This document shows positions 1 through 64,000 of a DNA stretch of 64,000 bases, in pieces (positions within the stretch are counted from its first letter, which is position 1; each line of letters opens with the position of its first letter). Origin of the DNA: Erythrobacter sp. (GTDB taxonomy: Bacteria > Pseudomonadota > Alphaproteobacteria > Sphingomonadales > Sphingomonadaceae); contig NZ_JAMWYX010000004.1 in NCBI RefSeq assembly GCF_024305245.1, positions 62,001 through 126,000 of the forward strand. Reading direction: 5' to 3'. The position numbers and the translations under genes were made by a program. The notes below the pieces were generated by a model that did no database searches, was not told the DNA's origin, and saw only the letters and a list, made by a program, of their open reading frames with translations.

Positions 1-120
1 TTCATGGCGAAAAACCCGCGCCACGGGTACATCATGCGCTGGGACAAGCCCAAGGTCGACGCGCTCAAGGCGCTGTTTCCCACCCATTACCGCGCCACCT
101 TCCTGCGCGACGCAAGCTGA
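1..120 (+). CDS. C-terminal end of an unidentified protein (partial)
   Basis: An open frame enters from the left edge and ends at TGA 118-120. It gives 39 residues ending in THYRATFLRDAS. The composition is plausible for a real soluble protein, but I do not recognise the family from so short a tail. The next gene begins within 50 bases on the same strand, so the two may be co-transcribed. Confidence 0.45.
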   Translation, partial: FMAKNPRHGYIMRWDKPKVDALKALFPTHYRATFLRDAS

Positions 121-170
121 ACGTGCGAACCGCTTGGCGAAATGGTGAACCAGCGCCTATATTCGTGCCC

Positions 171-653
171 ATGGGCCAGCCAGCAAACGATCTTCCGCAC
201 AGCCACACGCACCACGAACACGCCGGTGAAAGCCTGGTCGTCGCGGCCGCCCGCGCGCTGACGACTGCGGGCGAGCAGTGGACGGCAATGCGCGAATCAG
301 TGTTTGCCGAACTGGCGCAGCACGAACGCCCGGTGTCGGCCTACGACATTGCCGACAATCTCTCGGCGGCGCGGGGCAAGCGGGTCGCGCCCAATTCGGT
401 CTACCGCATTCTCGATGTGTTCGTGGCGAACAACCTCGCGATGCGGGTCGAAAGTGCGAATGCCTACCTCGCCAACACGCACCCCGGCTGCGCGCATGAC
501 TGCATTTTTCTGGTGTGCGACGAATGCGGCGAGGCCGCCCATGTCGATGACGAGGACGTGAGTCGATCAGTGCGGGCGATTGCCGCTGCACGCCAGTTCA
601 AGGCGGAGCGTCCGGTGTTGGAGATTCGCGGGTTGTGCAGGAGCTGCACGTGA
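171..653 (+). CDS. zur: Fur-family metalloregulator, Zur-like
   Basis: Predicted DNA-binding repressor that senses zinc. From the ATG at 171 it is 160 aa; a GTG at 123 in the same frame would add 16 residues, and neither start has a clear ribosome site. A winged-helix region (VSAYDIADNLSAARG...NSVYRILD) is followed by CDEC and a terminal CRSC, the paired CxxC structural-zinc site of Fur/Zur proteins. A His-rich patch (HSHTHHEH) near the N-terminus is an extra candidate metal site. The Zur call rather than Fur rests on overall resemblance and the two CxxC motifs. No znuABC genes are adjacent, so the target genes are unknown. Confidence 0.75.
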   Translation: MGQPANDLPHSHTHHEHAGESLVVAAARALTTAGEQWTAMRESVFAELAQHERPVSAYDIADNLSAARGKRVAPNSVYRILDVFVANNLAMRVESANAYLANTHPGCAHDCIFLVCDECGEAAHVDDEDVSRSVRAIAAARQFKAERPVLEIRGLCRSCT

Positions 654-724
654 AGCGCCGCGAAGTTTGAGCGTGATCAACCCTGCATCGACAGGTTGGT
701 TCCCAATGTGTAAAGCTAAGCCCT

Positions 725-2650
725 ATGACACAATCGCCTTACACCCCCCTGCTCGATCAGGTTGACACTCCCGACGATCTGCGCCGCCTCAAGCCCGAAC
801 AGCTCCGCCAGCTCGCCGACGAACTCCGCTCCGAGATGATCGACGCGGTCAGCACGTCGGGCGGGCATCTGGGTTCAGGGCTGGGCGTGGTCGAACTGAC
901 CGTGGCGATCCACTATGTCTTCAACACGCCCGACGACAAGCTGGTGTGGGACGTGGGCCACCAGTGCTATCCGCACAAGATCATCACCGGGCGGCGTGAC
1001 CGCATCCGCACGCTGCGGCAGGGCGGCGGGCTTTCGGGCTTCACCAAGCGTTCGGAAAGCGAATACGACCCGTTCGGCGCGGCGCATTCCTCGACCTCGA
1101 TTTCGGCGGCGCTCGGCTTTGCCATCGCCAACAAGCTGAAAGGCCAGCCGGGACGCGGGATCGCGGTGATCGGCGATGGTTCGATGAGCGCCGGGATGGC
1201 CTATGAGGCGATGAACAACGCCGCGCAGGCGGGCAACCGGCTGGTGGTGATCCTCAACGATAACGACATGTCGATCGCGCCGCCGGTGGGCGGGCTGTCC
1301 GCCTATTTGGCGCGGATGGTGTCCTCCAGCGAATATCTCGGCATCCGCAGCCTCGCCAGCCGCGTGATCCAGAAGATGAGCCGCCGGATGCACGATGCTG
1401 TCGGCAAGGCGGAAGAATTCACCCGCGGCATGGTGACCGGCGGGACGCTGTTCGAGGAATTGGGCTTCTACTATGTCGGCCCGATCGACGGGCACAATCT
1501 CGATCACCTGCTCCCCGTGCTGGAGAATGTTCGCGACACATCCGAAGGCCCGGTGCTGATCCACGTCGTCACCGAAAAGGGCAAGGGCTACGCGCCTGCC
1601 GAGAACAGCGCCGACAAGTACCACGGCGTACCCAAGTTCGATGTCATCACCGGCGAGAAGAAAAAGGCTGCAGCCGGCCCGCCTGCCTATCAGGACGTGT
1701 TCGGCCTGACGCTGGCGAAGCTGGCCGAGACCGACGACCGCATCTGCGCGATCACCGCCGCCATGCCCTCGGGCACGGGTGTCGACAAGTTCGCCAAGGC
1801 GCACCCGACGCGCACCTTCGATGTCGGCATTGCCGAACAGCACGCGGTGACCTTTGCGGCCGGGATGGCGGCAGAAGGTATGCGGCCGTTTGCGGCGATC
1901 TATTCCACCTTCCTGCAGCGCGCCTATGATCAGGTGGTGCACGACGTATGCATCCAGAACCTGCCGGTGCGCTTCGCGATCGACCGCGCCGGTCTGGTTG
2001 GGGCCGACGGCGCGACCCACGCAGGCAGTTTCGACGTCACCTATCTCGCTACCCTGCCGAACATGGTGGTGATGGCCGCCGCCGACGAGGCGGAGCTGGT
2101 CCACATGACTTACACCGCCGCCGAATATGACGACGGCCCGATTGCCTTCCGCTACCCGCGCGGCAACGGCACCGGAGTGGCGCTGCCGGAAGTTCCGCAG
2201 AAGCTGGAAATCGGCAAGGGCAGGCTGGTGCGTGATGGCACCAAGGTCGCGATCCTGTCACTCGGCGCGCGCTTGCCCGAAGCGCTGAAAGCCGCCGACA
2301 TGCTGGAGGCCAAGGGGCTTTCCACCACGGTTGCCGACATGCGCTTTGCCAAGCCGCTGGACGAGGACCTGATCGCCCGCCTGATGCGCACGCATGAGGT
2401 GGTGGTAACGATCGAGGAAGGCGCGATCGGCGGTCTGGGCGCGCACGTGCTGACCTATGCCAGCGACGAAGGGCTGACCGATTCGGGTCTGAAGGTGCGC
2501 ACCATGCGCCTGCCCGACATTTTCATCGATCACGACGATCCGGTGAAGCAGTACGACGAGGCCCGCCTCAACGCCCCGCACATCGTCGAGACCGTGCTGA
2601 AGGCGCTGAAGCACAACAGCGCCGGGATCGAAGAAGAGGCGCGCGCCTGA
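725..2650 (+). CDS. dxs: 1-deoxy-D-xylulose-5-phosphate synthase
   Basis: Catalyses the thiamine-diphosphate-dependent condensation of pyruvate and glyceraldehyde-3-phosphate, the first step of the MEP isoprenoid pathway (quinones, carotenoids, hopanoids). The 641 aa match the usual family length. Visible signatures are the ThDP-binding segment [17 protein letters not shown] with LNDNDMSI, the central transketolase-type domain containing [16 protein letters not shown], and a C-terminal transketolase domain ending near [11 protein letters not shown]. The ATG follows a 71-base gap after the Zur-like gene. It converges with the MlaA-like gene with only two bases between stops and no evident terminator. 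Confidence 0.97.
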
Positions 2651-2652
2651 AC

Positions 2653-3657
2653 CTAGCGCGTGGCGGGTATGGTGCGCGCGGTCAGCTGCACCTGCTCGAC
2701 CAGCGATAGCGGCGGCTGATCCGGGGCAGTGGCCTGCGGGTCTGCCGGTTCCGGCTGCGCCTCGCCTGCGACCGGCGCCTCCGGCTCATCCTCAACGACT
2801 TCGCCCTTCAGCGCAGCGATTTCGCGTTCGCGCCTCGCCAGATAGGTATCGCGCCGCTCGGCATAGGGGTCGTCCGACGCGCGGATTTCGGCCAGTTCGG
2901 CATCGACCTCGAGCCGCTGGTCGAGCCCGTTGACCACGAAATAGGTCACCGCATATTCCGGCTGGTTGAACGGCTTGCCCACGGCAAACGGCAGCAGCGA
3001 CTGATCGAGCGTGCTGCCGATGATGTCGCGCAAGCTGGTTGCGCCGGTCACCGGCAAGTACAGATACGGCCCCGATTCCACCCCGTAGAACCCCATGGTG
3101 TTGGCAAAGCCGTTGCGGCGATAGGGGATGCCGATGCCCGGCTTGGCCGCGATGTCGATCAGCCCGCCCAGCCCCAGCGTCGAATTGATCGCCAGCCGTC
3201 CCAACGCGCCGAATGCCTTGCCGATCTTGCCCTGCAGCAGGAAATTGAGTGCATTGCTCGGCTCCCCAAGGTTGCGCACGACATTGCCGAGGCCATCGCG
3301 CAAAGGCTCCGGCAAGCCGTCGCGATAGGCATAGGCGACCGGCTCGATCACAGCCTGGTCGACCGCCTGCGTGATCCGGTAGCTTTCCGCGTTGAGCTTT
3401 TCCGCCGGATCGCCTTCGGGCGGACCGTAGGCACCTTCGACCACGATCTCGTTGACCTCGTCGGGGGGCGTCTGCTCGTCCTGCGGTGGCAGATCGCTCT
3501 CGGGCGGAGCGGCGCCTGGGGCTGCCTGCAGCGACCATGCCAGCGGCGCGGGCGCTGGGGCTGGCGCGGCTTGCGGCTCTGCAGGAAGCGGGCCGGACAC
3601 TGCCATCGCGGCGCTCAGCACGGGTTGGGAGATGGTGATAAGTGCAAGGTTCGGCAT
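2653..3657 (-). CDS. mlaA: MlaA (VacJ)-family protein with low-complexity N-terminus
   Basis: MlaA removes mislocalised phospholipids from the outer leaflet of the outer membrane and passes them to the Mla pathway. The family core is clear: LGEPSNALNFLLQGK, NSTLGLGGLIDIA, the GxGxxYRRNGFANTMGFYGV stretch and SGPYLYLPVTGATSLRD. From the ATG at 3657 the protein has 334 aa. About 100 residues of Pro/Ala-rich sequence precede the core, and a charged C-terminal tail rich in Pro and Glu follows it. No lipobox cysteine is visible, although MlaA is normally a lipoprotein. The frame stays open upstream to 3753, but that extension lacks a signal too. Other mla genes are not nearby. Confidence 0.85.
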   Translation of the reverse strand: MPNLALITISQPVLSAAMAVSGPLPAEPQAAPAPAPAPLAWSLQAAPGAAPPESDLPPQDEQTPPDEVNEIVVEGAYGPPEGDPAEKLNAESYRITQAVDQAVIEPVAYAYRDGLPEPLRDGLGNVVRNLGEPSNALNFLLQGKIGKAFGALGRLAINSTLGLGGLIDIAAKPGIGIPYRRNGFANTMGFYGVESGPYLYLPVTGATSLRDIIGSTLDQSLLPFAVGKPFNQPEYAVTYFVVNGLDQRLEVDAELAEIRASDDPYAERRDTYLARREREIAALKGEVVEDEPEAPVAGEAQPEPADPQATAPDQPPLSLVEQVQLTARTIPATR

Positions 3658-3739
3658 GACAATCCTCTGTTCCCTCCCTGCTGTCCCCCGCCTATACCTA
3701 GGCTTAACTCCATGTCGACATTGTGCAAGGTCCCCCCGA

Positions 3740-4555
3740 ATGCCCAACAGCACCTCTCAATCCCTGATCCGGATCGCCCGCGAAGGCCCGGTCACCATTC
3801 TGACGCTCGACCGGGCTGAGACAATGAACCCGCTCGGCGCGCCGGGCGACGGAGATGCGTTTGTCGGCGTCGCCGATGCGATCAACCGTGACATGGAATG
3901 CCGGGTGGTGATCCTGACCGGCGCGGGCCGGGCGTTCAGCGCGGGCGGCGATATCAAGGCGATGCAGGGCAAGACCGGCACCTTTGGCGGCACCGCGCCG
4001 GCGATCTCCGACGGGTACCGCGACAATATCCACCAGATGCTGCGCGCGCTTTACGGATTGCGCGTGCCGGTGATTGCGGCGGTCAACGGGCCCGCGATCG
4101 GGCTCGGGTGCGATGTCGCCTGCCTCGCCGATATCCGCATCGCCAGCGAGGCGGCGAAGTTCGGCGTGACGTTCCTCAAGCTCGGGATCATCCCCGGCGA
4201 TGGCGGCACCTGGATCCTGCCGCGCGTGATCGGGATGAGCCGCGCGGCGGAATTGTTCTATACAGGCGACGTGATCGACGCTGCCACCGCGAAGGAGTGG
4301 GGTCTTGTCAGCCGGGTAGTACCCGCCGAGGCGCTGCTGGACGAAGCCCGCGCGCTGGCCGCAAAGATCGCCGCGATGCCGCCGCACGCGCTCAGGCAGA
4401 CCAAGATGCTGCTGCGGCAGGGCCAACAGGTGAGCTACGACAGCGCGCTCGAACTGGCGGCGAACACGCAGGCGATGATGCACACTACCGCCGATCATGC
4501 CGAAGGCGTGGCAGCACTGATCGAGAAACGCGCGGCGGTATTTACCGGCGAATAG
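3740..4555 (+). CDS. Crotonase-fold enoyl-CoA hydratase/isomerase family protein
   Basis: Predicted acyl-CoA enzyme of 271 aa. The oxyanion-hole motif GRAFSAGGDIKAM and the core VIAAVNGPAIGLGCDVACL...LGIIPGDGG are typical. The ATG at 3740 was chosen because the family's N-terminal strand (IAREGPVTILTLDRAETMNPL) starts right after it. Of the two hydratase glutamates, the first (normally in a PE motif) is replaced in VTFLKLG, while the second appears kept in GMSRAAELF. A reaction other than hydration, such as isomerisation, is therefore possible. A C-terminal helix (ANTQAMMHTTADHAEGVAALIEKR) matches subunits that act on CoA thioesters. The gene is divergent from the MlaA-like gene. Confidence 0.85.
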   Translation: MPNSTSQSLIRIAREGPVTILTLDRAETMNPLGAPGDGDAFVGVADAINRDMECRVVILTGAGRAFSAGGDIKAMQGKTGTFGGTAPAISDGYRDNIHQMLRALYGLRVPVIAAVNGPAIGLGCDVACLADIRIASEAAKFGVTFLKLGIIPGDGGTWILPRVIGMSRAAELFYTGDVIDAATAKEWGLVSRVVPAEALLDEARALAAKIAAMPPHALRQTKMLLRQGQQVSYDSALELAANTQAMMHTTADHAEGVAALIEKRAAVFTGE

Positions 4556-5236
4556 TCACCCGACCCACCGGAACACCCCTGCCGGGATGCCCGCGCGCCA
4601 CAGGTGCACCCAGCTTGCCGCCAGCCACAGCGCGGTGCCCGCCAACAGCGGCAACGCGCCGATGCTGGGGAACCGGCCAAGCCGCGGCCAGTAGCTGGTC
4701 TTGCTCTCCCATTGCGCCCAGGCATCGCCCATCAGCGCTTCCTTTTTGGCGTCCTGAAACTTTGCGCCGACCAGCGCGAGGATGCCCATCGCCAGCGCCA
4801 CGATCAGTGTGCGGGTGCTCCACCACAGCACCATGTGCGACAGCGCCCACAACCCGATCCCCCACATCATCGGGTGGCGGGTGACGCGGAACACGCCGCC
4901 CGGTTCTGCACGCGCCTGCGCCTCGGCCATGGGCGTGGGCAGCGCGGGATTGCCGATGAACGATCCCGCCAGCAGGATCATGGCGGGGAGCGTGATGATC
5001 GTTGCGGCGATCCAGCCGACCTCACCCGAACCGGGCAAGTCGGCAGGCGGCGCAGCGACAAAGGCGAAATAGACCCATGCCAGTGTGGCGAAGCTGACGA
5101 CAATATAGGCCGCCTGAAACCCGCCCGCGCCCATGGCCTTGACCATCGGCGCGCGCAGCGGGTGCGACATTGCGAAATGCGTGCCGACAAAGGCGACATT
5201 GGCCGCGACGAGAATCCACAAAGCTTCGTTCATCAC
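4556..5236 (-). CDS. NnrU-family integral membrane protein
   Basis: A 226-aa protein with about five or six hydrophobic segments, including a C-terminal ...WVHLWRAGIPAGVFRW. The motif RVTRHPMMWGIGLWALSHM, with its RHP core, is shared by NnrU proteins and the isoprenylcysteine methyltransferase-like superfamily. NnrU was first linked to nitrite/nitric-oxide metabolism and related proteins occur beside carotenoid or haem genes, but the activity is not settled. No denitrification genes are present here. The stop abuts the crotonase stop (4555/4556), so the two genes converge with no spacer. A second ATG lies three bases into the gene. Confidence 0.75.
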   Translation of the reverse strand: MMNEALWILVAANVAFVGTHFAMSHPLRAPMVKAMGAGGFQAAYIVVSFATLAWVYFAFVAAPPADLPGSGEVGWIAATIITLPAMILLAGSFIGNPALPTPMAEAQARAEPGGVFRVTRHPMMWGIGLWALSHMVLWWSTRTLIVALAMGILALVGAKFQDAKKEALMGDAWAQWESKTSYWPRLGRFPSIGALPLLAGTALWLAASWVHLWRAGIPAGVFRWVG

Positions 5237-5261
5237 CCCACCCCCAAAGCAACGCCGGAAC

Positions 5262-5774
5262 CTAGTCTTCGATTCCGATCAATTCCACTTTGAAAACCAG
5301 TGTCGCGTTGGCCGGGATCGGCCCCCGCCCGACCGGGCCATAGGCGAGGTCTGCGGGGATCGCGATTTCGATGGTTTCACCCACGCCCATTTGGGGGATG
5401 GCGCGCTGCCAGCCCTCGACCAGTCGGCCCAATGGGAAGGTCGCGGGTTTGCCGCGCTCATACGAACTGTCGAACACCGTCCCGTCGAGCAAGCGCCCCT
5501 CGTAATGGACCGTGATCCGGTCGGCGACGGTCGGCTTGCGGTCCGATGCAAGATACGTGAGCCAGCGCCAGCGCACCCCGCCGTCGATCAAATGCCACCC
5601 GTCCTGCGCTGTCAGGCCGAGCAGATAGATCTGCTGCTGCGAATGCCAGACGGGATCCTGCGCTCTGGGATCGGCTGCGGGGCCAACCGCCCCATCCTGC
5701 GCCAAAGCGGGCTGACCGGCGCACAGCAGCGCGCCAGCCAGTCCGGCAACCGCCAGCTTTGCAGGCCAGCGCAT
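5262..5774 (-). CDS. Secreted FKBP-type peptidyl-prolyl cis-trans isomerase
   Basis: Predicted periplasmic proline isomerase/chaperone, 170 aa. A signal peptide (AKLAVAGLAGALLCAGQPALA) is followed by a linker and one FKBP domain: VHYEGRLLDGTVFDSSYERG, FPLGRLVEGWQRAIPQMGVGE, and IPADLAYGPVGRGPIPANATLVFKVEL. The start ATG at 5774 overlaps the TGA of the upstream amidohydrolase as TGATG, so translation is probably coupled. Two further in-frame start-like codons (GTG, TTG) lie just upstream. Placement after two secreted amidohydrolases suggests it may help fold exported products of the same operon; that role is inferred. Confidence 0.9.
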   Translation of the reverse strand: MRWPAKLAVAGLAGALLCAGQPALAQDGAVGPAADPRAQDPVWHSQQQIYLLGLTAQDGWHLIDGGVRWRWLTYLASDRKPTVADRITVHYEGRLLDGTVFDSSYERGKPATFPLGRLVEGWQRAIPQMGVGETIEIAIPADLAYGPVGRGPIPANATLVFKVELIGIED

Positions 5775-7090
5775 CACCAATCGTAAGCCTTGGGCAGTTC
5801 GCTCTCGTCGAGGTCGCGATAACGATCACGCAGGCGGCTCTGATGGCTTTCGAGGTTCTGTTCGACTCCGCCGATGAACACCCGCGTCGGCACCGATCCC
5901 ACTTCGAGCGGATCGCCGTCCCACAGCACCACATCGCCCAGCGCGCCCGCTTTCAGCACGCCCGCCTTGCCGCCCATGCCGCTGATTTCCGCCGGAACGG
6001 AGCTGATTGCGGCAAAAGCCTTGCCCCAGTCCATGCCGGTCGCCCCCGGCACGCGGGTAAGCGCCACCAGATTGCCCGCCACCTGCTGTAACCGGCGCGG
6101 GTCCTGCATGGTCGCAGCATTGAGCGCGACCTTGACCCCGGCGCGGGCCATGCGCCCGGCATTGCTCTGGGTCGCGCCGAGCTGTTCGAAGGTGTCGGGC
6201 AGATCGAGCAGACCATTGGCGATCACCGGAACGCCGGCCGCAGCGATCTCGTCCGCCACCAGCCAGCCTTCGGTCACGCCGACCAGCACCAGATCGAGCT
6301 TGGGATAATCATTCTTGAGCGCCAGCACGGCGCGGATATCCGCCGCCCGCTCGACCGCGACATACAGTTTCTGCCGCCCCGTCACGACCGGCACCAGCGC
6401 CTCGGCATCGAAGCGGCTGAGCAGCACTTCGTCGTCCTTGACGATCTCGGTGGTTCCGGGAATGCCGGGCTTACCGTCGAGCGCCTGCGCCTCGCGCAGC
6501 GACGCCTTGAGCAGCGCATAGGCCGCGACCCGGCTGCCGCCTGCCAGTCGCCCGCCGCCTTCGCCCAGATTGATCATCTGGAACGCGCGCGCCTGCATCA
6601 CAGGCTGGCTATCGCCGTCGAGATCGATGATCGCGCCTTGTCCGGCAAAGATCGACCCTGCGGGCAGCGTCGTCGTCGCCGCGCGGGTAATGCCCGACGC
6701 GCGGTGGACGAGGATGTGCTGCGACACCGGATTGATCGCACTCGCCGCATCGAGCGCCGCGCTGAACGGGGAGCCGCCTGCGCGGATATCGTTCGATTCG
6801 CTCACCGCCGAAACATCCGCGAGGCCGAGCGAGGTGAGCGTGGCGAAGATGCCGGGCGTGACCCATGCTCCGTCCGCGTCGATCACCACATCGGTTTCGT
6901 ACCGCTCGCCCGGAGCGGGCTTGCCGGCGAATACCACCCTGCCATCGTCCACGATCACCACCCCACCATCGAGCGGGGCGGAGCCATCACCGATCACGAG
7001 GCGGGCATTGGCGATCACCACATCCTGCGCCAGCGTGGGGGTGGCCGAAAGCGCCAGCGCGCTGGCTGCGAGTTGAAGGAGGCGCTTCAT
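5774..7090 (-). CDS. Secreted amidohydrolase-like protein lacking metal-binding residues
   Basis: A 438-aa exported protein (signal peptide ending near TPTLAQD) with the overall amidohydrolase (M38/imidazolonepropionase-like) layout: an N-terminal beta-sandwich (VVIANARLVIGDG) and a C-terminal GALGDVVLWDGDPLEVGS. At the position of the usual PGxIDxHxH metal site, residues 77-87 read VTPGIFATLTS with no histidine. The later His and Asp ligand positions also look lost (KLYVAVERA; VKVALNAAT). It is therefore probably catalytically dead and may be a structural partner of the upstream paralogue, whose stop overlaps its start by four bases (ATGA). It could still bind a ligand. Confidence 0.85.
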   Translation of the reverse strand: MKRLLQLAASALALSATPTLAQDVVIANARLVIGDGSAPLDGGVVIVDDGRVVFAGKPAPGERYETDVVIDADGAWVTPGIFATLTSLGLADVSAVSESNDIRAGGSPFSAALDAASAINPVSQHILVHRASGITRAATTTLPAGSIFAGQGAIIDLDGDSQPVMQARAFQMINLGEGGGRLAGGSRVAAYALLKASLREAQALDGKPGIPGTTEIVKDDEVLLSRFDAEALVPVVTGRQKLYVAVERAADIRAVLALKNDYPKLDLVLVGVTEGWLVADEIAAAGVPVIANGLLDLPDTFEQLGATQSNAGRMARAGVKVALNAATMQDPRRLQQVAGNLVALTRVPGATGMDWGKAFAAISSVPAEISGMGGKAGVLKAGALGDVVLWDGDPLEVGSVPTRVFIGGVEQNLESHQSRLRDRYRDLDESELPKAYDW

Positions 7091-8505
7091 TTCACATCTC
7101 CTTCACCGGGCTGGCCCAGCTCGAAATCGCTCACCGGACGGCGTTTGGGATCGAGCGCGTCGTACATCAGTGCGCCGTCGATCCAGACCTTCTCTGGCCG
7201 CGAATAGACGCTGAGCGGATCGCCGTTCCACAGCACCACATCGGCCATCTTGCCGGGTTCGAGACTGCCGGTCATCTCCTCGATCCCCATCGCCTTGGCG
7301 GCGTTGTAGGTGATCCACTGGATCGCGGTCGCATCGGAGATGTCGATCCCGAGCCTGAGGCCAGCCTTCTGCGCCTTGCGTGCTTCCTGATTGAGCCGCT
7401 GGATATCGTTCGAATCGTCCGAATGGATCACCACGCACGCGCCTTCGCGTTGCAGGAAGGCGGCGTTTTCGAGGATGCCGTCGTAGCTTTCCATCTTGAA
7501 GCCGTACCAATCGGCCCAGATCGCGCTGCACACGTCGTTTTCGCGCAGCAGATCGCCGATCTTGTAGGCTTCGACCGCGTGGTGGAAGGCGGTGACTTTA
7601 TAGCCCATCTCCTTGGCCATATCCATCACCAGCGCCATTTCGTCGGCGCGGTAGCAGTGGTTGTGGACGAGGATATCGCCTTCCAGCACGCCCACCAGCG
7701 TCTCCTTGCCGAGGTCGCGCTTGGCCTTCTTGTCGTTGGCATAGTCGATCGCGTCGAGCCAGGTGTCGCGGTTGACCGCAAGGTTGCCCATCCGGGTCGA
7801 AGGCATCCGCCCGCGGCCGCCATAGACGCGCTTGGGGTTCTCCCCGCAGGCCATCTTGAAGCCGTAGGGCGCGCCGGGAAACTTCATCTGCTGGGTGGTG
7901 CGCCCCGGCACGTTCTTGAGCGTGACCGAACGTCCGCCCATCAGGTTGGCCGATCCGGGAAGGATCTGCAGCGCAGTGATACCGCCATTGGCGAGCGCGC
8001 GGGCAAAGCCGGGATCCTGCGGCCAGACCGAATGTTCGGCCCAGACCTCGGGTGTGGTCGGGCTGGTCGCCTCGTTCCCGTCGGAATGCGCGTCCACGCC
8101 GGGCGAGGGGTAATCGCCCAGGTGCGAGTGGATATCGATGATGCCGGGGGTGACGAATTTACCGGTGCCGTCGAACACCGCGATGTCGGCAGGTATCGGG
8201 GTTTCCGGCCCGCCCACCGCGACGATCTTGCCGCCGGACATGAACACCACACCGTTCTCGATCTTGCCGCCCTTGCCGTCGAACACGGTCGCGCCTTTCA
8301 GCGCGGTGGCAGTGCCGGGATAGGGTGAGTAGGTCGAGGGGAACACGCCCTCGGCCTCGGTCTTGGGGGCGAATTCCTTCGCGTCGGATTTGGTGCTGGC
8401 GGTGTCGTCTGCGGTGCCTGTGGTGGCGCAGGCACCCAGCGCGAGCGCGCTGGCGAGAGTGGCAAACGCGCCCATGCGCGTCCGCAGATTCAATATTTCT
8501 GGCAT
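7087..8505 (-). CDS. Amidohydrolase-family lipoprotein with intact metal site
   Basis: Predicted metal-dependent hydrolase, 472 aa. A lipoprotein signal ends in LALGAC (Cys26), so it should be anchored in the cell envelope. Metal-ligand motifs are present: VTPGIIDIHSHLGDY, the VTAFHHAVEAYKIGDLL region and IHSDDSND. The C-terminus has the usual MADVVLWNGDPLSVYSRPE. The substrate is not known; relatives act on cyclic amides, dipeptides or imidazolone rings. It is the first gene of a coupled set with the inactive paralogue and the FKBP isomerase. AAGG lies about nine bases before the ATG, and a shorter start exists at M11. Confidence 0.88.
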   Translation of the reverse strand: MPEILNLRTRMGAFATLASALALGACATTGTADDTASTKSDAKEFAPKTEAEGVFPSTYSPYPGTATALKGATVFDGKGGKIENGVVFMSGGKIVAVGGPETPIPADIAVFDGTGKFVTPGIIDIHSHLGDYPSPGVDAHSDGNEATSPTTPEVWAEHSVWPQDPGFARALANGGITALQILPGSANLMGGRSVTLKNVPGRTTQQMKFPGAPYGFKMACGENPKRVYGGRGRMPSTRMGNLAVNRDTWLDAIDYANDKKAKRDLGKETLVGVLEGDILVHNHCYRADEMALVMDMAKEMGYKVTAFHHAVEAYKIGDLLRENDVCSAIWADWYGFKMESYDGILENAAFLQREGACVVIHSDDSNDIQRLNQEARKAQKAGLRLGIDISDATAIQWITYNAAKAMGIEEMTGSLEPGKMADVVLWNGDPLSVYSRPEKVWIDGALMYDALDPKRRPVSDFELGQPGEGDVK

Positions 8506-8516
8506 TCACAAACCTT

Positions 8517-8553
8517 CCCGTTTCCCCGCCGTGAAGTGTGGCGGGGAAACGGG
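8517..8553 (-). terminator. Long inverted repeat, likely terminator of the peptide transporter gene
   Basis: A 14-bp perfect stem (CCCGTTTCCCCGCC with its complement) around a 9-base loop sits 42 bases beyond the transporter stop on the minus strand. The descending arm is followed by AAGGTTTGTG, only mildly T-rich. The hairpin also lies in the leader of the downstream amidohydrolase gene, so it could act there as an mRNA structure. Confidence 0.6.
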
Positions 8554-8594
8554 GGTGTGTCCATACGGTTGGACCGACTTTGTGGCGGGTTTAT

Positions 8595-10178
8595 CTATTC
8601 CGCCGGACGGGTGGAGGGATGGACCCCGGCCTGCTGCGCTTCCATCCCGGCTTCGCTCTGGCCCTCCAGATCGTCGCCGACATTGTCGTCGCGCAGCGTG
8701 TCGAGGTGCATCAGCTTCTTGATGAGCGGGCTGATGACCATGACGCCCACACCAATCGCGATGGCGTACCAGCCGACGGTCGAATAGACGCTCAGCACCA
8801 GTTCCTTGCCCGCTTCCTCGCCCACGCCTTCTGCGCCGGTGGCCGCCGCGATCAGGCCTGCGGCGAAGTTCCCCGTCGCCGAGGCGAAGAACCATGTGCC
8901 CATGATCAGCGATGCCATGTGCGCCGGTGCCAGCCGGTTCATCGCCGAAAGGCCGACGGGGCTGAGGCAAAGCTCACCGGTGGTGTGCAGCAGGTAGATC
9001 AGGAAGATGAAGACCACCGGCACCGCCACGTCCACACCCACGCTGTTCGCGCCCCATACCAGCACCAGGAAGCCGAGGCCCACCTGCACCACGCCCAGCC
9101 CGAATTTCAGCGGCGAGGACGGCTCCAGCCCCTTGCGTCCGAGCACGGTCCACAGCGTTGCGAAGATCGGCGCGAGCAGGATGATGTAGATCGCGTTGAT
9201 CGACTGGAACACCGATGCCGGCACCCCGCCGCGATCGACATGGCGATCGGTGAACAGGTTGAGCGAAGATCCGGCCTGTTCGAACAGCGCCCAGAACACG
9301 ATCGAGGTGACGATCAGGAACAGCGCCGCAAAGATGCGGTCGCGGTCTTCCGGATCGAGCTTCACGACGGCGGTAAACAGCACGTAGGCCACCAGCAATC
9401 CGCCGAACCCGCCGAGCAGCCAGCCCACCAGCGACTGATACTGGATCAGCACCCAGCACAGCCCGACCAGTGCGACGCCGATGGCGTACATCGACCACTC
9501 GGTCCGCTTGGCGAGCGCCTTGGGCGGTTCGCCCCGGCCCAGCAGCAGCCCCTTGCCGAGCGAGAATACCACAAGGCCCGCCAGCATCCCGATGCCCGCC
9601 AGCCCGAAGCCATAGGCCCAGCCATAGGTCTCGCCGATATAGCCGCACAGCAGCGAACCCATCGCTGCGCCAAGGTTAATCCCCATGTAGAAGATCGTGT
9701 AGGCCCCGTCGCGGCGCACATCGGTGCGCGGATAGAGCTGGCCCACGATCACCGAGATATTGGCCTTCAGAAAGCCCGATCCGACGATGATCAGCGCCAG
9801 CGCCAACCAGAACACGTAGATGATCGGGTTGCCTTCATTGCCCGCCGCCGGTTCGCCTTCGAACGCCATGAAGAAGTGGCCCAGCGTCAGCAGCACCGCG
9901 CCGAACACCACGGCCTTGCGTTGGCCGAGATACTTGTCGGCCAGATAGCCGCCCACCACCGGCGTGATATACACCAGCGCGGTATAGGCACCGTAGATGA
10001 TGCCTGCGTCGCTATCCGAAAACAGCCAGTGCTTGGTGAGGTAGAAGATCAGCAGCGCCCGCATGCCGTAGTAGGAGAAACGCTCCCACATCTCGGCGAA
10101 GAAGAGGACGAACAGACCTTTCGGGTGGCCGAGGAAAGTCCCGGCGCTGTCCCCGTGCGGAAGCTCAGCTGTAGCCAT
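8595..10178 (-). CDS. POT/PTR-family proton-dependent oligopeptide transporter
   Basis: Predicted inner-membrane symporter importing di- and tripeptides with protons; 527 aa, about 14 hydrophobic segments. The family signature EMWERFSYYGMRALLIFYL (ExxER proton-coupling motif) is near the N-terminus, followed by GGYLADKYLGQRKAVV and ANISVIVGQLYPR. A hydrophilic C-terminal tail runs into the periplasm/cytoplasm boundary. It lies upstream of the envelope amidohydrolases and in the same region as an M1 peptidase, suggesting a peptide-scavenging neighbourhood, though the long hairpin at 8517-8553 probably separates the transcripts. Confidence 0.93.
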   Translation of the reverse strand: MATAELPHGDSAGTFLGHPKGLFVLFFAEMWERFSYYGMRALLIFYLTKHWLFSDSDAGIIYGAYTALVYITPVVGGYLADKYLGQRKAVVFGAVLLTLGHFFMAFEGEPAAGNEGNPIIYVFWLALALIIVGSGFLKANISVIVGQLYPRTDVRRDGAYTIFYMGINLGAAMGSLLCGYIGETYGWAYGFGLAGIGMLAGLVVFSLGKGLLLGRGEPPKALAKRTEWSMYAIGVALVGLCWVLIQYQSLVGWLLGGFGGLLVAYVLFTAVVKLDPEDRDRIFAALFLIVTSIVFWALFEQAGSSLNLFTDRHVDRGGVPASVFQSINAIYIILLAPIFATLWTVLGRKGLEPSSPLKFGLGVVQVGLGFLVLVWGANSVGVDVAVPVVFIFLIYLLHTTGELCLSPVGLSAMNRLAPAHMASLIMGTWFFASATGNFAAGLIAAATGAEGVGEEAGKELVLSVYSTVGWYAIAIGVGVMVISPLIKKLMHLDTLRDDNVGDDLEGQSEAGMEAQQAGVHPSTRPAE

Positions 10179-10354
10179 GTAATCGGATATCCCTAATGCG
10201 CGCCCCTCCCGGGCGCGGTCCCATGGCGGGGCAAACTAGCGGCTCAATCGCCCATGTGAAGCTTTTGTTTCGGATGTAACCGTTTCCCTGCGATCCTTGA
10301 CGCGCATGGCTGTATTATGGCACTGATGCACCTCGCAAGGGACACTGCACCACG

Positions 10355-10708
10355 ATGAACCCCAACCGCCCCAACTCCAACAGGCCCGTCTATCTCAAGC
10401 TGCGCGACCAGATCGCCGCTGCCATCATCGACGGCGCCTATGCCGAAGGCGCGATGCTGCCATCGGTGCGCGCGCTGGCGGCGGAGCAGGGCGCGAACCC
10501 GCTGACTGTGGCGAAAGCGTATCAGCAGTTCCAGAACGACGGCCTGGTCGAAGTGCAGCGCGGGGTCGGGATGTATGTGGTGAAGGGCGCGGCGGAACGC
10601 TTGCGGGCGCGCGAGCGCGAGGCCTTCCTGCACGAGGAATGGCCCGAAATCCGCAGCCGGATGGCGCGCCTGGGCCTCGATCCTGCGGATCTTGCGCTCC
10701 TATCCTGA
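10355..10708 (+). CDS. GntR-family regulator, YtrA subfamily
   Basis: A 117-aa transcription factor. The N-terminal GntR winged helix is clear: VYLKLRDQIAAAIIDGAY, EGAMLPSVRALAAEQGANPLTVAKAYQQFQNDGLVEVQRGVGMYV. Only about 45 residues follow, too few for a FadR- or HutC-type effector domain, which fits the short YtrA class that often controls ABC transporters. It is divergent from the peptide transporter with a 176-base spacer. That spacer contains the region around 10300-10330 (TTGACG and TATTAT close together, but spacing not canonical), so I do not call a promoter. The regulated genes are unknown. Confidence 0.85.
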   Translation: MNPNRPNSNRPVYLKLRDQIAAAIIDGAYAEGAMLPSVRALAAEQGANPLTVAKAYQQFQNDGLVEVQRGVGMYVVKGAAERLRAREREAFLHEEWPEIRSRMARLGLDPADLALLS

Positions 10709-10788
10709 CACAAGTGCGGCTATGTCGATGTGAACATTGCGCAACCTATCGATTTATGACACTTTATGCACTGCAGAACGCAATGGGA

Positions 10789-10817
10789 TTGCATCGCGTT
10801 GCGTGCTGCGATTAAAG
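10789..10817 (+). promoter_or_regulatory. Possible sigma-70 promoter for ihfB
   Basis: TTGCAT at 10789-10794 and TTAAAG at 10812-10817 are 17 bases apart, within the 210-base gap upstream of ihfB. Both hexamers are imperfect matches. It leaves a leader of about 95 bases. Confidence 0.3.
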
Positions 10818-10918
10818 GGGGCGCCTTTCGGGTCGGAGGCGAGTACATAAAACCGCGGGGCAAACCCGCTTACGGCGTTACATGGGACAGGTGAGCTTAT
10901 GAACGCCGGGAGATCGCG

Positions 10919-11200
10919 ATGATCAGATCCGAGTTGTTGCAGGAACTGCACAAGAGCAATCCCGAACTGCGTGCCGAGGAAATCGAGCAGGTGGTCGACA
11001 TTTTCTTCGACGAAATCGCCCAGCGATTGGCCGAGGGCGGAAGGGTGGAACTGCGCGGCTTTGGCGCGTTTTCGACCCGCGAGCGTGACGCCCGCAGCGG
11101 GCGCAATCCGCGCACCGGCGAAACGGTGGACGTGCCATCCAAGCGCGTGCCCTATTTCAAGGCCGGCAAGGAAATCCGTGAACGCCTGAACGAAGGCTAG
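10919..11200 (+). CDS. ihfB: Integration host factor beta subunit
   Basis: A 93-aa DNA-bending protein of the HU/IHF fold that pairs with IHF-alpha. The start MIRSELLQELHKSNPEL and the arm region GFGAFSTRERDARSGRNPRTGETVDVPSKRVPYFKAGKEIRERL are typical of IHF-beta rather than HU. GGGAG lies about seven bases before the ATG. IHF commonly bends DNA between sigma-54 promoters and their activator sites. That gives a plausible but unproven functional link to the sigma-54 promoters of the flagellar island in this window. Confidence 0.92.
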   Translation: MIRSELLQELHKSNPELRAEEIEQVVDIFFDEIAQRLAEGGRVELRGFGAFSTRERDARSGRNPRTGETVDVPSKRVPYFKAGKEIRERLNEG

Positions 11201-11223
11201 ACCGAAAAACGCGCGCGCGCCGC

Positions 11224-12909
11224 TCAGGCGGCGGCGCTGACGCGTTCTTCGTCTGCCCAGCCGAACGCCGCGTGCCGGCGTTCGCGGCCGAGCGCGGCGA
11301 ACACCGCGTCGGCCAGGCGCTCGTTTCCGGTGTCGCGGCTGACATCGACCGGCACCATGCCGAGCGTGTCGAACTCCTCCACTGCATCCGGGCCGGGCAG
11401 CGCGATGATTCGCGCGATGCCGGGCATGCGTTCCTGCACCAGCGGAGTCAGCTCGCGCGAGACCGCAAGGTTGCCGGTCGCCACCACCACCACATCGCGC
11501 CGCCCCATGCCGATCGCGTCCCAACTGCGCGGATCGCCGGGGTTGGCGCTGTGCACATGATAGCCGTCCGCCAGCGCCAGCTGGAACCGGTCGTGATCGG
11601 GTTCGATCGCAAGATAGCCGATGGCGTTATAGGCCAGCGCGTCGGCTACCGCTCTGCCCGCAGGAGTCAGCCCGATAATTACCACCGGCGCATCATCGCC
11701 CGCCAGCTTGGCATCTGGCGGCCCGGCGCGCAGGCGGCCTGCCAGCTTGCGCCCGAGATTTGAAACCGGCGGGGTGACGGCAAGGCTGATCGCAATCGCG
11801 GTGACGAGCGTCGCCACCAGCCGCGGCTCGGCCAGCCCGGCCACCGCAGGCAGCGCCAGCAGCACCAGCGTGAATTCGCTCCCCTGTCCCAGCAGAAAGC
11901 CCAGCTGGATCGACCCCGGCACCGACCAGCGGTTGACCAGCGCGGCGACGACATTGAGCGCGCACTTGATCGCGATCAGGCCCGCCGCAGCGAGCAGCAC
12001 CCAGTGCCAATCCTGCGCGAGCAGGGCCGGATCGATGCTCAGCCCGACCGAGATGAAGAAAAAGCTCAGGAACAGCCCCCGAAACGCGTCGATCTCGGTC
12101 TGCACCAGAATGCGGTAGCGCGAATCCGCCACCGCCATGCCGCCCAGAAACGCGCCCAAGGTCAGCGATAGTCCGGCCATGCCGGTGGCCCAGCCCGCCG
12201 CCAGCGCGATGAACAGCGCGGTCGCGGTGTAGACCTCGGTGGTGCCGGCGCGCGCAATCAGGCGGAACAATGGCTCGGTCAGATAGCGCGCGAACAGCAC
12301 GGCGATGCCGAACGCGGCGAGCGCCTTGGCTCCGGCCATGCCCAGCGCCGGGGCCAACGACCCGCCGCCCGCCAGCGCGCCGGCCGCCACCAGCAACAGG
12401 ATCGCGGCGATATCCTGAAAGATCAGGATCGCCTGCGCAGCGCGGCCCACCGGGCAATCATCCTGATCGCGCTCGCGAATCAGTCCTATCACCACCGCGG
12501 TGGATGACAGACCCATCGAAAACCCGGCGATAGCGGCAAAACCGGTAGGCAGGCCGAGCGCCGCGAACAGCGCCGCAAACACGCCGCCTGCGATCACCAT
12601 CTGCAATGCGCCGAAGCCGAAGATATTGCCCGCCTCGGCCCGGATGCGTCCCAGGGAGAAATGCAGGCCGAGGTTGAACAGCAGGAACATCACCCCCGCT
12701 TCGGCCATCGCGGCCACCAGCGGCCCGCTGAAATCGGGCGCCATGCCGAGGCTTGCGAGCCCCAGTCCCAGCCCGATATAGCCGACGATCGGATTGAGCC
12801 GCAGCGCGCGGCTGGCCAGCGCCGCGCCGATGCCGAGCCCGAGCAGGGTGATTGCCGGCTGGATCGTGGCAACCACCGAATGCGCGTCGTGTACCGGATC
12901 GCCTGCCAT
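11224..12909 (-). CDS. CPA2 (KefB/C-like) monovalent cation:proton antiporter
   Basis: Predicted inner-membrane antiporter of 561 aa. About 12 hydrophobic segments in the first 400 residues form a Na+/H+ exchanger domain (LNPIVGYIGLGLGLASLG..., GLSSTAVVIGLIRERDQ, SLTLGAFLGGMAVADS). A cytoplasmic TrkA-N-like nucleotide-binding domain (VVIIGLTPAGRAVADALAY) follows. The ATG at 12909 is preferred; a TTG at 12942 is in frame. The glutathione-gated K+ efflux role of KefC is a family guess only. It converges with ihfB across 23 bases. Confidence 0.88.
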   Translation of the reverse strand: MAGDPVHDAHSVVATIQPAITLLGLGIGAALASRALRLNPIVGYIGLGLGLASLGMAPDFSGPLVAAMAEAGVMFLLFNLGLHFSLGRIRAEAGNIFGFGALQMVIAGGVFAALFAALGLPTGFAAIAGFSMGLSSTAVVIGLIRERDQDDCPVGRAAQAILIFQDIAAILLLVAAGALAGGGSLAPALGMAGAKALAAFGIAVLFARYLTEPLFRLIARAGTTEVYTATALFIALAAGWATGMAGLSLTLGAFLGGMAVADSRYRILVQTEIDAFRGLFLSFFFISVGLSIDPALLAQDWHWVLLAAAGLIAIKCALNVVAALVNRWSVPGSIQLGFLLGQGSEFTLVLLALPAVAGLAEPRLVATLVTAIAISLAVTPPVSNLGRKLAGRLRAGPPDAKLAGDDAPVVIIGLTPAGRAVADALAYNAIGYLAIEPDHDRFQLALADGYHVHSANPGDPRSWDAIGMGRRDVVVVATGNLAVSRELTPLVQERMPGIARIIALPGPDAVEEFDTLGMVPVDVSRDTGNERLADAVFAALGRERRHAAFGWADEERVSAAA

Positions 12910-13027
12910 GTAAGCCCCTGTTGCCGCCCATCTTGCAGCCAATGTTCAGACAAATGGGCGTTCGCGCAAAGTCTGACAAGCTCTGGCGCTCGGCAGGCAA
13001 GTTGTGGCAAAGGCGCGCCGTGCGTTG

Positions 13028-13112
13028 GCGGGTGTGGCGGAATGGTAGACGCCGGGGACTTAAAATCCCCTGAGCTTTGCTCGTGCGGGTTCGAGTCCCG
13101 CCACCCGCACCA
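13028..13112 (+). tRNA. tRNA-Leu (anticodon UAA)
   Basis: A complete class II tRNA of 85 bases with encoded CCA. The seven-base acceptor stem GCGGGTG pairs with CACCCGC before ACCA. The anticodon stem GGGGA/TCCCC encloses loop CTTAAAA, giving anticodon TAA. A long variable arm (GAGCTTTGCTC) and the T arm GCGGGTTCGAGTCCCGC are present. It reads UUA leucine codons, which are rare in such GC-rich genomes. Confidence 0.97.
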
Positions 13113-13126
13113 GCAATCCGCGTTTC

Positions 13127-13149
13127 AAGCCCGTCCGGGGGACGGGCTT
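13127..13149 (+). terminator. Hairpin downstream of tRNA-Leu
   Basis: A ten-base stem (AAGCCCGTCC with its complement) encloses three G residues, 15 bases after the tRNA CCA end. There is no following T run, so it may act as a processing or weak termination structure. Confidence 0.5.
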
Positions 13150-13205
13150 GGCCGGATTGCTCCCAAACGAAGCGCGGGAGGTGTCAGGAACGGCCGCTTG
13201 ACGGC

Positions 13206-13706
13206 TCAGCGCAGCGGGGCTTCGCGCGGGCCGTCACCGGCGCTGAAGATGAAGGTGGTCACATCGGTACCACTGCCGAGATTGACGCGGTTTTCCTGCC
13301 GCGCCCAGACATCGGTCAGGATCTGCGAATTGACCCGCACCGTCGCATTGGCGCGCGGGGCGGGGGCTTCGAGATAGACCATCAGGCTGCCGCCGGTGAT
13401 TTCGCTGCCGACATATTCCATGGCGGCAGGCGCGCCGTCCACCTCCAGCAGGAACCGGCGCGCGACATACCGGGCAAAGGCTTCGCGGCTGTCGGCGCTG
13501 CCGACGATGTCGGGCGTCTTGGCGCCCTGAGCCCTCAGCGCGTGTTCGGCATCGTGCACCGGCACCTGATGCACCGCTTCGAGGCGGTCGGTCCGGGGGT
13601 TCACCGACACAGTGCTGATCGCGATCTTCTGCTGGTGCGCAGCCACAGGCAGCGCCAGAGGAGCCGCCAGCACCAGCGCGATCATCAAGGCAAGGCGGCG
13701 CAGCAT
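13206..13706 (-). CDS. Exported DUF6702-like protein
   Basis: A 166-aa protein with a signal peptide (LALMIALVLAAPLALPVAAHQ). The mature part starts HQQKIAISTVSVNPRTDRLEAVHQVPVHDAEHAL and resembles the DUF6702 family, exported proteins often found beside M1 peptidases; the match is from memory. Its ATG at 13706 overlaps the TGA of the M1 peptidase gene (TGATG), so the two are translated together and probably act in the same envelope process. The function is unknown. The same frame is open to 14099, but that part lies inside the peptidase gene and is not used. Confidence 0.75.
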   Translation of the reverse strand: MLRRLALMIALVLAAPLALPVAAHQQKIAISTVSVNPRTDRLEAVHQVPVHDAEHALRAQGAKTPDIVGSADSREAFARYVARRFLLEVDGAPAAMEYVGSEITGGSLMVYLEAPAPRANATVRVNSQILTDVWARQENRVNLGSGTDVTTFIFSAGDGPREAPLR

Positions 13707-16174
13707 CACTTGCGTCCGTCCGGCTCCGCGCCTGCCGCTTCCCCCATCAGGTCGCGGCCGACGCGCGATTTGCTCGCCTCGGACTTGAAGGCTTCGATCC
13801 GGCTGGGGATGATCCGGCGCGGATAGTGGTTGTTTTCGATATCGGCATCGGCGGTTTCCCAGTCGGGATCGACGACGACCTGCACCAGTTCCTTGCCCTT
13901 GGGGAAGACCAGAAGCTTGGCGACTTCGTGCGAATTGCGGCGCCAGATTTCGGCGGGGATGTTCAGCTTTTCGGTGCTGCCATCCTCGAAGGTGAGGCCG
14001 AGAATGATCGGCATCACCAGCCCGCCCTTGTTGGCAAAGTTGAGGACGTAATAGCTCGCGTCCTCCTTCACCGCGCGGTCGAACACGCGGCGTTCCCACG
14101 GGTCGAGCCCGTCGAGGAAATCGGTGTATTTCTTGCGGTCCTTGGGCGTGACGGTGAATTCGTCATTGGCGTCGTAGAAATCGGTGACGCCGCGGTTTTC
14201 CAGCACCCAGATCGGCAGGCGCTGCTGGCGGTTCAGCGTGTTGCCGATCACCTCGGGCTCCGAATCGCTTTCGGCGCGGCGGCGGGGCAGGTCGATATCG
14301 GGATCGGCAGTGTCGATCTGCAGACGGTAGATCGAATCCAGCGAAATATCGACGTGATCGGTGGTGTAGAACCAGCCGCGCCAGAACCAGTCGAGATCGG
14401 TCCCGGATGCTTCCTCGATGGTGCGGAAGAAATCGGCAGGCGTCGGGCGTTTGAACTTCCAGCGGCGGGCATATTCCTTCAGCGCGAAATCGAACCGCTC
14501 GCGCCCGATCACCGTGTCGCGCAGGACGTGATAGGCCGCCGACGGCTTGCCATACGCGTTCGCGCCGAGGTTCGTCACCGAGTCCGATTGCGTCATGATC
14601 GGTTCCTGCTGGTTCGACACCATGTAGGACACCATGTCGCGCGGCAGGCTGCGGGTCCACGGCATGTCCGGGTCCCACTCATACCCGGCGACCGAATCGA
14701 GGAAGGAGTTGAGGCCTTCATCCATCCACGTCCACTGGCGTTCATCCGAATTGACCGTCATCGGGAAATAGATGTGGCCGACTTCGTGGATCACCACTCC
14801 GACGAGGAACATTTTCTCGGCCAGCGAATAGGTGCGGCTGCCATCCTTGTTCAGGATGGTGCGCGGGCCGTTGAAGGTGATCATCGGATATTCCATGCCG
14901 CCCACCGGCCCGTTCACGGACTGCGCGGTGGGATAGGGATAATCGAAGCTGAAGCGCGAATAGACCTTCATGGTGTGAACCACGGCAGCGGTGGAATATT
15001 TGCGCCACAATTCGCCGCCTTCCTTGGGCCAGAAGCTCATGGCGAGCACGGTTTCGTGCTCTGCGCCGGGCTGCTTGTGGCCTTGCGCGTCCCACATGAA
15101 CTTGCGGCTGGACGCCCAGGCGAAATCGCGCACGTTTGTGGCGGAAAACTGCCACGTCTTGGTTCCGCGCGGATTGCCTGCTTCGGCAGCGGCGGCTTCT
15201 TCGGGCGTGACGATGAACATCGGCGCATCGGCATTTTTGGCCGCCTCGATCCGCTGGCGCTGGGTCGCGGTCAGCACCGCGTCGGGGTTCTGCAGCACGC
15301 CGGTCGACGCGACGATGTGATCGTCGGGCACGGTCATCGCGACCTCGTAGTTCCCGAATTCGAGCGTGAATTCGCCCCGGCCGAGGAACTCCTTGTTATG
15401 CCAGCCTTCGTAATCCGAATAGGCGACCATGCGCGGGAACCACTGGGCCAGCAGGAAGATGTCGTTGCCGCCCTTGCGCGGGTCGTCAGGGAAATGTTCG
15501 TAGCCCGAACGCGCGACCACCGCGTCTTCCTCGACGATGTTGAATGCCCACTCGATGGCGAATTCGGTGCTTTCGCCGGGCGCGAGCGGCGCGGGCAGAT
15601 CGATCCGCATCAGTGTGCCGACAATGGTGTGCGGCAGGTCAGCGCCCGCCATGTCGCGCACCGCGCCGATGTCATAACCATAGGTGTTGTCCGCCATCGC
15701 CTGCTGTCGGCGCAGTTCCTCCATCGACAGCTTGGTCGGCTCGCTCGCCGAACCGAGGCTGACCTTCGGCCCGCGCCGTCCGGGACCGCCGAACGCATCG
15801 GTCAGCTCGGCCATGGAATCTGTGCGGAAGATGTTCTGGTCAAGCTGCATCCAAAGCCACGGCAGGGCGTCGGGCGAATTGTTGGTGTAACGGATCGTCG
15901 CGCGCGCGGTAATCCGGCGGCGCGGCTCGTCGAGCTCTGCGGTGATGCTGTAATCGACCTGCTGCTGCCAGTATTCATGCCCCGGCGCGCCGCTGGCATT
16001 GCGGTAGACGTTGGGCGTGGGCAGCACTTCATCAAGTTGGCGGAACTTGTCTTCGTAGTCCCCCTTGGTCTGCTCGATCCCCTGGGCGTTCACGGGTTGA
16101 AAGACGGGAATCGCAAACAGCAAAGCGGCGACAAACAGCGCGAAACGCAAGGGCGTTCTCCGGGTATGTAACAA
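13706..16174 (-). CDS. Secreted M1-family zinc metallopeptidase
   Basis: Predicted exported aminopeptidase-like enzyme, 822 aa. An N-terminal signal (LRFALFVAALLFAIPVFQPVNAQG) is followed by a long beta-rich domain and the catalytic gluzincin domain with zinc motif HEVGH (463-467). A second glutamate follows in WMDEGLN, and GGMEYP corresponds to the GxMEN substrate motif (altered at the last position). The C-terminal part contains further beta structure (NLNRQQRLPIWVLENRGVTDFYDAND region). It probably trims peptides in the periplasm. The downstream DUF6702 gene is coupled through a TGATG overlap. A peptide transporter lies 3.5 kb away on the same strand. Confidence 0.92.
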   Translation of the reverse strand: MLHTRRTPLRFALFVAALLFAIPVFQPVNAQGIEQTKGDYEDKFRQLDEVLPTPNVYRNASGAPGHEYWQQQVDYSITAELDEPRRRITARATIRYTNNSPDALPWLWMQLDQNIFRTDSMAELTDAFGGPGRRGPKVSLGSASEPTKLSMEELRRQQAMADNTYGYDIGAVRDMAGADLPHTIVGTLMRIDLPAPLAPGESTEFAIEWAFNIVEEDAVVARSGYEHFPDDPRKGGNDIFLLAQWFPRMVAYSDYEGWHNKEFLGRGEFTLEFGNYEVAMTVPDDHIVASTGVLQNPDAVLTATQRQRIEAAKNADAPMFIVTPEEAAAAEAGNPRGTKTWQFSATNVRDFAWASSRKFMWDAQGHKQPGAEHETVLAMSFWPKEGGELWRKYSTAAVVHTMKVYSRFSFDYPYPTAQSVNGPVGGMEYPMITFNGPRTILNKDGSRTYSLAEKMFLVGVVIHEVGHIYFPMTVNSDERQWTWMDEGLNSFLDSVAGYEWDPDMPWTRSLPRDMVSYMVSNQQEPIMTQSDSVTNLGANAYGKPSAAYHVLRDTVIGRERFDFALKEYARRWKFKRPTPADFFRTIEEASGTDLDWFWRGWFYTTDHVDISLDSIYRLQIDTADPDIDLPRRRAESDSEPEVIGNTLNRQQRLPIWVLENRGVTDFYDANDEFTVTPKDRKKYTDFLDGLDPWERRVFDRAVKEDASYYVLNFANKGGLVMPIILGLTFEDGSTEKLNIPAEIWRRNSHEVAKLLVFPKGKELVQVVVDPDWETADADIENNHYPRRIIPSRIEAFKSEASKSRVGRDLMGEAAGAEPDGRK

Positions 16175-16208
16175 GCGGATGATGGCCCGACAAAGCGCAA
16201 AAGGATGA

Positions 16209-16478
<270 letters not shown>

Positions 16479-16533
16479 CCCTTGCCAAGCGGGGCCCGGC
16501 GGGAATAGGCGTCGCGGCAAGGAGAATGTATCC

Positions 16534-17646
16534 ATGAAAACCCGCGCCGCCGTCGCCTTTGCCGCCAAACAGCCGCTCGAAGTGGTCGAACTCGATCTCG
16601 AAGGCCCCAAGGCCGGTGAAGTGCTGGTCGAGATCATGGCAACCGGCATTTGCCACACCGACGCCTATACGCTCGACGGATTCGACAGCGAGGGTATCTT
16701 CCCGAGCGTTCTGGGCCATGAAGGCGCAGGCATCGTGCGCGAGGTTGGCGCGGGCGTGACCAGCGTGAAGCCCGGCGATCACGTGATCCCGCTTTACACC
16801 CCCGAATGCCGTCAGTGTAAGTCGTGCCTGTCGGGCAAGACCAATCTGTGCACCGCGATCCGCGCCACGCAGGGCAAGGGGCTGATGCCCGACGGCACCA
16901 CGCGCTTCAGCTACAAGGGCCAGCCGATCTTCCATTACATGGGCTGTTCGACCTTCTCGAACTTCACGGTGCTGCCCGAAATCGCCGTCGCCAAAATCCG
17001 CGAGGACGCGCCGTTCCAGTCCGCCTGCTACATCGGCTGCGGCGTCACCACCGGCGTGGGCGCGGTGACCAACACCGCCAAGGTGCAGGTCGGCGACAAT
17101 GTCGTGGTGTTCGGCCTCGGCGGGATCGGCCTCAACGTCATTCAGGGCGCGCGGTTGGCGGGCGCGAACCTGATCATCGGGGTCGACATAAATCCCGCAC
17201 GCGAGGAATGGGGCAAGCGGTTCGGCATGACCCACTTCCTCAACTCCAAGGGGCTGAGCCGCGAGGAGACCGTCGCCAAGATCGTCGAAATGACCGATGG
17301 CGGCGCGGATTACACCTTCGATGCCACCGGCAACACCGACGTGATGCGCACTGCATTGGAAGCCTGCCACCGCGGCTGGGGCACCAGCATCATCATCGGC
17401 GTGGCCGAAGCGGGCAAGGAAATCGCCACCCGCCCGTTCCAGCTGGTGACGGGCCGCAACTGGCGCGGCACCGCGTTCGGCGGAGCCAAGGGCCGCACCG
17501 ATGTGCCCAAGATCGTCGACATGTACATGACCGGCAAGATCGAGATCGATCCGATGATCACTCACGTGATGGGTCTGGAAGAGATCAACACCGCCTTCGA
17601 TCTGATGCACGAAGGCAAGTCGATCCGCAGCGTGGTAGTGTTCTAG
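16534..17646 (+). CDS. adhC: S-(hydroxymethyl)glutathione dehydrogenase / class III alcohol dehydrogenase
   Basis: Oxidises the glutathione adduct of formaldehyde with NAD+ and also reduces S-nitrosoglutathione. The 370 aa match the family. Zinc ligands are visible: catalytic [14 protein letters not shown] and [12 protein letters not shown], and structural [15 protein letters not shown]. The nucleotide-binding segment [22 protein letters not shown] and the class III-specific [18 protein letters not shown] are also present. AAGGAGA lies eight bases before the ATG. No S-formylglutathione hydrolase gene is adjacent. The downstream flavin reductase converges. Confidence 0.97.
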
Positions 17647-17655
17647 GGCGTTGTT

Positions 17656-18147
17656 CTAGGGCGCGATTTCCTCGAACCGCCCGCCGAAGAACACCAGCGG
17701 GCGCAGCGCCGATGCGGCCTGCGCCATGCCCTCGACCTGCCCGAGGATCAGCGTGTGATCGCCGGCTGCGTGCGCGGCAAAGCGGCGGCAGGCGACATGG
17801 CCCAGTGCGCCCGCGATCACCGGCAGGCCATCCGGCCCGGTCTCGAAATCCGCCGGGCTCAACGCCGTGCTGCCGCGCGCGGCATAGCGCCGGGCGAGCG
17901 ACTGCTGGCCTTCGGCCAGAATGCTGACCGCGAACCGTTTCGCCCCGGCATAAAGCGCGAACTGGCTGGAGGAATTCTGCAGGTTCCAGCACACCAGCAT
18001 CGGATCGAGCGAGACCGAAACCAGCGAGTTGATCGTCATCGCCGCGACTTCGTTACCGGACTCCGTCAGCACCGATACCACCGCCACCCCGGTCGCGAAC
18101 TGGCCCATCAGCTGGCGGAAGTCAGCCGGGGTAAGGGAATCGGGCAA
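17656..18147 (-). CDS. Flavin reductase-family protein (FMN-binding split barrel)
   Basis: Predicted NAD(P)H:flavin oxidoreductase, probably supplying reduced FMN/FAD to a partner monooxygenase. Core motifs: QLMGQFATGVAVVSVLTE, AAMTINSLVSVSLDPMLVCWNLQNSSSQF, and HVACRRFAAHAAGDHTLILGQVEG. I chose the TTG at 18147 because GGAGAG precedes it by four bases and the resulting 163 aa match the family length. The frame continues upstream to 18627 without a stop, so a longer N-terminus is possible but would be low-complexity. No monooxygenase gene is adjacent. Confidence 0.78.
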   Translation of the reverse strand: MPDSLTPADFRQLMGQFATGVAVVSVLTESGNEVAAMTINSLVSVSLDPMLVCWNLQNSSSQFALYAGAKRFAVSILAEGQQSLARRYAARGSTALSPADFETGPDGLPVIAGALGHVACRRFAAHAAGDHTLILGQVEGMAQAASALRPLVFFGGRFEEIAP

Positions 18148-18200
18148 GAGGCTCTCCGGAACAAATGGCGGGACAGGCAGAAAAACGGGTGCATCAGCGG

Positions 18201-18222
18201 CGCGGGGCAGCGTTGCCCCGCG
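18201..18222. repeat. Short perfect inverted repeat
   Basis: A nine-base stem (CGCGGGGCA with TGCCCCGCG) around GCGT, inside the 226-base spacer between the flavin reductase and the divergent GNAT gene. It could be an operator or an mRNA hairpin. It lies in the upstream extension of the flavin reductase frame and may be coincidental in GC-rich sequence. Confidence 0.35.
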
Positions 18223-18373
18223 GATCGGCAGCTTGTCAATCAATGCCGCGGCCACAGGTTCCGGCGCATTGCTGCCCGGCCATAAAACAGCTGCTTGGTT
18301 AACCGGGTGGTTACGCCGCCGCGCTAGGGCAGCCCAAAGCGCCATTTCCCCCGGACGGCGCAGCAGGTGATTG

Positions 18374-19471
18374 ATGTTCGCAACGAAAATCGCAGCCGCC
18401 GCGCTCACGCTCGAAAGCAGCGCAGGCTTTGCGTCCGCAATCGACGCGCTGGCGGAGCGAAGCCTGTCAGGCCGCGGGTTCCTGCGGGCGGCGTGGTTTG
18501 GTGCAGGGGCAGCAGGGAAGGGGCGGACACTGATCGTCCGGCGCGATAGCGGAAGCATGATCGCGGCCATCCCGACCACCGGATTTGGCCCCACTCCGCT
18601 GGTCACAGCCGTGCTGGGCGCACGCAAGGTGCCGGGCAGTTACTGGCCGTTTCGCGGCATTCAACTGGCGCAGGATACCGATGCGTTCGAACTCGCAGCG
18701 GCGCTCCGCCATCCGGCTGCGCGCAGCCTTGGCCGCGTGTGGCGGCTCGGCCCGGCGCGCAGCGACGATCCCTCCACGGTGATGTTGGTCGAGGCGGCGC
18801 AGCTGGCCGGTTGGCACGTGCTGTCGCGCCCGGCAGGCACGGCCTGGCTGATCGACTGCGATGCCCTGCGGGCCAAAGGCTGGCCGCAATCCTCGACCGC
18901 GCGGCGGCTGCGGACGGCGTGGCGCAAGCTCGAAGCGCTCGGCACCCCGCGCTGGCGCCATGTGCGCGGCAGCGCGTGGAACGACAGCGTGCTCGACGAC
19001 ATGGGGCGGATCGAGGCGGCAAGCTGGATCGCGCGCACCACCGATGGCAGCGGCGCCAAATTCATGCGCCCGCACCAGCGGCAGGTGTGGCGCGAGGCGC
19101 TGACCGATCCGGTGATCGCGGCAAACCTCGCCGCCACCATTCTGATGCTGGATGATCGCCCGGTTGCCTTCAGCTTCGATCTTCATGACGGGGCGTGGCA
19201 ATACGGGATCGCAGCCAGCTATGCCGAGGACTTGGCGAACTGCAACATCGGCAAGCTGGTCAATTACAAGGTGCTGGAAGATGCGATCGCCGATGGCAGG
19301 TCGGTGATGGACATGGGCACAGGCGACAGCGGCTACAAACGCGCGATGGGGGCATATGCCGGCTATGACCTGGCCGACCTGCTGTTCGTGCGCAGCCGCA
19401 CCGCCGCGCGCGTGCTCGCCAGAATCTGGGGCAAGGCCGCAACCGGAGGGTCCGCAACCCGCAATGGCTGA
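18374..19471 (+). CDS. GNAT-superfamily acetyltransferase (FemAB/CelD-like)
   Basis: A 365-aa cytoplasmic protein. The second half has the features of the BioF2/CelD-like GNAT domain: RRLRTAWRKLEALGTPRW, ILMLDDRPVAFSFDLHDGAWQYGIAASYAEDLANCNIGKLVNYKVLEDAIADG and MDMGTGDSGYKRAMGA. Such proteins occur with exopolysaccharide genes. Start ATG 18374 follows AGGTG; a TTG lies one codon earlier. Its stop overlaps the start of the flippase gene by eight bases, which supports a polysaccharide-linked job. The acyl acceptor is unknown. Confidence 0.75.
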   Translation: MFATKIAAAALTLESSAGFASAIDALAERSLSGRGFLRAAWFGAGAAGKGRTLIVRRDSGSMIAAIPTTGFGPTPLVTAVLGARKVPGSYWPFRGIQLAQDTDAFELAAALRHPAARSLGRVWRLGPARSDDPSTVMLVEAAQLAGWHVLSRPAGTAWLIDCDALRAKGWPQSSTARRLRTAWRKLEALGTPRWRHVRGSAWNDSVLDDMGRIEAASWIARTTDGSGAKFMRPHQRQVWREALTDPVIAANLAATILMLDDRPVAFSFDLHDGAWQYGIAASYAEDLANCNIGKLVNYKVLEDAIADGRSVMDMGTGDSGYKRAMGAYAGYDLADLLFVRSRTAARVLARIWGKAATGGSATRNG

Positions 19472-20945
19472 GGCCGACCCCCTTTCCGCAGGCCCGTCGC
19501 TATCGGCGCAGGTGCGCGCGGCGGTGATCTGGCGTTCGGGCAGTCAGGTGCTGACCCAGATCGTGTCCTGGTGTTCGACCCTGATCGTCATCCGCCTGCT
19601 GGCGCCCGAAGATTACGGCCTGTTCGCGATGGCGCAGGTGATGCTGGTGCTGCTGTCCACCATGAACGGGTGGGGACTGGCGAGCGCGCTGATCCGCGAG
19701 AAGGAAGTTACCGAAGAACGCCTGCGCCAGACGCTGGGGATGCTGATCCTGCTCAATTGCGGGCTGGCCCTGATCCAGTTCCTCGCCGCGCCGCTGGTGG
19801 CGCTGTGGTTCGATCAGCCGATGGTGACCGATCTGCTGCGGGTGCAATCGCTGATTTATCTGGCGGTGCCGTTCAGCGCGCTGCCGCACGCGATCCTCAG
19901 CCGCAAGATGGATTTCCGCCGTCCGGCGCAGGTGCGCCTCGCCGCTGCGCTGACGGGGGCGGCGACCGCGCTGACCGGCGCATTTTCAGGTTGGGGCGTG
20001 TGGACGCTGGTCGCCGCGCCGATGGTGATGTTCATGACCGAGGCGGTCGGCATGACCTGGGCCGCGCGTTCGCCGATCCGCCCCAGCTTCCGCTTTACCG
20101 GGGCAGGTCATATTGCGGGGTTCGGCGGGGTGATGACCGCGACGCAGCTGTTCTGGTTCGTGCAGAGCCAGGCAGATGTGATGATCGCGGGCCGTGTGCT
20201 CGATCCGCATACGCTGGGGGTCTATACCACCGGGCTGTTCCTCGCGCAGTTGCTCGCCGCCAAGTTCGTGCCGCCGATCAACGAGGTCGCCTATGCCGCC
20301 TATTCGCGCCAGACGGGAACGGGGCCGGAGCCGCTGCTCGCCACCATCCGTCTGGTGATGATGGTGGCGCTGCCCGCCTATGCCGGGCTGGCCGTGGTCG
20401 CTCCGGCGCTGGTGCCGGTGCTGCTGGGGGAGAAGTGGATGGAAATCGTCCCGCTGCTGCCGATCCTCGCCGCCGCGATGGCGATGCTGACGCTGCAGAT
20501 CCTGTTTTCGCCCGCCACCAATGCGCGGGGGTTTCCGGGAATCGCGCTGAGGGTGACGATGCTCGGCAGCGTGGTGATGCCCTGCGGCTTCCTGATCGGA
20601 TCGCAGTGGGGCGTGACCGGCTTTGCATGGGGCTGGGTTGGCGGGATGGCAGTGCTGACGGCGGCTACGGTGCGGTTGTCCGGGCGGGTGCTGGGGCTCA
20701 GGCTCGGCGGCTTGATCCGCGCCGTCCTTCCCCCGCTGGCCGCTGCTCTGACGATGGCGGCGGGCGTGGCGCTGGCGCTGCACCTGCTGCCGCCGGTGTT
20801 GCCGCTGGTGGCGCTGGGGAGGGCGGTGATGCTGGGGATCGGGATTTATGGCGCCGCGCTGCACCTGATCGCGCCCGACCGGATGGCCGAAGCGCTGCGT
20901 TTCCTGCGCGAGCGGGGCGAGAGCGAGCCTGCCCCTGCAACCTGA
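19464..20945 (+). CDS. Wzx-like polysaccharide flippase (MOP superfamily)
   Basis: Predicted inner-membrane exporter of lipid-linked sugars, 493 aa with about 12-14 hydrophobic segments. The N-terminus QVRAAVIWRSGSQVLTQIVSWCSTLIVIRLLAPEDYGLFAMAQ is typical of the PST/Wzx group of oligosaccharide flippases. Other features are PLVALWFDQP and RPAQVRLAAALTG. The upstream frame to 19356 lies within the GNAT gene; ATG 19464 overlaps that gene's end. No glycosyltransferase or polymerase is adjacent, so the glycan is unknown. Confidence 0.88.
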   Translation: MAEADPLSAGPSLSAQVRAAVIWRSGSQVLTQIVSWCSTLIVIRLLAPEDYGLFAMAQVMLVLLSTMNGWGLASALIREKEVTEERLRQTLGMLILLNCGLALIQFLAAPLVALWFDQPMVTDLLRVQSLIYLAVPFSALPHAILSRKMDFRRPAQVRLAAALTGAATALTGAFSGWGVWTLVAAPMVMFMTEAVGMTWAARSPIRPSFRFTGAGHIAGFGGVMTATQLFWFVQSQADVMIAGRVLDPHTLGVYTTGLFLAQLLAAKFVPPINEVAYAAYSRQTGTGPEPLLATIRLVMMVALPAYAGLAVVAPALVPVLLGEKWMEIVPLLPILAAAMAMLTLQILFSPATNARGFPGIALRVTMLGSVVMPCGFLIGSQWGVTGFAWGWVGGMAVLTAATVRLSGRVLGLRLGGLIRAVLPPLAAALTMAAGVALALHLLPPVLPLVALGRAVMLGIGIYGAALHLIAPDRMAEALRFLRERGESEPAPAT

Positions 20946-21000
20946 GCCGTAACCGGCACGCGCGATTGACACCGTCGGCGCGATGCGGTTGGGCGGCGGC

Positions 21001-21894
21001 ATGACTGCACTCCGCCCGGCTCCGACCACCCGCACATACGGCGTCAACGGCATCGATCTGGCTGTCCACGAATGGCCGGCGGCCCCCGCTAGCCCATCCC
21101 ACGCTTTGGATGCGCCGCCGCTGGTTTTCGCCCATGCGACCGGGTTTCACGGGCGGGTGTTCGATACCATCATCGCGCAGTTCCCGGCCCATGCCGCCTA
21201 CGCGATCGACCTGCGCGGCCACGGACAATCGGGCGGCGGGCCGATTGCCGATTGGCGGTTGGTCGCCAGCGATGTCGCCGGGTTCCTCGAACAGGCGCAG
21301 ATCAGCGGCGCGATCGGCATCGGGCATTCGATGGGGGCGCACACGCTGTTGCAGGTCGCCGCCGATCATCCGTCCGAGTTCAGCCGCCTGGTGCTATTCG
21401 ATCCGGTGATCCTCGCGCCCGATTACTACACGGGGCCAGAGGCCCTGTTCACCGCCGACAACCCGCACCCGGCAAGCCGCCGCAAGCGCGATTTCGCGTC
21501 GCCCGAGGCGATGATGGAACGGTTCCGCGCGCGCGATCCCTATTGCCTGTTCGATGCGCGGGTGTTCGAGGATTACTGCCGCCACGGACTGGTCCCCGCC
21601 GCATCGGGCGAGGGATACGAACTGGCCTGCGCGCCCGAGGTCGAGGCCAGTGTTTACGCCTCCAGCCGCAGCAACGGCGCGATTCTGGAGGCGGCGAAGA
21701 CCGTCATGCTGCCGGTGCTGGTGGTGCGCGCCAAGGCCAGTGACCTCACCGATTTCAAAAGCTCGCCGACCTGGCCGGAACTCGCTGCGATCCTGCCGCA
21801 GGGCGAAGATCTTTACCGTCCCGACCGGACCCATTTTCACCCGTTCGAAGACCCGGAAGATGCGGCGCGGATCATCGCCGGGATGATCGGCTGA
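21001..21894 (+). CDS. Alpha/beta-hydrolase fold protein
   Basis: Predicted soluble esterase-like hydrolase of 297 aa. The oxyanion region FAHATGFHGRVFD, the nucleophile elbow IGHSMGAHTLL (Ser), a D near the C-terminal strand (RAKASDLTDF) and a catalytic-type His in DRTHFHPFEDPEDAARI are present. An ATG six codons earlier (20983) is possible. The substrate is unknown. It ends 18 bases before the parS-like palindrome. Confidence 0.85.
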   Translation: MTALRPAPTTRTYGVNGIDLAVHEWPAAPASPSHALDAPPLVFAHATGFHGRVFDTIIAQFPAHAAYAIDLRGHGQSGGGPIADWRLVASDVAGFLEQAQISGAIGIGHSMGAHTLLQVAADHPSEFSRLVLFDPVILAPDYYTGPEALFTADNPHPASRRKRDFASPEAMMERFRARDPYCLFDARVFEDYCRHGLVPAASGEGYELACAPEVEASVYASSRSNGAILEAAKTVMLPVLVVRAKASDLTDFKSSPTWPELAAILPQGEDLYRPDRTHFHPFEDPEDAARIIAGMIG

Positions 21895-21912
21895 GGGCGC
21901 CGGGTTTCGGCA

Positions 21913-21932
21913 AATGTTTCACGTGAAACATT
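21913..21932. promoter_or_regulatory. parS centromere-like ParB-binding site
   Basis: The core 21915-21930 reads TGTTTCACGTGAAACA, identical to the conserved chromosomal parS consensus. Symmetry continues two bases on each side, giving a 20-bp perfect palindrome. It sits in the 47-base convergent gap between the alpha/beta hydrolase and fliS. ParB (and possibly SMC) should load here and help segregate the origin region. parA and parB are not in the window. No second copy was seen. Confidence 0.85.
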
Positions 21933-21941
21933 GCTAGCTGC

Positions 21942-22310
21942 TCACCCCGCCGCCGCCAACAGATCGCGCAGATCGCCGCGTACGCGGGCGATCTCCTCTG
22001 GCCGGGCGCGGGCGAAGTTCGCGCCGATCTGGCTTGCCAGTCCGCCGTAGAATGTGACGAGACTGCCGTGCAGCGGGTGTTCGGGCGCGACCGAGCGGGC
22101 GAGCCACAAGGTGATCGTCTGCGCCCGCGTCAGCGCCTCGCGCGGGATGGTATCCGGGTCGCGCTCCAATGCCAGCAGCGCCTGCCCAAGCGCGGCGATC
22201 GCTTCCTCCAGACAGATGCGGGTGAGATCGGCAGCGCTCGACGCTTCGACCCGGGCGTCGAGTTCGACCCGGCGATAGGCGGCGGCGGGATTGCGGGAAA
22301 GCAGTTGCAT
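21942..22310 (-). CDS. fliS: Flagellar export chaperone FliS
   Basis: A 122-aa cytoplasmic chaperone for flagellin before export. The protein is nearly all helical, with the N-terminal AYRRVELDARVEASSAADLTRICLEEAIAALGQALLALERD typical of FliS. It is the last gene of the fli operon, 13 bases after fliD. A separate fliT is absent. Placement after fliD matches fliD-fliS order elsewhere. The parS-like site follows its stop. Confidence 0.85.
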   Translation of the reverse strand: MQLLSRNPAAAYRRVELDARVEASSAADLTRICLEEAIAALGQALLALERDPDTIPREALTRAQTITLWLARSVAPEHPLHGSLVTFYGGLASQIGANFARARPEEIARVRGDLRDLLAAAG

Positions 22311-22323
22311 GTCCGGTGCTCTC

Positions 22324-23769
22324 TCAGTTGTCCGCCGACCAGATATCGACCTGCTGGCGAATGAAGGTCAGCGTCGATTGCGAGGCCGCGACCCGGCGTT
22401 CGGACGCAGCCAGATCGCGGGTCAGGCGTTCGCGCAAATTTTCCTGCTGTTCGGCGATCCGGGCCAGCCGATCGTCGCTGCGTTCGAGCTGCGCCTCGAA
22501 CCGTCGCACCGATCCGCCCAGCGATCCGGGATCGTTGACGAGGCTGTTGTCGCGCGCAAACCGGTCAATGGTGGCGAACACGCCCGAAGGCCCGACGGTG
22601 AACATCGCGGCGACCGCATTCGGGCTGGTTTCGAGCGCCTGATTGAGCCGCGCCGTGTCCAGCCGGAAGGTACCGTCACGGTTCAGCACAAGCCCCAGAT
22701 CGGCCAGCGTGCGCGGCTCCCCCGCACCTGCGCCCGGCATCACCACCTGCCCGGCCAGTGCCGCCAGATCGCGGCGCAATTCGCGCGCGCCCGGATCATT
22801 GCCAAGCTCGCCGCCGAGCGGGGAGGCGAGGTCTTTCACCTGCGCGGAAATATCGTTCAGCGCCGCGACGAAATCGCTCATCACACCGGAAATCGCATCG
22901 GTGTTGTTGGCGAAGGTCAGGCTGGTCGGCGCTCCGGTGTTGGTGCCGGTGAGGTTGAGGGTGAAACCGCCCGGCAGCCCGGTGACGCGGTTGGAGGCGC
23001 TGGTCATCGCTACGGTATCGAGCAGGAATTCGGCATCGCTGGCGTCGGCGCGCAGTTCGCCTGCATCGCTGGCCGGGTTCCAGCCGAGGTAGCTGAGGTC
23101 GCCCGGCACCGCGCCGCCGCCCGCGCCTGCGGGTTCCAGCACAAAGCCGTTCGCCGCGCCCTCGGCGCCCTTCAGCACCAGCTGCGCGCCGTCGGCGCCA
23201 GTGGCGACATAGGCGCTCACCGCGCCGCCGCTTTCGCGGGTGATCCTGGCCGCCAGCGTCGCGAGCGTATCGTCGGAGGTGACAGTGATCGCCAGCGGAT
23301 CGCGCGCGGCATCGGCGGTAAAGTTGCCAGCGCCCGCTGTACCGAACCGGATGTTCAGCGTGCCTTCGCCGACCAGATCATCGCGGCTGGCATAGGCATT
23401 GCCGACCAGCGTCTGCCCCTGCGCAAGGCTGGTGACTTCGAGCGAGTATGTGCCGCGCGGGGATAGTCCAGCAGGCACGCTGACCCGCGCCACGCCGGGA
23501 TTGCCCAGCTCGCCGCGCGGGGCGAGATCGCCATTGCGGATCCGGTCGCCCAAGGCACTGGCAAGGCTGGTCACGGCATTGCGCAATTGCCCGGCGGCGG
23601 AAATCTGCGCTTCGAGCGTTTCGCGCCGCGCCTCCACGGTGTTGCGCTGAAAGGCAAAGCTGGCGTCGGAGATATTGCTGGCGAGTGCGATAAAATCGAT
23701 GCCGCTGCCTGCGCCAAGCGCCGAGATGATCGAGGAGCCGGGATTTTCCATGTCCTGAATAACGGACAT
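22324..23769 (-). CDS. fliD: Flagellar filament cap protein FliD (HAP2)
   Basis: A 481-aa secreted cap protein that folds flagellin at the filament tip. It starts with SSIISALGAGSGIDFIALASNISDASFAFQRN and has a middle region of Ala/Gly-rich beta structure. A C-terminal coiled segment (DNSLVNDPGSLGGSVRRFEAQLERSDDRLARIAEQQENLRERL) is typical of FliD. There is no signal peptide, as expected for a type III substrate. An alternative start is the ATG at 23751. It lies 12 bases after flhB. Confidence 0.9.
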   Translation of the reverse strand: MSVIQDMENPGSSIISALGAGSGIDFIALASNISDASFAFQRNTVEARRETLEAQISAAGQLRNAVTSLASALGDRIRNGDLAPRGELGNPGVARVSVPAGLSPRGTYSLEVTSLAQGQTLVGNAYASRDDLVGEGTLNIRFGTAGAGNFTADAARDPLAITVTSDDTLATLAARITRESGGAVSAYVATGADGAQLVLKGAEGAANGFVLEPAGAGGGAVPGDLSYLGWNPASDAGELRADASDAEFLLDTVAMTSASNRVTGLPGGFTLNLTGTNTGAPTSLTFANNTDAISGVMSDFVAALNDISAQVKDLASPLGGELGNDPGARELRRDLAALAGQVVMPGAGAGEPRTLADLGLVLNRDGTFRLDTARLNQALETSPNAVAAMFTVGPSGVFATIDRFARDNSLVNDPGSLGGSVRRFEAQLERSDDRLARIAEQQENLRERLTRDLAASERRVAASQSTLTFIRQQVDIWSADN

Positions 23770-23781
23770 CAGCGGCGGGGT

Positions 23782-24918
23782 TTAAGCCTGCATCGGCAGC
23801 TTTCCATCGCCGTCGAAACACAATTCGGGTGGCACCGCCACCGCCGGGCGGCGCGGGTGCTGGCCGCGTTTCAGCGCCAGCACGAACGCCACCAGCGAAG
23901 CGATCGCGACATACAGCTCCTCGCGCACCATCTGGTTCGGCTGCGTGGTGAAATAGACTGCGCGGGCAAGCTGCGGATATTCCAGCACGGGCAGCCCATC
24001 CTCGCCTGCGATCTCGCGCATGGCGAGCGCGGTATCGCCGCGCCCCTTGGCCAACACCACCGGAGCAGGTGCCAGCGCGGGATCATAGGTCAGCGCGACC
24101 GCGAAATGCAGCGGGTTGACGATCACGAACTGCGCCTCCTTCATCGCCTTGGCGACCCCGCCGCGCGCCAGATCGCGCTGACGCTGGCGGCGGGCGGATT
24201 TCATCTCGGGCGAGCCTTCGGCCTGCTTGTGCTCGTCGCGCATGTCCTGCAGGCTCATCTTCAGCCGCTTGTCGCGCTGGAAACGTTGCAGCGGATAATC
24301 GATCATTGCGATCACCGCGAGCCCGGCCAGCAGTGCGCCGACCAGCCCGGTAATCGCCCCGGTCGCAATCCCGATCTGCGCCTCCAGCGGGCTGCGGCCC
24401 AGCACCAGCAGCGCAGGCAGCTGCGCCGCTGCCCAGAACCACGCGATCCCGCCCAGCAAGCCCAGTTTCAGCAGGCCCTTGCCCAGCTCGATCAACCCCT
24501 GCCAGCCGAAAATCCGTTTCAGCCCGGAAAGCGGGTTGATGCGCGAGGCCTTGAACGCCGCATTGCCGGGGACGAAGCGCCCTTCGCCCAGCAGCAATTG
24601 CGAAACCACCGTCACCAGCGCCGCTATCAGCCCCAGCGCCATCACCGGCGGCAGGATCGCGGCGGCAGCATTCGCCATCGCTGCGCCTGGCGCAAACCCG
24701 TCGAGCGCGCCGCGATCGAACATGAAGCCTGCGCGGGCCGTCGCCGCCATGCTGTCCGCCAGCCACGGCCCCAGGCCCAGCAGCGCCAGCGCACCGGTGC
24801 CGGTCGCGGCCACGGTGGCCACCTCCTTCGACCGCAGCACATCGCCCTTCTTGGCGGCATCGCTGCGGCGCTTGGGGGTGGGATCGAATGTCTTTTCACC
24901 CGGAGTTTCTTCAGCCAT
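23782..24918 (-). CDS. flhB: Flagellar export switch protein FlhB with NPLH in place of NPTH
   Basis: A 378-aa inner-membrane export-gate component that controls substrate switching from hook to filament. The start MAEETPGEKTFDPTPKRRSDAAKKGDVLRSKEV and four hydrophobic segments are typical. The autocleavage motif reads NPLH (residues 268-271, 24106-24117) instead of NPTH; Asn-Pro, between which cleavage occurs, is kept. The start at 24918 overlaps the fliR stop (TGATG). The frame stays open upstream to 25266, inside fliR, but that part is not FlhB. Confidence 0.95.
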   Translation of the reverse strand: MAEETPGEKTFDPTPKRRSDAAKKGDVLRSKEVATVAATGTGALALLGLGPWLADSMAATARAGFMFDRGALDGFAPGAAMANAAAAILPPVMALGLIAALVTVVSQLLLGEGRFVPGNAAFKASRINPLSGLKRIFGWQGLIELGKGLLKLGLLGGIAWFWAAAQLPALLVLGRSPLEAQIGIATGAITGLVGALLAGLAVIAMIDYPLQRFQRDKRLKMSLQDMRDEHKQAEGSPEMKSARRQRQRDLARGGVAKAMKEAQFVIVNPLHFAVALTYDPALAPAPVVLAKGRGDTALAMREIAGEDGLPVLEYPQLARAVYFTTQPNQMVREELYVAIASLVAFVLALKRGQHPRRPAVAVPPELCFDGDGKLPMQA

Positions 24919-25709
24919 CAGCGCGGCTCCTGCGTGACCAGCGTCGTGGCCTGATCCAGCCCGGCCTCGATCACGCCTGCGAACTGTTCCACCATCACCG
25001 GGATGGCGATGATCAGCGCGGCGATCCCCGCCAGCACGCCTGCAGGCAGGCCGAGCGCGAACAGGTTGAGCGCCGGGGCCGAGCGCGCGACCATCCCGGT
25101 CACCACCTGAACCAGCAGCAGCACCAGCACGACCGGCAGCGCGATGGCGGCTGCGGTGGCGAGGCCATACCCCATGAACATCACCACGCTCTGCGCCCGC
25201 CACGTCCCGAAGGCGAATTCGCCTGCAGGCAGCAATCGGTAGCTTTCGATCAGCAGTTCGAACCACAGCAGATGCGCGCCGATGGCGTAGAACAGCAGGC
25301 TGAGCACAAGCCCGAAAAACGTGCCCAGCGCGCCCGATTGCGCGCCGCTGCTGGGATCGATCGAGGTGGCGATGGCAAGGCCCATGGTGCCCGAAATCTG
25401 CTCGGCCGCGATCAGCGGGATTGCAAAGGCGAGTTGCAGCACGAACCCCAGTGCGGCGCCGACCAGCATTTCATGGAGCACGGCGAGGACGGCGGCGAAA
25501 CTCAGCATCGCAGGCGCTGGCGCGAGCGGCACCCAGGTCGCAACGAAGAACCCCAAAACGATGCTGAGCAGGATGCGCACCGGCGCGGGCACGGCCATGC
25601 CGCCCACCATCGGCGCGGCCATCAGCGCTGCGCCGCAGCGGATCGACAGGAAGAATATCTGCCACAACTGCCCTTCAAGGCTGCCCAAGCCGAAATCGAG
25701 CACGTTCAC
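24918..25709 (-). CDS. fliR: Flagellar export-gate protein FliR
   Basis: A 263-aa integral membrane protein of the FliPQR export gate, with about six hydrophobic segments. It starts with GTG (25709); the N-terminal VLDFGLGSLEGQLWQIFFLSIRCGAALMAAPMVGG resembles FliR, and a GGAG lies about ten bases before the start. FliQ ends four bases upstream; the stop overlaps flhB. It is ordered fliP-fliQ-fliR-flhB as in most flagellar clusters. Confidence 0.93.
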   Translation of the reverse strand: MNVLDFGLGSLEGQLWQIFFLSIRCGAALMAAPMVGGMAVPAPVRILLSIVLGFFVATWVPLAPAPAMLSFAAVLAVLHEMLVGAALGFVLQLAFAIPLIAAEQISGTMGLAIATSIDPSSGAQSGALGTFFGLVLSLLFYAIGAHLLWFELLIESYRLLPAGEFAFGTWRAQSVVMFMGYGLATAAAIALPVVLVLLLVQVVTGMVARSAPALNLFALGLPAGVLAGIAALIIAIPVMVEQFAGVIEAGLDQATTLVTQEPR

Positions 25710-25713
25710 CCGG

Positions 25714-25995
25714 TCACGCTCCGGTTCGGGCGATCTGGGCGACCTGCGCCATGATCTCGCGCATAAAATCGGCCAGCAGGCCCATCATCGCCGCCCCCAG
25801 CACCACAAACACCAGTGCGGTCACAGCCAGTTTCGGGATGAAGCTGAGCGTCTGTTCATTGACCGATGTCGCGGCCTGAATGATGCCGACGACAAGGCCG
25901 ACCACCAGCGCCGCGATCAGCGCAGGCCCGGCGATCAGCGCGGTGACCCACAGCGTCTGGTCGGCCAGCGCGAGGAGGGCGGCGTCTTCCTGCAT
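25714..25995 (-). CDS. fliQ: Flagellar export-gate protein FliQ
   Basis: A 93-aa protein with two membrane helices (LWVTALIAGPALIAALVVGLVVGIIQAA and KLAVTALVFVVLGAAMMGLLADFM) joined by TSVNEQTLSFIP, the usual FliQ loop. The ATG overlaps the fliP stop (TGATG). Confidence 0.95.
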   Translation of the reverse strand: MQEDAALLALADQTLWVTALIAGPALIAALVVGLVVGIIQAATSVNEQTLSFIPKLAVTALVFVVLGAAMMGLLADFMREIMAQVAQIARTGA

Positions 25996-26804
25996 CAGGC
26001 GAAGCTCATCGCTAGGCTGCCCATCAGCAGCGCCCAGCCATCGACCAGCACGAACAGCAAAAGCTTGAACGGCAGAGATATAATTGTGGGGCTGAGCATC
26101 ATCATGCCGAGGCTCATCAGCACGCTCGCCACCACCAGATCGATCACCAGAAACGGCAGGAAGATCATGAAGCCGATCTGGAACGCCGTTTCCAATTCGC
26201 TGGTGACGAAGGCGGGAAGCAGGATCGAGAACGGCACGTCCGCGCCGCTGGCAAACGTCCCACCCCCGGCAATATCGGTGAACATCATCAGGTTCGCTTC
26301 ACGCGTCTGGCGCAGCATGAAAGCGTGGAATGCCTCTCCGCCCTGCGCGATGGCCGCATCGGCGCCGATCGTCCCGGCGGCATAGGGCGCAATCGCCTGC
26401 GCGTTCACCAGTTCCAGCGTCGGCGCCATCACGAACAGCGACAGGAACAGCGCGAGCCCCGCCAGCACCTGTCCCGGCGGCGAGCCTTGCAGGCCCAACG
26501 CCTGCCGCAATATCGCCAGCACCACCAGAATGCGCAGGAAGCTTGTCATCATCAGCACCAACGCGGGCAGGATGGTGAGCAGGCTCATCACTACCAGCAA
26601 TTGCAGCGACAGGCTCAGCGGGCTGTCCCCCTCTGCATTGCCCGCGCCGTTCTCGCCAAGCGCGCGCTCGATCGCGGAGCCGACACCGGCGGTGATCGGA
26701 TCGGGCGCAGGCGCCGCGGCGTGGGCCATATCGGGCAGGGCCAGAAACATGGTTAACGCAGCAAGGCATGCCAGGGCCGTGCGGGCAATCGACGACGCGC
26801 GCAT
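25995..26804 (-). CDS. fliP: Flagellar export-gate protein FliP
   Basis: A 269-aa core export-gate protein. It has a cleavable signal peptide (CLAALTMFLALPDMAHA), then SLSLQLLVVMSLLTILPALVLMMTSFLRILVVLAILRQALGLQGSPPGQVLAGLALFLSLFVM, the most conserved FliP stretch, and a C-terminal pair of helices. The start ATG 26804 overlaps the fliO stop (TAATG). Upstream in-frame sequence belongs to fliO/fliN shadow frames. Confidence 0.95.
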   Translation of the reverse strand: MRASSIARTALACLAALTMFLALPDMAHAAAPAPDPITAGVGSAIERALGENGAGNAEGDSPLSLSLQLLVVMSLLTILPALVLMMTSFLRILVVLAILRQALGLQGSPPGQVLAGLALFLSLFVMAPTLELVNAQAIAPYAAGTIGADAAIAQGGEAFHAFMLRQTREANLMMFTDIAGGGTFASGADVPFSILLPAFVTSELETAFQIGFMIFLPFLVIDLVVASVLMSLGMMMLSPTIISLPFKLLLFVLVDGWALLMGSLAMSFA

Positions 26805-27091
26805 TACTCGCTCTCCGGCTTTTCGGCAGGGGTTTCGGCCAGCCGCACCATCCCGTGGCGCGATAGGCCGAGCAGGATCTCGCGCTCGCGGAACCGCACC
26901 ACGGCGAGCTTCACACCCGGCGCGATCAGGCTGGTTTCGATCAATTGCAGATGCCGCCCGCCCCCGCGCGTTCCGGCACCCGGTTGTCCGGCAAGCCGCG
27001 TCTGCATCGCGCGGGTCAGCCACAGGCTTCCCCAGATCAGCCCCGCCAGCAGCGGCAGCAGCAGCGCAAGGCGCAGAAGATATTCGAGCAT
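26804..27091 (-). CDS. fliO: Flagellar assembly protein FliO
   Basis: A 95-aa protein with one N-terminal membrane helix (LEYLLRLALLLPLLAGLIWGSLWL) and a short cytoplasmic beta domain (LQLIETSLIAPGVKLAVVRFREREILLGLSRHGM), the normal FliO plan. FliO helps FliP assemble. It lies between fliN and fliP, 12 bases after fliN. Confidence 0.85.
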   Translation of the reverse strand: MLEYLLRLALLLPLLAGLIWGSLWLTRAMQTRLAGQPGAGTRGGGRHLQLIETSLIAPGVKLAVVRFREREILLGLSRHGMVRLAETPAEKPESE

Positions 27092-27103
27092 CGCCCCGCC
27101 CTG

Positions 27104-27448
27104 TCAGAGCACGTCGGCCGCGCCGAATGCCGGATCGGCGGGCGCAGCGGAACCGGCGGCATCGGCGGTCGCAGGCATGGGGGGCACGTCCTGCCCGTCC
27201 TCGCCCACCAGATGGACGATGCGCAAGGCAAAGCGGCCCTTTTCCGCCACCACCTCGCCGCGGGCGATCACCCGGCCATTGGCGGTCACGTCGAGCAGTT
27301 CATCGGTCAGCCGGTCGAGCGCAACGGTGCTGCCTTCGCCGAGCTGGAGGACATCGCGCAGCGGCATTTGCGTGCGGCCCAGTTCGACCGACAGGCGCAC
27401 GGCAACCGCGCCGAAGCGGTGGAATTGCGAAGGGTTGAATTCACTCAT
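27104..27448 (-). CDS. fliN: Flagellar motor switch protein FliN
   Basis: A 114-aa C-ring component. The SpoA domain is visible: VRLSVELGRTQMPLRDVLQLGEGSTVALDRLTDELLDVTANGRVIARGEVVAEKGRFALRIVHLV. An acidic/Ala-rich tail follows. The ATG overlaps the fliM stop (ATGA); the longer open frame to 27793 lies inside fliM. Confidence 0.94.
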   Translation of the reverse strand: MSEFNPSQFHRFGAVAVRLSVELGRTQMPLRDVLQLGEGSTVALDRLTDELLDVTANGRVIARGEVVAEKGRFALRIVHLVGEDGQDVPPMPATADAAGSAAPADPAFGAADVL

Positions 27449-28407
27449 CGGGCAGATCCTTCTGCGGGAAAACGGGCGAGGCGGATCGCCATGCGGTCTT
27501 CGAACGTGCCGATGCTGCCATGTGCGATCAGCTTTTCGCCCATCATCAGCGGCACCTGCCGGCCCATCGCCAGCGGGATGCACGCTCCGGGCGCGAGAGA
27601 CTGGAGCCGGGCCACCGACAGATCGACCTCGGCCAGCACCACATGCAGCGGCAGCGGGATGGCGGCGAAGGGTGCGGCGATGGTGCCGGCCGGGGTCCGC
27701 TTGGCCGGGTTGCCTGATTGCGGGCGTGTGTGGCCGGGGGCAGGCAGCAGGCGTTCCATCCGCTCGGCGGCAATCGCCAGAACGCAGCGCCATTCGCGGC
27801 CGTCCCGGTTGGCGACCAAAATCGTGAACAGCAGCGCTTCGCCTTCGGGATCGAACGGCTTCAGGCGCGCGGCGGTTTCGCTGCGGACGATCACCTCGCC
27901 GCCGGTCGCCGCGCCGTTGACCGGGTCGGCACCGTGACTGATCAGGGTGATCGCCTGCGCGATGGTGGAGGCCGCCTCGTCCACCAGCAGCGCGGCAGAG
28001 CGCGGAAGCTGATCGGGGGCATTATCGGTCCGCGCGCCGTCACCGCCGAAAGAACGGTCCGTCAACGCGATTGCAGTGGCGAAGTCGAAGGATAGCAGCA
28101 CAGTCTCGCTACTCGAACCACCCGACGAACCCACGCGCAGCAGGCAATTGGCCGCGATCGGGCCGATGCGGGCAAGCGCGGCGCTGCCGGACAGGGTTTC
28201 AGGCTCGGAAACGCTCACGTCAAGCCGGTCGCCCGACAACAGGCCGGACAGATCTTCGGCCAACGCGCGCGCCAGATCGCGCCGCCATGCCGTCAGCAGC
28301 ACCGCGCGTTCTTCAGGGCGCGGCCCGCGGCCGGATGAATGGGTGGTCAGTTCGCGGCAATGCTGCGCGGCGGTGCGGGCAGCGGCGAATTCGTGCTGCA
28401 TCCTCAT
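27445..28407 (-). CDS. fliM: Flagellar motor switch protein FliM lacking the CheY-binding N-terminus
   Basis: A 320-aa C-ring protein. The middle CheC-like domain (LTDRSFGGDGARTDNAPDQLPRSAALLVDEAASTIAQAI) and a C-terminal SpoA domain (IPLPLHVVLAEVDLSVARLQSLAPGACIPL...MMGEKLIAHGSIGTFEDRMAIRL) are present. The start MRMQHEFAAARTAAQHC carries none of the usual LSQxEIDALL peptide to which CheY-P binds. The start overlaps the fliL stop by four bases and no upstream in-frame start exists, so the peptide is genuinely absent. It lies in order fliL-fliM-fliN. Confidence 0.88.
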   Translation of the reverse strand: MRMQHEFAAARTAAQHCRELTTHSSGRGPRPEERAVLLTAWRRDLARALAEDLSGLLSGDRLDVSVSEPETLSGSAALARIGPIAANCLLRVGSSGGSSSETVLLSFDFATAIALTDRSFGGDGARTDNAPDQLPRSAALLVDEAASTIAQAITLISHGADPVNGAATGGEVIVRSETAARLKPFDPEGEALLFTILVANRDGREWRCVLAIAAERMERLLPAPGHTRPQSGNPAKRTPAGTIAAPFAAIPLPLHVVLAEVDLSVARLQSLAPGACIPLAMGRQVPLMMGEKLIAHGSIGTFEDRMAIRLARFPAEGSAR

Positions 28408-28997
28408 TGGACCAGGAACCCGCGGAAATGCACTGCGTCAATGCCGCCGAAACCTTCGTTTTCCTCGAGCACCGCGTTGATCGCCTTGGTCAGCCGCGCC
28501 GCCAGTTTCTGCTTGCCGGTGACATCATAGACTTCGGCCTCGGATGTCGCCGCCAACTGGGCGATGATCGCCGAACGGATCGCGAGTTCGTGGTTGTGGA
28601 CCCATTGCAGCACGCGGCCATCGCGCCGGGTCGACACCGCCAGTTCGACCTGGACCAGGCCGGGCGAGTCCGCGAGGTTGGAGGTGAAGCTTTCCTCGAA
28701 GCTGTAATAGGCGGTGCGATATTTGCTGCCGCCTTCGCCGTAGACGGGCGCAGCCGCGTCCTTTTCCTTCTCGGCGCCGGGCAGGGGGTAGGGATCGTCC
28801 TCGCCCTTGAGCACTAGCTTGGGCTCATCCGGCTCGGCCACGCCCTTGTCGCCGCCGAACAGGCCCGCGGCATAGGCGCCGTAAGCCCCGCCCGCGCCCA
28901 GCCCGAGCAGCAGCACCGCGCCGAGGACGAGCTTTATCATCCCGCCCTTGCCGCCGGTTTCAGTGTCCTTGTCGGCTTTGTCCTTGGCCTTGGCCAT
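28404..28997 (-). CDS. fliL: Flagellar basal-body protein FliL
   Basis: A 197-aa protein with one membrane helix (GGMIKLVLGAVLLLGLGAGGAYGAYAAGLF) after a charged N-terminus and a periplasmic domain (YYSFEESFTSNLADSPGLVQVELAVSTRRDGRVLQWVHNHELAIRSAIIAQLAATSEAEVYDVTGKQKLAARLTKAINAVL) typical of FliL. FliL stabilises stator function. It is 32 bases after fliK, and overlaps fliM by four bases. Confidence 0.93.
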   Translation of the reverse strand: MAKAKDKADKDTETGGKGGMIKLVLGAVLLLGLGAGGAYGAYAAGLFGGDKGVAEPDEPKLVLKGEDDPYPLPGAEKEKDAAAPVYGEGGSKYRTAYYSFEESFTSNLADSPGLVQVELAVSTRRDGRVLQWVHNHELAIRSAIIAQLAATSEAEVYDVTGKQKLAARLTKAINAVLEENEGFGGIDAVHFRGFLVQ

Positions 28998-29029
28998 GGC
29001 AGTTCAACTCCCTCTTGCAGCGGCGCCGT

Positions 29030-30298
29030 TCAGGCGAATAATCCGCGTTCGCGGTGGTCTGGGCGATCACTGTCCGGCCCACCGGCAGACGCGGCCTCGT
29101 CGGCGCGGTGCTGCTGGTGGCGTTGGTGCTGCGAGGCCCCTTCGTCGCGCTGACCGGATTGCGCCAAGTATGGTTGAGACGATCCTTGCCCCGACCCTGG
29201 GGAAGACCCGTAGCGCTGTTCGGATGCGGCGGAGCCTTGGCCGGAATTTGCGCCCGTTCCGGTGCTCGCGGTTTCTGCCGAAGCGGTGACGGCGCGTTCT
29301 GCCAGCGCGGTCTGAACCGCCGGGACAAAGCCCGGGTCGCGGCTGGCCAGCACCGCGCGCCAATCCTGCGCAGCGCCGGTGGCTTCGATGCGCAGCGAGA
29401 TCATGCCGAATTCGGCGTGGCGCAAGGTCATCTCGGGCCGCGCAGCGCGCAGCGCCTCGCGGATGTCGCCGACCTGCGCGATGGCGCTTTCCACTTGCGG
29501 GGCGGGCGTGCGTAGCTCGGCGCGTTCGGCGGAGGGAGAGATTGGGCCGACCGGAGTTGGCTGGCCGAGCGCGTTGGCTGCGGGTTGCTGGGTCGGGGTG
29601 CTGGACGGGGCAAACGGAAGCGCGGGCTCGGCCGAATCGGCCAGCAGCGCGCTGGAAGCCGAGCCTTCAGGCGCGTCATCGACAATCGGTTCCAGCGACG
29701 CGGCAAGCGCGCGCGTTGCAGTTGTGCTGCGCAACCCGGCGGGCAGTGCCGCAGGGACGGGCGCGGGGACGGCAGCAGGGCCGGACGCAAGGTTATCAGG
29801 AGGGGCAAGCGGCGCGGCCATGGCCAGCAACACAGCCGTGCCGGGCTGCGGGGCGCTCGCTCCACCACCAACCGTCACTGCGTCCGCACCATTATGCAAG
29901 GCGGGGGCGCCGCGCGGCGGTAACTGAGGGGCGGCGGCAGTCTGAGGAATGATCGGCGCAGGTGGCACATCCGCGCCGGACGGCGGCAAGGCCGTGCCGG
30001 TCTGCGGCGGAATTGTGCCGGGCGGCAAGGGCGCTTCGCCAGCAGGATCGGGCAGGAGCGCCGTCCCCGGAGGCATAGGCAGCGCAGCAGGCTCCACCGG
30101 TTCAGCCACAGGCAGGCCGGGCAAGGCGACCGGTGAGGCCGCGTCGGGCGAAAGCATCTCCTCGGCGGGAAGGGCGGCATCGAGCAGCCCGGCGAAATCG
30201 AGCGTTGCGCTTCCCCGTTCCGACCGTGCTCCCGCCTGCCGCGGCAGCGACGGGGCAGAGCCGGAAGCGGCAGACAGATCGGGCAAGAAGGAGATCAT
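29030..30298 (-). CDS. fliK: Flagellar hook-length control protein FliK
   Basis: A 422-aa secreted ruler. The N-terminal two thirds are Pro/Ala-rich low complexity with no fold, as usual for FliK. A C-terminal domain (VESAIAQVGDIREALRAARPEMTLRHAEFGMISLRIEATGAAQDWRAVLASRDPGFVPAVQTALAERAVTASAE) carries the conserved LxP...GxVxVxI-like stretch, then a Gly/Ser/Gln/His-rich tail. The ATG at 30298 follows a 39-base gap after fliJ; a sigma-54 promoter lies just before, within fliJ. Confidence 0.85.
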   Translation of the reverse strand: MISFLPDLSAASGSAPSLPRQAGARSERGSATLDFAGLLDAALPAEEMLSPDAASPVALPGLPVAEPVEPAALPMPPGTALLPDPAGEAPLPPGTIPPQTGTALPPSGADVPPAPIIPQTAAAPQLPPRGAPALHNGADAVTVGGGASAPQPGTAVLLAMAAPLAPPDNLASGPAAVPAPVPAALPAGLRSTTATRALAASLEPIVDDAPEGSASSALLADSAEPALPFAPSSTPTQQPAANALGQPTPVGPISPSAERAELRTPAPQVESAIAQVGDIREALRAARPEMTLRHAEFGMISLRIEATGAAQDWRAVLASRDPGFVPAVQTALAERAVTASAETASTGTGANSGQGSAASEQRYGSSPGSGQGSSQPYLAQSGQRDEGASQHQRHQQHRADEAASAGGPDSDRPDHRERGLFA

Positions 30299-30337
30299 CA
30301 CAGTGTCCTTGAAGGCGGGTCGAACAGGGCATGGCAA

Positions 30338-30775
30338 TCACGGTTGCGGTTTGGACTGCAACTTGCGTGCCAGCAGCGGCGCTTCGGCTTCGGCGCGGCG
30401 CAGTTTCAACGCCCCAAGCGCGGCGCGTGCCTCGCCCTCGTGCTCGGCAAGGCGTTTGGCGCGGGTCTCTGCCTGCGCCAGTGTGTCGGCCTGCCATGCG
30501 GACTGGCGCGCGGCATCCTCCGCGGCATCGGCGGCACTGGCGGCAAGCTGGACGAGGCTGGCGGTAAACACGGCGCGCGCGGCGAACACTTCGGCCGCCA
30601 TCGCGCCGGGTTGCGGCGTGCTGGAGGCAACCAGCTGGCGGCTGCGTTCGGCCAGAGCCGTGCTGCGCGCCTCGGCATCGAGCGCTTGGGCGAGGCCTGC
30701 GAGCGCTTGGCGCCGCGCCACCTTTGCGATCAGCGCCTGCCGCCGGATCAGCGCAAGACGGCGTGCCTCACGCAA
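30338..30775 (-). CDS. fliJ: FliJ-like flagellar export protein
   Basis: A 145-aa, almost entirely helical Ala/Arg/Glu-rich protein predicted to form an antiparallel coiled coil like FliJ, the export ATPase stalk. Sequence is poorly conserved in FliJ, so the name rests mainly on its place directly after fliI (8-base overlap) and before fliK. A sigma-54 promoter for fliK lies in its last codons. Confidence 0.75.
   Translation of the reverse strand: MREARRLALIRRQALIAKVARRQALAGLAQALDAEARSTALAERSRQLVASSTPQPGAMAAEVFAARAVFTASLVQLAASAADAAEDAARQSAWQADTLAQAETRAKRLAEHEGEARAALGALKLRRAEAEAPLLARKLQSKPQP
30357..30372 (-). promoter_or_regulatory. Sigma-54 promoter for fliK and downstream genes
   Basis: On the minus strand it reads TGGCACGCAAGTTGCA: a perfect -24 TGGCACG and -12 TTGCA with the required spacing. 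It lies inside the 3' end of fliJ, about 60 bases before the fliK ATG, and would drive fliKLMNOPQR-flhB-fliD-fliS. Confidence 0.8.
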
Positions 30776-32114
30776 CCGCGCCCTCCATCAGCGCGGTGAG
30801 CGCTGCGTGGCTGGCGGCAAGCGGCTCGGCGCCCCCGCGTTCCTGCGTCAGGAAGCCATCGATCGTCCCGCTCAGCGCCAATGCGGTGTCGAGCAGCGGG
30901 TCGCTTCCGGCGCGATAGGCACCCATCAGCACCAGATCGCGATTGCTCTCGCGCGCGGCGATCAGCGCCCGCAGACGGCGCGCGGCGCGGGCGATATCGG
31001 GCGTGACCAGATCATCCATCACCCGGCTCAGCGAAGCGGGCACGTCGATCGCCGGGTAATGCCCGCGCTGGGCCAATTCGCGCGACAGCACGATATGACC
31101 ATCCAGAATGGCGCGGGCGGTATCGACCACCGGATCATTGGCGTCGTCGCCATCGGCGAGCACGGTATAGATCCCGGTGACCGCTCCGCCGGTGCGCGCC
31201 GAATTGCCCGCACGCTCCACCAGCCGGGTGATCGCGGCGAGCGCGGATGGCGGATAGCCGCGCGCCGCACCGGGTTCCCCCAGCACCAGCGCGAGTTCGC
31301 GCGCGGCATGCGCGACGCGGGTCAGGCTGTCGAGGATCAGCAGCACGCGCTTGCCCTGACCGCGGAAATATTCGGCAATGGCACTGGCATATTGCGCCGC
31401 GCGCAGCCGCAGGTTGGGAGCGTGATCGGCGGGCACCGCGACCACCACGATCTTTCCGCGCCGATGGCCTGCCATGTGGCGGTTCACGAAATCGGACACC
31501 TCGCGCGCGCGCTCTCCGATCAGCGCGACCACGGTGACATCAGCGACCGCGTGGCCCGCGATGGTATCGACCAGCACCGATTTGCCGACCCCCGATCCCG
31601 CCATGATGCCGAGCCTCTGGCCGACGCCCATTGTGGCAAGCGCGTTGATCGCGCGCACGCCGCAATCGAACGGGGCTGCGACACTGGCGCGTTCCAATGC
31701 GCCTTCGCGTTGTCCGGCGAGCGGCCAGGCGTGCGGCAGATTGAGCCGCGGCCCGCCATCGATCGGCGCGCCCAGTGCATCGACAGCGCGGCCCAGCAAG
31801 GCCTCGCCCACGCGCACCTCGCCCGGATTGCCCAGACCGCGCACGCTTGCACGCGGGCGCAACAACATCGTGTCGCCCAGCAGCATCATCAGCGAATGCC
31901 CGGCGCGAAAGCCGATCACTTCGGCGAGGCAATCGCTGGCCCCCCTGTTCTCGGCGCCGTTTTCGATCACGCCGAGCGAGCCGACCGGCAGCGGCAGGCC
32001 CGCGACTTCGATCAGCCCGCCGTCGCAGGCGACCACGCGGCCCATCCGCACCGGCCCTGTATCGACTGGCGCGGCGCGCATCCGCGCCAGATCGAGCTGC
32101 AATTCGGCGATCAT
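30768..32114 (-). CDS. fliI: Flagellar export ATPase FliI
   Basis: A 448-aa F1-like ATPase that drives unfolding and release of export substrates. The Walker A motif GIMAGSGVGKSVLVDT, VALIGERAREV, the Walker B region (RVLLILDSLTRVAHAARE) and GYPPSALAAITRLVERAG are visible. The ATG at 32114 overlaps the fliH stop (ATGA); the longer frame to 32234 belongs to fliH. Order fliH-fliI-fliJ is standard. Confidence 0.96.
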   Translation of the reverse strand: MIAELQLDLARMRAAPVDTGPVRMGRVVACDGGLIEVAGLPLPVGSLGVIENGAENRGASDCLAEVIGFRAGHSLMMLLGDTMLLRPRASVRGLGNPGEVRVGEALLGRAVDALGAPIDGGPRLNLPHAWPLAGQREGALERASVAAPFDCGVRAINALATMGVGQRLGIMAGSGVGKSVLVDTIAGHAVADVTVVALIGERAREVSDFVNRHMAGHRRGKIVVVAVPADHAPNLRLRAAQYASAIAEYFRGQGKRVLLILDSLTRVAHAARELALVLGEPGAARGYPPSALAAITRLVERAGNSARTGGAVTGIYTVLADGDDANDPVVDTARAILDGHIVLSRELAQRGHYPAIDVPASLSRVMDDLVTPDIARAARRLRALIAARESNRDLVLMGAYRAGSDPLLDTALALSGTIDGFLTQERGGAEPLAASHAALTALMEGAVA

Positions 32115-32746
32115 CCGCGCACCGCAGCGGCTATTGCGCGGCGCCAGTCGGCGGGGCCTTCGCGCACTGCGCCGTCCGGCCCTTCGAGTAGCAGCGCGCC
32201 GCGTTCCAGCGCGCTGTCGGCGATCACCGTCCAATCGCCGAGCGCGTCCGGGCCAAGGTGGTCGATGTCATCGGGATGGAGATGCAGCCGCAATGCGTCC
32301 GCTGCGCCGCCGATCCGTGCCGCAGCCGTGCGGCAGCGGGCGAGCAGTTTGTCGCGATCGGTCGCATGATCGGCCAGCACCCCATCGCACAGCGCGATCA
32401 CGGTTTCGGCCAGATCATCGGCAAGCACCTCCAGCGCGGCTTCATCCAGAGTGCGGAATGCCAGCCGCAGCGCACGCTGCCTTGCGGCATCGCGCTGCGC
32501 CTCGGCCAAGGCGGCGGCGCGGCCTGCCGCTTCGCCTTCCGTATAGGCCAGCGCCAGCGCGTCTGGCGCAGGATCGGGATCCGGCGCAGGCTCCAGTTCA
32601 ACGGCAAGGTCGGGCTCCGCCGACGGCGTACCGAACGGCAGCGCCTCGCGGAACTCCGCCGGTGCGCTTAGCAGCGCCAGCCAGCCGGGCTCGGGCGATG
32701 AGGGCGCGGCCAGCGCGCCGAGCCACTCAGACGAATTCGCCATCAC
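32111..32746 (-). CDS. fliH: Flagellar export stator protein FliH
   Basis: A 211-aa regulator that binds FliI and links it to the C-ring. A long helical middle with Ala/Glu/Arg heptads (YTEGEAAGRAAALAEAQRDAARQRALRLAFRTLDEAALEVLADDLAETVIALCDGVLA) and a C-terminal domain (LRLHLHPDDIDHLG) fit FliH. Two adjacent ATGs start the gene, and it overlaps the fliG end by 20 bases. Confidence 0.87.
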   Translation of the reverse strand: MMANSSEWLGALAAPSSPEPGWLALLSAPAEFREALPFGTPSAEPDLAVELEPAPDPDPAPDALALAYTEGEAAGRAAALAEAQRDAARQRALRLAFRTLDEAALEVLADDLAETVIALCDGVLADHATDRDKLLARCRTAAARIGGAADALRLHLHPDDIDHLGPDALGDWTVIADSALERGALLLEGPDGAVREGPADWRRAIAAAVRG

Positions 32747-33770
32747 CGCTTCCGATCACGATTTCGCCCGCTTCGGCAAGGCTGCGTGCGATGTCGACAA
32801 TCGCCTTCTGCGCGGCGACAACCTCGCTCTTGGGCAGGCGACCGCGCAGTTCGATCTCGTCCTTGACCCCGTCGGCCGCGCGGCTCGACATGGCGGCGAA
32901 GAACGGCGCACGCTCGGGTTCCTTGAGGCCTTTCAAAGCATCGATCAGCTTTTCCGATTCCACATCGCGCAGCAGACGGCCCATCGCCATCGGATCGAGA
33001 TCGAACAGCATTTCGAAGGTGAACAGCTCCTCCTCGATGCTTGTCGCCAGCGGGCCGTCGCGCTCCGCGATCGCCGGGAGCACCGTGTGACGCAGGTCGC
33101 CTGCAGCAAGGTTGATGAGGCTGGCAGCCTCGCGCGGGCCGCCCAGCGCCAGCGCCGCCGCGCCGAAGCTGGCCGTGATGCGCTGGGTCAGCAGGGTATC
33201 GATCGCAGCGATGGCGTGCGCAGAAACCGGGCCGCTTTTCGCCACGCGTTCGACCACCATGGTCTGCAATTCGAACGGCAGCGCGGCCAGCACTTCGGCA
33301 GCGGGTTCGGGTTCGATCAGCAACAGCAGCGCCGCGATTACCTGCGGGTGTTCGTCCTCGATCAGGCGGACCAGCACCGGCGGCACCAGCCAGCGCGCCA
33401 TTTCCAGAGTGCGCGGACGGGCCTGCGGCTCGATCCGCTGCATCATGCTGTCCGCCCGCGCCGGGCCGATCGCGCGATCGAGCAAGGCGCGCACCCGGTC
33501 ATCACGGCCGCGCTGGGGCAGCATCTCGCGCCCCGCCTCGGCGGCGAAGTCTGCCAAGGCTTCGGCCATGCGGGACTGGTCGATTTCGCCCAGCGCCATC
33601 ATCGCCGCGCCGAGCCGTTCGAGTTCGGCGGGGCTGAGCCGGCCAAGGATGCCGCTGGCTTCCTCGTCGCCCAGCAGCATCAGGAACACCGCCGCGCGGT
33701 CGATCCGGCTCAGCAGGGTTTCGGACGCAGATGCATCGCCTGCGGTGTCGAGAACAAGGTCGATGCTCAT
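32727..33770 (-). CDS. fliG: Flagellar motor switch protein FliG
   Basis: A 347-aa rotor protein that interacts with the stator. The N-terminal domain (LLSRIDRAAVFLMLLGDEEASGILGRLSPAELERLGAAMMALGEIDQSRM), the middle EHPQ motif (LIEDEHPQVIAALLLLIEPEPAAEVLAALP) and the C-terminal charged torque helix region (FDLDPMAMGRLLRDVESEKLIDALKGLKEPERAPFFAAMSSRAADGVKDE) are present. The start overlaps the fliF stop by four bases. Confidence 0.96.
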   Translation of the reverse strand: MSIDLVLDTAGDASASETLLSRIDRAAVFLMLLGDEEASGILGRLSPAELERLGAAMMALGEIDQSRMAEALADFAAEAGREMLPQRGRDDRVRALLDRAIGPARADSMMQRIEPQARPRTLEMARWLVPPVLVRLIEDEHPQVIAALLLLIEPEPAAEVLAALPFELQTMVVERVAKSGPVSAHAIAAIDTLLTQRITASFGAAALALGGPREAASLINLAAGDLRHTVLPAIAERDGPLATSIEEELFTFEMLFDLDPMAMGRLLRDVESEKLIDALKGLKEPERAPFFAAMSSRAADGVKDEIELRGRLPKSEVVAAQKAIVDIARSLAEAGEIVIGSGDGEFV

Positions 33771-35413
33771 GTTGCGCTCGCCTCCACGCTGGCATCGGGT
33801 GCGGCGAGCATCCGCTGCAAGGCTTCGACCGCGCGTTCGGGCTGGCTGGTGGCAAGCTGCCGCGCGAGTTCGACCTGACGCGGCAGATCGCCGAGTGCCA
33901 CGCCGTCCACGCCCGGCGCCAACGGCTCTCCCGCATCGGCCAACAAGACGGCAGCGTCATCGGCGGGGGCTGCCTGGGCAGCAGGTTCGCCGCGCCCGCG
34001 CAGCTTTCCGATCAGCGGGCGTACCGCCAGCATCAGCACCAGCAGCACCGCCAGCAGCGCCGTGCCGTAACGCACCAGCATCGCAAACCACGGCTGTTCG
34101 TAGAAGGCGGGTGGTTCGAGGTTCGACGGTTCGAACTTGCTGGCCACCACTTCCACGCGGTCACCGCGCTCGGCATTGGCGCCCACGGCGGCACCCACCA
34201 GCGCTTCGAGCTGGGCGGCGGTCATCGGCGCGGCCTTCTTCAAGGCTTCGTCGCTGACCGCGACCGCGACCGAAAGCTTGGTCAAGCCGCCCGGACGGGT
34301 GCTGGTGACAGCAACCTCGCGCCCAAGTTCATAGCTGCGCTGCACCGCGCTTTCGGTGTCGGTTCCGTTGGCGGCGGCAGGGGCTGCGGGCTGCGGCGGG
34401 CCATCGACCAGCGTCGCATCAGGCGGCGGGGTGTTGGCGGGAACCCCCGGCACGCCGCCGACCGGCTCTGCGCCGCTGCGGGTGGCGTTGCGTTCGCTTT
34501 CGTTGCGGACGACGCCTTCCTTCTCGTAGCTTTCGCGCGCCGAGGTGACCTCGTTCTGGTCAAGCTCGGCCTGCACCTGCGCCGAATAATTGCCTTCGCC
34601 CAGCAGGGGCAGCAGCAGCGCATCGATCTGATCGCGCAGCTTGGATTCGAATTCGCGCTGCAGCACGAGGCTATCCAGCGCTTCCTCGCGCGGGGAGGAC
34701 AGCAGCCGGCCGTTCTGGTCGACCACCCGCACCGCATCCGCGCTCAAGCCCGGCACGGATGCCGCGACGAGATTGACGATCGCTTCGACCTGGCTCTGCG
34801 ACAGGCTGCGCCCGCCCACCAGCCGCAGCATCACCGATGCCGAGGGCGCGTTGTTCTCGCGCACGAACACCGATCGTTCGGGCGTGGCGAGGTGGACCCG
34901 CACGCTCTCGATCCCGTCGATCTCGCGGATCGTCAGCATCAATTCGCGTTCGCGCGCCAGTCGCAGGCGTTCGCCTTCCAGCGTGCGCGAGGTGCCGAGC
35001 GGCATCGCGTCGAGCATCTCGCTCGCACCCTGCGGCGCGGCAATCCCGGCGTCGCTGGCAACCAGCATCCGGGCGCGGTAGAGATCGTTTTCGGACACAG
35101 ACAAGGCGCCGGTCTGGTTGTCGATGGCATAGCCGATCCCGCCCGCTTCCAGCGTTTCGACCACCTTGGCGCGCTCGCTGTCGGTCAGGCTGGAATAGAG
35201 CAGGCGGTCAGGCCCGGACGCCAGCGTCATCCACAGCATCCCCGCCGCCGCCAGCGCGCCGACCCCGGCAAGGGCGGGCAGTGCACGCGACAGCGCGGGC
35301 TGCGCCAGAAATCCGGCGACCGGCTCAGGCAGCATGGTGCGCCAGCTCGGCTGAGGCGGCGCGGCGGGAAGACCCGCAGCATCAGCGGCCACGGCAAGAC
35401 TTGTCTCGGCCAT
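33767..35413 (-). CDS. fliF: Flagellar MS-ring protein FliF
   Basis: A 548-aa protein forming the MS ring in the inner membrane, on which the rotor and export gate assemble. Two membrane helices bracket the periplasmic part (ALPALAGVGALAAAGMLWM near the N-terminus; YGTALLAVLLVLMLAV near residue 450). Ring-building motifs (RLARERELMLTIREIDGIESVRVHLATPERSVF; ASVMLRLVGGRSLSQSQVEAIVNLVAASVPGLSADAVRVVDQNGRLL) and the C-terminal FliG-binding tail (ALGDLPRQVELARQLATSQPERAVEALQRML) are seen. Confidence 0.96.
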   Translation of the reverse strand: MAETSLAVAADAAGLPAAPPQPSWRTMLPEPVAGFLAQPALSRALPALAGVGALAAAGMLWMTLASGPDRLLYSSLTDSERAKVVETLEAGGIGYAIDNQTGALSVSENDLYRARMLVASDAGIAAPQGASEMLDAMPLGTSRTLEGERLRLARERELMLTIREIDGIESVRVHLATPERSVFVRENNAPSASVMLRLVGGRSLSQSQVEAIVNLVAASVPGLSADAVRVVDQNGRLLSSPREEALDSLVLQREFESKLRDQIDALLLPLLGEGNYSAQVQAELDQNEVTSARESYEKEGVVRNESERNATRSGAEPVGGVPGVPANTPPPDATLVDGPPQPAAPAAANGTDTESAVQRSYELGREVAVTSTRPGGLTKLSVAVAVSDEALKKAAPMTAAQLEALVGAAVGANAERGDRVEVVASKFEPSNLEPPAFYEQPWFAMLVRYGTALLAVLLVLMLAVRPLIGKLRGRGEPAAQAAPADDAAVLLADAGEPLAPGVDGVALGDLPRQVELARQLATSQPERAVEALQRMLAAPDASVEASAT

Positions 35414-35417
35414 CTAA

Positions 35418-35777
35418 TCAGCCCCCCATCCGCATGATGTCCTGGTAGGCAGTGAGCAGCTTGTTGCGCACTTGCAGGGTCGCCTCGAAGGCGACTCCCG
35501 CTTCCTGCCGGGCCAGCATCACTTCCGCGATGTCGGTTACCTGGCCGCGTTCATACGCGACCTGCATTTCGGACGAGCGCTGCTGCACGGAGTTCACCTG
35601 TTGCAGCGCATTGTTGAGCGTATCAGCGAAGCCGGCGGCAGGCACATTGGCCGGGCCGGTTGCAGGCGGCGCGGCGCTGGCCGCGCGCACATCCTGAAGC
35701 GCGGCGCTGCGGGAAAGCACCTGCTGGCGCAGCGCCATCACGTCGGCCGCACCGAAACCGGGACGAATCGTGCTCAT
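35418..35777 (-). CDS. fliE: Flagellar hook-basal body protein FliE
   Basis: A 119-aa protein linking the MS ring to the rod. The C-terminal half (SSEMQVAYERGQVTDIAEVMLARQEAGVAFEATLQVRNKLLTAYQDIMRM) is strongly FliE-like; the N-terminal part is Ala-rich. It overlaps the activator gene end by four bases (ATGA) and precedes fliF by four bases. Confidence 0.93.
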   Translation of the reverse strand: MSTIRPGFGAADVMALRQQVLSRSAALQDVRAASAAPPATGPANVPAAGFADTLNNALQQVNSVQQRSSEMQVAYERGQVTDIAEVMLARQEAGVAFEATLQVRNKLLTAYQDIMRMGG

Positions 35778-37072
35778 GCACGGCCTCCCGCAGCGGCAGC
35801 GGCCATCACGCCGTTCGCGCGCATCGAGGCGAGGCGATAACGCAGGGTGCGTTCCGAGATGCCGAGGCTGCGCGCGGTCGCGCTGCGGTTGCCGTCATGG
35901 CTGGCGAGCGCACCGAGGATCGCCTGCGATTCCGAGGCGAAGGCGACATCGGACAGCGTGCGGGCAGCAGCAGCGGAAGGTGCGGTGTCGGTAACGGGGC
36001 TTGCACCGCCGTCACTCACCGCGCGCACTGCGGTATCGAACATGATGTGCTCCGCCATGATCGTGGGGCCTTCGCCAGCCAACAGGATCGCGCGGCGGAT
36101 CACGTTTTCCAGCTCGCGGACATTGCCCGGCCATGCGTGGGTTTCCAGCAGCGCCAGTGCCGCCGCGTCGATCCAGCCCGGCTGTCCGGGCGCGGATGCA
36201 TGACGCAGCAGCATTCCGAAGGCGAGCGGGGCGATATCGCCCGGCCGGTCGCGCAAGGCGGGGATGCGCAGGGGAAAGACATTGAGGCGGTAGAGCAGAT
36301 CTTCGCGGAACCGCCCGGCTTCGACCTCGGCGGCGAGGTGCCGGTTGGTGCAGGCGATGATCCGCACGTCGACCTTGATCGGGCGGGTCGCGCCCAGCGG
36401 CAGCACCTCGCCTTCCTGCAAGGCGCGCAGCAGCTTGGATTGCAGCGCCAACGGCAATTCGCCGATTTCGTCGAGCAGCAGCGTGCCCTTGTCGGCGGCA
36501 CGGAACAGCCCTTCGGCCGCATCGGCCGCGCCGGTAAAGGCGCCCTTCTTGTGGCCGAACAGCAGAGCTTCGAGCATCGCTTCGGGCATCGCCGCGCAAT
36601 TGACCGCCACGAACGGGCCGGTCCCGCGCGGGGAGAGATGGTGGACGAACCGCGCCAGCACTTCCTTGCCGGTGCCGGTCGGCCCTTCGAGCAGCACCGG
36701 AATGTCGCTGGCGGAAATGCGTTCGGCCAGTGTCAGCAGCGCCATCGATTGCGCATCGCCCGCGATCGGCCAGCCGCCATGCGCCGATGCCGCGAGCAGC
36801 GCGGCGCGTGCAGGGGCTAGGGCGGCGGGATCATAGGCGAGGTTAATGCGGTTAGGGCCGGTGAGCGTCAGCGCGGGTGCGTCGGTGTGGGTTAAACCGA
36901 TCCCGATCATGCCGGGGCCGCGGGCTGCGCCATCGCCGAACATGATCCGTTCGCGCTGCCAGCGGCGGCCCATCAGCGGCACCGTTGCGCCGATCAGCGC
37001 GTCATGGCCTGCGTCTTGTCCCGCAGATTCGACTTCTGGCGGGATCGCCCCTGTGCGCGCCGGAATGGTCAT
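35774..37072 (-). CDS. Sigma-54-dependent flagellar activator (FleQ/FlrC-like)
   Basis: A 432-aa bacterial enhancer-binding protein that would open the sigma-54 promoters found here. The AAA+ core shows VLLEGPTGTGKEVLARF (Walker A), the sigma-54 contact loop GAFTGA (177-182), LLLDEIGELPLALQSKLLRAL (Walker B) and RFREDLLYRLNVFPLRIP. A C-terminal Fis-type helix-turn-helix (SATARSLGISERTLRYRLA) binds DNA. The N-terminal ~95 residues show no receiver-domain phospho-acceptor motif, so control may be by another signal or by level. ATG 37072 was preferred to 37102. It is the first gene of the fli operon, overlapping fliE (ATGA). A palindrome that may be its own operator lies 26 bases upstream. Confidence 0.9.
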   Translation of the reverse strand: MTIPARTGAIPPEVESAGQDAGHDALIGATVPLMGRRWQRERIMFGDGAARGPGMIGIGLTHTDAPALTLTGPNRINLAYDPAALAPARAALLAASAHGGWPIAGDAQSMALLTLAERISASDIPVLLEGPTGTGKEVLARFVHHLSPRGTGPFVAVNCAAMPEAMLEALLFGHKKGAFTGAADAAEGLFRAADKGTLLLDEIGELPLALQSKLLRALQEGEVLPLGATRPIKVDVRIIACTNRHLAAEVEAGRFREDLLYRLNVFPLRIPALRDRPGDIAPLAFGMLLRHASAPGQPGWIDAAALALLETHAWPGNVRELENVIRRAILLAGEGPTIMAEHIMFDTAVRAVSDGGASPVTDTAPSAAAARTLSDVAFASESQAILGALASHDGNRSATARSLGISERTLRYRLASMRANGVMAAAAAGGRA

Positions 37073-37097
37073 GAATTCGCCCCTGTTCTTACCTGAT

Positions 37098-37111
37098 GGC
37101 AAGCTTTTGCC
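37098..37111. promoter_or_regulatory. 14-bp palindrome, candidate operator before the activator gene
   Basis: GGCAAGCTTTTGCC: arms GGCAA/TTGCC around GCTT. It matches the two palindromes at 49639 and 49661 (shared GGCAAG-N2-YYTGCC). Located in the divergent activator/fliC spacer, 26 bases before the activator ATG. It fits autoregulation or activation of fliC; no footprint data. Confidence 0.5.
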
Positions 37112-37237
37112 GCCCGGACGTCAAACATGTTGCAAATTTAAGCCCCCGTAGCTTCCCTTAGCCGCCTGCGGGCCAGAGAGGGTTCGGCGTGACCCAGGGG
37201 TACGGCAGACTGTGGCCGGGGCGGCAAAAAACCTGCT

Positions 37238-37265
37238 TAAACATCCCGGCGACCGGCCGATCTAA
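37238..37265 (+). promoter_or_regulatory. Sigma-28 (FliA) promoter for fliC
   Basis: TAAA at 37238-37241, 14 bases, then GCCGATCTAA from 37256. This matches the enteric sigma-28 consensus (TAAA-N15-GCCGATAA) with one base less spacing, the same spacing as the flgM promoter here. The ATG of fliC follows at 37320. fliA is encoded at 56.7 kb. Confidence 0.78.
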
Positions 37266-37319
37266 GGGCCAGCAGCGACGGGCCTGTTCGTCCTGCCTGA
37301 CCATTCGGGAGTTACCAAT

Positions 37320-38135
37320 ATGTCCGTTATCAACACCAATATCTCGGCCCTGCGCGCCACCAATTCCAGCGTTTCGGCGGGCAACATGCTCGGCACCGCG
37401 ATGGAGCGTCTGTCGACCGGCAAGCGCATCAACTCGGCCAAGGACGATGCCGCCGGCCTCGCGATTGCCGCTTCGATGACCTCGCAGATCCGCGGCATGG
37501 CGCAGGGCGTGCGCAACGCCAATGACGGTATCAGCCTTGCCCAGACCGCAGAAGGCGCACTTGAAGAAGTCACCAACATGCTGCAGCGGATGCGCGAATT
37601 GTCGGTGCAGTCCGCAAACGGCACCTATTCGACCGAAGACGTCGCCAACCTCACTGCGGAAAAGGATGCGCTTGCTGCCCAGATCACCGAAGTGGTCGAA
37701 AACACCACCTTCAACGGCAAAAACTTGTTCTCCACCGCGACCAACACCATCAACATTCAGGCCGGGGCAGAACTTGTCGATCAGATCAGCGTCACGCTGC
37801 CTGAACTCGATGTGGCCGGGGGCGCGCTTGCCGGCGTCGTTACCGCCGGTGCTTCGGTCGCTGCGGCCACGCTCGATAACTACGACACCGCGATCGGTGC
37901 CGTAACCACGGCGCGCGCGGGTCTGGGTGCGGTGCAGAACCGCCTGCAGTCGGCGGTGAACAACCTCACCAATGTTTCGACCAACCTCACCGACGCCCGT
38001 TCGCGCATCGAAGACGCCGATTATTCGACGGAAACCACCAACCTCGCCAAGGCGCAGATCCTCGGCCAGGCGTCCACCGCGATGCTGGCCCAGGCCAACC
38101 AGTCGCAGCAGAACGTGCTGTCGCTGCTGCGGTAA
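37320..38135 (+). CDS. fliC: Flagellin
   Basis: A 271-aa filament subunit exported without a signal peptide. Both conserved ends are intact: [52 protein letters not shown] and the C-terminal [50 protein letters not shown]. The central variable region is only about 50-60 residues, so domains D2/D3 are missing. The TLR5-contact segment [15 protein letters not shown] resembles beta/gamma-proteobacterial flagellins. FliS and FliD lie elsewhere in the island. A sigma-28 promoter precedes it and a strong terminator follows. Confidence 0.97.
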
Positions 38136-38184
38136 ATTCCGCCGCAATAACCTGCGTCGTCCTTGCCCCCTAGGGGCGACCACC

Positions 38185-38216
38185 AAGCCCGGAGCCGCAA
38201 GGCTCCGGGCTTTCGT
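38185..38216 (+). terminator. Rho-independent terminator after fliC
   Basis: A perfect 12-bp stem (AAGCCCGGAGCC with its complement), tetraloop GCAA, then TTTCG. It lies 50 bases after the flagellin stop. Confidence 0.85.
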
Positions 38217-38351
38217 GTGTCCGGCCCGCGCGCTCGGCCCGTCGCCTGTCAGCACCGCTTCACGGCGATAAGGCTGCGTTCGGGTCGTTTTCGCGCCGGA
38301 GCCGGGGCAGCCTTGCTGTTAAGGGCGGTAAATGATGAAGCGGCAGACAAA

Positions 38352-39743
38352 GTGACAATTCGTGCGATCTTTCCGGCGATAGTCGCAGCCCTGTTGCTGT
38401 GCCTCTCCACTGCGTTGCACGCGCAGAGCGCCGCCGACCTGACGGGAGCACCGGCAGCGGAGCCGGCCGAGGCCCTGCCGGACGATCCGATCGACCCCGG
38501 TACCCTGACAGAGGAGACCGATCGCGCAATCGCCAGCGGCCTCGCCAATGTCTTCACCCAGATCGAGGGGCTGCGCGATGTCGGCATCGCGGTGCAATCC
38601 GGCGTGGTCACGCTGTCGGGCACGGTCACCAATCAGGCCGACCGCGAACGCGCCGAAGCCATCGCCGCCCGGATAGAAGGCGTGGTGACCGTGGAGAACG
38701 CGATCGATCGGTCCTACGAAGTGGAAACCAATGTCTCGCCCGCGGTAAAAACGCTGCTCGACAATATGCGCGGGCTGGTGCGCGGCTTGCCGCTGTTCGG
38801 CGTGGCGCTGGTCATCGGCGTTTTGATCGCCGGGCTGGGCTATCTGCTCGCCGGGCGGCGCCGGTTGTGGCTGTGGGCCACGCCCAATCCCTTCCTTGCC
38901 GAGCTGCTGGCCGGCGCGATCCGGGTGGCCGCCATCCTCGCCGGTCTGGTCGTGGCGCTACAGATCGTGGATGCGACCGCGATGCTCGGGCTGGTGCTGG
39001 GGAGCGCGGGCATTATCGGGATCGCCCTGGGCTTCGCGGTGCGCGACACGGTGGACAATTACGTATCGAGCCTGATGCTCAGCCTGAGGCAGCCCTTCCG
39101 GGCGAATGACCACGTGGTGATCGACGGGTGCGAGGGCCGCGTGATCCGGCTGACATCACGCGCCACGGTTCTGATGACGCTGGACGGCAACCATCTGCGC
39201 ATTCCCAATGCCAAGGTCTTCAAGGCGATCATCCTCAACTACACCCGCAACCCGCAGCGCCGGTTCGAGTTCGAACTGGGTGTGGATTCGGCCGATGATC
39301 CGCTGGGCGCGATGGAGGTCGGGCTGCAGGCGATCCGGGCCTTGCCGTTCGTGCTCGATGAACCGCGCAGCCAAGCGGTCATCCAGACGGTGGGGGAATC
39401 GAGCATCATCCTGCGGTTCTTTGCGTGGGTGGACCAAGGCTCGACCGATTTTCTCAAGGGCCGCAGCCTGGCGATTCAGGCGGCCAAGCATGCGGTCGAA
39501 GAGGCGGGGGACGAACTGCCCGAGCCGATCTATCGCATCCGGGTCGATGACCGGCGCAAGTCTTCCGAGCCAGCACCCGCCGATGCGCCGGTCCCGGCGC
39601 CTGCTGCCGCGAAGCCCCGCAAGGCGCCGCCGATGGTCGCCGACGGGGCCGAGCCGGATCGCGCAGTGGAGAAGCTCGTCAGCGAAGAGCGCGGGAGCGC
39701 GGCCGGGAGCGATTTGCTCGATACCCAGCGACCTATCGAATAG
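38352..39743 (+). CDS. BON-domain/MscS-type mechanosensitive channel
   Basis: A 463-aa membrane protein. I chose the GTG at 38352 because it begins a good signal peptide (VTIRAIFPAIVAALLLCLSTALHA). A BON domain follows (IEGLRDVGIAVQSGVVTLSGTVTNQADRERAEAIAARIEGVVTVENAI), then about three membrane helices and the MscS pore/vestibule (LVLGSAGIIGIALGFAVRDTVDNYVSSLMLSLRQPFRANDHVVID). The C-terminal tail is Pro/Ala-rich. It would relieve osmotic downshock; BON domains bind membrane or periplasmic ligands. The frame is open upstream to 38163 without a better start. It converges with and overlaps motB by 11 bases. Confidence 0.85.
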   Translation: MTIRAIFPAIVAALLLCLSTALHAQSAADLTGAPAAEPAEALPDDPIDPGTLTEETDRAIASGLANVFTQIEGLRDVGIAVQSGVVTLSGTVTNQADRERAEAIAARIEGVVTVENAIDRSYEVETNVSPAVKTLLDNMRGLVRGLPLFGVALVIGVLIAGLGYLLAGRRRLWLWATPNPFLAELLAGAIRVAAILAGLVVALQIVDATAMLGLVLGSAGIIGIALGFAVRDTVDNYVSSLMLSLRQPFRANDHVVIDGCEGRVIRLTSRATVLMTLDGNHLRIPNAKVFKAIILNYTRNPQRRFEFELGVDSADDPLGAMEVGLQAIRALPFVLDEPRSQAVIQTVGESSIILRFFAWVDQGSTDFLKGRSLAIQAAKHAVEEAGDELPEPIYRIRVDDRRKSSEPAPADAPVPAPAAAKPRKAPPMVADGAEPDRAVEKLVSEERGSAAGSDLLDTQRPIE

Positions 39744-40653
39744 CGCGCCCCGCGCCTCCGCCCCTGCCTCGGCCTGCGGATTTGCCGTCCAGCAGCAGTA
39801 GCGAAATCCGGCGGTTGCGCGGGTCGGCAGGATTGTCGGCGATCAAAGGCTCGGTATCGGCCACGCCTTCGATCCGGGCAATGCGCGGTTGCTGAACGCC
39901 GCCCAGCACCAGCGCCTGCCGGGTCGCTTCGGCCCTCCCGGTGGACAGCGACCAGTTATTGGCCGCGACCCCGCTACGCCAGGGCAGCGAATCGGTGTGT
40001 CCGCGCAGGATCAGCGGCGCGCTCTCGTCTTTGAGCGTTTCGGCCATGACTTCGAGCAACCCGCGCGCATCCGTGGTCAGGATCGTGGTGCCGAGCTCGA
40101 ACATCGAAAAATCGGCATCGTCGACCAGATCGATCCGGATGCCCTCGGGCGCGCGCATCACCCGAACCTGCCGTGCGAGATGCGAAAGCTGGCGGCGCTG
40201 CACCAGTTTTTTCGCGATCTTGTCGCGCAATTCCTTGAGCTTGTCGGAGTCCAGCTCGCCGCGCCCGCCGCCCTCCATCGGCCCGCCGGTAACGCCGCGC
40301 GGGATGGTGATTGCGCGCGTGCCGGTCTGGCCCATCGCGTTGGGATAATTATCCGCTTCGGTTATGGAGGACCCGCCCAGCAGCCCGTCGGACCCGGCGC
40401 TTTCCTTGCGCATCTTGACCAGCGTGGGGGTGAAATAGTCGGCGATCCCTTTGCGCTGCTTTTCTTCCGTAGCGCCCAGCAGCCACAGCAGCAGGAAGAA
40501 TGCCATCATCGCGGTCACGAAATCGGCATAGGCGACCTTCCACGCCCCGCCGTGGTGACCGCCTTCGACAATGGTGACCTTTTTGACGATGATCGGCGCG
40601 GGCATTGCCGCCGCCGAACCTTCGCCCGATTGGGTTGGATCGGACAGCGCCAC
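39733..40653 (-). CDS. motB: Flagellar stator protein MotB
   Basis: A 306-aa proton-channel and peptidoglycan-anchoring stator subunit. The single membrane helix holds the proton-carrying aspartate: WKVAYADFVTAMMAFFLLLWLL (Asp44). A Gly-rich plug-like linker follows. The OmpA-like domain shows LILRGHTDSLPWRSGVAANNWSLSTGRAEATRQAL and RIARIEGVADTEPLIADNPADPRNRRI. It is the last gene of the flg operon, starting two bases after motA. Confidence 0.95.
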   Translation of the reverse strand: MALSDPTQSGEGSAAAMPAPIIVKKVTIVEGGHHGGAWKVAYADFVTAMMAFFLLLWLLGATEEKQRKGIADYFTPTLVKMRKESAGSDGLLGGSSITEADNYPNAMGQTGTRAITIPRGVTGGPMEGGGRGELDSDKLKELRDKIAKKLVQRRQLSHLARQVRVMRAPEGIRIDLVDDADFSMFELGTTILTTDARGLLEVMAETLKDESAPLILRGHTDSLPWRSGVAANNWSLSTGRAEATRQALVLGGVQQPRIARIEGVADTEPLIADNPADPRNRRISLLLLDGKSAGRGRGGGAGRAIR

Positions 40654-40654
40654 C

Positions 40655-41518
40655 TCAGCGCCCCCGCATCATATCGAGCAGGTCGGTCAGCTTGGGCCGG
40701 TGCGCGGGCGGCAGGCCCGATCGCGCGGCTTCCAGCACCAGTGGCTGCGGATAGCCGTGCAGGCTGGCGATGATGACCTGCTTGATTGAATGGAAGATCT
40801 GGCTGTCGTGGGTGTTGATCTGCTTCAGCCGTGACCCCAGCGGGCCGGCAAAACCATAGGCCAGCAGCACCCCCAGAAACGTGCCGACGAGCGCAGAACC
40901 GATCATTTTGCCGAGAATTTCGGGCGGTTCGTTGATCGCGCCCATCGTCTTGATTATGCCGAGCACCGCTGCGACGATGCCCAGCGCAGGCAATGCATCG
41001 GCGAGCGACTGGATCATGTGCTGCGGCTCGTCCATTTCGTGCAACTGCGTCTTGATCGCGGAATCGATCACTTCCTCGACCGCATGCGTATCGAGCGTAC
41101 CCGATGAAACCACCATCAGCGTCAGCGGATCGCAGATCATCGCGCTCACCACCGGATCGGCCTGCAGGCGCGGATATTCGCTGAAGATGCTGGACGAACC
41201 GGGCTCGGTGACATGGCTTTCCAGCGCGACCGCCCCTTCGGACCGCAGCAGCTTCATCAGCTTGGATGTCAGCGCGATGGCATCGATATGATCTTCGTCG
41301 GTGTATTTCGGCCCCTTGAAGATCTTGCCCACGCCGCTGCCCAGCAGCTTGATCTCGTGCATGGAATTGCCGATCAGCGTGGCGCCCACTGCCGCCCCGC
41401 CGATCATCATGAATTCGAGCGGCAGCGCCTTGAGCACCGGGCCCATCGCGCCGCCAGCGAGCATGAACCCGCCGAACACCATCACCAGCAGCACGACTAT
41501 GCCGATTGCAACAAACAT
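40655..41518 (-). CDS. motA: Flagellar stator protein MotA
   Basis: A 287-aa protein with four membrane helices. The first pair begins MFVAIGIVVLLVMVFGGFMLAGG and LPLEFMMIGGAAVGATLIGN; the second pair is ALPALGIVAAVLGIIKTMGAI and KMIGSALVGTFLGVLLAYGFAGPLGSRLKQ. The cytoplasmic loop carries charged residues that would contact FliG. It follows flgL by 15 bases. Confidence 0.96.
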   Translation of the reverse strand: MFVAIGIVVLLVMVFGGFMLAGGAMGPVLKALPLEFMMIGGAAVGATLIGNSMHEIKLLGSGVGKIFKGPKYTDEDHIDAIALTSKLMKLLRSEGAVALESHVTEPGSSSIFSEYPRLQADPVVSAMICDPLTLMVVSSGTLDTHAVEEVIDSAIKTQLHEMDEPQHMIQSLADALPALGIVAAVLGIIKTMGAINEPPEILGKMIGSALVGTFLGVLLAYGFAGPLGSRLKQINTHDSQIFHSIKQVIIASLHGYPQPLVLEAARSGLPPAHRPKLTDLLDMMRGR

Positions 41519-41533
41519 CGATCAGGGCTCCTG

Positions 41534-42454
41534 TCAGCGCAGCGCGTCGAACAGCGACAGCGAACTGACGCGAGTAAAGGCGGCCTGGCTCGCTTCGAGC
41601 GCGGTGAGCGATTGCTGCAGACGCGCGATGGCTTCGGCGATGTCGGTATCGCCGACGCGGCTGCGGCGCTCGGCCAGCGCGACGCCGCGGGTATCCTGCT
41701 GCTGCTGCACCTGTTCGACCCACGCCATCCGGGTGCCGATGATGGTCTGCGCGCGGCTGGCGGTGTCGAGTGCAGCGTCGATCCCTTCGAGCGCGGCATT
41801 GGCCGCCGCAGCCGGATCGGGCGACCCGCCGCCCAGCGCCGCAGCCAGCCCGCCCAGCACCGCAAAGGCGCTGGTGGGAATCCCGCCGGACACGAATTCG
41901 AACACTTCATTGCCCGGCAGGCCGCGATCGATCGCGGTGCCCGGCGCAACCGGCACCGCGCCGCTGGCGGGGGTGCCGCTATAGGTCACATTGCCCAGGC
42001 CATCGCGCGTGAAGGCGGTTCCGGAGGACAGCCCGGCGAACAACGGCTCACCAGTCAGCGAGGTGGCATTGGCGCGGGTGAACAATTCTTCGGAAAGCTG
42101 TTCCAGCTCGAACGCAATTGCTTGCCGCCCGTCCGCGCCGGTCGGATCGTTGGCGGCCTGCACCGCCAGCTCGCGGGCGCGCTGTAGCAGGGCGGTGACG
42201 GCTTCGAGTTCTGTCGAGGCCGCGCCCAGATCCTGATCCAGTTGCGCGGCATTGTCGCCTTCCACACTGGCCAGCGCCTCGCGCCGGGCGATGCTGCGCA
42301 ACTGTGCGGCGGCAGCGGGATCGTCAGAGCCGCGTTCGATCCTGACCCCGGTGGCGATCTGCGTCTGCTGGCGCTCGATCCCTGCGCGCAGGTCGGCCAT
42401 CTGCGCGAGCGAGCGGTTGAAGAACGAACCGGTGGAATTGCTGATAAAGCTCAT
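41534..42454 (-). CDS. flgL: Flagellar hook-filament junction protein FlgL (HAP3)
   Basis: A 306-aa secreted junction protein. The N-terminus (SFFNRSLAQMADLRAGIERQQTQIATGVRIERGSDDPAAAAQLRSI) and C-terminus (QQQDTRGVALAERRSRVGDTDIAEAIARLQQSLTALEASQAAFTRVSSLSLFDAL) are flagellin-like, as expected. It follows flgK by 15 bases. Confidence 0.9.
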   Translation of the reverse strand: MSFISNSTGSFFNRSLAQMADLRAGIERQQTQIATGVRIERGSDDPAAAAQLRSIARREALASVEGDNAAQLDQDLGAASTELEAVTALLQRARELAVQAANDPTGADGRQAIAFELEQLSEELFTRANATSLTGEPLFAGLSSGTAFTRDGLGNVTYSGTPASGAVPVAPGTAIDRGLPGNEVFEFVSGGIPTSAFAVLGGLAAALGGGSPDPAAAANAALEGIDAALDTASRAQTIIGTRMAWVEQVQQQQDTRGVALAERRSRVGDTDIAEAIARLQQSLTALEASQAAFTRVSSLSLFDALR

Positions 42455-42469
42455 GACGGCGCGATCCTG

Positions 42470-43813
42470 TTACCTGAGGCCCAGCAGCGTATCGAACAAT
42501 TCGGTGGCGACCTGAAGCACCCGGCTATTGGCTTCGAACGCCTGTTGCAGGCGCACCAGATTGGCGGCTTCGGTATCGAGATCGACGCCGGTCGCGCGCA
42601 GCAGCTCGCCCTCGGCGCTGGCGGCGACGATGCCCAGCCCTTCGCGCCGCGTGTCGAGTGCGGACACCCGGCTCGACAAGCCCAGCAGCAGCGTATCGGC
42701 CCCGGCGGCAGGGCCGGTTGCGGCCCCCAGCGAAGCCAGCAGCGTGGCAAGATTGCCGGTGTCGCGGCTGCCTGCAGGCGCACCGGCGGGGGCGGTGGCG
42801 AGCCCGTTGGCAGAGGCCAGCGCTACGTCGATGTCGGCGGCGTTGGTGCCCGAAAGCAGCGGTTGACCGGGATTGCCGTCGGTATCGACCCCGGCACTCT
42901 GCGCCGTATTGGCGATTGCGATCACCGAAGCGGCGAGACTGTCGATCCCGGTCTGCAGCCCCACCATCTGATCCAGCGCGGCGGCGCGTCCGGCCATCGC
43001 CCCGCCTGTGGGGGCAAAGGCGGTGCCGCCGATGTCGAAGGCAAGCGTGCCATCGGCAGCGAAGGCAAGATTGACGCTGGCGGCAACCCCGCCCGTCACC
43101 AGCGCAACCGGCGGCGCGGCGTCGATCGTGACGTCGGCGGTGCCGTTGGCATTGATGGTGGCGGCGATGCCGAATTCTTCGGCCAGCCCCCGCAACGCCT
43201 TGTCGCGCGCATCGAGCAGCGCCGCACGGCCCGCTGTGCCTTCGCGCGAGGCGACCAGATCGCGGTTGACCTTGGCGAGTTCGGCCGCAAGTTCGTTGAT
43301 ATCGGGAACCATCGCCGCCGCTTCGTCCTGAACCAGGCTGCGGGCATTGGCGAGCGTGCTGTCGGCGACGCGGAAATTGGCCGCCATCGTCCGCACGCTT
43401 TCCAGCGCGGATAGCCGCAGCGCGGGTTCCAGCGGGTTGCCTTCCAGCCGGGTCAGGGCGGCTTCGAATGCGACGAGGCCGGTGAACAGGCCGGAGGTTT
43501 CCAGCGCGCTTTCCGCCTCGCGCATGGCGAAGAATTCCGTCTCTGCTGCAGCCAGACCGGACGAGGTGTCGCGCGCCTGACGCTGCACCAGCGCACTTTC
43601 GGCCCGCACCACCACGCCCGGACGGATGCCGCCGAGCGAATCCGCCGATGCGCCGATGCCGATATTGCCGGTCATCACTAGCTCGCTCTGCGTCAGCGAG
43701 CGGCGCGAATAATCGGGGTTGGCGGCATTGGCGACGTTCTGCGCCGTCAGTTCAAGACTGAGGCGCGATGCGGTGAGGCCGCTCCGTCCGATAGTGAAGA
43801 TCGCGGATGGCAT
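42470..43813 (-). CDS. flgK: Flagellar hook-filament junction protein FlgK (HAP1)
   Basis: A 447-aa secreted junction protein, shorter than the usual ~550 aa. The N-terminus (PSAIFTIGRSGLTASRLSLELTAQNVANAANPDYSRRSLTQSEL) and C-terminus (LLRATGVDLDTEAANLVRLQQAFEANSRVLQVATELFDTLL) carry the hook-type motifs. The start overlaps the end of the rod-binding gene at one base. Confidence 0.93.
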   Translation of the reverse strand: MPSAIFTIGRSGLTASRLSLELTAQNVANAANPDYSRRSLTQSELVMTGNIGIGASADSLGGIRPGVVVRAESALVQRQARDTSSGLAAAETEFFAMREAESALETSGLFTGLVAFEAALTRLEGNPLEPALRLSALESVRTMAANFRVADSTLANARSLVQDEAAAMVPDINELAAELAKVNRDLVASREGTAGRAALLDARDKALRGLAEEFGIAATINANGTADVTIDAAPPVALVTGGVAASVNLAFAADGTLAFDIGGTAFAPTGGAMAGRAAALDQMVGLQTGIDSLAASVIAIANTAQSAGVDTDGNPGQPLLSGTNAADIDVALASANGLATAPAGAPAGSRDTGNLATLLASLGAATGPAAGADTLLLGLSSRVSALDTRREGLGIVAASAEGELLRATGVDLDTEAANLVRLQQAFEANSRVLQVATELFDTLLGLR

Positions 43814-44154
43814 TATCCGTCACCTTTCGCAGGAAGATATTGCGCAAGCTGTTCCTCGATACTGCGGGCAAACCCGAAGGCACCGCTGGCCGCAGCGAGA
43901 TCGGCAAAGTGTTCGTCGCGCATGGTCTGGAACTGCTGCATCCCGCCGCCGGTCAGGGGGGTTTCCTCGGCGAAGCTGGCGGAGCGCGCGGTGGCGAGCA
44001 TCTTGCGGATCATGATCGCCTCGAACCCTTCGGCCGCTTCCCGCAACTCGGCGCGTTCCGGAGAGATATCCTGGCTGCGCGCCGAGCTGCGAGGGGCGGG
44101 GCCAAGCGATTGGGGGCCAGGCGATTGAGCGGCGGGGATCAGCGGTCCGGTCAC
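43813..44154 (-). CDS. flgJ: FlgJ-like rod-binding protein (N-terminal domain only)
   Basis: A 113-aa protein matching only the rod-binding half of FlgJ (LREAAEGFEAIMIRKMLATARSASFAEETPLTGGGMQQFQTMRDEHFADLAAASGAFGFARSIEEQL). The peptidoglycan-hydrolase half present in enterics is missing; a separate SLT-type enzyme is encoded at 53.6 kb. It overlaps the flgI stop by four bases. Confidence 0.88.
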   Translation of the reverse strand: MTGPLIPAAQSPGPQSLGPAPRSSARSQDISPERAELREAAEGFEAIMIRKMLATARSASFAEETPLTGGGMQQFQTMRDEHFADLAAASGAFGFARSIEEQLAQYLPAKGDG

Positions 44155-45260
44155 AACACGACCATCTCGGCTTGCAGCGCGCCGGCCTGTTTGAGGCTTT
44201 CGAGGATCACCACCAGATCGGACGCGCCCACACCGAGCAGGTTCAGGGCATCGACGATTTCCGACAACGAGGCTGCGCCCGGCATATAGGCGACCCGGTC
44301 GGAACGTTCGTTGATGGTGATTTCGGTATCCTGCTCCACCGCGGTCTGGCCTCGGCCGAAGGGTTCGGGCTGCACCACGGTGGGGTTCTCGTCGATCCGG
44401 ATCACCAGTTTGCCGTGGCTGACCGCGGCGGGCGACAATCGCACCGCGTCGTTTATGACGACCGTGCCGGTGCGGCTGTTGACGATCACCCGCGCGGCGA
44501 CAGGTGCAGGGGTGACGGCGAGCATCTCGATCTCGGCCATGACGCCTGACCGAACATCATTGCCCAGCGGCAGCGCCAGTTCGATGCTGACCCCGTCGGC
44601 AATCGTGGCGATGCCGGGGTAGCGGCTGTTGATCGCATCGCGCACACGCGCGGCGGTGAGGAAATCGGCCTGGTGCAGGTTGAACCGCAAGGTCGAGGAC
44701 TGGTCGAACCCGGTCGCCACGGCGCGTTCTACCGATGCGCCATCGGCGATCCGGCCGACGGTGGCGATATTGACGGTGAGCTGCGATCCATCGCGGCCCG
44801 TCACGCCTAGTCCGCCGACCGCGACATTGCCCTGCGCCATCGCATAGATCTGCCCGTCCGCGCCATAGAGCGGCGTGAGGATCAGCGCTCCGCCGCGCAA
44901 GCTTAGCGCCTGACCCAGCGTGGACACGGTGATGTCGATCCGCTGGCCGGGCTTGGCGAAAGCGGGCAGTTCGGCGGTCACGATCACGGCGGCGGCATTG
45001 CGCAAAATCGGGCTGACGCCGGGCGGCAATTGCAGCCCGAGCCTGCCGGACACGCCGCGCATTGCCTCGGTCACATATTGCAGGTTGTTGTCGCCGGTGC
45101 CTTGCAGGCCGACGACCACGCCGTAGCCGGTCAGCTGGTTGGCCCGCAGACCTTCGAACTGGCCGAGATCGCGGATGCGCTCGGCAGCGGCAGGGGTTGG
45201 GGCCAGGGCCGCCAGCAGCGCCAGCGCGGCGGCGAACAGGGGGGAGAGAATGCGGATCAT
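44151..45260 (-). CDS. flgI: Flagellar P-ring protein FlgI
   Basis: A 369-aa periplasmic P-ring subunit with a signal peptide (LSPLFAAALALLAALAPTPAAAERIRDLGQFEGLRANQLTGYG). The core GYGVVVGLQGTGDNNLQYVTEAMRGVSGRLGLQ and C-terminal DALNLLGVGASDLVVILESLKQAGAL are typical. The ATG at 45260 gives the signal; the frame extends further upstream without one. It follows flgH by 11 bases. Confidence 0.96.
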   Translation of the reverse strand: MIRILSPLFAAALALLAALAPTPAAAERIRDLGQFEGLRANQLTGYGVVVGLQGTGDNNLQYVTEAMRGVSGRLGLQLPPGVSPILRNAAAVIVTAELPAFAKPGQRIDITVSTLGQALSLRGGALILTPLYGADGQIYAMAQGNVAVGGLGVTGRDGSQLTVNIATVGRIADGASVERAVATGFDQSSTLRFNLHQADFLTAARVRDAINSRYPGIATIADGVSIELALPLGNDVRSGVMAEIEMLAVTPAPVAARVIVNSRTGTVVINDAVRLSPAAVSHGKLVIRIDENPTVVQPEPFGRGQTAVEQDTEITINERSDRVAYMPGAASLSEIVDALNLLGVGASDLVVILESLKQAGALQAEMVVL

Positions 45261-45271
45261 GGCGGCTCTCC

Positions 45272-46000
45272 TCAGAATGGCGAGATTTTGTTGAAGAAGC
45301 GGCTCAGCCAGCCCGGACGGCTCGCCTGCTGCACTGCGCCCTGGCCCGAATAGATGATCCGGGCATTGGCGACCTGCGAGGAGGCCAAGCGGTTGTCGCT
45401 GTCGATATCGATCAGCCGGATGCGACCGGCGAATTGCACCCATTCATCGCCCTGGCTGAACATCATCTGCTTTTCTCCGACCACTTCGGCGGTGCCGTTG
45501 GGGTAGATCGCGGCGATGGTCACCGCGACCGCACCGTTCAGGCGGCTTTGCTGCGCAGCATTGCCCCCTCCACTGAACGACCCTTCGGCCGCAGCTTTAA
45601 GGGCGTTGGGGTTGAGGAAATCGAGCGGGCCGGAGGCAGGCGGGGTTATTCCGAAGCTGCCGGAACGGTTGGTTTGTCCGGCAGTGCTCTTGGTGGTGGT
45701 GGTGTTTTCGGTGAGGATGATCGTCACCATGTCGCCCAACATCCGTGCGCGGGTGCCGGTGACAAGGCCGGAATAGCCGGTGCCCACCTGAAAGATCGCG
45801 CCTGCGCTGGCCTGCTGCTGCAAGGGTTGCGGGGCGGTGATGAACAGCGGATCGATCGCACCAGCCGTCACCATCGCTGCACCTGGGGGCGGGGGCGCGG
45901 TAAAGCCGGCCTGCGGCCCGCTGCTGCCTGTGCCCATGCAGGCGCCCAGCGCCAGCGCCGCGCCAAGGATCAAATATCGAGCGGTCATCATCTGTCTCAC
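45272..46000 (-). CDS. flgH: Flagellar L-ring lipoprotein FlgH
   Basis: A 242-aa outer-membrane ring subunit with a lipobox (LGAALALGAC, Cys21). The motifs GDMVTIILTENTTTTKSTAGQTNRSGS and GEKQMMFSQGDEWVQFAGRIRLIDIDSDNRLASSQVANARIIYSGQGAVQQASRPGWLSRFFNKISPF are strongly FlgH-like. An ATG at 45988 is a shorter alternative start. Its start overlaps flgG's stop by four bases. Confidence 0.95.
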   Translation of the reverse strand: MRQMMTARYLILGAALALGACMGTGSSGPQAGFTAPPPPGAAMVTAGAIDPLFITAPQPLQQQASAGAIFQVGTGYSGLVTGTRARMLGDMVTIILTENTTTTKSTAGQTNRSGSFGITPPASGPLDFLNPNALKAAAEGSFSGGGNAAQQSRLNGAVAVTIAAIYPNGTAEVVGEKQMMFSQGDEWVQFAGRIRLIDIDSDNRLASSQVANARIIYSGQGAVQQASRPGWLSRFFNKISPF

Positions 46001-46788
46001 AATGTCTGATTGGCGTTGCGCAGCATCTCGTCGACCGCGCTGACCATCTTGGAATTGATTTCATAGGCGCGCTGGGCCTCGATCATCTCGACCAGCTCCT
46101 CGACCACGTTGACGTTTGAGCTTTCGAGCATCCCCTGCCGGATCTGCCCGCGCCCGTTCTCGCCCGCAAAGCCGAGTTCGGCCGGGCCGGAAGCGGCGGT
46201 TTCGACCAGGAAGTTGTCGCCGATCGCGCGCAGGCCCGCCGGGTTGACGAAACTGGCGACCGTCAGCTGGCCCAGCAGCGTCGGCGCGGCATCGCCGGGC
46301 GTCAGCGCGCTCACCGTGCCATCGGGCGCAATGGTGATCGACTGCGCACCCGCCGGCACCTGCAACGGCGGCTGCAGCGCATAGCCTTGCGACGTGATCA
46401 GCGTGCCATCATTCGACAGCGTGAAATTGCCCGCGCGGGTAAAGCCGATCTGTCCGCCGGGCGGCAGTTCGACCTGAAAATAGCCGTCGCCATCCAGCGC
46501 CAGATCGAGCGCATTGCCGGTGGTGCCCAGCGTGCCCTGCGTCGAAATACGCGTGGTGCCCTGCACCTGCACCCCGGTGCCGAGGTTGAGGCCGACCGCA
46601 AACGCGGTCTGCCCGGTCGATGCCTGCCCTGCGACCCGCTGTTCCTGATAGGCCAGCGTGGCGAAATCGGCGCGGTCGCGCTTGAACCCGGTGGTGCCGA
46701 TATTGGCGAGGTTGTTGGCGATGACGCGCATCCGCGCATCCTGAGCCTCAAGCCCGGTGCGGGCGACGTGAAGGGCGGAAGTGGGCAT
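45997..46788 (-). CDS. flgG: Flagellar distal rod protein FlgG
   Basis: A 263-aa rod subunit exported without signal peptide. The N-terminus (SALHVARTGLEAQDARMRVIANNLANIGTTGFKRDRADFATL) and C-terminus (LESSNVNVVEELVEMIEAQRAYEINSKMVSAVDEMLRNANQTL) match FlgG closely, at normal length. It lies 23 bases after flgF. Confidence 0.96.
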   Translation of the reverse strand: MPTSALHVARTGLEAQDARMRVIANNLANIGTTGFKRDRADFATLAYQEQRVAGQASTGQTAFAVGLNLGTGVQVQGTTRISTQGTLGTTGNALDLALDGDGYFQVELPPGGQIGFTRAGNFTLSNDGTLITSQGYALQPPLQVPAGAQSITIAPDGTVSALTPGDAAPTLLGQLTVASFVNPAGLRAIGDNFLVETAASGPAELGFAGENGRGQIRQGMLESSNVNVVEELVEMIEAQRAYEINSKMVSAVDEMLRNANQTL

Positions 46789-46811
46789 TGGTCAGTGCTC
46801 CCTTGGAAAAA

Positions 46812-47570
46812 TCAGCGCAGCGCCATCAGGCCGCTGGAGGCTTCATCGAGATCGCCTGCGGTGGCGATGATCTTGGCGCGCTGTTCGAAAGCGCGTTGGG
46901 CTTCGATCATCTGCACCAGCGTATCGGCGGTCTCGACATTGGATTGTTCGAGCGCACCGGTGGAAAGCCGCGCAGTCGGATCGGGGGGCAGAACGCCGCC
47001 AAGGCCATTGGCATTCGGCACCTTGAGGAAGCCGTCGATCCCCTTTGCCAGCGGGCTGCCACCGGGTGTCACCAGCCGCAGCTTGTCCAGCGCTTCGGCC
47101 GGGGCGGACGGCGCGGACGGGTCGCTCGCCATGATCGTGCCGTCGGCAGCGATGGCGATGCTGAAGCCGGGCGGCACGGATATCGGCGTGCCGGCTTCGC
47201 CAAGCACGGCCAGCCCTTCGCCGTTCTCGATCACACCCGATGCCGACACCCGCAGGTCGCCGCGCCGGGAGTAGATCTCGCCCTGAAGGTCGGGCGACTG
47301 GTAGGCCAGCAGCGCCGTGCCTTCGAGCGCGACATCCATCGGATTGCCGGTTGGCACCACGCGTGCCGCGGTCATGTCCGCACCGCGCACATTGCCGCGC
47401 GCCATGGCGCGGGCCTCCAGCGATCCGTCCTTCAGCGTGGCGGGCGTGACCGCGAAGATTTCCTGACGAAAGCCCGGCGTGCTGGCGTTGGCGAGGTTGT
47501 TCGCCACCACCCGCTGCCGGTCCATCGCCGCGTTCATCGCGGTCATCGCGGTGTAGATCATCCGGTCCAT
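46812..47570 (-). CDS. flgF: Flagellar proximal rod protein FlgF
   Basis: A 252-aa rod protein, MDRMIYTAMTAMNAAMDRQRVVANNLANASTPGFRQEIFAV at the start and LEQSNVETADTLVQMIEAQRAFEQRAKIIATAGDLDEASSGLM at the end. The length is normal for FlgF. It follows flgE by 13 bases. Confidence 0.93.
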   Translation of the reverse strand: MDRMIYTAMTAMNAAMDRQRVVANNLANASTPGFRQEIFAVTPATLKDGSLEARAMARGNVRGADMTAARVVPTGNPMDVALEGTALLAYQSPDLQGEIYSRRGDLRVSASGVIENGEGLAVLGEAGTPISVPPGFSIAIAADGTIMASDPSAPSAPAEALDKLRLVTPGGSPLAKGIDGFLKVPNANGLGGVLPPDPTARLSTGALEQSNVETADTLVQMIEAQRAFEQRAKIIATAGDLDEASSGLMALR

Positions 47571-47583
47571 GGGTCAGCCGCCC

Positions 47584-48399
47584 TTACTGCTGCCGCAGGT
47601 TGATGACGGTGGTGGAGATCTGCGTGGCGGTATCGATCGCGCGGGCATTGGCCTGGAAATTGCGTTGAGCTGTGAGCAGCGAGACCATTTCCTCGGCCAG
47701 ATCGACGTTCGAACGCTCCAGCGCGCCGCTGATCAGATCGCCGTTCGCGCCGATGCCCGGGTTGCCGAAGTTCGGCGGGCCGGAATCGCCCGATGCCTGC
47801 CACTTGGTCTGGCCGATCGCGCGCAGGCCGCCCGGCGCGGCAAAGGTGGCGAGCGCGACCTGCCCGATCGGGGTTGCGGTGCCATCGGCATAGGCCGCAT
47901 TCACGATCCCGCGATTGTTGATGGTGACATTGGCCAGCGCCGAGCCTGCGCCGTTGGTCAGCGGCACAATCACCGGGGCCGGCACAGTCGATGTCGCAAC
48001 CCCGGCAGCATCGACCGGAAAGGCCTGCAGCCGGTTGCCGAGCGTGTCCTGCAAGTCGCCGGTGGCGAGCAGCTGGAAATTGCCGTTGCGGCTGAAGCTG
48101 AGATCGCCCGAGAACGGGTTTTCCAGCGCGAAAAAGCCGTCGCCGTCGATCGCGATATCAAGGCTGCGGCCGGTCTGTTCGAGCGGGCCGAGCGCGAAAT
48201 CCTGCGTGATCGCGGACACGGTTGCGCCGATCCCGGCGGTGCGGCGCGGATCGGTGGCCGAACCGCTGGCGACCAGATCGGCAAACTGCGCCGAGCTTTT
48301 CTTGAAGCCGACGGTTTCGGCATTGGCGATGTTGTGGGCGATAACGCGCAGATCGGTCTCGGCATTGCGCAGACCGCTGAGGGAGGTGAAGAACGACAT
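47584..48399 (-). CDS. flgE: Flagellar hook protein FlgE, unusually short
   Basis: A 271-aa hook subunit. The N-terminus (SFFTSLSGLRNAETDLRVIAHNIANAETVGFKKSSAQFADLV), the GIGATVSAITQDFALGPLEQTGRSLDIAIDGDGFFAL segment and the C-terminus (LERSNVDLAEEMVSLLTAQRNFQANARAIDTATQISTTVINL) are FlgE-like. The family is usually about 400 aa or longer, so the outer hook domain (D2) appears lost. Position between flgD and flgF supports FlgE over a duplicate rod protein. Confidence 0.9.
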   Translation of the reverse strand: MSFFTSLSGLRNAETDLRVIAHNIANAETVGFKKSSAQFADLVASGSATDPRRTAGIGATVSAITQDFALGPLEQTGRSLDIAIDGDGFFALENPFSGDLSFSRNGNFQLLATGDLQDTLGNRLQAFPVDAAGVATSTVPAPVIVPLTNGAGSALANVTINNRGIVNAAYADGTATPIGQVALATFAAPGGLRAIGQTKWQASGDSGPPNFGNPGIGANGDLISGALERSNVDLAEEMVSLLTAQRNFQANARAIDTATQISTTVINLRQQ

Positions 48400-48430
48400 G
48401 TCGGGGTGATCCTTTCGGTTTGGGGCGAGG

Positions 48431-48748
48431 TCAGGTTTGCGGGGTGGTGGCAGGCTGCAAGGCAGCCTCCTGCGCGGCGATCAGCCGGTCGAGCTTGGCG
48501 GAGATATCATCCAGCGTGGCCCCGCTTTCGGTGGTCGCCGCAAGCGAGGAAAACTGCGCCATCTGCGCCAGCATCGCTTCGTTATCGGCCGGTTCGAGCG
48601 GGTCCTGAAAGGTCAGCTGCGTCGTCAGCAGCCGCAGGAAATCGCCGCCGTCTAGCGAGCCGAGACCGCCGCCGGTCAGCCGCGAAGGGGTGTTGAGCCG
48701 GTCGAGCGTGCTCTGCGCGGCAGGGGTGATGGCATTGGTGGTGGTCAT
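48431..48748 (-). CDS. flgD: Hook-cap protein FlgD, N-terminal domain only
   Basis: A 105-aa scaffold protein. The conserved N-terminal signature is present (GGDFLRLLTTQLTFQDPLEPADNEAMLAQMAQFSSLAATTESGATLDDISAKLDRL). The beta-sandwich domains that usually follow (family ~140-230 aa) are missing. Its reduced size parallels the short FlgE. It abuts flgC (stop/start overlap of one base). Confidence 0.88.
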   Translation of the reverse strand: MTTTNAITPAAQSTLDRLNTPSRLTGGGLGSLDGGDFLRLLTTQLTFQDPLEPADNEAMLAQMAQFSSLAATTESGATLDDISAKLDRLIAAQEAALQPATTPQT

Positions 48749-49164
48749 TACTGGCTCCTCAGGGTTTCGAGCATCAGTTGCTTGGCGGTCTGCAGCGCCT
48801 GCACCAGGTTCTGGTACTGGCGCGCGCTCTCCATGATCTCGACCATCTCGGCGGTTTCATCGACCGGGGCTTCGAACACGTAGCCATCGGCATCGGCGAG
48901 CGGGTGGGAGGGATCGTGGCGTTTGGTGGCCGCAGTTTCAGAGCGTACCAGCCCGCTGGAGGTGACCCCGGCAAGGCCCGAGGCGCGATCGAGTTCGACC
49001 GAAAACACCGCGCGGATCGGGCGGTAGGCACCTTCCTCGGTGGTTGAGACCGACCCGGCATTGGCGAGGTTCGATGTCGCCGCATTCATCCGCACCATCT
49101 GCGCGCTCATCGCGCGGGTGGTCATGGAGAACAGTGTCATGGGAGCGCGTTCGGGCATCGTCAT
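48748..49164 (-). CDS. flgC: Flagellar proximal rod protein FlgC
   Basis: A 138-aa rod protein: LFSMTTRAMSAQMVRMNAATSNLANAGSVSTTEEGAYRPIRAVF at the start, HPLADADGYVFEAPVDETAEMVEIMESARQYQNLVQALQTAKQLMLETL at the end. It overlaps flgB by four bases. A shorter start (MTLFSM) is also possible. Confidence 0.94.
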   Translation of the reverse strand: MTMPERAPMTLFSMTTRAMSAQMVRMNAATSNLANAGSVSTTEEGAYRPIRAVFSVELDRASGLAGVTSSGLVRSETAATKRHDPSHPLADADGYVFEAPVDETAEMVEIMESARQYQNLVQALQTAKQLMLETLRSQ

Positions 49165-49514
49165 TCACCCTTCAGCGCGCGGGTGATGGTGCTGACCTTG
49201 CCTTGCACAAAGCTGAGCGTCGCCGAATAGGCGACCGCGTTTTCGGCAAAGGCGACCTGTTCGTGGTTCAGTTCGACCGTGTTGCCATCCAGCGTCGGCA
49301 TGGTCGGCGTGCGCCACACCATGCCGGCCTGCGGATCGGCGAGATTGTTGCCGCGCTGATTGGCGAGCCGGGCATCGAGCGCGGCACCGAAATCGATGTC
49401 GCGCGCCTTGTATCCAGGCGTCGCGGCATTGGCGATGTTGGAGGCGATCACGCCCATGCGTTCTGACCGCAGGGTCAGCGCCGCGCCGTGAATGCCGAAC
49501 AATCTTTCGTTCAT
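49161..49514 (-). CDS. flgB: Flagellar proximal rod protein FlgB
   Basis: A 117-aa rod protein: LFGIHGAALTLRSERMGVIASNIANAATPGYKARDIDFGAALDAR and ELNHEQVAFAENAVAYSATLSFVQGKVSTITRAL are diagnostic. It is the first gene of the flg operon, 66 bases after a perfect sigma-54 promoter. Confidence 0.95.
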   Translation of the reverse strand: MNERLFGIHGAALTLRSERMGVIASNIANAATPGYKARDIDFGAALDARLANQRGNNLADPQAGMVWRTPTMPTLDGNTVELNHEQVAFAENAVAYSATLSFVQGKVSTITRALKGE

Positions 49515-49579
49515 GCGGGTTCCTCCCGTGTCGTGCAGACCATCTGAAAAGCGGCGGCCTGCCAGTGCGGCTTCGTATC

Positions 49580-49595
49580 AGCACGAAGCGTGCCA
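49580..49595 (-). promoter_or_regulatory. Sigma-54 promoter for the flgB operon
   Basis: On the minus strand it reads TGGCACGCTTCGTGCT: -24 TGGCACG, four bases, -12 GTGCT with correct GG-N10-GC spacing. It lies 66 bases before the flgB ATG. The two palindromes at 49639 and 49661 are about 45-80 bases upstream, where an activator would bind. Confidence 0.85.
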
Positions 49596-49638
49596 GTTTG
49601 CCGAAAGGGGGCGCGGGCGGAGGCAAACGCGGCCATGT

Positions 49639-49652
49639 GGCAAGTCCTTGCC
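49639..49652. promoter_or_regulatory. 14-bp palindrome, candidate activator site 1
   Basis: GGCAAGTCCTTGCC: perfect six-base arms around TC. It sits in the 248-base divergent spacer between flgB and the MotA-like gene. The related second copy is 22 bp away, centre to centre, which is two helical turns. Related copy also before the activator gene (37098). Confidence 0.55.
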
Positions 49653-49660
49653 GCTTCTCC

Positions 49661-49674
49661 GGCAAGGCCCTGCC
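49661..49674. promoter_or_regulatory. 14-bp near-palindrome, candidate activator site 2
   Basis: GGCAAGGCCCTGCC, one base from perfect symmetry and sharing GGCAAG and TGCC with the copy at 49639. The pair would bind a dimer or higher oligomer on one DNA face. Confidence 0.5.
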
Positions 49675-49762
49675 GCAAATACCTAGTTCTTAATCCGGCA
49701 GCGCCGCTGACGTTCTGCCCTTGCGACCGCACTGATTTGCGTGGGGCCAGCGAGGGAAACCG

Positions 49763-50437
49763 ATGCCAGACAGATTCAGCGCCCTCATCGATCCGGGCGC
49801 CTTCACCATCGTGGTGGCAGGCACTGTGCTGGCCTGCGCCGCACGCTGCGGCTGGCGCGATTTCGGCGCGGCTTTGCGAGAGGCGGGGGCGCTGGCGAAG
49901 CCCGGCTTCGATGCCGAGGCCAATCGCAAGGCGCTGGCACTGGCGGTCACGGCGATCAGGCGCGATGGTCCACGCCGCGCCGATCCGGCACTGCCGCCCG
50001 ACCGGGCGCTGGGGCTGATGCTCGAAACCTATCTGCGCCACGGCTCGCTGGAGGCGTTGCACCGCATTCGCCGATCCGAACGCGCGCTCGACGAGGCGCG
50101 GCGGGTGGCGGCGGCGCAGGTGTTCGCATGGGCGGGCGAACTGGCCCCGGTATTCGGGCTGATCGGCACGCTCTACGCCTTCACCCAGCTGGCCCCGCCC
50201 AGCGGCGCGAATGCGATCGGCGTGACGCTGGCTGCGGTCGCGACCTCGGTACTTTCCACTCTCTACGGCGCGCTGCTGGCTCACCTTGCCTGCTATCCGC
50301 TGGCCGGCGCGATCGAGCGGCGCGGGTTTGCGCGAGAGGAACAGCGCGAGGCGCTGGCCGACTGGTTCGTCGAACAGATCGCCGCTCCTGCCGTGCACCC
50401 GCATGACGGGCGCACGCATTTGCGGGGTGTGGCATGA
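49763..50437 (+). CDS. Compact MotA/TolQ/ExbB-like proton-channel protein
   Basis: A 224-aa predicted inner-membrane protein. A first hydrophobic helix (AFTIVVAGTVLACAARCG, about 13-29) resembles MotA's second helix rather than its first, so the usual TM1 seems absent. After a ~95-residue cytoplasmic loop come GELAPVFGLIGTLYAFTQL and GVTLAAVATSVLSTLYGALLAHLACYPLAGAIERR, which match the last two helices of MotA/ExbB. GAGGG lies seven bases before the ATG. It is coupled (ATGA) to a small MotB/ExbD-like gene and divergent from flgB. The canonical motAB pair is elsewhere in the same island, so this is a second motor-type pair of unknown role. Confidence 0.8.
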   Translation: MPDRFSALIDPGAFTIVVAGTVLACAARCGWRDFGAALREAGALAKPGFDAEANRKALALAVTAIRRDGPRRADPALPPDRALGLMLETYLRHGSLEALHRIRRSERALDEARRVAAAQVFAWAGELAPVFGLIGTLYAFTQLAPPSGANAIGVTLAAVATSVLSTLYGALLAHLACYPLAGAIERRGFAREEQREALADWFVEQIAAPAVHPHDGRTHLRGVA

Positions 50438-50916
50438 GCGCGGGCACTGTTTCCATCAAAAGCAGCGGTCATGGCTGGCAGCTGATCCTGGCCGACCTTG
50501 CGCTGATCCTGTTCCTGCTGATTCTGACCGCGCTGCCCGCTGCAGAGGCCGAGGCCGGGCGGAAAGCCGCTGTTCGCGCCGTACGCGGGGAGCAGGCGCG
50601 GGCGGCCTCCGTCACAGCTGAAATTGCTGCGGCGCAGGCGCTTTATCGCCCCGTGGCAGGCGGGCCGACATTGAGCGAATGGCTTGCTGCACAGCCGCAT
50701 GATCCGCGCGCCACGCTGACGATCTTCGCGCGCTACGACGCGGAGAATGCGGATGCACCGCGGCGGGCATCGGCGGCATGGGATGCGGCGCGCGGATTGG
50801 CTGCGAGCGCGGCGGGCAGCGGCGTGGCGGTGCGCACCATCATCACCGCTGGCGGCGAGGCCGATCTCTATGCCAGCCTTGCCTATGATCAGGTGCAGGC
50901 AGCGTCGGTGCGATAA
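50434..50916 (+). CDS. Small MotB/ExbD-like membrane protein
   Basis: A 160-aa protein with one N-terminal helix that carries a single buried acid: WQLILADLALILFLLILTALP (Asp21), the arrangement of the proton-carrying Asp in MotB/ExbD/TolR. An Ala/Glu/Arg-rich predicted coiled segment follows, then a compact domain (ATLTIFARYDAENADAPRRAS, AWDAARGLAASAAGSGVAVRTIITAGGEADLY) with the rhythm of a degenerate OmpA-like fold; the usual peptidoglycan-contact residues of MotB are not evident. Its ATG overlaps the MotA-like stop (ATGA). It is not the main MotB (encoded at 39.7 kb). Confidence 0.7.
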   Translation: MSAGTVSIKSSGHGWQLILADLALILFLLILTALPAAEAEAGRKAAVRAVRGEQARAASVTAEIAAAQALYRPVAGGPTLSEWLAAQPHDPRATLTIFARYDAENADAPRRASAAWDAARGLAASAAGSGVAVRTIITAGGEADLYASLAYDQVQAASVR

Positions 50917-50931
50917 CGAAGCGGCTGTGCC

Positions 50932-52032
50932 TCAGCCCACCATCACCCGGTTGCGGCCTTCCTGCTTGGCGCGGTACAGCGCTGCATCGGCCCGCGCGAG
51001 TGCGCTGCGGGTGTCGGTATCCTCGGTCACTTCGGCCACCCCGCCCGAAAAGGTCACGCGCCCGAACGGCTGACCGGTGTCGCGGTTCATCAGCAGGCGT
51101 GCGGCCTGCGCGCGGCGGATCGCATCGAGCTTCGCGCGCGCTGCGTTCTTGTCCATGCCGTAGAACAGCAGGACGAATTCCTCACCGCCGTGGCGTCCGA
51201 CGAAGCAGGCAGACCCGGCGTGTTCGTTGAGCGTCCCCGCCAGCGCGCACAGCACCCGGTCGCCCGCCTCGTGGCCGTGGCGATCATTGACCAGCTTGAA
51301 GTGGTCGACATCGCAGAACGCCAGGCTCAACGCCTCGCCCTTGGCCCGCGCTTCGAGCGAGGCGGACACCAGCCGGCGTTCGAAGGCGCGGCGGTTGGGC
51401 AGCCCGGTGAGGTGATCGACATCGGCCTCCATCCGTGCCTTGGCGAGGTTTTCCCGCAGGCGATCGGTTTCTTCCTGACTGCGCGCCATCGAGGCTTCGG
51501 CCTGTTCGATCCGCGCCAGCATCGCCCGCGACAGGTCGATCACCTGCGCCAGCTCGCCCGCTGCCGCCGGGGCGAGATCGATGTCGGCCATCGCCTCGAT
51601 CTTCGCGCCCAGCGCGCCGCGATGATCGCTGGTCTCGCTGCGCGCCGAACGCGCGGTCTGAGCGAAGCGCATCAGCGAATATTCGAGCTTGTCCATGAGT
51701 GCTTCCAGCCCGGCGATGCGCGAATGCCCCTCGGGATCGAGCCGCGCCAGCGTATCGAGCCAGCGCTGGTCGATCGGCTCGCCCGCGATCTCGCGCGCGG
51801 TGAAGGCCTGCGCCAGTTCGGGATGCGAACCCGACAGGCCGCCGCAGATGGTGGAGAGATTGCTGGCGGTGACGGCCAGATCATGGGTTTCCACGAATTC
51901 GCCGATCCGCGCCAACAGCGCGCGGCGGGCTTCCTCGGCGCGGCTGGCCGGTGGCGTATCCGTTGCCGCATCGGCGGCGGCCGGATCGTGCGGACGGTAG
52001 GAACGGGTAAGGAAACGGGTTGCGAAGGTCAT
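50932..52032 (-). CDS. Cytoplasmic GGDEF diguanylate cyclase
   Basis: A 366-aa protein without membrane segments. A helical N-terminal region (about 220 aa, coiled-coil-prone near ARIEQAEASMARSQEETDRLRENLAKARME) precedes a GGDEF domain (DVDHLTGLPNRRAFERRL, FCDVDHFKLVNDRHGHEAGDRVLCALA) with active motif GGEEF (282-286). The RxxD inhibitory site five residues before that motif is absent. It should make c-di-GMP, which often tunes motility. A sigma-28-like promoter lies just before it. Start ATG 52032 was preferred to 52062. It converges with the MotB-like gene. Confidence 0.9.
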   Translation of the reverse strand: MTFATRFLTRSYRPHDPAAADAATDTPPASRAEEARRALLARIGEFVETHDLAVTASNLSTICGGLSGSHPELAQAFTAREIAGEPIDQRWLDTLARLDPEGHSRIAGLEALMDKLEYSLMRFAQTARSARSETSDHRGALGAKIEAMADIDLAPAAAGELAQVIDLSRAMLARIEQAEASMARSQEETDRLRENLAKARMEADVDHLTGLPNRRAFERRLVSASLEARAKGEALSLAFCDVDHFKLVNDRHGHEAGDRVLCALAGTLNEHAGSACFVGRHGGEEFVLLFYGMDKNAARAKLDAIRRAQAARLLMNRDTGQPFGRVTFSGGVAEVTEDTDTRSALARADAALYRAKQEGRNRVMVG

Positions 52033-52051
52033 GGTAAAGCCCCGGCGTCTG

Positions 52052-52077
52052 GAATCGGACAATTTCGCAGGGACTTA
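52052..52077 (-). promoter_or_regulatory. Possible sigma-28 promoter for the GGDEF gene
   Basis: On the minus strand it reads TAAG, 14 bases, TCCGATTC. It keeps the spacing of the fliC and flgM promoters and the CCGAT core, but has two changes at the ends and would leave only about 20 bases to the ATG. Confidence 0.38.
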
Positions 52078-52146
52078 CCCCGATCATGCTTAAGCCGTGA
52101 CCAGCCCCGCCTCCGGTAAGACCCGTAGGCCGGTTCCGGTCGCACT

Positions 52147-52162
52147 TGGCACGACCTTTGCT
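52147..52162 (+). promoter_or_regulatory. Sigma-54 promoter for flgA-flgM-flgN
   Basis: TGGCACGACCTTTGCT: -24 TGGCACG, four bases, -12 TTGCT; perfect consensus spacing. It lies 43 bases before the flgA ATG, in the 173-base spacer divergent from the GGDEF gene. Confidence 0.87.
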
Positions 52163-52205
52163 GAACCTCGGGCGGATATTCCGTCCGCATGACAGGAGCA
52201 CACGC

Positions 52206-52745
52206 ATGGAAATCACCAATCCCTGGCCCGATGGCTGGCGGCTCGCCCCGCTGGCGGCAGCGATGCTGCTGCCGCTGTGCGATCCCCCGGCCGAAGCGCA
52301 GACGCGCACGCAGCCGGCATCGATCGACCGCGCGGTGGCAGAATTCACCGGCGCGGCACCCGGCACCCCCGGCGGCGCGCGCGCACCGGCCGACCCGCGC
52401 TTGCAACTCGCCGCCTGTGCCGGGCCGTTGGCGGTCTCGTGGCATGGCAATGCGCGCAATTCGGTGCGGGTCGAATGCCCCGGTCCGGACGTCTGGCGCG
52501 TGTTCGTCGCGGTCGACGGCGCGGACGGCAGTGCCGCTTCGAACCGCCCTGCCCCGCCAGCGATCAAGCGCGGCGATGCGCTGACGATACAGGTGCGCGG
52601 GCGCGGCTTTTCCGTGCAGCAGCAGGGCGAGGCGATGGAAAGCGGCGCGGTGGGCGAATGGATCTTCGTGCGCACCGCACGCAAGGCCGAAGCCCTGCGT
52701 GCCCGGATCGAGCGCCCCGGCTTGGCGGTCATCCCGGCAAGCTGA
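52206..52745 (+). CDS. flgA: Flagellar P-ring assembly chaperone FlgA
   Basis: A 179-aa periplasmic chaperone for FlgI. A short signal-like N-terminus (LAPLAAAMLLPLCDPPAEAQ) is followed by the SAF-type domain with IKRGDALTIQVRGRGFSVQQQGEAMESGAVGEWIFVRTARKAEALRARIERPGLAVI. GACAGGAG lies shortly before the ATG at 52206. Upstream in-frame start codons at 52146 lie over the promoter and are not used. It is followed by flgM and flgN, the flgAMN order of enterics. Confidence 0.85.
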   Translation: MEITNPWPDGWRLAPLAAAMLLPLCDPPAEAQTRTQPASIDRAVAEFTGAAPGTPGGARAPADPRLQLAACAGPLAVSWHGNARNSVRVECPGPDVWRVFVAVDGADGSAASNRPAPPAIKRGDALTIQVRGRGFSVQQQGEAMESGAVGEWIFVRTARKAEALRARIERPGLAVIPAS

Positions 52746-52765
52746 AGAAATCTTTAAACCTCCCT

Positions 52766-52791
52766 TAAAGCAGGCCCCGCACAGCCGTTCT
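52766..52791 (+). promoter_or_regulatory. Sigma-28 (FliA) promoter for flgM
   Basis: TAAA (52766-52769), 14 bases, GCCGTTCT from 52784. Spacing is identical to the fliC promoter. flgM ATG follows at 52824. The location allows flgM to be made both from the sigma-54 flgA promoter and from sigma-28. Confidence 0.62.
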
Positions 52792-52823
52792 CCGGTTCAG
52801 CAGCCCTACCAAGGATTATCGCC

Positions 52824-53123
52824 ATGCCTTCTGTCGAACTGAGCAAATTGCAAGGGATCGCCGCAACGCGCGCGCTGTCGACCAGCGACCGCGCGCAGAT
52901 CGAGACCCGTACCGGCGCACCCCGCCCCGCCAACGCCCCGGCGAGCGGCGTCAGCGTCGAAATCGGTGGCACGGTGGATGCCGCCAGCCCGCCCGTCGAT
53001 GCCGAGCGCGTGCAGCAGATCCGCGCTGCGTTGAAGGATGGCTCCTACCCGCTGGTGCCGGCGCAGATTGTCGATGCGATGATCGCCGCGCAGGTCAGCT
53101 TCGCACTGCCGGTGAAAGCGTGA
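52824..53123 (+). CDS. flgM: Anti-sigma-28 factor FlgM
   Basis: A 99-aa small protein that binds and holds FliA until exported through the hook-basal body. An Ala/Pro-rich unfolded N-terminus precedes the FliA-binding helices (DAERVQQIRAALKDGSYPLVPAQIVDAMIAAQ), matching the FlgM signature RV..I..A...G.Y. The last base of its frame overlaps flgN (ATGA). A separate sigma-28 promoter precedes it. Confidence 0.85.
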   Translation: MPSVELSKLQGIAATRALSTSDRAQIETRTGAPRPANAPASGVSVEIGGTVDAASPPVDAERVQQIRAALKDGSYPLVPAQIVDAMIAAQVSFALPVKA

Positions 53124-53482
53124 TCCCGATGGCCGAAGCGCTTGAACAGCCCCAGCCCGAGCCCAACCCCCCAACACTGGCCGGCAACTTGCGGCAAATG
53201 ATTGCCGTGCTCGAGGCAGAGCGGCAGGCGCTTGCCGCACTCGATGCCGATGGACTGATCGGATCGACCCGCGAGAAGGAGACGCTGTGCGACGCGCTGG
53301 CCGCCATCGGTCCGGGCGCGCTCGACGACGAGTCCCGCGCCCTTGCAGAGACTGCCCGCCATCTGAACGACGTCAACCGCCGGGTGCGCAACCTCCTGGC
53401 CGCCAATGTCGCTGCCCGGATCGAGGCGATGGGCGGGCCGCGCCGCATGCCGCGCCCGGCCTATGCATCGCTGCGGGGTTAG
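53120..53482 (+). CDS. flgN: FlgN-like export chaperone
   Basis: A 120-aa helical protein (LAGNLRQMIAVLEAERQALAALDADGLIGSTREKETLCDALAAIG; LNDVNRRVRNLLAANVAARIEAMGG) with the FlgN plan, chaperoning FlgK and FlgL. FlgN is weakly conserved; the name also relies on its overlap with flgM. A second ATG (MAEAL) lies three codons in. Confidence 0.8.
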   Translation: MIPMAEALEQPQPEPNPPTLAGNLRQMIAVLEAERQALAALDADGLIGSTREKETLCDALAAIGPGALDDESRALAETARHLNDVNRRVRNLLAANVAARIEAMGGPRRMPRPAYASLRG

Positions 53483-53528
53483 ACGTTCCCGTTTTCCGTT
53501 CGTGCCGGATGCGCGCCGAAACCCAGTT

Positions 53529-53544
53529 TGGCACACCTTTTGCT
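53529..53544 (+). promoter_or_regulatory. Sigma-54 promoter for slt-flhA-fliA
   Basis: TGGCACACCTTTTGCT: -24 TGGCACA, four bases, -12 TTGCT, correct GG-N10-GC spacing. The slt GTG follows 55 bases downstream. It places the fliA gene under sigma-54 control. Confidence 0.85.
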
Positions 53545-53599
53545 GAAACCCGTCTGAAAACGCCGCCCCTTGCGGCGTTCCCGATCCGGCGGAGTTTGC

Positions 53600-54586
53600 G
53601 TGTCCACGTCTTCCCCTGCTTACATGCCTACCGGGCCGATCCGGGCCGGGTTCGAGGCTGCGGCCCGCACCCATGAGGCGGCCCGCCGCAGCGGCCCCGC
53701 GCAGCCGGTTGCCGCGCCGCGAACGGGCGCCCCGGTCGAAGCCGCGATTGCCCGCGCTGCGGAGCAGACCAGCGTCGATTTCGGCTACCTGCTGGCCCAG
53801 GCCGAGGTTGAATCCGCGCTCGACCCAAATGCCCGCGCCCGCTCATCGAGCGCGACGGGGCTTTACCAGTTCATCGACAGCACCTGGCTTGGCACCGTGA
53901 AAAAGCACGGCAGCCGGTTCGGCCTCGGCGATGTGGCCGATAGTATCGGCGTCACCGCCTCGGGCAGTGCCTTTGTCGCCGATCCGGCGCAGCGCGATGC
54001 GATTCTCGGCTTGCGCAAGGATCCGCAAGTCGCCGCGCTGATGGCAGCCGGGCTGGCGGAGGATAACCGCGCGCACCTCACACCGATTCTCGGCCGCGAA
54101 CCCGATCATGCCGAATTGTACCTCGCGCATTTCCTCGGCGCAGGCGGAGCGGGGCGGTTCCTGTCGGAGATGCGGGCCGATCCGGGCCAGAGCGCGCCCG
54201 CGCTGTTCGCCAAACCTGCCGCCGCCAATCGCGCGATTTTCTACAGCCCCGATGGCAGCCCCCGCAGCCTGGCCGGGGTGATGGACGTGCTGGGGAGCAA
54301 GCTCGAACGTGCGCTCGACCGGGCGGGCAGCGCACCGGGCGTGCGCATTGCCCGCGCAGATCGTGCGCCTGCCGCACCGTTTGCAGCCACGCCTTTTCCG
54401 GTGACGGGCAGCGCGATGTCCGGCTTCGGCGCTCCGCCGCGTATCGCCGCCGCGCCGCAACTGGCCGCGTTGCCGCCGCGCATGGCAATGTCGCAGGTGC
54501 TGGGCGCGGCCTTCGGCAATGATGCCAGCGCCGCGCCTGTTCAGGTGCGCCGCGCCTATGACCAGCTGAAGGCGTTCGGGCTGTGA
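53600..54586 (+). CDS. Flagellar SLT-type lytic transglycosylase without signal peptide
   Basis: A 328-aa enzyme that would open the cell wall for the rod. The SLT domain has catalytic Glu71-Ser (AQAEVESALDPNARA), SSSATGLYQFIDSTWLGTVKKHG and a C-terminal GREPDHAELYLAHFLGAGGAGRFL. I chose the GTG at 53600 because GGAG lies five bases upstream. No signal peptide is present at this start or the longer one, so export through the flagellar type III gate, as for FlgJ, is likely. It complements the FlgJ rod-binding half encoded elsewhere. The stop overlaps flhA's start (GTGA). Confidence 0.85.
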   Translation: MSTSSPAYMPTGPIRAGFEAAARTHEAARRSGPAQPVAAPRTGAPVEAAIARAAEQTSVDFGYLLAQAEVESALDPNARARSSSATGLYQFIDSTWLGTVKKHGSRFGLGDVADSIGVTASGSAFVADPAQRDAILGLRKDPQVAALMAAGLAEDNRAHLTPILGREPDHAELYLAHFLGAGGAGRFLSEMRADPGQSAPALFAKPAAANRAIFYSPDGSPRSLAGVMDVLGSKLERALDRAGSAPGVRIARADRAPAAPFAATPFPVTGSAMSGFGAPPRIAAAPQLAALPPRMAMSQVLGAAFGNDASAAPVQVRRAYDQLKAFGL

Positions 54587-56718
54587 GCGGGCCTGCCATG
54601 ATTGCCACCCCGCTTCAGCGCGTGCTGGCCATGCCCGCGGCTATGGTGTTGCCGGCTGGCATCTTCGCGCTGCTGGCGCTGATGGTGCTGCCGATCCCGG
54701 CGCTGCTGCTGGATATCTTCTTCGTCCTCAATATCGCCATTTCGATTGCGGTGCTGATGGTGGCGCTGAACGCCCGCAAACCGCTCGATTTCTCCAGCTT
54801 CCCCAGCGTGCTGTTGTTCGCGACCCTGCTGCGGCTGGCCTTGAACGTAGCCTCGACCCGGATCGTGTTGATGAGCGGGCACGAAGGCGGCGCGGCGGCG
54901 GGCGAGGTAATCGAAAGCTTCGGCGCGTTTCTGGTCGGCGGCAATTTCGCGGTCGGGCTGTTCGTGTTCGCAATCCTGATGATCATCAACATGATCGTCA
55001 TCACCAAGGGTGCGGGCCGGGTGTCGGAAGTGTCCGCGCGGTTCGTGCTCGATGCGCTGCCGGGCAAGCAGATGGCGATCGACGCCGACATCGCCGCCGG
55101 GCTCGTCACCGCCGACGAGGCGCGCGAGCGTCGCCGCGAAGTGACGGTTGAAGCCGATTTCTACGGGTCGATGGATGGCGCCTCCAAATTCGTGAAGGGC
55201 GACGCGATTGCCGCGCTGCTGATCCTTGGGGTGAATATCTTCGCCGGGTTCGCGCTCGGCATGATCAGCCACGGTCTTTCGGCGAGCGAGGCGGGCGAGG
55301 TCTATGTCACGCTGGCAGTGGGCGATGCGCTGGTCGCGCAGGTGCCATCGCTGCTGCTGTCGATTGCGGCAGCCGCGATTGTCACCCGCGTTTCCGACAC
55401 CCGCGACCTTGCCGGGCAGATCGGCGGCCAGTTCGCCGATCCGCGCGGCTGGTTGCCTGTGGCGCTGATCCTCGGCGCGATCGGGCTGGTACCAGACATG
55501 CCGCAGATGATTTTCTTCCCCGGTGCGGCCATAGCGACGGCAATCTGGTGGCAGCTGAAACGCCGCGCCGCCGCACCGCCGCCGCCGCCCGCACCCGCTG
55601 CCGAGCCTGCCGCAGATCATATCGCGTTGGCCGACGTGTCGGATCAGACGCTGGTGACGGTGGAGCTGGGATACGGCCTGGTCGGGCTGGTCGATGAGGC
55701 ACAGGGCGCGCCCCTGATCACCCGCATTACCGGCATCCGCAAGCAATTGTCGCGCGATCTGGGCTTCGTATTGCCGCAGTTCCGGATTCGCGATTCGCTC
55801 GATCTGGCGGCGCAGGATTATACCGTGCTGCTGGGCGGGGTGAGCATCGCGCGCGGCAATGTCAGGCCGGGCAAACTGCTCGCCATCGACGCGGGCGAGG
55901 TCCGTCCCGGCCCCTATGCGGAACTCGGGCTGACCGGCGAGGCGACCCGCGATCCCAGCTTCGATTGCCCGGCGCTGTGGATTGCCCCCTCCGCGCGCGA
56001 TCATGCCGTGGCCGAGGGGTTCCTGGTGGTCGATCCCGCCACTGTCATCGCCACCCACGCCAATCAGGCGCTGCTGACCGAAGCGCACCAGCTGCTCGGC
56101 CCGGACGAGGTGCGCGAATGGGTCGATGGCCTCAAGGCCCGCGCGCCCGCGCTGGTCGAGGCTGTCACACCCGATCCACTGACCCTGCCCGCGCTAACCC
56201 GCATCCTGCGCGTGCTGGTAGCCGACGGGATCGCCCTTGCGCACCCGCAGCCGCTGTTCACGTCGCTGGCGCTCGCCTTGCAGAAGACCACCGATTTCGA
56301 TGCGGTGGTGGATATCGTCCGCGCCGATCTGGGCGCGCGGCTGATCGCCCGAATCGCCGCGCCGGGCGAGCCGTTGAAGGTGGCGACGCTGGATGCCGGG
56401 CTGGAGAGCGCGATCCTGGGCGGGATGGTGGATCCTGCCACCGGCCAGCCGCTGATCGAGCCGGAATGCGGCGGCATGATCGTGCGCGAGGTGAACCGCC
56501 TTGCCGATGCCGAGAAGGCGGCGATTGCGCTGATCGTCCAGCCGCCGGCCCGCCGCGCACTGGCCGCATTGCTGAAGCAGCGCAGCCCGCGCTGCCTTGT
56601 CCTGTCGATTGCCGAACTGCCCCCGACCCAGCCAATCGCGGTGATCGGCGTGATCGGCGAGCCGAACCCGCCCGAAACGCCCGCGCTTGCTGCGCCTGAT
56701 GCGACGGAGCCTGCCTGA
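54583..56718 (+). CDS. flhA: Flagellar export-gate protein FlhA
   Basis: A 711-aa inner-membrane export-gate component. Eight hydrophobic segments at the N-terminus (LAMPAAMVLPAGIFALLALMVLPIPALLLDIFFVLNIAISIAVLMVAL) are followed by the FHIPEP-family loop (GRVSEVSARFVLDALPGKQMAIDADIAAGLV...GSMDGASKFVKGDAIAALLI) and a large cytoplasmic domain. GTG 54583 overlaps the slt stop; ATG 54598 is an alternative. The stop overlaps fliA (TGATG). Confidence 0.97.
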   Translation: MSGPAMIATPLQRVLAMPAAMVLPAGIFALLALMVLPIPALLLDIFFVLNIAISIAVLMVALNARKPLDFSSFPSVLLFATLLRLALNVASTRIVLMSGHEGGAAAGEVIESFGAFLVGGNFAVGLFVFAILMIINMIVITKGAGRVSEVSARFVLDALPGKQMAIDADIAAGLVTADEARERRREVTVEADFYGSMDGASKFVKGDAIAALLILGVNIFAGFALGMISHGLSASEAGEVYVTLAVGDALVAQVPSLLLSIAAAAIVTRVSDTRDLAGQIGGQFADPRGWLPVALILGAIGLVPDMPQMIFFPGAAIATAIWWQLKRRAAAPPPPPAPAAEPAADHIALADVSDQTLVTVELGYGLVGLVDEAQGAPLITRITGIRKQLSRDLGFVLPQFRIRDSLDLAAQDYTVLLGGVSIARGNVRPGKLLAIDAGEVRPGPYAELGLTGEATRDPSFDCPALWIAPSARDHAVAEGFLVVDPATVIATHANQALLTEAHQLLGPDEVREWVDGLKARAPALVEAVTPDPLTLPALTRILRVLVADGIALAHPQPLFTSLALALQKTTDFDAVVDIVRADLGARLIARIAAPGEPLKVATLDAGLESAILGGMVDPATGQPLIEPECGGMIVREVNRLADAEKAAIALIVQPPARRALAALLKQRSPRCLVLSIAELPPTQPIAVIGVIGEPNPPETPALAAPDATEPA

Positions 56719-57446
56719 TGAAACATGACCATACCGGCTTTGCCGCCGCCACCTCCTATGCGCCGTCCCGCGCCGAGGTCGAAGACCGCGTCCGCCGTTT
56801 CCTGCCGCTGGTGCGCCGCGCGGCGTGGCACATCAACGGCAACGGACGCAGCGGGCTGGAGATCGAGGATCTGGTGCAGGCCGGGATGGTGGCGCTGACC
56901 GAATGCGCCCAGCGCCACGCCGGGCCGACCGAGGACGGGTTTGCCGCCTATGCCAAGATCCGGGTGCGCGGGGCAATGCTGGACGAGGTGCGCCGCGCCG
57001 CCCATGATACCCGCACCGCCCGCCGCAAACGCGCCGCGTTCGAACGCGCGCTCTCCAGCCTGCGCGGCACGCTGGGGCGGGAGCCGAGCCGGGCCGAACT
57101 GGCACGAATGCTGGACGTGGACGATGCCGAACTGCTCTCGCTGGAAAGCGCAGGCGTGACGCTGACCTCGATTGCCGAGGAATATGACGAGACCAGCACC
57201 GCCTTTGCCAGCGACGATCCCGACCCGTTCGAGGCGCTGTGCGCGGCGGAGGACCGCGAACGGCTGCTGCGCGCGATGATCGCGCTGCCTGACCGGCTGA
57301 AGCTGGTGCTTCAGCTGTTCTTCGTCGAGGAGATGAACCTCACCGAAATCGCCGCCGTGCTCGATGTCAGCGTGCCGCGCGTCCACCAGTTGCGCGCCAA
57401 GGCATTGAAAGACCTGAAGGCGCTGATGGAGGAGGGGGCGGGTTAA
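56718..57446 (+). CDS. fliA: Flagellar sigma-28 factor FliA
   Basis: A 242-aa sigma factor for late flagellar genes. Region 2 (RFLPLVRRAAWHINGNGRSGLEIEDLVQAGMVALTE, YAKIRVRGAMLDEVRRA), region 3 and region 4 (LPDRLKLVLQLFFVEEMNLTEIAAVLDVSVPRVHQLRAKALKDLK) are clear. It is coupled to flhA and probably expressed from the sigma-54 promoter before slt. Its activity would be held by FlgM until hook completion. flhF and flhG, often between flhA and fliA, are not here. Confidence 0.96.
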   Translation: MKHDHTGFAAATSYAPSRAEVEDRVRRFLPLVRRAAWHINGNGRSGLEIEDLVQAGMVALTECAQRHAGPTEDGFAAYAKIRVRGAMLDEVRRAAHDTRTARRKRAAFERALSSLRGTLGREPSRAELARMLDVDDAELLSLESAGVTLTSIAEEYDETSTAFASDDPDPFEALCAAEDRERLLRAMIALPDRLKLVLQLFFVEEMNLTEIAAVLDVSVPRVHQLRAKALKDLKALMEEGAG

Positions 57447-57467
57447 GCCGCCCCCTCCCAGACCGAA

Positions 57468-60400
57468 CTAGCCCGCATCGCCATCGGCGTGACCTTGGCC
57501 TGCGTGGGTCGCAGCTTCGGATCCGCCCGCACCCTTGCCGCCATTGGCGTTCCACCAATAGGGCTGGCGGGTCGCGGTGCCGGTGCCGACTTCGTTGAGC
57601 GTTGCCGCATCGTACAACCGCCCGCCGAGCATCACCTGTTCGATATTGTCCGAATTGGCGATATCGACGCTGGGATCGTCGGACAGGATCACGAGGTCGG
57701 CCAGCTTGCCGACTTCGAGGCTGCCGATATCCTTCGCCATGCCCAGCGATTGTGCCGCAGCGATGGTGCCCGTCTTCAGCGCCTCGACCGGGCTCATCCC
57801 GCCGCGCGCGAAGCTCCACAATTCCCAATGCGCGCCGATCCCGGATTGCTGGCCGTGCGCACCGATGCTGACCTTCACGCCGCGCTCGCTCAGCTTCTTC
57901 GCCTCGCGTGCGGAATTGTCATCGACGAAGGCCCACTCCGGCGCTTTCACCCGCCGGGCATTGGCGGCCAGCAGCGCGCGGGGCGGGGTGTGGATCATCA
58001 GCGGGTGATCGAACACGTCCATTGCCTGCCGCCAGTAAGGATCGCCCGCCAGCCCGCCATAGGTCACCACCAGCGTGGGGGTGTAATTGCTGTTCGACTG
58101 ACCGAAGAATTGCAGCACGTCTTCGTAAAACACATCGATCGGGACATTGTGTTCGATTGTGGAATTGCCATCGGCGACAAGGTTCATGTCCATCCCGAAC
58201 AGCGATCCGCCCTCGGCCACCACCAGCATGTTTTCGGCTGCGGCCGCGCGCGCAACCATCTGCCGCTGTTCGCGGCGGGGCTGGTTGTAGTTCTTCACCG
58301 AGACACCGCCCTGCGCCTTGATCCGGCGCACATGCGCCAGCGCATCGTCATAGGTATCGATCCGCGCATACACGCCGGGCGCCTTGGCCCCGTAGATGAT
58401 CTCTCCGGTCGAGAAGATGCGCGGGGCCAGCGTCAGCCCTGCGCGCTGGCGTTCGGCGGCGGCGAACACCGTGCTGGCCTGGCTCGACGGATTGTGAACC
58501 GTGGTCACGCCCAGCGCCAGATCCTGCAGCAACGTCCAGTTCTGCTGCGGAATCAGATCGCCGACCCCGTAAGGCCCATGCGCGTGCGCATCGACGAGGC
58601 CGGGCATGATGGTCTTGCCGCTGGCGTCGATGAAGCGCGTGCCTTCGGGGAAGGCCATCTTCACGGTCGTGGCATCGTGGACGCCGGTGATGCGGTCACC
58701 TTCGATCACGATCATGCCGTTTTCGATCACCCCGGCATCATCCGCGGCAAGGCCCGCCGCCATCGTCAGCACTCGCGCCCCGGTGATTACCGTGGTGCCG
58801 CTCGGCGCGGCTTTCTCCACCGTCACGCCCAGCGCAATGCCGCCGGTGGGCGGGGCATAGCCTTTCGCCTTGTCGTCATCGGCCTTGGGTGCAGCAGCAA
58901 AGAAGTCGCTGACCTGTGCGCTTTGCAGGCTCGGCCCGATCGACCAGAACAGGGTTTCGCCCCCGTTCGCCCAGCCGAGGTAATCCGCGCCGCCGCTGCT
59001 GACCTTGGTGACCGGCAGCGCACCGCCCTTTTCGCTGACGTCGACCGGCTTGCCGCCCGGCACCAGCGGCATCGCGAACACTTCGTAATTCTGGCGAAAG
59101 GCGATGGTTCGGCCATCAGGCGCGATGCGGAAATCATTGGCGAGTTCGCCGCGCGCGTGGACGCGGCTGGCTTCGCCGTTGAGGTCGGTGGAGACGAGCG
59201 CCAGCTTGTCACCATCGCCGGTCAGCATGAACAGCCGGTCGCTATCCGCGCCCCATTGCGGGCTGCCGCCGTCACGGCTGACAAGACGCGGCTCGCCGGA
59301 GCCGCTTGTAGGCATCACGTAAACACCGGGGTTTTCCGAATATTCGGGCGCGGTCAGGTATCCGCCTTCGCGCTTTTCGAAGGCGATCATGCTGCCATCT
59401 GGCGAAAAGGCAATGTTGCCGAAATGGCCCGGGCCGGTCAGCACCCGGCGGTTCTGCCCATTGGCATCGGCGAGCACGATCTCGCCCAATGTCTTGTCGT
59501 TCCAGCGCACGTAGGCGAGGCTGCCGCCATCACGGCTGAACGCGGGGAAGGCTTCCACTGCATCTGCCGGATCGCCGGTCAGAGGAGCGGGGGCGTCCTT
59601 GCCCCTGGCCGACTTGGAATGCAGCCGTCCGAGGGTTTCGAACACCACCCGCGAACCATCGGGCGAAAGCGTGGCGAAGCGCGGCATCGAAGTGGCGAAG
59701 CGATCGGGTGACACTTCGATCACCGGATGCGGCGCATCGGCCACGCCCCGGGTGTCGTTGATCGCGAACGGGATCACCGCATGGCCGCTGCCGTCGCGAT
59801 TCACGCGGTTGAGCTTCCCGCCCGCCCAGAACACGATCCCGCTGCTATCGGGCAACCAGTCGATATTGGGATAGACCCCGGTGACCGCCCAGGTTTCCTG
59901 CACATCCAGATCAAGCGCACCGTAGATCATCCGCTCGCGCCCGCTGGAGAGGTCTTTCACCCACAACTGGCTCTGATCCTTGTCGCGCCGGACGAAGGCG
60001 ATCTCGGTGCCGTCGGGCGAGGGTGCCGGGCGAACCGCGCCGCCATAGCCGCCGACTGCGGTGGTGACTTCGCCGGTCGCCAGATCGTGGCGTTCGATCG
60101 CGAAGATGCCCGCGTTGGAATCCTGCGCGTATTCGAAGATGTTTCCGCCCGTGGTGTTGCGGGTGTAGTAGATTGCGCTGCCATCGGGGGCGAACACCGG
60201 CTCGCCCAGTTCCTTCTGCAGCTTCTCGTTGGCGCGCTCGACCACCTGCACCCCGCCGCCGCCGCTGACGTGATACAGCCAGATTTCGCCTGTGCCGAGC
60301 GAACGGCCGGTGGTGAAATGCTTCTTGGCGGCAATGAATCGCCCGTCGGGCGACCAAGTTGGCTGATTGAGCAGGCGGAAATCTTCCTTGGTCACCTGCC

Positions 60401-60791
60401 GCGCGTCACCGCCGTCGATGTTCATAACCCAGATGTTGTCCCCGCCGCCGCGATCGGAAGTGAACGCGATGCGGGTGCCATCGGGCGAGAAACGCGGGTG
60501 CACGTCCCACGCAAGGCCTTCGGTAATGCGCTTGGGCGTGCCGCCGGTAATCGGCATGGTGTAGATATCGCCGAGCAGCGTGAAGGCGAGCGTCTGCCCG
60601 TTTGGCGCGACGTCGACATCCATCCACGTGCCTTCGTCGGTCTTGATCGAAACCTGCGTGATTGTCGCACCCTTGGGCGCTTCGACGCTCCAGCTTGTCT
60701 CGGCTTTGGCGTCTTTGCCCTTCGATTGGGCTGAGATCGGTGCTGCAATGCAGGCGGCCCCGGCGAGCAGGGCGGCGGCGATATGGCGCAT
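57468..60791 (-). CDS. Secreted beta-propeller/amidohydrolase fusion protein
   Basis: A 1107-aa exported protein. After a signal peptide (MRHIAAALLAGAACIAAPISAQ), about 600 residues carry repeated TolB/PD40-type blades (FSPDGTRIAFTSDRGGGDNIWVMN, WSPDGRFIAAKKH, FSPDGSMIAFEKR). An amidohydrolase domain follows with IMPGLVDAHAHGPYG and the later LADLVILSDDPSVDIANSD. The usual second metal-site Asp segment reads VSIGAHGQQSG, as in relatives of this fusion family. Substrate unknown; a peptide or cyclic amide is plausible. Start ATG 60791 gives the signal; a longer frame reaches 60833. It converges with fliA. Confidence 0.85.
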   Translation of the reverse strand: MRHIAAALLAGAACIAAPISAQSKGKDAKAETSWSVEAPKGATITQVSIKTDEGTWMDVDVAPNGQTLAFTLLGDIYTMPITGGTPKRITEGLAWDVHPRFSPDGTRIAFTSDRGGGDNIWVMNIDGGDARQVTKEDFRLLNQPTWSPDGRFIAAKKHFTTGRSLGTGEIWLYHVSGGGGVQVVERANEKLQKELGEPVFAPDGSAIYYTRNTTGGNIFEYAQDSNAGIFAIERHDLATGEVTTAVGGYGGAVRPAPSPDGTEIAFVRRDKDQSQLWVKDLSSGRERMIYGALDLDVQETWAVTGVYPNIDWLPDSSGIVFWAGGKLNRVNRDGSGHAVIPFAINDTRGVADAPHPVIEVSPDRFATSMPRFATLSPDGSRVVFETLGRLHSKSARGKDAPAPLTGDPADAVEAFPAFSRDGGSLAYVRWNDKTLGEIVLADANGQNRRVLTGPGHFGNIAFSPDGSMIAFEKREGGYLTAPEYSENPGVYVMPTSGSGEPRLVSRDGGSPQWGADSDRLFMLTGDGDKLALVSTDLNGEASRVHARGELANDFRIAPDGRTIAFRQNYEVFAMPLVPGGKPVDVSEKGGALPVTKVSSGGADYLGWANGGETLFWSIGPSLQSAQVSDFFAAAPKADDDKAKGYAPPTGGIALGVTVEKAAPSGTTVITGARVLTMAAGLAADDAGVIENGMIVIEGDRITGVHDATTVKMAFPEGTRFIDASGKTIMPGLVDAHAHGPYGVGDLIPQQNWTLLQDLALGVTTVHNPSSQASTVFAAAERQRAGLTLAPRIFSTGEIIYGAKAPGVYARIDTYDDALAHVRRIKAQGGVSVKNYNQPRREQRQMVARAAAAENMLVVAEGGSLFGMDMNLVADGNSTIEHNVPIDVFYEDVLQFFGQSNSNYTPTLVVTYGGLAGDPYWRQAMDVFDHPLMIHTPPRALLAANARRVKAPEWAFVDDNSAREAKKLSERGVKVSIGAHGQQSGIGAHWELWSFARGGMSPVEALKTGTIAAAQSLGMAKDIGSLEVGKLADLVILSDDPSVDIANSDNIEQVMLGGRLYDAATLNEVGTGTATRQPYWWNANGGKGAGGSEAATHAGQGHADGDAG

Positions 60792-60958
60792 GAAAATGTC
60801 TCCTCTGTTGAGGGGGAGACTAGCGGCGCGCAAGGATATTGCCAGCGGTCACATATGTCATTTGTCGATTAGGCCCCATTGCTGGTCCATGCTAACCCCC
60901 TCGCAGGCTATTGCCGAAATTCGGTGCGGTGCACCGTCGCGACAAGGGGGGATCGCGT

Positions 60959-62260
60959 TTGACCGAAGCACGCACGCCGCCGCGGGTGGTCGGACCCGTA
61001 GGCGCAACGCTCATGAGCATCAACGGCATGATCGGGGCAGGGATCTTTGCCTTGCCCGCGCTGCTCTATGCCGAAGTCGGCAATTTCGCGCCGTGGATGT
61101 TCCTGATCTTCGGCCTGTTTTACTCCTGCGGCACGCTGATCGTCGCCCGGCTGTGCAACATGTTCCGCTCATCGGGCGGGCCGCAGCTCTGGATACAAGC
61201 CGCATTCGGTCCGTTTGTCGGCTTTCTGATCGGGTTCTGGGCAGTGCTCGGCATAAGTGCTGGCCGTGCTGCGACCCTGTATGTGCTCGTTGCTTACATG
61301 GCGGTTATCTTTCCGGTGCTGGCCGAACCCGGTGCCCGGGCGCTGGCGCTGGCGTTCCTGCTCGCGGCGCTGACCGGGATCGTTCTATCGGGGATGCGCA
61401 ACAGCATCGGTTCGCTGGCGGTAGGAACCGTGCTCAAGCTTACGCCGATTCTGTTGCTTTGCGGGGTGGCCTACGCTTCGGGGGGGATTGCGACCGAGTT
61501 CGTGCTGCCGCGTTTCGGCCAGTTCGAAAGCATTGCGCTGCTGGTCTATTTCGCATTTTCGGGTGCGGAGCTTGGGGCGTTGTCGGCCGGCGAACTGAAG
61601 CGACCACGGCGCGATCTGCCGCTAACGATGCTGGGTTCGCTGGCGCTGATCACCGTTTTCTACATGATGGTGCAATGGGCTTTCATCGCGGCTGGAGCCC
61701 CCCAGAGCAATGGGGATGCAACCCCGCTGGCTGCCGCCGCCGGAGCCGTGATGGGCGACACAGGCGTATTGATCGTCAGCGTGGCAGCGGTCTTCTCGAT
61801 CGCAACCAGTGCACTGAACTTTTTCATCGGCGGGCCGCGGATCGTCTTTGGCATGGCCGATCGCGGTCTGTTGCCCGCGACATTCGCCCATATATCGCCC
61901 CGGTTCCAGGCGCCCGACCGTGCGGTGCTACTGTTCGCCGCTACCACAGCCGTCATGCTGTCGAGCGGAGCCTTCGTCTTTCTGGCGCAGGTCACAGCGC
62001 TGGCATCGACGGTGACAAGCCTGCTGGTGATCGCCAGTTTCGTCGTCCTGATGCGCCGCACGGACGAGCGGCACAATGGCCGCCTCGCGCTCTACTGGTG
62101 GCCGGTGATGGCGGTGTCGGGCGGGTTTACCGTGTTCACCATGATCCAGGCGCCGGCCAGCGCGTTCGGGCTGATGATCGTGCTGCTGATCGTGGGAACC
62201 GGGCTCTATTTCGTCGCGCGCCGCCAGGAGGCGCGGGTTCCCGATCCCGTCTTCGACTAA
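60959..62260 (+). CDS. APC-superfamily amino-acid permease
   Basis: A 433-aa inner-membrane transporter with about 12 hydrophobic segments. The first helix (VVGPVGATLMSINGMIGAGIFALPALLYAEVG) carries the glycine-rich unwound motif of APC transporters. I chose the TTG at 60959 because GGGGGGA precedes it by six bases; an in-frame ATG at 60911 is the alternative. It would import amino acids or similar compounds. Confidence 0.85.
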   Translation: MTEARTPPRVVGPVGATLMSINGMIGAGIFALPALLYAEVGNFAPWMFLIFGLFYSCGTLIVARLCNMFRSSGGPQLWIQAAFGPFVGFLIGFWAVLGISAGRAATLYVLVAYMAVIFPVLAEPGARALALAFLLAALTGIVLSGMRNSIGSLAVGTVLKLTPILLLCGVAYASGGIATEFVLPRFGQFESIALLVYFAFSGAELGALSAGELKRPRRDLPLTMLGSLALITVFYMMVQWAFIAAGAPQSNGDATPLAAAAGAVMGDTGVLIVSVAAVFSIATSALNFFIGGPRIVFGMADRGLLPATFAHISPRFQAPDRAVLLFAATTAVMLSSGAFVFLAQVTALASTVTSLLVIASFVVLMRRTDERHNGRLALYWWPVMAVSGGFTVFTMIQAPASAFGLMIVLLIVGTGLYFVARRQEARVPDPVFD

Positions 62261-62267
62261 CCGAATT

Positions 62268-63554
62268 TCAGGAAAACTGGCCCCGCTTTGGCCCGAGATA
62301 GCCGAACAGATACGCCCCCACCTTGCGCATCTGGATTTCCTCGCTGCCTTCGGTGATTCGGTAGCGGCGGTGGTGGCGGTAGATGTGTTCGAACGGCTTG
62401 TGGCGCGAATAGCCGATGCCGCCGTGGACCTGCATCGCCCGGTCCGCCGCCTCGCACACCAGCCGGTTCGCCCAGTAATTGCACATCGAGACCTTGTCGC
62501 TGATGGTGCGCTCGATCTGTTCGTGGGGCATATTGTCCATTTCCCACGCGGTCTTGAAGATCAGCAGCCGCAGCATTTCCGACTGCGTGGCGAGCTCCAC
62601 CAGCGGAAACTGGATCGCCTGATTGCGGGCGAGTTCCTCGCCGAAGGGCTTGCGTTCCCGCGCATATTTCACGCTCTCGTCGATGCAATAGAGCGCCGCG
62701 CCGCAGCTCGACGCCGCCTGCCGGATGCGGTTCTGATGAACGAAGCTCTGCGCCAGCGCGAGGCCGCGCCCTTCGATGCCCAGTACAGCTTCGTCCGGCA
62801 CCCAGACATTGGTGACGCTGAGGCGCGGGTGATCGGTGGGCATGTTGAAGGTCCACATCCACTCCTCGATTTTCAGGCCCTCGGTGGGGTTGGGGACGAG
62901 GAAGCAGGTGATACCGCTGGCATCGCCCGCCTTGCCGCTGGTGCGCGCGAACATCGCGCAGTGGGTGGCGACGTGCATGCCGGTGATCCACATCTTCTCG
63001 CCGTTGATGAGCCAGCCGTCGATGCCATCGCGGGTTTCTCGGACGGCGACCGTCTCCATGTGCGTGGCGTCCGATCCGTGGTCGGGTTCGGTCAGGCCGA
63101 AGGCGACGCGGCGGGTGCGCTCGAACCCGCCGGTGATGAATTCCTGCTTCTGCTCCTCGGTCCCCCACTGGTCGAACATGGCGACGAAGGGGAAATTGCC
63201 GACGATGGAGTGCTCGTTCTGCAAGTCATTGTGAAGGCCCAGCCCTTGGCGCGCGAAATGCTCGCGGATCACCGCCATCCAGAGGTTGCTGCCATCCTTG
63301 CCGCCGTAACGCTTGGGCGCAGAGAAGCGCCAATGGCCCGCCTTGTCGGCGCGGCGGGTGGCCTCTTTAAGGAGTTCTTCCCACTCGTGCCGGGGCAGCC
63401 CGCCCGCTTCGAAGTCCGTCCGCGCATATTCGCGGCGGTGGTCGAAGAAGCGGATATTGTCGTCCTGCTGCTCGAGCGGCTTGATCTCGGCGGCGATGAA
63501 GGCATTGAGTTCATCGAGATAGGCTTGCAGTTCGGCGGGGATGGCGAAGTCCAT
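62268..63554 (-). CDS. Acyl-CoA dehydrogenase-family flavoprotein
   Basis: A 428-aa FAD enzyme that would desaturate an acyl-CoA. The start ATG at 63554 precedes FAIPAELQAYLDELNAFIAAEIKPLEQQDDN. Motifs: AFGLTEPDHGSDATHMETVAV (FAD/substrate), WITGMHVATHCAMFART, and C-terminal VHGGIGYSRHKPFEHIYRHHRRYRITEGSEEIQ. The exact substrate is not predictable. It ends just before the permease stop and converges with it. Confidence 0.92.
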   Translation of the reverse strand: MDFAIPAELQAYLDELNAFIAAEIKPLEQQDDNIRFFDHRREYARTDFEAGGLPRHEWEELLKEATRRADKAGHWRFSAPKRYGGKDGSNLWMAVIREHFARQGLGLHNDLQNEHSIVGNFPFVAMFDQWGTEEQKQEFITGGFERTRRVAFGLTEPDHGSDATHMETVAVRETRDGIDGWLINGEKMWITGMHVATHCAMFARTSGKAGDASGITCFLVPNPTEGLKIEEWMWTFNMPTDHPRLSVTNVWVPDEAVLGIEGRGLALAQSFVHQNRIRQAASSCGAALYCIDESVKYARERKPFGEELARNQAIQFPLVELATQSEMLRLLIFKTAWEMDNMPHEQIERTISDKVSMCNYWANRLVCEAADRAMQVHGGIGYSRHKPFEHIYRHHRRYRITEGSEEIQMRKVGAYLFGYLGPKRGQFS

Positions 63555-63556
63555 GG

Positions 63557-63997
63557 TTATTCCTTCTCCTTCATCACCCATCGCTCCCGCGCCACAGCCA
63601 GCGAGGGATAACCAGGGACGTCTGCGCTTAATTTCTCGATTGCATCTTGCTGCAAATCCCAGAGCAAGTTTGGCGTTGCGAGGGATTCTTTTCCGGAGAG
63701 AATGTCCCGTGCTCGCTCACGATCACACGCCCGAGGCCAGAGCGATTCGTCCCGCACAATCATCTTGAGGGCATTTCGAGCGACCGCGTGCTGGAAACGG
63801 TCATGTCCGGACATCAGCGGCTTGATCGTTTCCAGCCACTCGATGACGGCTTCAGCAAGCTCACCATTGGTCGCCTCGCCAGCTTCTTTCTCCACTTCGA
63901 AATCGAAGCATGCTGGTTCCCGCTCCGCCTCCGGAGCATCCTCCTCCAGCAGCAGCAGCAGATCGAGTTCCTGCTCGCTCGTACGCCTTGAGATCAC
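63557..63997 (-). CDS. Unrecognised protein, possibly truncated by the window edge
   Basis: A 146-aa frame reading MISRRTSEQELDLLLLLEED at its start and WLETIKPLMSGHDRFQHAVARNALKMIVRDE in the middle. The apparent GTG start lies three bases from the window edge, and the frame is open upstream, so the true start may lie outside. I recognise no family. It is acidic and probably helical. It lies two bases before the acyl-CoA dehydrogenase. Confidence 0.5.
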   Translation of the reverse strand: MISRRTSEQELDLLLLLEEDAPEAEREPACFDFEVEKEAGEATNGELAEAVIEWLETIKPLMSGHDRFQHAVARNALKMIVRDESLWPRACDRERARDILSGKESLATPNLLWDLQQDAIEKLSADVPGYPSLAVARERWVMKEKE

Positions 63998-64000
63998 TAC

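Follow-up and report, generated by a model that had tools for sequence, protein, structure and literature searches.

In the published picture, flagellar stators share one structural plan, marked by a set of four membrane helices, an interface for torque and a B subunit that binds the wall, and the PomA-like type among them has been named TGI4 (PMC12505986, in the sections of that source available to us). For PomA, residues R88, D114 and E96 are reported to be indispensable for motility; at positions T158, T185 and T186, Thr is reported as conserved in all the sodium-driven units covered there, whereas two proton-driven ones carry Ala at T158 and T185 (PMC10374538, available sections). Outside the flagellum, SiiAB from the type I secretion system of Salmonella SPI-4 is a precedent for a channel of the Mot/Exb/Tol type that serves one envelope machine, and wall binding by SiiA has been reported from experiments (PMC12607715, available sections).

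Here we analyse a 64,000-nucleotide stretch of Erythrobacter sp. DNA (hereafter the window), a flagellar island that includes the ORFs of a small gene pair, A and B, with features of reduced stator genes. No published description of the pair was found in the literature searched, which consisted of open-licence papers, and one may still have been published; the Zymomonas gene names motA1/motB1, as they appear in the available part of one report, hint that annotators have numbered a second pair (PMC9797736).

Organization of the locus

A reading of this DNA from its letters only (the sequence-only reading) had proposed that two genes joined by an ATGA overlap lie beside flgB and code for proteins with features of MotA and MotB. 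Both ORFs are present, with the lengths and positions that it gave (Table 1), and an overlap of 4 nt recurs in 39/43 homologous pairs when the start nearest to the A stop is taken as that of B. The divergent ORF next to A, which we take to be flgB from its position, is followed in the window by the pair, a GGDEF gene and then flgA. This GGDEF gene is a variable member of the flgB-flgA slot; 43 of the 80 named loci described below have a match to a ggdef query close to the pair. Canonical motA and motB, correctly recognized in the earlier reading, occupy the same island, 8-10 kb from the pair. The whole genome contains four PF01618 genes, namely motA, A and two others elsewhere, which we read as TolQ and ExbB.

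Table 1. Positions of the gene pair, its neighbours and candidate control elements in the window.
Feature	Position	Strand	Description
A gene (working name minA)	49763..50437	+	224-aa PomA/MotA-type channel protein without TM1
B gene (working name minB)	50434..50916	+	160-aa protein; membrane helix with Asp21 and short periplasmic domain
ATGA stop/start overlap of A and B	50434..50437	+	
flgB	49161..49514	-	Divergent neighbour of A; named by position
flgA	52146..52745	+	Other conserved flank of the pair
GGDEF gene	50932-52062	-	Between the pair and flgA
Canonical motA	40655..41518	-	MotA_N and MotA_ExbB
Canonical motB	39733..40653	-	MotB_plug and OmpA; GHTD and NRR motifs present
Promoter-like motif TTAA ... 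GACGTTCT	49690..49716	+	Upstream of A
Same promoter-like motif	52765..52791	+	Upstream of flgM
Sigma-54-like -24/-12 site TGGCACGCTTCGTGCT	49580..49595	-	For the divergent flgB operon

A belongs to the PomA-type stator lineage

The A protein matched the Pfam family MotA_ExbB with 31.3 bits (cut-off 22.9), and its NCBIfam matches were to PomA, MotP and related motor models, all far under their cut-offs. Forty-three A/B pairs were picked by patterns that contain some of the channel residues and none of the rotor-face positions. A profile of their A proteins retrieved PomA at 1.7e-44 and the MotA of several bacteria down to 2e-18, with TolQ (3e-4) and ExbB (0.01) far behind. The structural model of A (pLDDT 92.6) has a MotA-type core, and its matches at E<=1e-3 comprise 23 chains, all of them PomA or MotA (best TM 0.77), those to TolQ/ExbB starting at 8e-3.

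Phylogenetic analysis of 80 proteins grouped A with PomA and 20 alphaproteobacterial PomA-type MotAs, on branches that are long relative to motA, and a single origin of A within this PomA-type part was recovered in 57% of bootstrap trees. The 14 resident MotAs formed a separate, well-supported group with a branch length of 2.84, which rules out an origin of the pair by recent duplication of the resident motAB. By sequence, fold and tree, A is a member of the PomA-like (TGI4) flagellar stator lineage and not of TolQ/ExbB, so that the kinship with flagella on which the sequence-only reading hinged is borne out. The resident canonical MotAB we read as TGI5.

A has lost the first helix, kept the ion path and diverged at the rotor face

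The part of PomA covered by the A profile is residues 26-222, A itself beginning at the start of the second PomA helix. Likewise, the A model begins at the equivalent of TM2, without the four-helix square membrane domain of flagellar stators. Even in the longest open frame, an upstream membrane helix was possible in 0/43 A homologues, as compared with its presence in 14/14 resident MotAs. These results rule out a mis-called start that hides TM1 and uphold the earlier claim that A misses the first MotA helix. In the model, helix 96-141 (TM3) is predicted to be unbroken, without the kinked TM3 that characterizes ExbBD/TolQR.

A profile search, with the profile built from the 43 picked pairs, yielded 129 A segments once nine resident MotAs had been set aside. 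The residues corresponding to PomA P151, T158 and P199 are P, T and P, each in 128/129 segments, the remaining row being truncated; the T185 position holds T in 88, S in 33, A in 6 and C in 1, and the T186 position T in 98 and S in 30. The window protein carries T136, S165 and T166 at the positions of T158, T185 and T186, where the resident MotA has A, G and T in 14/14 cases. The pair retains the ion-binding Asp in B and the Pro/Thr residues in TM3-TM4 of A that are features of stators. These Thr/Ser positions suggest that the ion is sodium, and the label 'proton-driven' given by the sequence-only reading finds no support in A, which carries Thr/Ser where sodium-driven stators are reported to have Thr.

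The set of FliG-contact charges of TGI4 stators (PomA R88, E96 and D114, also K89) is not preserved in A. At the R88 position, R was found in 15/43 A proteins versus R/K in 20/20 ordinary alphaproteobacterial PomA-type MotAs, and the D114 position is acidic in 8/43 and R in 16/43, against D in 20/20 of the same controls. The E96 position is acidic in 28/43 A proteins versus 8/20 controls. The 12 distant A proteins have an acidic E96 in 12/12 and an acidic D114 in 6/12, and across all 129 segments R occupies the R88 position in 41, and an acidic residue the D114 position in 15 and the E96 position in 72; in the window protein, R66 aligns to R88, D74 to E96 and R92 to D114. Two of the three FliG-contact charges have thus drifted with respect to ordinary PomA-type stators. 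The cytoplasmic region retains its length, and the fold of A is near that of PomA (TM 0.77), so that contact with a rotor is possible.

B is a shortened MotB derivative

Searched against Pfam and NCBIfam up to E 10, the window B matched no family, and hence neither OmpA nor MotB_plug. Its model (pLDDT 86) is predicted to contain a long helix, residues 13-58, and a small alpha-beta domain, with Asp21 within the confidently predicted helix, in keeping with the single Asp-bearing helix proposed earlier. An Asp in or at the membrane helix was present in 56/56 B proteins picked without an Asp criterion and in 71/71 named B proteins, whose search pattern contained the Asp. B frames were found for all but one of 128 A segments, the exception being L013, which has a stop. 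The best Foldseek match of the B domain was the periplasmic domain of SiiA, a weak one (E 0.017, none at 1e-3).

A profile of window-type B found no MotB or OmpA chain, and these proteins have conserved residues of their own, among them R134 in 30/31 and D152 in 29/31. Among the 12 distant B proteins, ten match OmpA and eight MotB_plug, and they also match PomB/MotB chains, showing that B descends from MotB. In MotB-type proteins, an Arg in a helix of the OmpA-like part and the GHTD and NRR motifs have a role in wall binding. The helix Arg is kept in 12/12 distant B proteins and a literal GHTD or NRR in 0/12; L081 has GGTD at the place of GHTD, in about four others an Asp lies close by, and the place of NRR is taken by an RR pair in L080 and L082. 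The linker of distant B proteins spans 7-32 residues in 11/12 and 81 in L087.

The wall-binding part is unrecognizable in window-type B, and eroded yet partly kept in distant B. Judged by its lack of OmpA and MotB_plug matches, the window B does not have the combination of plug, linker and expanded OmpA-like wall-binding domain that marks the B subunit of TGI4, distant relatives being mixed. The shrunken, degenerate OmpA-like part described in the sequence-only reading agrees with the lack of an OmpA match in the window B and with the partial retention of the domain in distant relatives. Its further claim, that obvious wall-anchoring residues are missing, fits the window B and does not extend to the distant relatives, which keep parts of the OmpA-like domain. 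Their OmpA match, Arg, GGTD, RR and the L087 linker make wall binding possible there.

The pair is linked to flgB, common in flagellated members of the family and optional

Among 298 genomes of the family, which we read as Sphingomonadaceae, B was found in 57, A in 127 and flhA in 206, all 57 being among the 127; because some genomes without an A hit contain diverged pairs, at least 127 are A-positive. Of these, 126/127 contain flhA, whereas A was found in 1/92 flhA-negative genomes, a 77%-complete assembly. Exactly one canonical MotA, recognized by MotA_N, was present in 45/45 checked genomes with an A hit.

We inspected 40 loci, 28 of which had been chosen for a strong or weak A hit. The A gene or a MotA-like ORF occurred between flgB and flgA in 28/28 of these, and the other 12 comprised four with the same cluster minus the pair (L096, L097, L100 and L101), seven with another cluster type and one that could not be judged. 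In a scan of named genomes, 210/280 pattern matches encode B, and the 80 kept come from Erythrobacter, Porphyrobacter, Novosphingobium, Altererythrobacter and relatives. A adjoins B in 80/80 of these loci, and flgB is at most three genes away in 77/80, the other three starting near a contig end, so the position beside flgB seen in the window is a general one among them. The flgB-flgA slot of L097, L202 and L203 (genus g85) holds an LPP20-like ORF and a FlgT_N-containing ORF instead of the pair, as found by a Pfam scan of L202 and by reading the same ORFs in L097 and L203; FlgT_N occurred in 3/61 genomes searched, all of genus g85. Loci L091-L095, L102 and L103 contain a distinct type of flagellar cluster, with another FlhA and no pair at that place, and several genomes of the family have two or more FlhA matches.

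Among 20 flhA-positive genomes without an A hit, three have a diverged pair (L186, L201 and L204), 14 are clearly without the pair with flgB and flgA present, two are probably without it and one could not be judged. The absence of the pair from flagellar genomes that have flgB and flgA indicates that it is common but optional.

Across the class, a search with the A1 profile gave matches in 118/289 genomes at E<=1e-10. Outside the family, these matches are open frames of at least 255 aa, except for a 136-aa partial one (G355), and a hydrophobic N-terminus was seen in 20/20 out-of-family loci read; within this thin sample of 289 genomes of the class, reduced forms of A were seen in the family alone. 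In the loci from other alphaproteobacterial families (L205-L224), the ordinary PomA-type motA is located about 1.5-2 kb upstream of flhA in 15/20.

Measured against 14 relatives, A and B have median dN/dS values of 0.27 and 0.25. The corresponding figures are 0.09 for motA (from 9 relatives, some of them partial), 0.17 for flgB, 0.24 for flgN and 0.36 for flgA, all from simple Nei-Gojobori counts with high dS. Both A and B are under purifying selection, maintained yet fast-evolving, and these ratios, together with homologues in 57 and 127 of the 298 genomes, rule out that they are chance ORFs. A split frame or in-frame stop interrupts A or B in L016 (G079), G263 and G290, possibly as a result of recent losses or assembly errors.

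The spacer between flgB and A holds two separate candidate control elements

On the flgB side, the sigma-54-like site reaches a score of at least 18 in 42/43 homologous spacers, as compared with 4/43 loci in which forward sites of this kind upstream of A reach 18. On the A side, the motif T[ATG]A[AGT]-N13-17-NNCGTTCT was found in 27/31 close pairs and 0/12 distant pairs, versus 0.14% of shuffles. In a set of 95 loci, some of which share a genome, this motif precedes A in 77/93 and flgM in 48/58, and each other gene tested in at most one case; within the 64-kb window, sites of a stricter form lie upstream of A and flgM alone. The sequence-only reading had the pair sharing a regulatory spacer with the flgB operon; the spacer is indeed the same, and within it the flgB-side sigma-54-like site and the A-side motif are separate.

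An interpretation of the A/flgM motif as a general flagellar sigma-28 site is unsupported, since the exact form CTAAA-N14-16-GCCGTTCT is absent from the Erythrobacter genome itself, and TAAA-N14-16-GCCGTTCT occurs in that genome once, at flgM. The A-side motif is promoter-like, and may not be a promoter. Its occurrence before both A and flgM suggests late expression of A, and of the pair, with flgM.

Comparison with described systems

The pair resembles PomAB of the TGI4 type (Vibrio PomAB) in the lineage and fold of A, the Pro/Gly/Thr residues of TM3/TM4, the Asp of the B helix and its arrangement as an A-B pair in a flagellar cluster. Unlike PomAB, it has an A without TM1 in which two of three FliG-contact charges have drifted, and a small B with most of the linker gone and the wall-binding part eroded; furthermore, it coexists with a canonical MotAB and evolves fast. 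The canonical MotAB of the same genomes shares with the pair the gene island and the general channel type, but it is of a separate lineage, has four helices and possesses a MotB with GHTD and NRR.

ExbBD and TolQR have in common with the pair a three-helix A subunit, a small periplasmic domain in B and, probably, a periplasmic output, whereas the sequence and fold of A are those of the flagellar stator lineage, and TM3 is unbroken in the model. No gene for a TonB/TolA-like or other periplasmic partner of the pair was found. SiiAB is also a small channel of the Mot/Exb/Tol type that serves a single envelope machine, and the periplasmic domain of SiiA is the best, albeit weak, structural match of the B domain. 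In contrast with SiiA, however, the window B shows no wall-binding motif, and the neighbours of the pair, in the window and in relatives, are flagellar, with no type I secretion linkage encountered at the locus. In our classification, the pair combines stator descent with a retained stator channel, yet it is not to be filed as a functional stator, because the window pair lacks a four-helix A, the full set of FliG-contact charges and a wall-binding B.

Discussion

The explanation that we favour, with a rough probability just short of one half (0.47), is that reduction has turned a flagellar stator into an ion-driven accessory, which probably acts on a periplasmic partner and not on FliG. A and B would form an ion-driven channel complex, presumably with a 5:2 stoichiometry, descended from a stator of the PomA/PomB type (TGI4). 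Its reduction would have occurred inside the flagellar cluster, with A losing TM1 and most rotor-contact charges and B much of its linker, and with the window type also losing any recognizable wall-binding domain. Ion flow through the channel formed by TM3/TM4 and the Asp, which is kept, would make the B dimer rotate or shift, and the output would most likely be passed to a partner in the periplasm, close to the basal body, an arrangement like that of ExbBD, TolQR and SiiAB. The unit would thus be an optional, probably late flagellar accessory rather than a torque-generating stator. An ion-driven accessory is favoured by the kept channel, the drifted rotor face, the weakened anchor, the constant presence of a normal stator and the probable late control, and a periplasmic output in particular by the drift of the FliG face and the weakness or loss of the wall anchor.

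The strongest competitor, which we nevertheless consider unlikely, is an auxiliary stator, one of the options offered by the sequence-only reading. It might use sodium and be recruited to the C-ring in certain situations, with a weak anchor or with an anchor made of other periplasmic proteins. Shewanella, where PomAB occurs next to MotAB, provides a precedent for such a stator, and the PomA-type lineage and fold, the flagellar linkage and co-occurrence with flhA, the intact channel with Na+-type Thr/Ser positions, the acidic E96 in 28/43 A proteins and the partly kept wall-binding domain of distant B are all consistent with it. The drifted FliG-contact residues, however, argue against an ordinary auxiliary stator, R88 and D114 being unconserved in A though kept by 20/20 ordinary PomA-type relatives; the same holds for the absence of TM1 in 43/43 and for a window-type B without a recognizable wall-binding domain.

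Less probable again, and in our opinion improbable, is that the pair regulates the main stators, competing with MotAB for places in the motor or serving as a brake or leak, and in this way tunes speed. The single canonical MotA found alongside in 45/45 checked genomes would fit such a role, as would the motif shared with flgM, which suggests late expression with the motor. But the distance between A and the resident MotA (branch 2.84) makes mixed rings unlikely, and the invariance of the channel residues goes beyond the need of a passive competitor.

We give little credence to an assembly energiser for the formation of the rod, the P-ring or a gap in the peptidoglycan. The idea draws on the conserved place between flgB and flgA, with flgB at most three genes away in 77/80 loci and the other three near a contig end, but 14 of the 20 flagellar genomes without an A hit have no pair while flgB and flgA are in place. 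Moreover, the A motif is shared with flgM, which speaks against an early function in the rod or in export, the latter another option of the sequence-only reading, and the flgB side has its own sigma-54-like site. A decaying relic of an old stator is highly improbable: the long branches and the dN/dS above that of motA, as well as the few frames that are split or carry an internal stop (G263, G290 and G079), would be expected of one, but dN/dS values of 0.25-0.27 are near that of flgN and below that of flgA, and the channel residues are near-invariant in very distant members. Finally, an ordinary ExbBD or TolQR set lying here by chance, an idea encouraged by the MotA/TolQ/ExbB Pfam family of A and by its three-helix layout as in ExbB, is for practical purposes ruled out by the A profile, the structure matches and the tree, as PomA outscores TolQ and ExbB by far in both sequence and structure, and two other PF01618 genes (read as TolQ and ExbB) exist elsewhere in the genome.

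Returning to a stator reduced to an ion-driven accessory with a periplasmic target, we tentatively put forward a more specific and more doubtful proposal, in which a stator has evolved back toward a Tol/Exb-like energiser. The pair would then be a second, rotor-independent flagellar ion motor of much of the family. Its late action would be directed at a part of the basal body in the periplasm or the outer membrane, and its supply might be sodium, beside a main motor of the proton type.

The pair represents a branch of the stator lineage in which one mark, TM1, has been dropped in all examined members and two others have been eroded. Even so, selection maintains this reduced form in many Sphingomonadaceae, alongside normal stators. 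If it drives a target other than FliG, a torque motor would have been turned into an envelope energiser, and the parts of stators that serve torque and those that serve ion flow would be separable by natural comparison. Within the literature searched, the pair points to an undescribed component of the sphingomonad flagellum.
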